Below are positions 1 to 34,883 of a DNA stretch of 34,883 nucleotides, piece by piece. Positions within the stretch are counted from its first letter, which is position 1, and every line of letters begins with the position of its first letter. The position numbers were made by a program, and so were the translations under genes. Source of the DNA: Alphaproteobacteria bacterium (GTDB lineage: Bacteria; Pseudomonadota; Alphaproteobacteria; Rs-D84; SZUA-605); assembly GCA_003250835.1 (NCBI GenBank), contig QKJL01000020.1, positions 1 through 34,883 of the forward strand, read 5' to 3'. Below the pieces are notes generated by a model that saw only the letters and a program-made list of their open reading frames with translations, was not told where the DNA came from and did not search any database.

Positions 1-1027
1 CAACTTCAATCACCTTCGCATTTAAACGAGCTAACGCAGTCGCACTGGCATCAATAGCCTCTTGTGTATAATTTAATTGAGAACGATAATGAGCTGTCAA
101 ACAAAGATAACGATACGCCAGCGGGTTAATCCCTTTATCGACAAGTTCTGTCTTAATCGTTTGAACATGCCCCTTAGACTTAGACATCTTCTCACCACCC
201 ATATTAAGAAATGCACCATGCATCCAGTATTTAACCACACGATGCCCTGTATAGGCACAATTCTGAGCCACTTCATTCGAATGATGCACAGACATAAGAT
301 CTGCCCCACCCGCATGAATATCAAATTCAGTTCCTAAATGCTCAATTGACATAGCCGAACATTCAATATGCCATCCTGGGAAACCTTTACCCCATGGACT
401 ATCCCATTCCATTTGACGCTGTTCATGTTCCGGAGAAAACTTCCACAAAGAAAAATCAGTCGGGTTCTTCTTTTCCCCCATATCAACACGATCCCCCGCA
501 CGAAGTCCTTCTTTATCTAAACGAGCCAAATAACCATAAGCATCATCCTTGGACGTATCAAAATAAATCCCATCAGACGTACGATAGGTAAAACCCTTCT
601 CTTCCAACGTCTTCACAAAATTAATTTGCTGTTGAATATACTCCGTCGCATGACAGACAACCGTTGGACGTTCAATATTTAAATATTCACAGAATTGCCA
701 ATGCATCGCTTCATACTTCTTCGCAATATCCCAAGCAGATAAACCTTCCTTGGCCGCCTGCTTTTCCATCTTATCATCACCATGATCGCTATCACCTGTT
801 AAATGCCCCACATCAGTAATATTACTTACATGCTTCACATTGTACCCAGCCAATCGAAACATCTTCTTCAACACATCTACAAACATCGATGTACGAAGGT
901 TTCCAATATGAGGATCACTATATACCGTTGGTCCACAATGATACAATCCAAGTGTCCCATCAGTCTTCACAGGTTCAAATTCTTCGACCTGTCGGCTCAT
1001 CGTATTAAATATTCTAACTTTATCCAT
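1..1027 (-). CDS. cysS: Cysteinyl-tRNA synthetase (3' end cut by window edge)
   Basis: Minus-strand ORF open to the window edge, absent from the supplied track. Translates as MDKVRIFNTMSRQVEEFEPVKTDGTLGLYHCGPTVYSDPHIGNLRT...GWHIECSAMS...HHSNEVAQ...KMSKSKGHV; SD AGAGG before ATG. Confidence 0.95.
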   Translation of the reverse strand, partial: MDKVRIFNTMSRQVEEFEPVKTDGTLGLYHCGPTVYSDPHIGNLRTSMFVDVLKKMFRLAGYNVKHVSNITDVGHLTGDSDHGDDKMEKQAAKEGLSAWDIAKKYEAMHWQFCEYLNIERPTVVCHATEYIQQQINFVKTLEEKGFTYRTSDGIYFDTSKDDAYGYLARLDKEGLRAGDRVDMGEKKNPTDFSLWKFSPEHEQRQMEWDSPWGKGFPGWHIECSAMSIEHLGTEFDIHAGGADLMSVHHSNEVAQNCAYTGHRVVKYWMHGAFLNMGGEKMSKSKGHVQTIKTELVDKGINPLAYRYLCLTAHYRSQLNYTQEAIDASATALARLNAKVIEV

Positions 1028-1037
1028 ATCTATACCT

Positions 1038-1688
1038 CTACACTGCTAAATATTTTTTACCTTCTAACAAACGTTCTGCCATAATAAAAATTTTCAAAAA
1101 ATAAGATTTATCTTCTGGCATAAAATCATCATAAGAAACCATTCGATGATCTAATATAAGTTCATTTGTTCCATCTTGACGTAAAAAACCCACAATATTA
1201 ATATTCTTCACTTCATTAGAAAATAGTTTCAATCCATCTTGAATTTCAACTTCAAATACACCATCAACTTCTTCTGGTTGAAGTTTGTATTGATTCAATG
1301 GAATATCTGACTGATGGAAAAAGATATGCATAAATGAACGTCCTTTAGAAACACCAACCTTAGTTTCATAATCATACACATCAACAAACTTACCTAAATA
1401 AAGCAATTGTGTAGGCTGAACATTTAATCCAAGTTCTTCATTAATTTCACGAATTCCGTTTTCAGGTTTTTCTCCAGCAGCTAAATAACCAGCCGCAGAA
1501 GTATCCAAAACATTTGGGAAAATCTTTTTATCTTTTCCACGCAACTGAACAACAATCTTTCCATTCGGAGAAATAATCCAACATCGAAAGATTTGATGCC
1601 ACAATCCTTCTTTACGAACACTATACTTATCTTTTACGCCAATATGATTATAATTAGCATCAAAAATATCAATCATTTCATTTGCCAT
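1038..1688 (-). CDS. NUDIX hydrolase (isopentenyl-diphosphate isomerase/YfcD-like)
   Basis: Nudix box-like GYLAAGEKPENGIREINEELGL; HQIFRCWI...GKIVVQLRGKDK pattern. Confidence 0.85.
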   Translation of the reverse strand: MANEMIDIFDANYNHIGVKDKYSVRKEGLWHQIFRCWIISPNGKIVVQLRGKDKKIFPNVLDTSAAGYLAAGEKPENGIREINEELGLNVQPTQLLYLGKFVDVYDYETKVGVSKGRSFMHIFFHQSDIPLNQYKLQPEEVDGVFEVEIQDGLKLFSNEVKNINIVGFLRQDGTNELILDHRMVSYDDFMPEDKSYFLKIFIMAERLLEGKKYLAV

Positions 1689-1690
1689 AT

Positions 1691-2623
1691 TTATACCTCT
1701 TCAAATACAGGTTGTTCAATTGGTTTCTTACGTGATGCATAGTAAATCAAGAACACATTTCCTGTTAAAATCATACTACCACCAAGAATCATATTCCACG
1801 TAAGAGATGTTTTTAAAATTGTTATATCCAATATTACTCCAACAACAAGTTCTAATAATAAAATCAATCCACCATGAAGTGCAGGAACCTTTTGAAAACC
1901 ACGAAACATTAAAAAATTGCCTAACCACATCGAAATAAAAGTAAAAATCAACATATATCCCCACAAATCTAAACGAGTAAAATTAAACATATTCAAACCA
2001 AATAAATCTGGATTATAATCTGATAAAAATAACCCAATAATCAAAAATGGAATAGCAGTCATTAAAAATAACCAAAAATAAGTTACGCTAGCACTTACAT
2101 GATTTTGAGAAAGTTTCTCTGCACAAAATACTTCTGCTGATAAACCAATACCTGCCATCAAAGCCAAAATAATTCCTAATACAGAACCCGTTAATTCTCC
2201 AATCCCCAGCAAAGTATATACACCTGAAACAATAAGTAAAAAAACAAATAATTCATATGATTGCAACTTACGCTTTAAAAAGAAATGACTAAAAAGCATA
2301 GTCCAAATTGGCTGTGTATACATTAAAAGAAGGGTTAAACTAACCGACACCCCCATATACAAAGGAGCATATTGTCCAATGCAAATCAAAAAACAGGTTG
2401 AAATATAAATCGCAATATATTTTACTGCCAATGGGGTTAATTTAAAAATATCTTTTTTCAAAAAAAAGATTAATCCAATAGGCAACAAAAAACCAGGAAT
2501 AATCATTAACTCAACAAAAGATACACCAGCTTCTTCAAAAAGTTTTCCACTAAAAACTTGCCCACCAAAAATTAAGGCAGCAAATACCATAAAAAGGTAA
2601 GATTGCTTCAATGACATATCCAA
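1691..2623 (-). CDS. DMT/EamA-family transporter
   Basis: About 10 hydrophobic segments, two EamA-like halves (FVELMIIPGFLLPIGLIFF...; LRLDLWGYMLIFTFISMWLGNFL...). Confidence 0.8.
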   Translation of the reverse strand: MDMSLKQSYLFMVFAALIFGGQVFSGKLFEEAGVSFVELMIIPGFLLPIGLIFFLKKDIFKLTPLAVKYIAIYISTCFLICIGQYAPLYMGVSVSLTLLLMYTQPIWTMLFSHFFLKRKLQSYELFVFLLIVSGVYTLLGIGELTGSVLGIILALMAGIGLSAEVFCAEKLSQNHVSASVTYFWLFLMTAIPFLIIGLFLSDYNPDLFGLNMFNFTRLDLWGYMLIFTFISMWLGNFLMFRGFQKVPALHGGLILLLELVVGVILDITILKTSLTWNMILGGSMILTGNVFLIYYASRKKPIEQPVFEEV

Positions 2624-2626
2624 TCC

Positions 2627-3781
2627 TTATTTTTTCTTCTTAGAAATGATTTCCAATATTTCTTCCACACGTTCCAACATTGCTTTCTTTGAAGGTTCTT
2701 CAAAATATGCACGTGCCGGAGCAAATAAATTAATCAAATAATCCGCTAAGTAATTTTTCACATCAATCGGATGTACATCTCCATTTTCAAACTTAGTCTG
2801 TAAATCAGCATAATCCGCAAATGAAATATTACCACCATGTTCATCAGGACGTTCAATTGTAATTCCTCCTGTTTCACGAGCAAACACAATCATATCCATC
2901 CATTCTAAAATGGGATTATAACCAATTTCTTTTTCCATACAGAACCCTTTCATAATCTTTTTACGAATTACTTGTGGATCATCCATCATAAACATCGCTG
3001 AATTAGGATCTGACTTACTCATCTTTCCTTTATTCAATAACTCACGTTTATCCATATCTTCTGGAATTGGCCAAATCGCAGGTTTCGCTAAGCTTGGTAA
3101 TAATTTAGTATGAATTGCAACTGGTTTCACACGTTTTCCATCAAACATAGGAGCATTCGTTTTAATCTTATCTGCCGTATCACGCATAATCACATGAATT
3201 TTACGTTGATCAATTCCACCTTGTGCAATTTGAATATTCATCGCAAAAATATCAGCCGCCTGCATAGGAGGATATGCCAAAGAACCAAAATCTTTTGCAG
3301 CCCCTTCTTCACGTCCCATAATCGAAATTGAACGCTCAATACGTGACAATGTTGTATTCTTAGAAACCTCTAAAAATGTAAGCCAAAAATCTGGATGCGA
3401 AGAATAATATTCAGACGCTGTAATAAAGTTTAATTTTTCAGGATCACCACCCAGCATTAAAATCGCCGCTTTAAAAATTTCCTTAAAATATCCATCTGCA
3501 ACTTCTTTGATCAAAACAAGATCGCCTGCAAACTTATCATTTAAATATGAATGCCAATCTGCTAGAAAAATATGAACCTTAATCCCAGCATCCATCAAAT
3601 CTTTCACTTTTTGCATAATCATCACAGCTTGACCAATATGCAATTTTCCTGAAATTTCAAAACCAACGTAATGATTGATTTCTTTACCACTTTCCAACAT
3701 CATTTTCAGTTCATCTGCACCAATAATTTCTTCTAAATTATTTGTAATTAAATCAAAACGTTCTTGTGTACTTAATGTCAT
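2627..3781 (-). CDS. tyrS: Tyrosyl-tRNA synthetase, archaeal/eukaryal type
   Basis: YVGFEISGKLHIGQ, GGIDQRKIHVIMRD, YPPMQAADI, KMSKS, VHPIDVKNYLADYLINLFAPAR. Start moved from 3838 to MTLSTQERF (3781), which has SD AAGGA; the 3838 ATG lies inside the T-box terminator. Confidence 0.9.
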   Translation of the reverse strand: MTLSTQERFDLITNNLEEIIGADELKMMLESGKEINHYVGFEISGKLHIGQAVMIMQKVKDLMDAGIKVHIFLADWHSYLNDKFAGDLVLIKEVADGYFKEIFKAAILMLGGDPEKLNFITASEYYSSHPDFWLTFLEVSKNTTLSRIERSISIMGREEGAAKDFGSLAYPPMQAADIFAMNIQIAQGGIDQRKIHVIMRDTADKIKTNAPMFDGKRVKPVAIHTKLLPSLAKPAIWPIPEDMDKRELLNKGKMSKSDPNSAMFMMDDPQVIRKKIMKGFCMEKEIGYNPILEWMDMIVFARETGGITIERPDEHGGNISFADYADLQTKFENGDVHPIDVKNYLADYLINLFAPARAYFEEPSKKAMLERVEEILEIISKKKK

Positions 3782-4082
3782 TTCATATTCCTTTTTATTG
3801 ACCAAAATTAAAAAAATCGTCCGTGTATACTGAGCCATTACAACTCAACATACAAGGACGATTCATCACCGTGGTACCACCTTGTTTCACAAATGTTTAA
3901 ACCATTTCATTTGCCTTTATCACATAATAACGATTGTCACCGTTGACACTGAACCTTTCGGCTTTTTGCGCCACCCCTCCACCAGAGCAATTCACATATA
4001 TTAATTACGTAACGGATCACACCACCCCGCTATCTCTCTATGTCACTTAATACAGCTACTGATCCTGATTTCAACAGGTTTA
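3782..4082 (-). promoter_or_regulatory. T-box-like riboswitch leader (antiterminator/terminator switch) of tyrS operon
   Basis: Minus strand ACAAGGUGGUACCACGGUGAUGAAUCGUCCUUGU matches the T-box antiterminator. Mutually exclusive terminator AAUCGUCC...GGACGAUU-UUUU (3863-3815). Upstream Stem I-like region with AGUA/GAA and AGAGAG motifs. Confidence 0.88.
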
Positions 4083-4088
4083 ACACAA

Positions 4089-4118
4089 ATTGTACGCGAA
4101 ACAAAGCGTTAAAGTCAA
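4089..4118 (-). promoter_or_regulatory. Sigma70-type promoter of T-box/tyrS transcript
   Basis: TTGACT-18 bp-TACAAT on minus strand. Confidence 0.75.
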
Positions 4119-4155
4119 CGAAATAAAACGTATATGCGGAATAAATGATTTAAAC

Positions 4156-4184
4156 TTGAAAACGAAAAAGTGAAATGATACAAT
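4156..4184 (+). promoter_or_regulatory. Sigma70-type promoter of HTH regulator gene
   Basis: TTGAAA-17 bp-TACAAT. Confidence 0.65.
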
Positions 4185-4215
4185 CATACGTATTAAAATA
4201 AAGAGGACTGATTAT

Positions 4216-4671
4216 ATGACAATGAAAATGATGGATACAAAAAATGGACCAAACCCAATCGACACACACGTAGGTACTCGCTTACGCCTCCGTCGTACAA
4301 TGCTTAAAATGAGCCAAGAAACATTGGCATCATTGGTTGGGGTAACATTCCAACAAATCCAAAAATATGAATCAGGCACAAACCGTATCAGTGCATCTCG
4401 CCTCTACTTAATCAGTTCAGTATTGGAAGTACCAATCGGATTTTTCTTCGAAGGATTGGAAAATCTACCACTTCAAACATTACAACAAAAAGAAGGCGCA
4501 CCAGTTGCAATCCACGATAAACAAGTATTCGACTTTGACCCAATGCGCTCAACTGAATCACTACGCTTAGTAAATGCATTCTGGAAAATCAATGATAAAG
4601 GAACACGTGAACACTTATTTATGATGATCCTCGGAATGGCCGGCGATCAATCAGGAAATAACTTCAAATAA
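4216..4671 (+). CDS. XRE-family HTH transcriptional regulator
   Basis: HVGTRLRLRRTMLKMSQETLASLVGVTFQQIQKYESGTNRISASRLYLIS, typical alphaproteobacterial HTH_3 protein; SD GAGGA. Confidence 0.9.
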   Translation: MTMKMMDTKNGPNPIDTHVGTRLRLRRTMLKMSQETLASLVGVTFQQIQKYESGTNRISASRLYLISSVLEVPIGFFFEGLENLPLQTLQQKEGAPVAIHDKQVFDFDPMRSTESLRLVNAFWKINDKGTREHLFMMILGMAGDQSGNNFK

Positions 4672-4697
4672 AAAACTCCCAAATGGGAGTTTTTTTT
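4671..4697. terminator. Bidirectional intrinsic terminator between convergent genes
   Basis: AAAAAACTCCC AAAT GGGAGTTTTTTTT. Confidence 0.85.
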
Positions 4698-5028
4698 AAT
4701 TATTTAAACTTTGATGAATAGCTCTAACCTTTTCGGTTAAACGTTTAATGGTCTCATCGGTCGCAGCAATAGATTCTAAAAACTTTTCATCTCCAGCCAC
4801 TTGATTAGCAGAAGATTTATTTTTACCATCCCCCATCAATTCATCAGCAAGAACAACGGCAATCATCACAATTAACATTTCATGAGAAATACCAGCACCC
4901 ATCGCATCAATAATTTCAGTTTCTTTCTGAGCAATTAATTCGGCCAATAACTTCAAGCGATTTTCTTGCCCTTCTTGGCAAAAAATAGGATATTTTTTAT
5001 TATCAATTGTAAAAATTACTTGTGGCAT
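4696..5028 (-). CDS. zapA: Cell division protein ZapA
   Basis: VIFTIDNKKYPIFCQEGQENRLKLLAELI...MLIVMIAVVLADEL. Confidence 0.8.
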   Translation of the reverse strand: MPQVIFTIDNKKYPIFCQEGQENRLKLLAELIAQKETEIIDAMGAGISHEMLIVMIAVVLADELMGDGKNKSSANQVAGDEKFLESIAATDETIKRLTEKVRAIHQSLNN

Positions 5029-5029
5029 A

Positions 5030-5269
5030 TTACACGTCCTTCTCTTTCATAAAACGATCCATCTTCATAACAAGACCATTTACAATAATAGATGCTTTAT
5101 CTAATTTCGCACGTAAAACATCATTCTCAGCCAGCAAAGCATTTTCATCAGCAGCAATCACTTCAGTCAATTGAACTGATTCAGTACGTACAGGCACATC
5201 TGCCAAAGAGTGTTCCAACTCTTGCAAAACTTCTTGTAATTCTTTTAGACTTGCGTTTAATCGTTCCAT
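5030..5269 (-). CDS. Short coiled-coil protein, DUF4164-like
   Basis: Heptad-rich 79 aa ORF directly upstream of zapA; SD GAGAGG before ATG. Confidence 0.6.
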   Translation of the reverse strand: MERLNASLKELQEVLQELEHSLADVPVRTESVQLTEVIAADENALLAENDVLRAKLDKASIIVNGLVMKMDRFMKEKDV

Positions 5270-5338
5270 TTGCTATACCTCTCCATATAGCACATAATAT
5301 TAAAGACGAACAAACTGAAAGTCAAGGAGCAAAAGCGA

Positions 5339-6055
5339 ATGCGTCCATCAAAAAGAAAAGAAAACCAACTACGTGAAGTAAAAATCACAACAAATACAAA
5401 TATCCATGCAGAAGGATCATGCATCATCGAAATGGGAAATACACGCGTATCATGTACCGCAACGGTTGAAGAAAAACAACCACCTTTCTTACGTAATACA
5501 GAAACAGGATGGGTAACAGCAGAATATGGCATGCTTCCACGCGCTACAAACGAACGTATCAACCGTGAAGCTAAAAAAGGACAATCTGGTCGTACACAAG
5601 AAATTCAACGCCTCATCGGCCGCGCATTACGTTCTGTGGTTGATTTAGAAAAGCTAGGAAAGCGTCAAATCATTATTGACTGTGATGTACTCCAAGCAGA
5701 TGGCGGCACACGTACAGCCTCAATTACAGGCGGATTTGTGGCAATGTATCTTGCTTGTCAAAAATTAATGGCAGATCGCAAAATCCTTTCATTACCACTT
5801 GCAAACTTTATGGCGGCTGTATCATGCGGAATTTACAAAGATACACCTGTCCTCGATTTAGATTACCCAGAAGACTGTGACGCAGAAACAGACGCAAACT
5901 TCGTAATGGCAGATAATGGGAAGATTATTGAAATCCAAGGAACTGCGGAAGAACATCCATTCACACGTGAACAAATGAATGAAATGCTCGACTTGGCTGA
6001 AAAAGGAATTTCTGAATTAATCGCAGCCCAGAAAAAAGCAATCTTCGGAAAATAA
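5339..6055 (+). CDS. rph: Ribonuclease PH
   Basis: [16 protein letters not shown]...[21 protein letters not shown]...[33 protein letters not shown]. Confidence 0.96.
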
Positions 6056-6060
6056 ACAAA

Positions 6061-6087
6061 AAGCTCTTAACAAAGAGCTTTTTTTTA
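6061..6087 (+). terminator. Intrinsic terminator after rph
   Basis: AAGCTCTT AACA AAGAGCTTTTTTTT. Confidence 0.85.
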
Positions 6088-6093
6088 TACAAT

Positions 6094-6121
6094 TTGACAA
6101 AATATTAAAATACGATATATT
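6094..6121 (+). promoter_or_regulatory. Sigma70-type promoter of orphan ORF
   Basis: TTGACA-16 bp-TATATT. Confidence 0.6.
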
Positions 6122-6162
6122 TACAAAAAAAATTAAAAGTTAAACATCATAAAATTACAACT

Positions 6163-6549
6163 ATGGAAACATTCGTAACAGAAATCTATGAAGGGTATTT
6201 GTTTGCATATATATCAAGCTTACAATACCCACAAGAGGCATTAGGCTCATTCCAATACAAAGATCAAATAATCAATGTAATTGGAACAAAAGGAAAAACA
6301 ATTGAAGAAGTACGAAAAATTGCGACTGAACAAGTTGATCCCAAAAACGAAGATGCAATAATGCTAGAAGCAAAAAAAATTGCATATATGAGTCAAAAAA
6401 AATATGAAATCCTTCCAATATCTGTAGAAATATTAGAAGGTAATGAACTGGGAATACTGTTTCACTCAAACAAAGACAGAGAAGATCTAGATATTTTCGC
6501 AAGAAGAAAAGAAGAAAAAACAATTTACTTCTATATTCCAGCTCCATAA
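6163..6549 (+). CDS. Hypothetical protein (128 aa)
   Basis: Own promoter and terminator; no family recognised; no clear SD. Confidence 0.65.
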   Translation: METFVTEIYEGYLFAYISSLQYPQEALGSFQYKDQIINVIGTKGKTIEEVRKIATEQVDPKNEDAIMLEAKKIAYMSQKKYEILPISVEILEGNELGILFHSNKDREDLDIFARRKEEKTIYFYIPAP

Positions 6550-6560
6550 TTCTCAAATAA

Positions 6561-6589
6561 AAAAAGCTCCCAATCGGGAGCTTTTTTTT
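6561..6589. terminator. Bidirectional intrinsic terminator (orphan ORF/rplQ)
   Basis: AAAAAGCTCCC AATC GGGAGCTTTTTTT. Confidence 0.85.
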
Positions 6590-6608
6590 AATCTAAATCA
6601 GAAAAGAA

Positions 6609-7121
6609 TTATTTAGCTTCTTTTTCTTCTTTTTTAGAAGCAGCTTTTTTAGCTTCTTTTTTTTCAGCTTTAGCAACTTCTTCTTGAACAGCTTTTTCAG
6701 CAGCAGCAAATGCTTCTTTTTCCATTGCTACACGAGCTTTATCTTGAGCACCTTTAGCAGCTACATCACGATCAACCAATTCGATGAACGCCATAGGAGC
6801 AGCATCACCATAACGGAAACCAGCTTTTAAAACGCGAGTATATCCACCTGGACGTTTTGCATAACGAGGACCCAAAACTTCAAACAATTTTTTAACCATT
6901 GCTTCATCTTGCATGAAAGAAGCAGCTTGACGACGTGATGCAAGCGTATTTTTTTTCGCAAGTGTAATCATCTTGTCAGCAAAAGAACGAAGATCTTTCG
7001 CTTTTGGTAATGTTGTTTTAATTTGTTCATGTTGAAATAACGCCACAACCATATTTGCAAACATTGCACGACGGTGTGATGATGTTCTATTTAATAAACG
7101 ACCTTTTAATCCATGTCTCAT
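6609..7121 (-). CDS. rplQ: 50S ribosomal protein L17 with K/A/E-rich C-terminal tail
   Basis: [24 protein letters not shown]...; start moved from 7154 to the conserved MRHG. Confidence 0.95.
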
Positions 7122-7223
7122 TTTATTTTCCTTTACGCTTTTGTACCACGTCAATGATACGATTTAAATTAAAATTCCTGCCCCCTAAAAAGCAGTACAG
7201 GAATTTCACTTAACTAAGATTGA

Positions 7224-8246
7224 TTATCCAACATATGGATCTTCAAATTTCTTAGCCATATCTTCTAAGTTTTCAGGTGGCCATCCTGGAACATCCATAC
7301 CAAGGAATAATCCCATTTGCTCCAACTGAGCCTTAATTTCATTTAATGACTTACGTCCAAAGTTTGGTGTTTTCAACATATCAGATTCTGATTTTTGAAC
7401 CAATTCACCAATATATGTAATGTTGTCATTTTTCAAACAGTTATTTGCACGAACTGATAATTCAAGTTCTTCAACTTTTTTCAATAACATTTTATCAAAT
7501 GGTAATGAATCTTCTTCTGATCCATCTGTAACTTCTTCAGGATCTTCAAAATTAATAAAGCCTGTAATTTGATCTTTCAAAATACGTGCAGCTAATGCAA
7601 CAGCATCTTCCGGAGAAACAGCACCATTTGTTTTAACAGTCAAATTCAAACCATCAAAATCAGTATTTTGACCAATACGAGCTGGTTCAACTGTAATTGC
7701 AACTTGTTTAACTGGTGAAAACACAGAATCAATTGCCATATAACCAACAATATCTTCTTTCAAACGATTTTCTTCAGCTGTTTTATATCCTTTACCAGTA
7801 GTTACTGTAAATTCAACATCCAAATCAGCAGTATCATCTAAATGACACAAAACATAATCAGGATTAATAATTTCTAAGTCAGAAGATACTTCAATCATTC
7901 CAGCAGTCACAATTTGTTGACCTTTTGCTTTCAAACGCATTTTTTTAATGCCTTCAGAATGTTGAGCCAATACAATTTCTTTTACATTCAAGATAAAGTC
8001 TGTCATATCTTCGCGCATGCCTTTCAATGAAGAAAATTCATGCATAACGCCTTCTACTTTCATTCCGATCACAGCTGATCCTTGTAATGAAGAAAGCAAT
8101 ACACGACGTAAAGCAACACCAAGTGTCATCCCGAAGCCTTTTTCCAAAGGAGCAGCAACGATTGTAGCACTATGTTTTTTATCGTCTTGATTTGTTAATT
8201 TAATTTTTTCTGGTTTTGTCAAATCCATCCAGTTATGTTGTATCAC
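7224..8246 (-). CDS. rpoA: DNA-directed RNA polymerase subunit alpha
   Basis: EPLEKGFGMTLGVALRRVLLSSLQG-type NTD and LSVRANNCLKNDNITYIGELV CTD; GTG start with GGGGAGG SD. Confidence 0.97.
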   Translation of the reverse strand: MIQHNWMDLTKPEKIKLTNQDDKKHSATIVAAPLEKGFGMTLGVALRRVLLSSLQGSAVIGMKVEGVMHEFSSLKGMREDMTDFILNVKEIVLAQHSEGIKKMRLKAKGQQIVTAGMIEVSSDLEIINPDYVLCHLDDTADLDVEFTVTTGKGYKTAEENRLKEDIVGYMAIDSVFSPVKQVAITVEPARIGQNTDFDGLNLTVKTNGAVSPEDAVALAARILKDQITGFINFEDPEEVTDGSEEDSLPFDKMLLKKVEELELSVRANNCLKNDNITYIGELVQKSESDMLKTPNFGRKSLNEIKAQLEQMGLFLGMDVPGWPPENLEDMAKKFEDPYVG

Positions 8247-8338
8247 GTTGATCCTCCCCGTGTTAGGCGGTTAACTTATTGATATAGTATACAATAAAGT
8301 TACTGCTTAATAAACAATAACTTTATCAAATTCATTTT

Positions 8339-8719
8339 TTATACGCGACGACGTTTCTTTGGTCGGCAACCGTTATGTGGAACTTTTGTAATATCTGTAA
8401 TAGTGTTTACAACCAATCCAGCTGATTGTAACGCACGCAATGCAGCTTCACGTCCAGATCCTGGACCTTCAACGTTCACATCAACGTTTTTCAAACCATG
8501 TTCCATAGCTTTTTTCGCAGCATCTTCTGAAGTAATCTGCGCCGCATAAGGAGTTGATTTTTTTGCACCTTTAAACCCGTGACAACCTGATGTTGACCAT
8601 GAAATCACATTACCTTGCATATCTGTAATAGTGATACGAGTATTATTAAAAGTCGCAAGAACATGTGCCAATCCTGACACAATATTTTTTTTCACTTTTT
8701 TCTTTGCTGTAGGAGCCAT
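8339..8719 (-). CDS. rpsK: 30S ribosomal protein S11
   Basis: [28 protein letters not shown]...[12 protein letters not shown]. Confidence 0.98.
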
Positions 8720-8744
8720 TTTGTCTACCCTATCCTTTACTTAA

Positions 8745-9113
8745 TTATTTTTTCTTTCCAGCAATCGCAATTGCTTTACCTTTACGTGTACGAGCATTCG
8801 TACGAGTACGTTGTCCACGAACTGGCAACTTACGTGAATGACGAATTCCACGTAAAGAACGAAGATCTTGTAAACGTTTGATATTCATTGAAACATCACG
8901 GCGTAAATCCCCTTCGATCACGAAGTTCTTTTCGATGTATTCACGAATTTTAATCACTTCATCATCAGACAATTCTTTTGCATGACGCATTTGATCTAAT
9001 TCCAATGCATCACAAATCTTTTTCGCTGTAGTTTGCCCAATTCCATACAGATATGTCAACGCAATATACGTTGGTTTATTTGTAGGAACATTAACACCTG
9101 CTATACGAGCCAA
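8745..9113 (-). CDS. rpsM: 30S ribosomal protein S13
   Basis: [26 protein letters not shown]...[22 protein letters not shown]. Confidence 0.98.
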
Positions 9114-9162
9114 TCTAAACTCCTTTAAGTTTATTTATATATTACACATTTCGCGATGCCGT

Positions 9163-9191
9163 AATTTAAGACTTTTTTTAACAAAAGTCAA
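9163..9191 (-). promoter_or_regulatory. Candidate internal promoter for rpsM-rpsK-rpoA-rplQ
   Basis: Minus strand TTGACT-17 bp-TAAATT in the adk-rpsM gap. Confidence 0.45.
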
Positions 9192-9223
9192 TCAAAAAAC
9201 GTTTCACAAACAATTATTATCGA

Positions 9224-9874
9224 CTAAAGTATATTTTTGTCGATTTCCGAGGACACTACAGAGGCAGGCAGTTCCCCATTAATTTCAAAAAAACCAGCAT
9301 GTTGACGATAAAAATCAATCACTGGAGTATTTTGTTGATGATACAAAGTAAGGCGATCACGCACATTTTCTTCTTTATCATCAGGACGTTGAAAGAAATC
9401 ACTTCCACCGCATTCACCACATTTTCCATCATTGGGTTGATTGAAAACACGATGATAACTTTTTTTACAATTAGAACAGATAATACGTCCACTTGCACGT
9501 CGAACAGCTTCTTCATCTGAAACGTTCAACAAAATAACCTTTGAAATCGACAAATCATACTTCGCTAAATAATCTTCCAAAGCATGTACCTGTGTCAAAG
9601 TACGTGGATATCCGTCTAAAATTAATCCTTTTGTTCCATTTTGGCGATGTTGATCAAGTACACCAGCCACAATTCGATTAGTCAAATCATCTGAAACAAG
9701 TTGGCCTGATTGTACAATACGTTTTACTTCAAGACCTAATTCTGTTTCTTCTTTTATTTCATGGCGAAAAATATCGCCTGTTGAAAGATGTGTTAAATCA
9801 TATTTCTCAATTAAATGAGCCGATTGAACACCTTTTCCAGCGCCTGGAGCACCAATCAACAGATAAATATCCAT
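9224..9874 (-). CDS. adk: Adenylate kinase (zinc-lid type)
   Basis: LLIGAPGAGKGVQSAHL; lid CSNCKKSYHRVFNQPNDGKCGECGG. Confidence 0.96.
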   Translation of the reverse strand: MDIYLLIGAPGAGKGVQSAHLIEKYDLTHLSTGDIFRHEIKEETELGLEVKRIVQSGQLVSDDLTNRIVAGVLDQHRQNGTKGLILDGYPRTLTQVHALEDYLAKYDLSISKVILLNVSDEEAVRRASGRIICSNCKKSYHRVFNQPNDGKCGECGGSDFFQRPDDKEENVRDRLTLYHQQNTPVIDFYRQHAGFFEINGELPASVVSSEIDKNIL

Positions 9875-9878
9875 GGGA

Positions 9879-11213
9879 CTAACGGAACCTTTTATTCTTA
9901 TTAACTTTCTTTAATACGCTTTCATATTGATACGCAATCAATTCTGATTGGATCTGAGCCATAGTTTTCATAATAACATTACATACGATCAACAATGTTG
10001 TTCCACCAAGATAGAATGGTACAGACATTTTCACAATCAAAAAGTCAGGTAACAAACAAAGTACTACTAAGTAAAAAGCACCTAACACTGTCAAACGTGT
10101 CAAAATAAAGTCCATATGTTGTGCTGTTTGCACACCTGGACGAATTCCAGGAATATATCCACCTGATTTTTTCAAATTTTCTGCAGTATCTTCAGGATTA
10201 AATACAACCGCTGTATAAAAGAATGCAAAGAAAACAATAAGCAATGCATACACAATCATATAAGTTGGTGCACCATGTTGCAAATGACGCAACATAACTT
10301 GTAACCATTCTGGTCCAGCACCACTTGACGCAAACTGAGCAATCGTTGCAGGCATCAACAAGATCGATGAAGCAAAGATTGGTGGGATCACATCTGATGT
10401 GTTAATCTTCAATGGAAGATATGATGAATTTTGTTGCGCACCCATACCAGCACCACCACGTTTTGGATAATGCACAAGTACACGACGTTCTGCTTGTTCA
10501 AAGAAAGCAATCGCAGCAATCGCACCAATTGCGATAGCTAATAACATTACAATTCCAACTGGTGAAATTTGTCCAACAGCACCTAAATCAGCTGTCTTAG
10601 TCAACGCAGAAGGTAAATTCGCAATAATACCAGCAAAGATAATCAATGAAGTTCCTTGCCCAACACCACGTTGTGTAATTTGATCACCCAACCATACAAC
10701 AAACATTGCACCACCAGTCAACGTTACAACAGTTGAAAAGCGGAAGAAAAATCCTGGGTTAATCACAGCAGCAGCGCCACCAGAAGTCATATTTTCCAAC
10801 CCAGCAGCAATTCCATAGGCTTGAACAACACAAATAATTACAGTTAAATAACGTGTATATTGATTAATTTTTTGAGCCCCAACAGTTCCACTATCACGCA
10901 ATGCTTTCAATTCCGGAGAAACAGCAGATAATAATTGCATAATGATAGATGCAGAGATATAAGGCATAATATTCAAAGCCAAAATTGCCATACGTGACAA
11001 CGCACCCCCAGTAAACATATCAAACATACCAAGAATACCAGAATTTTGACCAGAAAACATGCTTGTTAAAACAGAAGCATCCACCCCAGGAATTGGGATG
11101 AATGATCCAATACGATAAATAATTAAAGCAATCAGAGTAAACCATAAACGTTTCTTCAAACTTTCAGCCTTTGAAAACGTGTCCATAGACATACCAAATT
11201 GATTAGAAACCAT
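9879..11213 (-). CDS. secY: Protein translocase subunit SecY
   Basis: LIIYRIGSFIPIPGVD...NIMPYISASIIMQLL...GVQTAQHMDFILTRLT. Confidence 0.97.
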   Translation of the reverse strand: MVSNQFGMSMDTFSKAESLKKRLWFTLIALIIYRIGSFIPIPGVDASVLTSMFSGQNSGILGMFDMFTGGALSRMAILALNIMPYISASIIMQLLSAVSPELKALRDSGTVGAQKINQYTRYLTVIICVVQAYGIAAGLENMTSGGAAAVINPGFFFRFSTVVTLTGGAMFVVWLGDQITQRGVGQGTSLIIFAGIIANLPSALTKTADLGAVGQISPVGIVMLLAIAIGAIAAIAFFEQAERRVLVHYPKRGGAGMGAQQNSSYLPLKINTSDVIPPIFASSILLMPATIAQFASSGAGPEWLQVMLRHLQHGAPTYMIVYALLIVFFAFFYTAVVFNPEDTAENLKKSGGYIPGIRPGVQTAQHMDFILTRLTVLGAFYLVVLCLLPDFLIVKMSVPFYLGGTTLLIVCNVIMKTMAQIQSELIAYQYESVLKKVNKNKRFR

Positions 11214-11235
11214 AGTTATCCTCCCTGAAACTTAA

Positions 11236-11742
11236 TTATTTTGCAACTTTTTTTGCAGCTTTTTTTTCTTCAACAGTTGGTGCAGCTTCTAATACTTTCA
11301 CTGTTCCACCAGCTTTTTCAATCTTTGCTTTTGCAGATTCTGTAATCTCAGAAACTTCAACAGTAATCGCAGTTTTGATGTCACCTGTACCCAAAATTTT
11401 GAAACCGTCATGTAAATTTTTAAAGATACCAGCTTCTTGCATAGCTTTTCCATTAATAAGATCAGCTTTTAAGATACCAGCTTCAACATATTTTTGCAAG
11501 TCCCCAACATTAGCAGCAGCAAAAACTAATTTAAAGTTTTTGTTGTTAAAACCACGACGTGGAATACGTTGATAAATTGGCAACTGACCACCGATAAATC
11601 CTGAAAAAGATACACCTGAACGTGATTTTTGACCTTTTACACCACGACCACAAGTTTTACCTTTACCTGATGCAATTCCGCGACCTTTGCGAATACGTTT
11701 TTTTGTTGAGCCAAGAGCACTCATTAATGCATTTAATTTCAT
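11236..11742 (-). CDS. rplO: 50S ribosomal protein L15
   Basis: GRGIASGKGKTCGRGVKGQKSRSG...; position in spc operon. Confidence 0.96.
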   Translation of the reverse strand: MKLNALMSALGSTKKRIRKGRGIASGKGKTCGRGVKGQKSRSGVSFSGFIGGQLPIYQRIPRRGFNNKNFKLVFAAANVGDLQKYVEAGILKADLINGKAMQEAGIFKNLHDGFKILGTGDIKTAITVEVSEITESAKAKIEKAGGTVKVLEAAPTVEEKKAAKKVAK

Positions 11743-11744
11743 AT

Positions 11745-11933
11745 CTATTTTACCTCTTCTACTTGAACCAAGTGAGCTACTTTAGTGATCATACCACGAA
11801 TAACTGGTGTATCAGCATACACTTTTTCACGGCCAATTTTACCCAATCCCATCGCTTTCAAGACTAATTCTTGTTTTTTAATACGACCGATTGTACTTTT
11901 AATTTGTTTTACTTTAACTTGTTTTTCCGCCAT
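11745..11933 (-). CDS. rpmD: 50S ribosomal protein L30
   Basis: VKQIKSTIGRIKKQELVLKAMGLGKIGREKVY. Confidence 0.95.
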   Translation of the reverse strand: MAEKQVKVKQIKSTIGRIKKQELVLKAMGLGKIGREKVYADTPVIRGMITKVAHLVQVEEVK

Positions 11934-11950
11934 TATATCCTCTTTTAAGT

Positions 11951-12523
11951 TTATTCAGCAGCGTCAGCAGCTTCTTGCTTATCATCATTCAAATCTTTTA
12001 AATCACGATTTGAAACAATTTCGCTAATTTTTTTACCACGACGAGCAGCAATCATCTTAGGTGATTGTAATTGTTTAAACGCTTCAAAAGTCGCTTTCAC
12101 CATGTTATGCGGATTTGCTGTTCCAAGTGATTTAGACACAACGTCTTGAATACCAAGAGCTTCGAACACAGCACGCATTGGTCCACCAGCAATAATACCA
12201 GTTCCATGAGGCGCAGAACGCAACACAACTTTACCAGCTCCAAAACGAGCTACAATATCATGATGCAATGTACGACCTTCACGTAAAGGAACGCGGATCA
12301 TATTACGTTTAGCTTGATCTGTCGCTTTTTTCACAGCATTCGGCACTTCTTTTGCCTTTCCTGTTCCATAACCAACACGGCCTTTTTGGTCTCCTACAAC
12401 AACAATTGCTGCAAAACCAAAGTTTTTACCACCTTTTACCACTTTCGCAGTACGGTTAATATGAACAAGGCGATCAATTAAACCATCATCTTGTTTTACT
12501 TTTTGGACTGGATTTTTAGCCAT
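11951..12523 (-). CDS. rpsE: 30S ribosomal protein S5
   Basis: [41 protein letters not shown]. Confidence 0.97.
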
Positions 12524-12548
12524 TCTACTTCCTTTTAAATTTCTTTAA

Positions 12549-12902
12549 TTAAAACTTCAAACCTGCTTTACGAGCAGCATCAGCCAATGCAGCGATACGT
12601 CCATGATATGGATATGCGCCACGATCAAAATACACTTCAGTGATTTTCGCTTTTTTAGCAGCTTCAGCAATTTGAGTACCAACAAGTGCAGCACCTTCAA
12701 TATTGTATCCTTTAGCCGCAAATTCTTTCGCACGTGAACTCGCAGAAGCAACAGTAATTGATTTTACATCATCAATAATTTGTGCTTCAATGTGTTGACC
12801 TGAACGGTATACTGATAAACGTAATTTACCAGGATTTTTCTTTTTCAAATGCCAACGGTTACGCAATTTTCTTTTCAAAAAAGAATTTTTAAATAATTTC
12901 AT
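12549..12902 (-). CDS. rplR: 50S ribosomal protein L18
   Basis: [18 protein letters not shown]...[25 protein letters not shown]. Confidence 0.97.
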
Positions 12903-12934
12903 TGTACTTCTACCTTATTAATACGTGTTAGTTA

Positions 12935-13471
12935 TTATTTTTTCTTACCTTCTTTACGACGGATCCATTCACCCTTCTTATGTACTCCCTTACCTTTATA
13001 TGGTTCAGGTTTACGGTATTTTTGAAGTTCAGAAACAACTTGACCTAACAATTGTTTATCATGTGAGATCACTTTAAATTCTGTTGGTGATGTAATTTCA
13101 ATATTAATACCTTGTGGCAAGTCATATTTAACATCGTGTGAAAACCCAAGATTTAAAACAAGAGTAGTCCCTTGTAATTGAGCTTTATATCCAACACCCT
13201 TTAATTCAATTACTTGTGTAAATCCAACTGATACACCTTCCACAGCATTCGCAACATGTGAACGAATAGTTCCCCACATTGTACGATCTTGTGTGTTTTC
13301 AGCATTTGCCGGAGAAACAACAACAGTGTTATCTTCAACTTTAACAACTACGTTTTTTGTAAAAGGAATAACCATTTCACCTAATTTTCCTTTAATCGCA
13401 ATTGTATCATCTGTTAATGTAGCTGTAACACCATCTACTAATTTAACAGGTAATTTTCCAACTCGAGACAT
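12935..13471 (-). CDS. rplF: 50S ribosomal protein L6
   Basis: MSRVGKLPVKL...RKPEPYKGKGVHKKGEWIRRKEGKKK. Confidence 0.97.
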   Translation of the reverse strand: MSRVGKLPVKLVDGVTATLTDDTIAIKGKLGEMVIPFTKNVVVKVEDNTVVVSPANAENTQDRTMWGTIRSHVANAVEGVSVGFTQVIELKGVGYKAQLQGTTLVLNLGFSHDVKYDLPQGINIEITSPTEFKVISHDKQLLGQVVSELQKYRKPEPYKGKGVHKKGEWIRRKEGKKK

Positions 13472-13507
13472 TTCTTACTTCCTTGTTTTTTCTTTATTTC
13501 TTTTAAC

Positions 13508-13906
13508 CTAGAATACGTGACACAAAACTTCGCCACCCAAGCCTTCACGACGTGCTTCTGAATCTGACATCACACCTTTTGATGTAGATAAAATAGAAAC
13601 ACCAAGACCATTGTGAACAGTTTCAATTTCACCAGCTTTTGAATACACGCGGCATCCAGGCTTTGAAATACGTTGAATTTTATGAATAGCACCTTTGCCT
13701 TCAAAATAACGTAATTCGATTTTAAGTTCATCAATACCTTCACGTACATTCACACGTTCGAAGTTTTCAATAAACCCTTCATTTTTCAAAACAGTTAATA
13801 AATTTTCACGCATTGTTGAAAATGGACTAACAATTGTTTCTTTCATTGCTAATTGGCCATTTCGAATTCGTGTAATCATATCACCTATTGGATCTGTAAA
13901 AGACAT
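13508..13906 (-). CDS. rpsH: 30S ribosomal protein S8
   Basis: MSFTDPIGDMITRIRNG...GLGVSILSTSKGVMSDSEARREGLGGEVLCHVF. Confidence 0.97.
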   Translation of the reverse strand: MSFTDPIGDMITRIRNGQLAMKETIVSPFSTMRENLLTVLKNEGFIENFERVNVREGIDELKIELRYFEGKGAIHKIQRISKPGCRVYSKAGEIETVHNGLGVSILSTSKGVMSDSEARREGLGGEVLCHVF

Positions 13907-13935
13907 CGTTTATTCCTTATACTTTTTAATTAATC

Positions 13936-14241
13936 TTACCAACTTGACTTACGCATACCTGGAATTTGTCCAGCTGACGCTAATTCACGCAACTTAATAC
14001 GACAAATTTTAAATTTACGGTACACCCCGTTTCCACGGCCAGTCAATTGACAACGGTTACGTAAACGAATACGAGCTCCGTTACGAGGCATTTTAGCCAA
14101 TTTCAACATTGCAGCAAAACGTTCTTCAGGAGCTGCTTCTTTATCACGAGCCGCTGAAACAAGAGTTTCACGTTTAGCAGCACATTTTTTAACTAATTTA
14201 CGACGTTTTAAATCACGTTCTAACATACATTTACGAGCCAT
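13936..14241 (-). CDS. rpsN: 30S ribosomal protein S14
   Basis: [49 protein letters not shown]. Confidence 0.97.
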
Positions 14242-14254
14242 ACTAAACTACTCC

Positions 14255-14800
14255 TTAGTTATAAAATGGGAAGTTAAAGTGTTTCAATAACGCTTTTGCT
14301 TCCGCATCAGTCTTAGCGGTTGTACATACAATGATATCCATTCCACGAATAGCATCAATTTTATCAAAATCAATTTCTGGGAAAATAATTTGTTCTTTAA
14401 TCCCAAATGCATAATTTCCATTTCCGTCGAAACTTTTACCGTTAATACCACGGAAGTCACGAACATGTGGCAATGCAAGGTTGATCAAACGATCAACAAA
14501 GTCAAACATACGTTGTTTACGCATAGTTACTTTTACACCAACTGGCATACCTTCACGTAACTTAAACGCAGCTTCTGATTTACGTGCATTAATAACAACT
14601 GGTTTTTGACCAGAGATTGCAGTTAAATCTTCAACAGCACCGTTGATTTTCTTTTTATCAAGTGCAGCTTCACCCACACCGATGTTTAAAACAATTTTAG
14701 TTAAACGAGGAATTTCTAATTCGTTTTTATACCCAAATTCTTTCACCAATTCAGGTTTAATCGTTTTTTCATAAAACTCTTGTAATCTTGCTTTTGCCAT
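14255..14800 (-). CDS. rplE: 50S ribosomal protein L5
   Basis: [15 protein letters not shown]...[31 protein letters not shown]. Confidence 0.97.
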
Positions 14801-14817
14801 TATTTCTTTTCCTTTTA

Positions 14818-15135
14818 TTAAACAGCTTCACCACTACGCTTTGAAATACGCACTTTTTTTCCATCCCCGAGCACTTTAAAACCAACACGTGTTGCTTTAT
14901 TATCTTTTGGATCAATCAATGCAACATTTGACGCATCAATTGGTAAATTTTTAGTCACAATACCAGGTGCTTGTGTTTGTGTCGCTTTTTGGTGTTTTTT
15001 AACTTCGTTAACACCTGCAACAACTACTTTACCTTTTGTTGGCATTACAGACAATACTTTACCAGTTTTACCCTTATCTTTTCCTGCAAGGATAACAACT
15101 TGATCATCTTTTTTAATTTTCATTTTTACTGGCAT
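14818..15135 (-). CDS. rplX: 50S ribosomal protein L24
   Basis: [28 protein letters not shown] motif. Confidence 0.97.
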
Positions 15136-15156
15136 ATCTTTTTATCCCCTATTTTC

Positions 15157-15525
15157 TTAAAGCACTTCAGGTGCAAGTGAAATAATTTTAGCAAAATCTT
15201 TTGCACGTAATTCACGAGCAACTGGACCAAAGATACGAGTTCCAACAGGTTCTTTATTTGCGTTCAAGATAACAACAGAATTATTATCAAAACGGATAGC
15301 AGAACCATCTTTACGTTTTACTTCTTTAGCAGTACGCACGATAACAGCACGTTTAACTTCACCTTTTTTAACTTTTCCACGTGGAATCGCATCTTTAATA
15401 GACACTACAATAATGTCACCAACAGACGCTGAACGACGGTGAGATCCACCTAGTACTTTAATACACTGTACACGACGTGCCCCTGAATTATCAGCAACAT
15501 CTAAAACACTTTGCATTTGTATCAT
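15157..15525 (-). CDS. rplN: 50S ribosomal protein L14
   Basis: [27 protein letters not shown]. Confidence 0.98.
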
Positions 15526-15547
15526 TAGTCTATTCCTTATTTTTTAC

Positions 15548-15784
15548 TTATTTTGTTTCTGTTACAACTTCAAAACATTTAGTTTTTGAAATTGGACGAC
15601 ATTCCACAATAGATACCACATCACCTTCTTTGCAAACGTTGTTTGCATCATGAGCATGATATTTTTTGTTACGTTTAATGTATTTTTTATACAATGGGTG
15701 TTTAAACTTACGTTCAACATCAACCACAACGGTTTTATCCATTTTTACACTAACAACAGTTCCTGTTAATACGCGTTTCGGCAT
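15548..15784 (-). CDS. rpsQ: 30S ribosomal protein S17
   Basis: [46 protein letters not shown]. Confidence 0.97.
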
Positions 15785-15797
15785 TTCATAAACTCCC

Positions 15798-16016
15798 TTA
15801 GCTTACAGCTGTTTCTTTGTTTGCAGCAGCAGATAAAAATGTTTCTACTTGTGCAATGTTACGACGAATTTTTTTAACAGTTGCAGTGTCTTTTAACTGA
15901 CCAGCAGTCAACTGGAAACGTGTATTCATCAATTCTTTTTTCAAATCAACTAACTTAGCAGTCAATTCTTCTTTATTTGCAGTTTTTAATTTTGCAATAT
16001 CTTCTTTTTTCAACAT
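15798..16016 (-). CDS. rpmC: 50S ribosomal protein L29
   Basis: [37 protein letters not shown]. Confidence 0.95.
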
Positions 16017-16017
16017 A

Positions 16018-16431
16018 CTAGTCTCCTATACGTTCCACAAATTTTGTTTTCACTGGCAATTTAGCAGCAGCCAAAGCAAACGCTTCACGTGCAAGTTCTG
16101 CTGGCACACCATCAACTTCAAACATAATACGACCTGGTTTCACACGACATGCCCAAAATTCAATCGCACCTTTACCTTTACCCATACGAACTTCAGCAGG
16201 TTTCTTTGATACAGGAACATCTGGGAAAATACGAATCCACACTTTACCTTGACGTTTCATATGACGTGTCATCGCACGACGAGCCGCTTCAATTTGACGA
16301 GAAGTAACACGTTCAGGTGTCAAAGCTTTCAAGCCAAATGACCCAAACGCCAATTCGAAACCACCTTTCGCATTACCATGAATACGACCTTTATGTGCTT
16401 TACGAAACTTTGTTTTCTTAGGCATTAACAT
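16018..16431 (-). CDS. rplP: 50S ribosomal protein L16
   Basis: [13 protein letters not shown]...[30 protein letters not shown]. Confidence 0.98.
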
Positions 16432-16460
16432 TGTTCTATCCTTATACTTATATTTTTATC

Positions 16461-17135
16461 TTATTTAGCCGCTTTACGTGGTGCAGGCTTTTTATCTTGT
16501 TTTTGTTGAACTTCTTTTTCAACATCACGGTTGATCCATACTTTCACGCCGATCACACCATAAGCTGTGTTTGCTTCTGCAAATCCAAAATCAACATCAG
16601 CACGTAAAGTATGCAAAGGAACTTGACCTTCCAAGTATTCTTCCGCACGCGCAATTTCAGCACCATTTAAACGACCTGAAACTTTCACACGGATACCTTT
16701 TCCACCCATACGTAATGTATTTTGGATCGCTTTTTTCATCGCACGACGGTAAGATACACGACGTTCGATTTGTTGAGCAATACTTTGAGCAGTCAATGTA
16801 GCATCTAATTCAACACGACGTACTTCAACAATGTTTAATGCAACTTCACTTGCAGTCATTGTTTGAATTTTCTTTTTCAACTTTTCAATATCTTCACCTT
16901 TTTTCCCGATAATCAAACCAGGACGAGCAGCATTGATAGTCACATGAGCGCGTTTTGCAGGACGTTCAACGATAACACTTGCAATTCCAGCATTTTTCAA
17001 TTTAGTTTCAATAAATTTACGGATTTTCAAATCTTCAAGTAATGTATCCCCATACTCTTTTTTGGCGAACCAGCGAGAGGTCCAGCCTTTATTGATCATC
17101 AAACGTAATCCAATCGGGTTAACTTTTTGTCCCAT
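16461..17135 (-). CDS. rpsC: 30S ribosomal protein S3
   Basis: [23 protein letters not shown]...[12 protein letters not shown]. Confidence 0.98.
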
Positions 17136-17563
17136 TATTTATCCCCTTTTTTCGCTGCTTTCTTAGCTTTTACAGTCTTTTCAGATGCCGCATCAACTTT
17201 TGGCAACCCAACAACAACTGTTAAGTTTGAAAATGGTTTCAAAATTTTAAACGCACGACCTTTTGAACGCGCACGGAAACGACGCAATACCATTGCTTTT
17301 CCTACATAAGCTTCTTGAACAACCAATTTATCAGCATCCAAGTTATGATTTGCTTCTGCATTCGCAATTGCTGAAAGCAATGCTTTCTTTACGTCAATTG
17401 CTGAACGTTTTTTTGAAAAAGTCAATGTATCAACTGCTTTTGCAACAGGTACATTACGAATTGTACGTACAAGCAAGTTTAATTTCAAAGGTGATGTTTT
17501 AATCATCTTCACAAAGCAACGTGCTTGAGTATCATCTAAACCATATCGTTTTTTATCAGACAT
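17135..17563 (-). CDS. rplV: 50S ribosomal protein L22
   Basis: [53 protein letters not shown]. Confidence 0.96.
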
Positions 17564-17579
17564 CTGTTATATTCCTTAC

Positions 17580-17858
17580 TTATTTCTTTTTAGCTTTTTT
17601 ATCAGCACCATGACCATAGTATGTACGGGTAGGAGCATATTCACCTAATTTTGTTCCAATCATATCTGGCATAATTAAAACAGGTACAAATTTGTTTCCA
17701 TTATGAACAGCAAATGTCAAACCTTCCATTTGAGGCAAAATAACTGACGCGCGAGCCCAAGTTTTAATTGGTTTACGGTCATTTGCTTCATTAGCCTTTT
17801 TCACTTGTTTCAAAAGACTTGGATGTACATAAGGTCCTTTCCAAATTGAACGTGCCAT
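17580..17858 (-). CDS. rpsS: 30S ribosomal protein S19
   Basis: [16 protein letters not shown]...[28 protein letters not shown]. Confidence 0.98.
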
Positions 17859-17871
17859 ATTTACTTACTCC

Positions 17872-18708
17872 TTACTTCTTCTTAGCCTGATGGCGGTTAC
17901 GAAGAATAAACTTAGTTGTTAATTTGTTCTTACGTGTTTTCAATCCACGTGTAATCTTACCCCAAGGAGTCACAGGATGACGTCCACCAGATGTACGACC
18001 TTCACCACCACCATGAGGGTGATCTACAGGATTCTTTACTACACCACGAGTATGAGGTTTAACACCCATCCAACGGTTACGTCCTGCTTTACCAAGCTTC
18101 ACATTACGTTGATCAGGATTTGATACAGCACCAATTGAAGCCATACATTCACCTGAAATCAAGCGCAATTCACCTGAATTCAATTTAATTTGAACATACC
18201 CACGGTCTTTACCAACCAACTGAGCATAACATCCAGCTGAACGAGCCAATTGTCCACCTTTACCAGGTTTCATTTCAACGTTATAAATAATTGTACCAAT
18301 TGGCATATTTTTCAACAACATTGCATTTCCTGGTTTCACATCAGTTTTTTCTGATGCTACAATTTTATCACCTGCAGCCAATTTTTGTGGTGCAAGGATA
18401 TAAGATTTTTCACCATCTGCATATGTAACCAAAGCGATAAAAGCTGTACGGTTTGGATCATATTCCAAACGATCAACTGTCGCAATTACATCTTGTTTCA
18501 CACGACGGAAATCAATCAAACGGTAACGACGTTTATGACCACCACTTTTATTAATAGAAGTAACGTGACCAGTATTATTACGTCCACCAGTTTTACGCAT
18601 ACCTTCTGTCAAAGGTTTATGTGGTTTTCCTTTATGCAAATCATCACGAGCAACGAGAACTACGCCACGTTGTCCAGGAGTCATTGGTTTTAATTTTTTA
18701 AGTGCCAT
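17872..18708 (-). CDS. rplB: 50S ribosomal protein L2
   Basis: [28 protein letters not shown]...[25 protein letters not shown]. Confidence 0.98.
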
Positions 18709-18742
18709 CTTCTTACCTTTTTACCTTATCTATCTCTTTAAA

Positions 18743-19057
18743 CTACGCTGAAAAGTCTAAGTTTTGACCATCAGCCAAAGTAACATAAGCTTTTTTAACA
18801 TCTTTACGTTTACCCATAATACCACGGAAACGTTTTGTTTTACCTTTTGAAACAAGGATGTTAACAGCTTTAACTTCAACACCATACACACCTTCAACCG
18901 CAGCTTTCACTTTTGGTTTTGTTGCTTGTGGATCTACGTTAAACACAACTTGTCCAGCTTCTGCAACTAATGTTGCTTTTTCTGTAATGCAAGGTTGTTT
19001 TAAAACATCAAACATCCAAGCTTCAGCATTTTTCTTTGTTTTTTTAGTATCAGCCAT
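18743..19057 (-). CDS. rplW: 50S ribosomal protein L23
   Basis: [50 protein letters not shown]. Confidence 0.96.
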
Positions 19058-19067
19058 CTTATCCTCT

Positions 19068-19688
19068 TTATCCTAAACGTTTTTGGATTGCATCTACTGC
19101 ATCTTGAGTTAACACAAGACGATCATGGTTAAGAATGTCATATACATTCAATCCAACAACCGGCAACACATCAGCATGTTTTACATTTGAAATTGCTTTT
19201 GCAAAATCAACATTAACTTCTGCACCTGTTACAACCAATACGCTATCCCAACCTAAAGCTTTAAATTGAGTAGACAATTCTTTTGTCTTAGGTGATTTAA
19301 CTTTTTCATTTTCCAATACAACAAATTCTTTTGATTTGATTTTTGATGACAAAGCCATTTTCAAACCAAGTGCACGAATTTTCTTCGGCAAAGAATAAGC
19401 ATGTGAACGAACAACTGGACCAAAGATAATTGCTCCACCACGCATTTGTGGGGCACGTAAAGACCCTGCACGAGCACGACCAGTACCTTTTTGAGCAAAT
19501 GGCTTCTTTGTTGTTCCACTAACATCACCAATTTGTTTTGTTTTGTGAAGACCTAAGCGACGTTTAGCCAACTGCCAATTCACAACACGATGCAAAATAT
19601 CTGCACGTGGATCAATACCAAAAACATCTTTTGATAAAGTAACTGATCCAACAACTTTATTATCTAAACTAATAACATCTTGTTTCAT
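19068..19688 (-). CDS. rplD: 50S ribosomal protein L4
   Basis: [51 protein letters not shown]. Confidence 0.97.
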
Positions 19689-19691
19689 CGT

Positions 19692-20432
19692 CTATTCCTT
19701 TGCACTATCAGCAGCATCAGCAACAGGAGCTTCAGCAGCAACTTCTTCAGTTTTAATTAATCCAGCAGGCATAGGAGCATCTGCATGCATAGGCATTTTA
19801 ACAGCATCACTAAGATACACAAATCCGCCTTTTGCACCAGGAACAGCACCTTTAATAGCCAATAAACCATGTTCTAAATCAATATCCACAACTTGTAGAT
19901 TTTGAACAGTTACACGTTCAGCACCCATGTGCCCAGCCATTTTTTTACCTTTAAATGTTTTACCAGGATCTTGACATTGTCCTGTTGATCCATGTGCACG
20001 GTGAGCTTTCAAAACCCCGTGAGATGCTTCCAACCCAGCAAAGTTATGACGTTTCATCGGCCCTTGGAACCCTTTACCAATAGAAGTACCAGCAACATCA
20101 ACATACTGACCTTTTACAAAGTGAGCAGGAGACAATTCAGCACCAACTGGTAACAAACAATCTGCAGAAACACGGAATTCCGCTACTTTTTCAGCAGGTG
20201 TTACATTATTTTTCTTTAATTCACCCATAACAGCTTTTGACACGTTCTTTTCTTTACGTGCACCCAAACCAAGGCGAACAGCAGTATAACCATCACGATC
20301 TTGTTCGCGAACAGCTAATACTCGGCAATTATCAATTTTCAAAAGAGTAACCGGAATTTGGCGAGCTTGATCATCAAACACACTTGTCATTCCAATTTTC
20401 TTAGCAATTAAACCACAACGCATTGTTTCCAT
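19692..20432 (-). CDS. rplC: 50S ribosomal protein L3
   Basis: [13 protein letters not shown]...[56 protein letters not shown]. Confidence 0.97.
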
Positions 20433-20435
20433 CCC

Positions 20436-20744
20436 TTATAATTCAATTTTTACATCAACACCAGCAGCCAAACCAAGCTTCATCAAAGCATCTACAGTTT
20501 GTGGTGTAGGTTCTACTATATCTAATAAACGTTTGTGTGTGCGAATTTCGAATTGTTCACGTGATTTTTTACTTACGTGAGGTGAACGATTAACCGTCAC
20601 ACGTTCAAGTTTCGTAGGCAACGAAATAGGTCCTGCGACTTTCGCGCCTGTACGTTTTGCCGTACTTACAATCTCAGCCACAGCAGCATCCAAAGCAGGA
20701 TGATCAAAAGCTTTCAAACGTATACGAATATTAGAATTTACCAT
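20436..20744 (-). CDS. rpsJ: 30S ribosomal protein S10
   Basis: [72 protein letters not shown]. Confidence 0.98.
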
Positions 20745-20789
20745 ATCTTTTTTCCTATTTCTTCATAGTTTTTATTAAACAGGCTCACT

Positions 20790-20819
20790 TTATATACCGC
20801 CTGCGTATAAATTGCAAGT
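20790..20819 (-). promoter_or_regulatory. Candidate promoter of the S10 operon
   Basis: Minus strand TTGCAA-17 bp-TATAAA upstream of rpsJ. Confidence 0.6.
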
Positions 20820-20860
20820 CTTTTTTACAATAAATGACTCTTTTTTCATAGTTTTATCAT

Positions 20861-20896
20861 AAAAAAGGATATATCGAAAAAATACATCGATATATC
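20861..20896 (-). terminator. Intrinsic terminator between tuf and S10 operon
   Basis: Minus strand GATATATCGA-loop-TCGATATATC then CTTTTTT. Confidence 0.75.
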
Positions 20897-21121
20897 TGCG
20901 CTCTTCGCGCGTGCAAAATTCCAATTAAAACTCACAGATATAACATAAAAATTAGCGTTACAGAGGTGAATTTTTCTAAATTTATTGAAAAATCGCAAAT
21001 TATTTATAAATTTTATATTTTGCCTTTTTTAGTATCCAGAGAGACAACAACTCTGATAAATCAAAACAAATTCGCTTTGATAGAATATATGAGGACAGGC
21101 AAGCCTGCCCTCAATCAATTA

Positions 21122-22303
21122 CTATTTAGTAATTTTAGCTACAACACCAGCACCAACTGTACGGCCACCTTCACGGATAGCAAAACGAAGTCCTTCGCTC
21201 ATCGCAATTGGGTTGATCAGTTTAACTGTCATTTTGATGTTGTCCCCTGGCATAACCATTTCTGTACCAGCTGGCAATTCAATTGTTCCAGTAATATCTG
21301 TTGTACGGAAATAGAATTGTGGACGATAGTTTGAGAAGAAAGGAGTATGACGTCCACCTTCATCTTTCGTCAAGATATAACATTCACATTCAAAATCTGT
21401 ATGTGGTGTAATTGAACCAGGTAAAGCCAAAACTTGACCACGTTCGATATCTTCTTTCTTTGTTCCACGTAACAAGATACCACAGTTATCCCCTGCTTGA
21501 CCTTCGTCTAACAATTTACGGAACATTTCAACACCAGTAACTGTTGTTTTTTGTGTGTTACGGATACCAACGATTTCAACTTCGCTACCTACTTTGATAA
21601 CACCAGTTTCAATACGTCCTGTTGCCACTGTTCCACGTCCTGTGATTGAGAACACGTCTTCAATTGGCATCAAGAATGGTTTATCTGTTGGACGTGCAGG
21701 AGTTGGGATATATTCATCAACTTGTGCCAACAATTCACGGATTGCATTTTCACCGATTTCAGGATCACGTTCTTCCAAAGCAGCCAAAGCAGAACCTTTA
21801 ACAACTGGAGTATTATCACCATCAAATTCATATGATGAAAGCAATTCACGAACTTCCATTTCAACCAAGTCTAACAATTCAGCATCATCAACTTGATCCA
21901 CTTTGTTCAAGAACACAACCATTTTTTCAAGACCCACTTGGCGAGCCAACAAAATGTGTTCACGAGTTTGAGGCATAGGACCATCAGCAGCAGACACTAC
22001 CAAGATAGCTCCGTCCATTTGAGCAGCACCAGTGATCATGTTTTTAACATAGTCAGCGTGACCTGGACAGTCTACGTGAGCATAGTGACGTGCAGCAGTT
22101 TCATATTCTACGTGAGCAGTATTAATAGTAATACCACGTTCTCTTTCTTCTTTAGCAGAATCGATATCTTCAAATTTCACGCCTGATTCAGGTGCAAAAT
22201 ATTTTACAATAGCAGCAGTTGTAGTCGTTTTACCGTGGTCCACGTGACCAATAGTTCCGATATTAACGTGCGGCTTGGTTCTTGCAAATTTTTCTTTAGC
22301 CAT
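21122..22303 (-). CDS. tuf: Elongation factor Tu
   Basis: [32 protein letters not shown]... Confidence 0.99.
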
Positions 22304-22375
22304 TTTAAGTTTCCTCTTTGTTTATAGTTTATACACACAAAAGCACCGCTGCTTTTAATTCAGTATGCGTGGATT

Positions 22376-22404
22376 GTATAAACTTTTTTCTCAAATTGCA
22401 ATCT
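22376..22404 (-). promoter_or_regulatory. Promoter of tuf
   Basis: Minus strand TTGCAA-17 bp-TACAAT. Confidence 0.65.
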
Positions 22405-22421
22405 AATTCTTGATCCAAAAT

Positions 22422-22452
22422 AAAAAAAAAGGAGATAACCTAAATTACCTCC
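22422..22452 (-). terminator. Intrinsic terminator after the 830-aa secreted protein gene
   Basis: Minus strand GGAGGTAA TTTAGG TTATCTCC TTTTTTTTT. Confidence 0.85.
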
Positions 22453-22475
22453 TTTTTTCAACAATAATGAAACAT

Positions 22476-24968
22476 TTAGTCAATTGTACCAAGTTCTTCA
22501 CCAACATCAGTTACACCACCACTAAATTCTTTAAAGATAGCTTTAGAGTCTTCCAAATCTCCTTCACCATATTTTTCAGCAAATTCTTGTAACATTTGCT
22601 CTGATGATGGAATTCTTATCTTAGCAGAAGATTTACCTGCTGATGGACCATCTTTAATTTTACAAGATTGAGCCCCTGTAGAACCATATTGAGTTTTACC
22701 CCAGAAATTCTTACCTGAAACAACTGTAAATCGAGCTAACTGACTACAAATAAGGTTTTGTTCATCATTTGAAACTGAATATGTTAACTCTTTAGACTGT
22801 CCATCAGAACTCTTATTAGAAGTTCCAGTAGCATTTGCATACGCAATAACAGTCACAATACATTTACCCTTTGTCCAAACTCCAACAGTCGCTTCACATG
22901 CACGTTTCATAGTCGCTTCTTGTTGAGCTGTCTTCATTTTTTGCACAGATGAAATTTGTTCCATCTTTGCTTCAGCTTCTTTTGCAAAAGCTTTTGCACG
23001 TTGTGTTTCTAAAGTAGACTTTTCTGTTTGTAAATTATATTGAACAGACATTTCAGCCACTTTAATATCTGTTTCTTTATTCAACTCTGATTTACGAATA
23101 TCTGTATCAAATTTATGATCAGCCATAATAACAGATTTTCCTTCTGCCATTAACTTCGTTGCATTTTCTTGGAAATAAACATTTGCTTTTCCTTGAACTT
23201 CTTGCCATACAGATGCCCACATTTGATCAATTGTTACTGAAGGATTTTCTTGGATAGATAATTCTTCTTCGTAACGAGCATACACTGAATAACAAGCTTC
23301 CTTAGCACTATCTTCTTCAACAATTTGTACACCGTATTTAGAAGCTTGATCTGACTTAGAAGTACAGTTCATTCCACCTTGACCACAAATTGATTTCAAA
23401 CATTTTTCCAAAGCTTTCTTTCCATCATCAGCAACATCATATTTTTTATGACGCGCTTCTGTTACAAATTCTTCTTCTTCAACACGTGCAGATTCTTTAA
23501 AAATATCTCCAGCTTTAATCAAGAACATTGCCCATGAACTTTCAGGATATTTACATCCTTTTAAAATATCAGTGAAATATGCTTTACGTTTAGCCAACTT
23601 AGCCAAATTAGCTCCTGTACATCCTGAATAAATAGTATCTTCACGATTTTTATTTTCACCATCTTCATCGAAAGCACTTGCTTTAATAGCATAATCTTGT
23701 CCTGTAAATGTACCATTACACATTTTACACATTTCATAATCACCACCACATAAAGTATCTTTTTGAGCTTGTTTATCCATTTCTTTCAAACAGGCAATAT
23801 TATCCAACTTCTTACTATATGTGTTAAACAATTCTTCCTTGTATTTACGTTGAGCCTTGTTATATGCACTTTCTAATTGAGAAATTTTCTTATCCAAAGC
23901 AGCGCCCATTTTATCACATGACTTAATCACGATATTTTGGTAAGTATCTTCAATAACTTGTGCATCAGCAGGGGCTGCAGCTAAAATAGGACCACAGATC
24001 TTCATCCCTTCTTTAAATAAAGATTTTCCACTCTTTGGTTTGCTAGCTGTATCAGCATAATCCATTTCATCATCCATAAAATCATCTAAACTAAAATCTT
24101 CTTCTTCTTCATCTTCTTCACCAAGCTCAACTTTAACTTTTTCAACAATTTGTTTATCATAGAATTCACGTTGTTCTTCTGTCATCTTTGCACGAGCAAC
24201 ATCTTCTTTCATAATTTTATTAATTGTAGCTTCCAAAGATTTAATTTCTTTTTCTTTCGGACTCATATTCTTATAGGCATTATCACAATAGCAACGTCCA
24301 TAAACTTCATGTTTACATACACGATCCATACATGCTGCAAATTTTGCTTCAACCTCAGAATTCATATCAATCATTAAATCAACTTCCTCAAGCTTTGCTT
24401 CAAAAGCAGCTTCTTTTTCTTCTAAGGTTGGTGTAGTTGTTGAACCAACAGTAGCCGCTGTAACTGCAGTTGATGATTGAGCAACACCAGCTGCTACAGG
24501 TAAACTGACAACTGTTGGTGCAGCAAATTGACCTGAACGACCTGATGATTGAGTTGATTTTACAGCAGAACGATTTCCAACACGCACCTCATCCATTTTA
24601 CCTGAACGACCTGAACGACCTAATGCTTGAGCTGACTTTCCTCCACGACGATTTGCAGATGATGCGCGACCCTCATCTACAGAAGCTGAAGAAACTCCAG
24701 ATTTACCTGAACGACCTGAACGACCTGATGATTGAGTTAAATCATCTGATGAATCACCACGTGATGGAGTTTGTCCACGACGCACTCCTGATTGTTCGTT
24801 ATCTAACTCTGATATTACAGACTTTCCTGAACGACCTGAACGACCAACAGATGTATAAACATTTGCCTCTCCTTCAACATCATCTACACGAGAACGACGT
24901 TGAGCAAACCCATCTACAGAAACCGTAACTATCGAAAAAACAAAAATAAAACTGAGTAATTTGCGCAT
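22476..24968 (-). CDS. Large putatively secreted protein with N-terminal GRSGRSGK repeats, Cys-rich and coiled-coil regions
   Basis: Signal peptide MRKLLSFIFVFSIVTVSVDGFAQ; repeats GRSGRSGKS/GRSGRSGKSG/GRSGRSGKM; strong SD AAGGAGGAG and promoter TTGTTT-17-TATAAT. Confidence 0.85.
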   Translation of the reverse strand: MRKLLSFIFVFSIVTVSVDGFAQRRSRVDDVEGEANVYTSVGRSGRSGKSVISELDNEQSGVRRGQTPSRGDSSDDLTQSSGRSGRSGKSGVSSASVDEGRASSANRRGGKSAQALGRSGRSGKMDEVRVGNRSAVKSTQSSGRSGQFAAPTVVSLPVAAGVAQSSTAVTAATVGSTTTPTLEEKEAAFEAKLEEVDLMIDMNSEVEAKFAACMDRVCKHEVYGRCYCDNAYKNMSPKEKEIKSLEATINKIMKEDVARAKMTEEQREFYDKQIVEKVKVELGEEDEEEEDFSLDDFMDDEMDYADTASKPKSGKSLFKEGMKICGPILAAAPADAQVIEDTYQNIVIKSCDKMGAALDKKISQLESAYNKAQRKYKEELFNTYSKKLDNIACLKEMDKQAQKDTLCGGDYEMCKMCNGTFTGQDYAIKASAFDEDGENKNREDTIYSGCTGANLAKLAKRKAYFTDILKGCKYPESSWAMFLIKAGDIFKESARVEEEEFVTEARHKKYDVADDGKKALEKCLKSICGQGGMNCTSKSDQASKYGVQIVEEDSAKEACYSVYARYEEELSIQENPSVTIDQMWASVWQEVQGKANVYFQENATKLMAEGKSVIMADHKFDTDIRKSELNKETDIKVAEMSVQYNLQTEKSTLETQRAKAFAKEAEAKMEQISSVQKMKTAQQEATMKRACEATVGVWTKGKCIVTVIAYANATGTSNKSSDGQSKELTYSVSNDEQNLICSQLARFTVVSGKNFWGKTQYGSTGAQSCKIKDGPSAGKSSAKIRIPSSEQMLQEFAEKYGEGDLEDSKAIFKEFSGGVTDVGEELGTID

Positions 24969-25030
24969 TATACTCCTCCTTCTTAAACCCTATTATAACA
25001 CAAAAAATACTCCTAAACAACTCTTTATCC

Positions 25031-25065
25031 ATAAAAAAACACCTCAAGAAAAATGAGGTGTTTTT
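25031..25065 (-). terminator. Intrinsic terminator after greA
   Basis: Minus strand AACACCTCA TTTTTCT TGAGGTGTT TTTTT. Confidence 0.85.
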
Positions 25066-25089
25066 AGAAAAAATTTATCATAAAAATTT

Positions 25090-25563
25090 TTAATTAAATG
25101 AAACCTTTAAAACTTCATACGAAGCAATTCCTTTTGGTGTTTGTACTTCTACAAAATCACCAACAGATTTCCCAATAATTGCGCGTGCAACAGGAGAATC
25201 AAAAGCAATCAATCCTTTTGAAACATCAGATTCTTCAGATCCTACAATCATATATTTTTTAACTTGTTCCGTTTCTTCATCTTCTAATTCAACAGTCGCA
25301 CCAAATTTAATAGTATCACCTGATAATTTTTTAGGATCAATAACTTCAGCAACTGCAATCATACTTTCGATTTCAGTAATACGCCCTTCAATAAAGCCTT
25401 GACGTTCACGCGCACTATGGTATTCCGCATTTTCTTTCAAATCACCTAATTCACGAGCTTCCGCAATTGCTTCAATAATTGCAGGACGTTCAATATCTTT
25501 TAATTCTTTCAATTCTGCTTCTAATGCAGCAAACCCAGTTGGGGTCATTGGTATTTTATTCAT
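25090..25563 (-). CDS. greA: Transcription elongation factor GreA
   Basis: [62 protein letters not shown]. Confidence 0.97.
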
Positions 25564-25583
25564 TTCACACTCCCTTAAAAGTG

Positions 25584-25616
25584 AAAAAAAGATCGCCTAG
25601 AAATCCCCCTAGGCAA
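25584..25616 (-). terminator. Intrinsic terminator inside the greA 5' leader
   Basis: Minus strand UUGCCUAG GGGGAUUU CUAGGCGA UC UUUUUUU, between the promoter and the greA SD. Confidence 0.75.
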
Positions 25617-25637
25617 CTTTTGTTGTCATTTCAACTA

Positions 25638-25667
25638 ATTATATAAGAAGTCCTAACCGTATTTCAA
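25638..25667 (-). promoter_or_regulatory. greA promoter
   Basis: Minus strand TTGAAA-18 bp-TATAAT. Confidence 0.75.
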
Positions 25668-25689
25668 GTCTTTTCGAAAAAATCGATAC

Positions 25690-25718
25690 TTGACACTACC
25701 TAAAAAAATAGGTTATAT
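25690..25718 (+). promoter_or_regulatory. Promoter of candidate ncRNA
   Basis: TTGACA-17 bp-TTATAT. Confidence 0.6.
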
Positions 25719-25724
25719 TAATTT

Positions 25725-25919
25725 TTAATATATCTATTATGTTAGATATTTGTAAATTTATTATTAACTAAACTGAATCATTTTGCTTATGCGAACGATC
25801 AACTTTTTTTTAAACACATTTACTGTATGTTACGCTCCGAAAAAAAATGTATAGGAATTAAACGGTAAAAAAGCAGTGTTGATTAAAGCCTCTTGGAAGA
25901 ACCAAGGGGCTTTATTTTT
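25725..25919 (+). ncRNA. Candidate non-coding RNA (about 195 nt)
   Basis: Bounded by a sigma70-type promoter and terminator AAAGCC(T)CTTGG AAGAA CCAAG(G)GGCTTTATTTTT (25885-25919); no substantial ORF. Confidence 0.5.
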
Positions 25920-25936
25920 ATACATAATTCAAAAAC

Positions 25937-25964
25937 TTGACAAAATTTAAATATCCTATATAGA
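25937..25964 (+). promoter_or_regulatory. Promoter of RpoA-CTD-like ORF
   Basis: TTGACA-16 bp-TATAGA. Confidence 0.55.
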
Positions 25965-26011
25965 TAAAGAAAATATAAAATTGTTAAAAATAATCTTAAA
26001 AAAATATAACT

Positions 26012-26455
26012 ATGAATACAAAAGAACAAATCGTTAAACAATTAGAAGTCGAAAATAAATGGAACATTTTCAAAATTCTAAGTGAAAGCAGAAATTTTTC
26101 TCTAGGTGATTTACTAAGTAAATTAGATGAGAAAACACTTAATGAATTAAAAGAAAAAATAAATTTAAAAATGGATCGGGAAATAAATCCTGAACTTGAA
26201 AGTTTATTAAACAAATATATTCGTGATATTAATTTTAGTAAGTACAACCCAGACGCAATATCTAAAAATTTTGATGAGACACTAAAATCGTGTTTAGAAA
26301 GAGCTAATATATACAAAATAAAAGATTTAATAGATATACCTGAAAAAAAATTAGGTAATATACGTAAAATTGGTCCTAAAGGTGTCGTAGCAATTATAAA
26401 TTTTGCAAAGAAATATAACCTAAAATTCAAAGAAGAAATAGAAGAAAAATTATAA
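26012..26455 (+). CDS. Small protein with C-terminal RpoA alpha-CTD-like HhH domain
   Basis: SCLERANIYKIKDLIDIPEKKLGNIRKIGPKGVVAIINFAKKYNLKF lines up with this genome's RpoA CTD [47 protein letters not shown]. Confidence 0.7.
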   Translation: MNTKEQIVKQLEVENKWNIFKILSESRNFSLGDLLSKLDEKTLNELKEKINLKMDREINPELESLLNKYIRDINFSKYNPDAISKNFDETLKSCLERANIYKIKDLIDIPEKKLGNIRKIGPKGVVAIINFAKKYNLKFKEEIEEKL

Positions 26456-26460
26456 AGATA

Positions 26461-26492
26461 AAAAACACCCTGGCAACCCCAGGGTCTTTTTT
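26461..26492. terminator. Intrinsic terminator after RpoA-CTD-like ORF (convergent with mutL)
   Basis: ACCCTGG CAAC CCCAGGGT C TTTTTTTT. Confidence 0.8.
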
Positions 26493-28214
26493 TTATCTCT
26501 CAAACAATTTATCGAGATCACCTCGTGTAATTTTATGAAACGTTGGACGACCATGATTACATTGCCCCGCACGTGGCGTTTGCTCCATCTGACGCAATAA
26601 CGCATTCATCTCTGGAATAGACATTTCATACCCTGAACGAATACTTCCGTGACACGCAATCGTTGACTGAATATGATGAATTTTATTTTCTAGTGATAAA
26701 GCTGTCCCATGATCTTCTAATTCATCTGCAATCTTTTGTACCAACATTGTCGGTGACACACGTTCAAGCATAGCAGGCATTTCTTTGATCATAATTTTAT
26801 CATCTTCCAAAGAATCAATAATCAACCCACACTTTGCTAATGCTTCTTGTTCCTTCATTAATAACTCAGCTTGTTTTTCACCACATTCCAATACTTCTGG
26901 GATCAAGAGAGGTTGACGCTTTAAATCAGCTTCTTTCATTTTTTCCAGCACAATACGTTCATGAACAGCATGTTGATCAACCAAATAAAAACCATCACTT
27001 GTTTGTGATAAAATAAACGTATTAAATAACTGCATACGCGCTTCACCCATTGGGTAATCATTTAACTGAATTTCATGTTGAAAAGTCTGTAAATTCTCAA
27101 CCACCACCTCATCACGAGATTGCCCTACATTATGTGAAAATTGAAACGCATTTTCACGAGCCACAACTCCATCATTTGAATTAGAAGGCATAAATACAGG
27201 CGCAGACATTGATGGTGCATGTCCAAAATCAGGAATTTGATTAGAAATACGCGCTTCCCCAATCACTTTCTTAATCGACGAAATTAAAAAGCCTCGCACA
27301 AAATGAGGATCTTTAAAACGAACCTCTGTTTTCGCAGGATGCACATTCACATCTAAAATCTCTGGTAAACAATCTAGAAACAAACAAACAACAGGATAAC
27401 GATCATGCGCCAATACATCTTGATACGCACTACGAATAACTCCAAATAACATCTTATCTTTAATCGGACGTCCATTCACAAATAAATAAAATCCAGAAGC
27501 ATTTCCCTTATTATAAGTCGGCTGACTAATTAATCCTGTTAATTCAAAATCATGCTTTGCAATATCAACTTCCAATGAATGGGTTACAAATTCTTTTCCA
27601 ATTACCTGAGCCACTCGACGTTTCATATCATTTGTTGCAGGAAATGCTAACTTATCATTTAAAGTAAAACTCACACTTGGATGAGCTAACGATAAACGTT
27701 GTAACATTTCAGACACCGCCATAAATTCAGAACGATCTGTTTTGAGAAACTTTAATCGAGCAGGTGTTTGAAAAAACAAATCACGTACTTCGATTTTTGT
27801 CCCTTTGACATAAGCAACAGGACGTAAATGTTTAACACGCGCTCCTTCAACAACTAATTCCCAAGCATCCCCATCTTTCGCAGTCGTAATCGATAAACGC
27901 GCCACAGATGAAATAGATGCCAAAGCTTCACCACGAAAACCAAATGAATTAATATGGAATAAATCTTCCCCAGGCAATTTTGAAGTTGCATGACGCAAAA
28001 TAGATTTTTCCAAATCTGCACGATCCATTCCTGAACCATCATCAATAATCGTGATCTTATTCTTCCCACCATCCGTCACTTGAACAGAAATATTAGTCGC
28101 CCCAGCATCCAAAGAATTTTCAATCAACTCCTTTAAAATAGACGCCGGACGTTCTGCAATTTCACCTGCACAAATTTGGTTAATCAAGTAATCAGGAAGT
28201 AATCGTATCGCCAT
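26493..28214 (-). CDS. mutL: DNA mismatch repair protein MutL
   Basis: AIRLLPDYLINQICAGEIAERPASILKELIENSLDAGATNI; C-term CHGSIRSG...QCNHGRPTFHKI. Confidence 0.97.
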   Translation of the reverse strand: MAIRLLPDYLINQICAGEIAERPASILKELIENSLDAGATNISVQVTDGGKNKITIIDDGSGMDRADLEKSILRHATSKLPGEDLFHINSFGFRGEALASISSVARLSITTAKDGDAWELVVEGARVKHLRPVAYVKGTKIEVRDLFFQTPARLKFLKTDRSEFMAVSEMLQRLSLAHPSVSFTLNDKLAFPATNDMKRRVAQVIGKEFVTHSLEVDIAKHDFELTGLISQPTYNKGNASGFYLFVNGRPIKDKMLFGVIRSAYQDVLAHDRYPVVCLFLDCLPEILDVNVHPAKTEVRFKDPHFVRGFLISSIKKVIGEARISNQIPDFGHAPSMSAPVFMPSNSNDGVVARENAFQFSHNVGQSRDEVVVENLQTFQHEIQLNDYPMGEARMQLFNTFILSQTSDGFYLVDQHAVHERIVLEKMKEADLKRQPLLIPEVLECGEKQAELLMKEQEALAKCGLIIDSLEDDKIMIKEMPAMLERVSPTMLVQKIADELEDHGTALSLENKIHHIQSTIACHGSIRSGYEMSIPEMNALLRQMEQTPRAGQCNHGRPTFHKITRGDLDKLFER

Positions 28215-29764
28215 TAAGACAACTCCTGTAATTTTGCAAGAGATATACGTGTAGAAGGTTCACCTAATCCTTCATTTTCTTCCAATCGACGATACACCTC
28301 TTTCCCAAACTCAATCCCAAATTGATCAAATGAATTAATATCCCACAAAAATCCTTCTAAGATCACTTCATATTCATAAACAGCCATTAATTGTCCCAAA
28401 GTATAAGGATTAAGTTCTGGAACCATTAATAAATGAACAGGATGATTGCCTAAACAATACTCATATTTTTTTGTTTCTTTTGTTTTTCGACGACCAAATG
28501 CTAAAAATTCTGCTTGCCCCATCGCTTGTAAACTTACATGACGGTGAGCTTCTGAATCTTTCCCTGTCGGTTTACCAAATAAAATCATATCAACAGGCAC
28601 CAAATCCGTTCCCTGATGCAAAGCTTGGAAAAATGAATGTTGAACATCTGTTCCAACACCACCAAAAACCACACCCGCAGTATCAATATCAGAAGTCTTT
28701 CCATTACTTTCCATAAATACTTGTTGTAAATAAGGCACAAATGTCTTCATACGTCCAGCATATGGAACTATACACTTTGCTTCTGCTTGCCAAAAATTAC
28801 GATACCAAACTGAAAGTAACGCCATACGCAAAGGTAAATTAAGTTCAACAGGATCTTTCTTCATTAATGTATCAACTGATCGACCGCCAGCTAAGAATAA
28901 TTCATAACGTTCCCAACCCAAAGCCAATACAATCGTTAAACCAACAGTTGTCCAAACGCTAAAACGTCCCCCAACCTGAGTTGAAAATGGAAACACAAAC
29001 TCGTCCTTAATCCCAAAACGTTTTGCTTCTTTGGTCGTCGCAGTCATTGCAATCATATGTGATTTATAAGCATTCTCACCCATTAAATAATCACACCATT
29101 CTTTCACACGATCCGCCAGCGCCAAAATTTCAGGCGTACGGAAACTCTTACTCGCAACAAGAAATAAAGTTGTTTCAGGAGATAATCGATACATCAAATC
29201 ATCCATCTCTGTTCCATCAACAGCAGAAACAAAATGAATATTCACACCAATTTGATGATATTGCTTTAAACTTTCAACAACTGTCTTAACACCTAATAAA
29301 GAACCACCAATCCCAATATGAACAACGTCTAAGATCTTTTTACCAGTCACACCAGTTAATTGACCACGCACAACCTTATCAGCAAACTCTTTCATTTGAT
29401 AACGAGCATCTAATACAACAGGCATAATATTACGTTGATCAATAATAACCTTTTCATCCTTATCTTCACGCCACATCCAATGAAGAACTGATTTATTTTC
29501 CGACGTATTAAGACGTTCTCCTTTAAACAAAGCTTGAATTTTATCTTCGATCTTAGATTGTTCCGCAAAACGATATAAAAGAGTCATCGCTTTATCATCT
29601 ATACGAGAACGGGAATAATCAAAATGCATCCCTAAAGCTTCCAATGAAAAATGCTCTTGTCGTTTGGCATCATCTTCAAATAAATGTGAAATCTGAACAT
29701 CCTGTAAATAAACATGATGTTTTTTAAGATTAACCCATGATGAAAGCTTACTGATACTTGCCAT
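28214..29764 (-). CDS. pgi: Glucose-6-phosphate isomerase
   Basis: VVHIGIGGSLLG...VGGRFSVWTTVGL...SFDQFGIEFGKEV; stop overlaps mutL start (TAATG). Confidence 0.96.
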   Translation of the reverse strand: MASISKLSSWVNLKKHHVYLQDVQISHLFEDDAKRQEHFSLEALGMHFDYSRSRIDDKAMTLLYRFAEQSKIEDKIQALFKGERLNTSENKSVLHWMWREDKDEKVIIDQRNIMPVVLDARYQMKEFADKVVRGQLTGVTGKKILDVVHIGIGGSLLGVKTVVESLKQYHQIGVNIHFVSAVDGTEMDDLMYRLSPETTLFLVASKSFRTPEILALADRVKEWCDYLMGENAYKSHMIAMTATTKEAKRFGIKDEFVFPFSTQVGGRFSVWTTVGLTIVLALGWERYELFLAGGRSVDTLMKKDPVELNLPLRMALLSVWYRNFWQAEAKCIVPYAGRMKTFVPYLQQVFMESNGKTSDIDTAGVVFGGVGTDVQHSFFQALHQGTDLVPVDMILFGKPTGKDSEAHRHVSLQAMGQAEFLAFGRRKTKETKKYEYCLGNHPVHLLMVPELNPYTLGQLMAVYEYEVILEGFLWDINSFDQFGIEFGKEVYRRLEENEGLGEPSTRISLAKLQELS

Positions 29765-29846
29765 TCTTTTCCCCTATGTTTTTGATAACTTAAAAATAGC
29801 GAAACCACCCTCAAAAGTCCATCAAAAAGTAATAAAATCATAAAAT

Positions 29847-29874
29847 TTGACAAATTTAAAATTTATGTTAAATT
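29847..29874 (+). promoter_or_regulatory. Promoter of small membrane protein gene
   Basis: TTGACA-16 bp-TAAATT. Confidence 0.5.
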
Positions 29875-29912
29875 ACGCGTGATAAACGTATCGTTAACTA
29901 ATATTATTAAAT

Positions 29913-30362
29913 ATGAAAACCGTTAATTTGCACCGAAGTAAAAGTGGATTACCGATCTTAATGTTCTTACTATTCAGCATGGCAACAATTATTGCTGGAA
30001 TATTCCTATTTATAATAATTTATGCCCCATATGATGAAAATTCTGCATCAGGATTTAAAATACTGGTACTAATGGCGATTATTACAATATGTAGTGCAAA
30101 AGCAGTATACTTAGGATATCAAATCTATATCCTAAAAAAATACAGTGGTTGGCAAGAGCATATTGGAAAAGACATTGCTGTTTTAGTTAAACTAAATCCA
30201 AATACACGAATGATGGGCGGAGAATTAACCAGTTTAAAACATGGTAAAAAATACTTAGGATACATGACTCCAATAGAATTTTCCAAACAATCATATACGC
30301 ATAACAACATGGTTATGATTGATGGACAAGAATACAGCCCCGACGATCTCATTAACGCATAG
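29913..30362 (+). CDS. Hypothetical membrane protein, 149 aa, two N-terminal TM segments
   Basis: LPILMFLLFSMATIIAGIFLFIIIYA and FKILVLMAIITICSAKAVYLGY; own promoter and terminator. Confidence 0.65.
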   Translation: MKTVNLHRSKSGLPILMFLLFSMATIIAGIFLFIIIYAPYDENSASGFKILVLMAIITICSAKAVYLGYQIYILKKYSGWQEHIGKDIAVLVKLNPNTRMMGGELTSLKHGKKYLGYMTPIEFSKQSYTHNNMVMIDGQEYSPDDLINA

Positions 30363-30366
30363 TTTT

Positions 30367-30393
30367 AAAAGCCTCCTTGTGAGGCTTTTTTTT
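30367..30393 (+). terminator. Intrinsic terminator
   Basis: AAAAGCCTC CTTGT GAGGCTTTTTTTT. Confidence 0.85.
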
Positions 30394-30398
30394 AACAC

Positions 30399-30427
30399 TT
30401 GATTTTTTCCAATACCTTTCCTAAAAT
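30399..30427 (+). promoter_or_regulatory. Promoter of Val-rich leader ORF
   Basis: TTGATT-17 bp-TAAAAT; predicted start of transcription falls about at 30434. Confidence 0.6.
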
Positions 30428-30433
30428 AAACCT

Positions 30434-30481
30434 ATGACACATTCATACACAGTCTTTGTTGTTGTGAACGTAGTCGCCTAG
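30434..30481 (+). CDS. Putative valine-rich leader peptide MTHSYTVFVVVNVVA* upstream of valS
   Basis: 6 of 15 codons are Val (GTC, GTT, GTT, GTG, GTA, GTC); stop overlaps hairpin GTCGC CTAGC GCGAC; positioned between a promoter and valS. Confidence 0.6.
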   Translation: MTHSYTVFVVVNVVA

Positions 30482-30521
30482 CGCGACATTATTTCTACAT
30501 CTAAATTCCATATTTAAAAAC

Positions 30522-30550
30522 TTGAAAATTCTGAACATTCAGAATATACT
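30522..30550 (+). promoter_or_regulatory. Candidate proximal valS promoter with palindrome in the spacer
   Basis: TTGAAA-17 bp-TATACT; ATTCTGAA CA TTCAGAAT at 30528-30545. Confidence 0.6.
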
Positions 30551-30581
30551 CCAATGATCAAAAACAACAAGGATACAAACG

Positions 30582-33023
30582 ATGATAAAGATTAATATGA
30601 TTGAAAAAGGTTTCGACACAGCAGAACTCGAAACACGTAATCAAAAATTCTGGGATGAAAACAACTTTTGGGCATGTAACCCAAATTCAGATAAAAAACC
30701 TTTCTGTACAATGATGCCTCCTCCAAATATCACTGGATCTTTGCATATGGGACATATGTTAAATAATGCAACAACTGATTTCATGTGCCGTTATAAACGT
30801 ATGAAAGGATTTGACGTTCTTTGGCAACCTGGTACAGATCACGCAGCAATCGCAGCTCAAATGTTATTCGAAAAAGAACTTACAAAAAATAAAATCCGAA
30901 AAGAAGATCTTGGCCGTGAAGAATTCTTGCGTCAAATGTGGGAATGGGCAAACGGGATCGACTCAACAATCAAATCACAACTTCGTCGCCTTGGGGTAAC
31001 ACCTGATTGGAAACGCGAACGCTTCACATTAGATGAAGGTCTATCACACGCTGTACGTAAAGTATTCGTTGAAATGTATAAACGCGATATGATTTACCGC
31101 GGATCATACATGGTAAATTGGTGTCCAAAACAACAAACCGTACTTTCTGATCTCGAAGTAGAAAATAAAGAAGAAAATGGAAAGATGTACTACATCAAAT
31201 ATCCAGTTGATGGGACAAATGAAACAATCACTATTGGAACAACACGCCCTGAAACAATGTTTGGGGATATGGCTGTAGCTGTATCAGCAGATGATGATCG
31301 TTACAAACACTTAGTCGGTAAAATGATTAACCTTCCATTTACAGATCGTCAAATTCCAATTATTACAGACGAACATGCAGATCCTGAAAAAGGAACAGGC
31401 GCTGTAAAAATCACACCAGCACATGACTTTAATGATTTCGAGGTAGGAAAACGTCACAATCTTCCTGAATTAACAGTCATGAATGCATATGCAAAAATGA
31501 ATGAAAACGCACCAGAAAAATACCAAGGTATGAACCGTTTTGATTGCCGTAAATCTGTTATTGAAGATTTAAAAGAATTGGGACTGTTTGAAAAAGCCGA
31601 AGATCAAATTATGCAAATACCATATTCAGAACGTGGCGGCGTAGTTGTTGAACCACGTATCACAACACAATGGTATGCACGTGCAACAAAACTTGCTGAT
31701 AAAGCAATCCAAGTAGTAGAAGATGGAGAAATCACATTCCAACCAGAACACCGTAAAAACCTTTATATGGCATGGATGCGTGAAATCAAAGACTGGTGTA
31801 TCTCTCGTCAATTATGGTGGGGACATCAAATCCCAGCATGGTATGCAGAAGACGGGACAACATTCGTAGAAGAAACAGAAGAAGAAGCCCATCACGTTGC
31901 TGAATTACACTTTGGAAAACCTGTAGAATTGACACGTGACCAAGATAGCTTAGACACATGGTTCTCATCTGGTCTATGGCCATTCTCAACACTCGGCTGG
32001 CCAGACCAAACAAAAGAATTAGATCGTTATTACACAACAGATTATCTAAGCACAGCAGCAGATATTATCTTCTTTTGGGTAGCCCGTATGATCATGATGG
32101 GATTGGATACAACAGGAAAAATTCCTTTCAAACATGTATATTTCCATGGATTAGTACGTGATGCAAAAGGACAAAAAATGTCTAAAACAAAAGGGAATGG
32201 AACAGATCCAAAAGAACCAATGGATAAATATGGCGTAGATGCATTACGTTACTGGGCGGCTGGTATCCCAATGGGGGCAGATGGAAAATATAATGATGAT
32301 GATGTAAAAATTGGGCGTAAATTAATTGTAAAATTATGGAATGCCACCCGTTTTGGATTAATGCAATTAGAAGAAAATTTTGATCCATCAGCAACAGCTT
32401 TGCCTGTATCTGAACGAACATTGGAAGATCGTTGGTTATTATCAGAATTAAATAAAACAATTGCTGAACATGCACGTTACATGGATAAATATGATAACTT
32501 CCAAGCACGTAACACGATTGATACATTTTTCTGGAATACATTCTGTGATAACTATCTTGAAATTATCAAAGACCGTTTCTGGAACCCAGAACGTTATAAT
32601 GATGCGGCACGGGTATCGGCTCAATGGACACTATGGGAATCTCTCCGTACAATCATCGGATTATTTGCACCATTTATTCCATTTATAACAGAAGAATTAT
32701 ACCAACAAATCTTTAAACAATTCGAAGGAACGGAAACACTGCACTTAACAACATTCCCAGAAGTAAAAGATGAATGGAATACAAATGTCGATGATATGAA
32801 AGGAATGTTAGATGTATTGCATGCAATCCGTCAACAACGTACAAATGATAAACTTGGAACAGGACAAGTAGAAACAGTAGCAATTACAACAAACATAGAA
32901 TTGTTTGAACTACTCAAAAAATACGAAACCATGATGCAAGCAATCGCACGTACAGAAAACTTAGAATTGGAAAGTGGTTCAGATGAAATTAAAATCAAAA
33001 TCACCCCAAAACTAAAAGACTAA
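30582..33023 (+). CDS. valS: Valyl-tRNA synthetase (short form)
   Basis: PPPNITGSLHMGHMLNNATTDFMCRYKRMKGFDVLWQPGTDHAAI...KMSKTKGNGTDP; SD AAGGA. Confidence 0.95.
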   Translation: MIKINMIEKGFDTAELETRNQKFWDENNFWACNPNSDKKPFCTMMPPPNITGSLHMGHMLNNATTDFMCRYKRMKGFDVLWQPGTDHAAIAAQMLFEKELTKNKIRKEDLGREEFLRQMWEWANGIDSTIKSQLRRLGVTPDWKRERFTLDEGLSHAVRKVFVEMYKRDMIYRGSYMVNWCPKQQTVLSDLEVENKEENGKMYYIKYPVDGTNETITIGTTRPETMFGDMAVAVSADDDRYKHLVGKMINLPFTDRQIPIITDEHADPEKGTGAVKITPAHDFNDFEVGKRHNLPELTVMNAYAKMNENAPEKYQGMNRFDCRKSVIEDLKELGLFEKAEDQIMQIPYSERGGVVVEPRITTQWYARATKLADKAIQVVEDGEITFQPEHRKNLYMAWMREIKDWCISRQLWWGHQIPAWYAEDGTTFVEETEEEAHHVAELHFGKPVELTRDQDSLDTWFSSGLWPFSTLGWPDQTKELDRYYTTDYLSTAADIIFFWVARMIMMGLDTTGKIPFKHVYFHGLVRDAKGQKMSKTKGNGTDPKEPMDKYGVDALRYWAAGIPMGADGKYNDDDVKIGRKLIVKLWNATRFGLMQLEENFDPSATALPVSERTLEDRWLLSELNKTIAEHARYMDKYDNFQARNTIDTFFWNTFCDNYLEIIKDRFWNPERYNDAARVSAQWTLWESLRTIIGLFAPFIPFITEELYQQIFKQFEGTETLHLTTFPEVKDEWNTNVDDMKGMLDVLHAIRQQRTNDKLGTGQVETVAITTNIELFELLKKYETMMQAIARTENLELESGSDEIKIKITPKLKD

Positions 33024-33026
33024 AAC

Positions 33027-33058
33027 AAAAAGCCCAGTTTAAAAACTGGGCTTTTTTT
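33027..33058 (+). terminator. Intrinsic terminator after valS
   Basis: AGCCCAGTTT AAA AACTGGGCTTTTTTT. Confidence 0.85.
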
Positions 33059-33193
33059 ATAATAACTTAAAATTTATTCACCTTTCACAAGGTAGCTCTT
33101 TGTGTAGGGGGATTAGCCCTACGATAGATGATTAAACGACCTCCTTTCTGTTTCTTTATAATAGGAAACAAAAAAACCCTTTAATTTTATGGG

Positions 33194-33214
33194 AAAGAGC
33201 AGATTCTCTTTTTT
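33194..33214 (+). terminator. Terminator-like hairpin (candidate sRNA 1)
   Basis: AAAGAG CAGATT CTCTTTTTTT. Confidence 0.45.
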
Positions 33215-33493
33215 AATTAATAACTAAAAATTAAATTCAGAAATCTATCCATAGGCAACATGTTAAAAAGTGGAACAATACATTTACTAATTTAAACCTG
33301 GTAAAAAGAATACACAAAAAAACAAACATTTGTCAATAAATCAATTGACTTTTTAAAAAAAAAGTTTAACCATAAACACAAAAGAAATTATTGAAAATAC
33401 TATATATGAAATATCATCGCCTAATAAATAGTTAATAGTTGTTATATTACACACCACAAACCCTCCTGATGATATTTGATTTTTCCTAGGAAA

Positions 33494-33525
33494 GCTCTTA
33501 CGCCTGTAAGAGCCTTCTCTTTTTT
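33494..33525 (+). terminator. Terminator hairpin (candidate sRNA 2)
   Basis: GCTCTTAC GCCT GTAAGAGC CTTCTCTTTTTT, with no ORF upstream. Confidence 0.65.
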
Positions 33526-33626
33526 AAAATCTTCTCTTGATGTTACCTGGTCAGGTAATATCCTCTTCAATACAGATTAACGGTTATAGGTTTTACTGTT
33601 AATTAATGAATAATAGGTTTCCCTCC

Positions 33627-33660
33627 GCCCATTCAAATTCTTGAATGGGCACTTTTTCTT
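33627..33660 (+). terminator. Terminator hairpin (candidate sRNA 3)
   Basis: GCCCATTCAA ATTC TTGAATGGGC ACTTTTTCTTTT, with no ORF upstream. Confidence 0.7.
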
Positions 33661-33745
33661 TTAACTTTTATTCATTTCCAAAATCGGGTATAATAAAAGC
33701 TGTTTAATTACGATAATTTTTTAATTAAAAGGATTAGGGTTAAAA

Positions 33746-34597
33746 ATGGTAAGTCAAAAAAAATCAGTTAATTTAATCTTCATCTCACTTGTCATCTTAG
33801 TGATTGGTGGGGCATTTTTAATTGCATCTCTGTGGTCTGAAATGAAACAAAAAGAAACAGCATTCGAAGCTGTATCAGCAATCGAAAGCATTAAAACAGA
33901 ATTGCAATTATTAAAAACAGCAAACACAAATTTTGAAACAGCTGAAAAAGAATTCATTTCCATCAAAGAAGAATTTGAAGTTATCAAAGAACAATTAACT
34001 AAAATTAATACAGAATATGCAAAACAAATTGATGTAGAAAATTTAGATAAACGTATCAAAGAATTAGAAGAAAAAAATAAAATCTTTTCCAACGAAAATT
34101 TTCTAAAACTAAATGCATTATATCAATTACGCTTTGCCATCTCATCTGAAAAAGCATACACAGTTGAATTAAACATCTTAAAAAAATTAGATTCAGAAGA
34201 AACAGCGTTTGAAACGTTAGAACAAACACAAGAAGGCCTCCCAACAATTACCGCCTTAACAGAAGAATTTAAAAACATTCAACAACAGATGAATAATGAA
34301 AAAAAAGAAAAAGGCATTAAGGGTGTGTGGGTCAAAATAAAAAATTTAATCCGAATTCAAAAAATTAATACGGACAGTTCAGATACATCAACACCTGCAA
34401 TTATGCAACGAATCGAAAAAAATTTGACTGAAAATAATCTAAATAAAGTAGTAGTGGAATTAGAAACATTAAAAACAACTGACACAGAAACATTTACATT
34501 TTTCGAAGCGTGGAATACGAAAATAAATCAACGTCAAAACACATTAAAAACACTTGATGAATTAACACAAAAATACTTAAAAAATATAAAGGACTAA
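33746..34597 (+). CDS. Single-TM coiled-coil protein, Mic60/mitofilin-like by architecture and position
   Basis: N-terminal TM SVNLIFISLVILVIGGAFLIASLW, long coiled coil, directly upstream of a putative HemY-type gene. Confidence 0.55.
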   Translation: MVSQKKSVNLIFISLVILVIGGAFLIASLWSEMKQKETAFEAVSAIESIKTELQLLKTANTNFETAEKEFISIKEEFEVIKEQLTKINTEYAKQIDVENLDKRIKELEEKNKIFSNENFLKLNALYQLRFAISSEKAYTVELNILKKLDSEETAFETLEQTQEGLPTITALTEEFKNIQQQMNNEKKEKGIKGVWVKIKNLIRIQKINTDSSDTSTPAIMQRIEKNLTENNLNKVVVELETLKTTDTETFTFFEAWNTKINQRQNTLKTLDELTQKYLKNIKD

Positions 34598-34601
34598 ACC
34601 A

Positions 34602-34883
34602 ATGAAAATTTTCCGTTTACTAAAATTTTTATTAATCGCTGGAATTTTAATATTCTTATACCTCCACCCAGGAGACATCGATATTAAATGGCTAAACTAT
34701 CATATTCAATTATCCATCTTCGTAGGGCTCATCTTGTTAACAGGTGTAATCTATGTGATTTTATTAGCCTTCCGTACATCCCGATTTTTATTCCATGATA
34801 TTGGAATGAAACGTAGTATTAAAAAAGAAAATAACACATATAAAATTTTATTTAAAGCTGCAATAAATCTATTCACAGGAGCA
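34602..34883 (+). CDS. HemY-like membrane protein, N-terminus (cut by window edge)
   Basis: MKIFRLLKFLLIAGILIFLYLHPGDIDIKWLNYHIQLSIFVGLILLTGVIYVILLAFRTSRFLFHDIGMKRS; two TM segments. Confidence 0.6.
   Translation, partial: MKIFRLLKFLLIAGILIFLYLHPGDIDIKWLNYHIQLSIFVGLILLTGVIYVILLAFRTSRFLFHDIGMKRSIKKENNTYKILFKAAINLFTGA

Follow-up and report, generated by a model that had tools for sequence, protein, structure and literature searches.

The valine--tRNA ligase gene valS of an alphaproteobacterium of the order Rs-D84 is, with a probability that we put at about two in three, partly controlled by a cis-acting valine leader peptide, and a second, gene-proximal promoter (P2) would supply a basal transcript. 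The gene lies on a contig of 34,883 nucleotides, referred to here as the window, which is one of the 39 contigs of a 671-kb genome that is 84% complete. Its identity, as proposed in an earlier note on this DNA, is borne out by family models: the 813-amino-acid protein encoded at positions 30582 to 33023 of the forward strand matches NF004349 with 1013 bits and TIGR00422 with 969 bits, and its nearest named relatives come from uncultured Alphaproteobacteria and from "Candidatus Enterousia," a member of the order Rs-D84, whose gut bacteria have reduced genomes without complete amino acid biosynthesis (PMC12306168). What we observed is the anatomy of the leader, which is rare, is shared within this genome by the leaders of thrS, serS and probably lysS, and, in the case of thrS and serS, is conserved among relatives. 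It is likely that the leader is real and that control of valS is mediated by ribosomes, whereas the details of the mechanism are ones that we infer.

The leader begins directly behind an intrinsic terminator (30367 to 30393, forward strand; AAAAGCCTC-loop-GAGGCTTTT followed by a T-run, −11.1 kcal/mol) that belongs to an upstream gene of unknown function (29913 to 30362) and that reads AAAAGCCTC...GAGGCTTTTTTTT. Given that the end of this terminator immediately precedes the leader promoter, P1, this promoter appears to start a new transcription unit that is isolated from upstream transcription. P1 (TTGATT-17-TAAAAT, 30399 to 30427, forward strand) has its −35 element at 30399 to 30404 and its −10 element at 30422 to 30427, followed by AAACCT; the promoter elements are thus as described before, but the gap to the ATG is 6 nucleotides (nt) and not 7. 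The open reading frame (ORF) at 30434 to 30481 of the forward strand encodes MTHSYTVFVVVNVVA, has no Shine-Dalgarno sequence and is probably leaderless. Six of its 15 codons are Val codons (GTC GTT GTT GTG GTA GTC), with all four possible Val codons present, and its stop codon TAG (30479 to 30481) falls in the loop of hairpin H1 (GTCGC-CTAGC-GCGAC, 30473 to 30487, forward strand, 5 bp, −5.8 kcal/mol). The last Val codon forms the start of the 5′ arm of H1, and the hairpin is followed by a weak T-rich tail (ATTATTTCTA, 30488 to 30497, forward strand). In all of these features (a Val-rich ORF of 15 codons, the use of all four Val codons, a hairpin over the stop codon and a weak T-rich run), the sequence agrees with the earlier description. 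The combination of H1 with its tail ATTATTTCTA is weak, at 5 bp, and fits a loose terminator pattern only. No strong terminator is visible between the leader and valS, whose ribosome-binding site (RBS) is the AAGGA at 30569 to 30573 (forward strand).

The valine content of this ORF is difficult to obtain by chance, since none of 20,000 versions of the intergenic region shuffled by dinucleotides had an ORF of 8 to 25 amino acids with at least six Val residues and at least 40% Val, and a comparable enrichment for any amino acid occurred in 0.24% of dinucleotide shuffles. A point against the leader is that two of its six Val codons are GTC, which makes up just 2% of the Val codons in ten genes of the window. 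P1 by itself is weak evidence for the leader: it scores 9/12, and 4.7 promoter-like sites are expected by chance in 950 bp of such AT-rich sequence. A 9/12 site placed 5 to 11 nt before a fixed ATG occurs in 1.5% of shuffles.

What speaks most strongly for a genuine valS leader is the specificity of a scan for its anatomy that ignores amino acids altogether and demands a promoter, a start codon at the 5′ end of the transcript, a short ORF and a hairpin at its end. As the genome background, we used eight stretches that together comprise 159 kb, with both strands scanned; these stretches were picked before the positions of serS and lysS were known, and one of them was picked near leuS. The strict version of the scan returned serS and valS only, with 0 matches in the reversed-sequence control, and the relaxed version added lysS only, with 4 matches in the reversed control. 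All three matches in the 159 kb (valS, serS and lysS) are located directly upstream of synthetase genes. No leader of such anatomy was found at leuS and proS of this genome.

The leaders found before the other synthetase genes of this genome, whose identities were confirmed by family models (thrS, TIGR00418; serS, TIGR00414; lysS, TIGR00499), share the anatomy of the valS leader. The thrS leader reads TTGACG-17-TAGTAT-7 nt-ATG and encodes MKLTQIFFFITTTTPLGE, with the hairpin CCCCTTTGGGG over the end of the ORF, and the serS leader reads TTGCTT-17-TAAAAT-6 nt-ATG and encodes MMEINLSLFVVSRMSSPVLG, with the hairpin CCCCTGTGCTGGGG running into the stop codon; the 6-nt gap behind P1 is close to both. 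In all three leaders (valS, thrS and serS), the 5′ arm of the H1-type hairpin shares bases with the last cognate codon or borders directly on it (GTC GCC TAG CGC GAC in valS, ACC CCT TTG GGG in thrS and TCC CCT GTG CTG GGG in serS), and the T-runs after the hairpin are weak. The lysS leader (TTGATT-17-TATGCT-8 nt-ATG) encodes MRTIIFQYCRKHGS with a single Lys codon, which lies in the loop of a hairpin (GCCGAAAACACGGC) that is followed by GACGC..GCGTC.

Among thrS and serS loci drawn from several families of the order, the anatomy is conserved. A scan that asked for a promoter with an AUG 5 to 11 nt after the −10 element, an ORF of 8 to 28 amino acids and a hairpin over the end of the ORF, irrespective of the amino acids encoded, found it in 27/30 thrS loci, all of them with Thr-rich ORFs (e.g., MKKYFVFFVTTTTTPAGV) and a CCCC..GGGG hairpin, and, by the strict scan, in 10/30 serS loci, all of them with Ser-rich ORFs (e.g., MKIVCVFFSSISSPLGE), beyond which further, looser serS leaders were recognized by eye. 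Two genomes with a serS leader carry CCGC..GCGG instead of CCCC..GGGG. This conservation extends over genomes whose ThrRS and SerRS are just about 52 to 65% identical. Given that the −10 element ends only 6 to 10 nt before the AUG in the 26 thrS leaders measured and that these have no evident Shine-Dalgarno sequence, they are probably leaderless or nearly so; the leaderless start that had been proposed for the valS leader, with its gap of 6 nt, fits this range. Consensus folds of the thrS and serS leaders recovered H1 alone. A second hairpin (TTGCGG..CCGC and similar) was seen by eye in many of them, in an alignment too poor for a count, and covariation in the hairpins is weak, with two serS sequences swapping C-G for G-C at one pair.

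The valS leader itself was found in one genome. The anatomy scan over 54 valS loci of the order gave one match, the window's own, and the run of Val codons, whose conservation in other valS leaders the earlier note had looked to, was encountered in 0/53 relatives from the order, a comparison in which the host family is represented by this single genome so that close relatives are absent from it, and in 0/65 more distant valS upstream regions. At the DNA level, a comparison of the leader region across 201 genomes of the order returned nothing beyond short AT-rich chance matches, and Rfam gave no match above noise at the valS leader.

Two features that the earlier note does not mention lie between the leader and valS. 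The promoter P2 (TTGAAA-17-TATACT, 30522 to 30550, forward strand) outscores P1 (10/12 versus 9/12), and its −10 element ends 31 nt before the ATG of valS. A TTGAW box is located 40 to 75 nt (mostly 54 to 67 nt) before valS in 34/40 loci examined, with that of P2 at 60 nt, and a site as good as P2 at such a distance occurs in 1.9% of shuffles. Since P2 occupies the position of the relatives' valS promoter and lies 3′ of the leader, part of the valS mRNA is probably made without the leader. The spacer of P2 is filled by a perfect inverted repeat (ATTCTGAACATTCAGAAT, 30528 to 30545, forward strand, −6.4 kcal/mol), the sole exact copy in the genome, although 4.9% of shuffles contain an inverted repeat of 7 bp or longer. 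This repeat may be a second hairpin (H2) of the P1 transcript or an operator within the P2 spacer.

These observations on P2 bear on the possibility that valS is transcribed from P2 alone and that the leader region is unused, with the GTTGTTGTG run being a chance ORF behind a promoter-like sequence. The higher score of P2 and its placement where relatives have their valS promoter speak for this explanation, as does the lack of a Val leader in every relative compared. We nevertheless consider it unlikely, because the valine content was reached in none of the 20,000 shuffles and because the blind scan of 159 kb selected serS, lysS and valS and nothing else. For the Val-tRNA-dependent control proposed earlier, the outcome is accordingly mixed: it gains plausibility from the cognate thrS and serS leaders, but P2 lies 3′ of the leader, and the leader was seen in none of the relatives compared, all from outside its family.

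Under the reading that we prefer, in which the leader peptide acts in cis, ribosomes translating the leader probably detect when charged Val-tRNA runs short, and the production of ValRS is adjusted accordingly. The valS leader is built like those of thrS and serS in its order, and because these have the same anatomy, cognate codons and conservation between genomes, control of valS by ribosomes at cognate codons is plausible. The 5′ end of the P1 mRNA would lie at, or within one base of, the AUG of the leader, where ribosomes would start in the leaderless mode. When Val-tRNA is well charged, ribosomes would traverse the Val codons and leave, and H1 would form at the end of the ORF, so that less RNA would reach valS, either because transcription terminates weakly at this intrinsic signal or because of a similar block. 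When charged Val-tRNA is scarce, a ribosome would stall in the Val codons. Waiting on the last of them (30464 to 30475), it would sit over the 5′ arm of H1, whose first bases belong to the last Val codon; H1 would thus be masked, and valS would be expressed. Throughout, P2 would provide a basal, leader-independent valS transcript. A real weakness of this model is that the sign of control depends on the site of the stall, since H1 would stay free if the ribosome were held as early as the first Val codon (30452), which gives the wrong sign. Attenuation of the pheST type, cited in the earlier note, finds no support in that no classical terminator/antiterminator pair is visible; no antiterminator competing with H1 appeared in folds of the valS leader or in the consensus folds of the sister leaders.

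A stall at early Val codons would have the right sign if control were translational, that is, if the Val codons paired with the RBS of valS in the P1 transcript and a stalled ribosome freed the RBS. A third feature beyond the earlier note, a complementarity between CTTTGTTGTT in the Val codons (30454 to 30463, forward strand) and AACAACAAGG at the RBS (30563 to 30572), would allow such a 10-bp duplex, which is possibly due to chance. Its strength, −15.1 kcal/mol, was reached by 16/2000 shuffles (0.8%) and by 25/2000 recodings of the same peptide (1.25%), and the fold has a z-score of −2.7. However, this pairing was one of several inspected, the same AACAACAAGG context precedes valS in three relatives without the leader, and no comparable pairing is evident for the Thr or Ser codons in the sister leaders, which makes translational control through the RBS quite improbable in our view. 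We give still less credence to an action in trans, in which a short RNA ended at H1, together with the peptide, would work like peTrpL/rnTrpL of Sinorhizobium meliloti. A leaderless short ORF with a terminator-like hairpin is indeed what rnTrpL looks like (PMC7298713), but nothing indicates a target here, and every such unit that we found directly precedes a synthetase gene, so that a role in trans is very hard to credit next to control in cis.

Synthetase genes preceded by cognate leader peptides are already known, and the valS leader would add one more. A close case is Streptomyces lividans TK24, which has leaderless leader peptides before thrS, leuS and trpS as well as a leader before alaS (PMC8079986). 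There, a short cognate ORF is transcribed from its AUG, as the valS leader probably is, directly before the synthetase gene and comes with a hairpin, often without a clear U-run; however, this is another phylum, has no valS case and has mapped 5′ ends, whereas the 5′ end of the valS leader is predicted from sequence. In S. meliloti, the leaderless trpL attenuator precedes trpE(G) (PMC7298713). It shares with the valS leader an alphaproteobacterial origin and a short ORF (14 codons), and it has a transcript that starts at the AUG, as that of P1 probably does, and a terminator hairpin, to which H1 may correspond, but it serves a biosynthetic operon through alternative antiterminator and terminator structures, in contrast to the one hairpin over the stop codon at valS. 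In actinobacteria, candidate leader peptides described for ilvB operons have branched-chain codons that overlap a terminator hairpin (PMC1262725); their codon runs, which include Val, extend into the hairpin much as at valS, although they belong to a biosynthetic operon and have clear poly-U tracts. Attenuators have further been described for leuS and trpS in Streptomyces and for pheST in gammaproteobacteria (PMC1262725), and in Caulobacter, trpS is preceded by a leader coding sequence and an ilv operon by an Ile/Val leader (PMC4117421). With the thrS and serS leaders of its own order, the valS leader shares the promoter, an AUG 6 to 10 nt after the −10 element, cognate codons and a hairpin whose arm reaches the last of these codons; in many of them, as judged by eye, a second hairpin lies further 3′, to which H2 may correspond. 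However, those leaders are conserved and have CCCC..GGGG or CCGC..GCGG hairpins, while the valS leader occurs in one genome and has GTCGC..GCGAC. In the open-access literature, outside which most subscription journals lie, a leader peptide of valS did not come up, nor, within the same scope, did thrS or serS leaders in the order Rs-D84. Conserved thrS and serS leaders came to light here across an entire order of gut bacteria that are uncultured and have reduced genomes. If confirmed, the matching units of valS, thrS and serS would form a natural set for testing attenuation by one hairpin.

Another device that senses tRNA charging before synthetase genes is the T-box riboswitch, which binds uncharged tRNA directly. 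A T-box (RF00230) precedes tyrS in the window, while none was matched at valS. The tyrS gene (2627 to 3838, minus strand) is of the archaeal type (PRK08560), and its T-box lies at 3851 to 4083 of the minus strand, with a score of 90.4 bits (E value of 5e-21) that is just below the Rfam gathering score of 93. Upstream of aspS of the same genome, there is a T-box match of 44 bits. Across the order, T-box matches at an E value of 0.001 or lower, below the Rfam cutoff, occur in 107/191 genomes, and in all 30 loci inspected, the GGTGGNRCCRCG core is followed by an ORF resembling AspRS, TyrRS or AsnRS (as judged by eye from the N terminus). Among the 125 proteobacterial genomes of a survey from 2008, only those of Geobacter and Pelobacter had T-boxes, which were located upstream of leuA (PMC2494555).

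Since the order lacks complete amino acid biosynthesis (PMC12306168), synthetases would be the natural target of charging sensors. We tentatively suggest, as a possibility somewhat short of even odds, that leaderless synthetase leaders without Shine-Dalgarno sequences (thrS, serS, here valS and perhaps lysS), acting by the masking of one hairpin without an antiterminator, form together with the T-boxes on aspS, tyrS and asnS the main amino acid sensor of the reduced genomes of Rs-D84. If true, leaderless minigenes and T-boxes that sense tRNA charging would be an amino acid response that survives genome reduction.

Elsewhere in the window, an Rfam match to Alpha_RBS (RF00140; 9081 to 9172, minus strand), whose 38 bits equal the gathering score, lies ahead of ribosomal protein genes and rpoA, and an 830-amino-acid protein (22476 to 24968, minus strand) combines a signal-like N terminus with repeats of the SGRSGRSGKS type.
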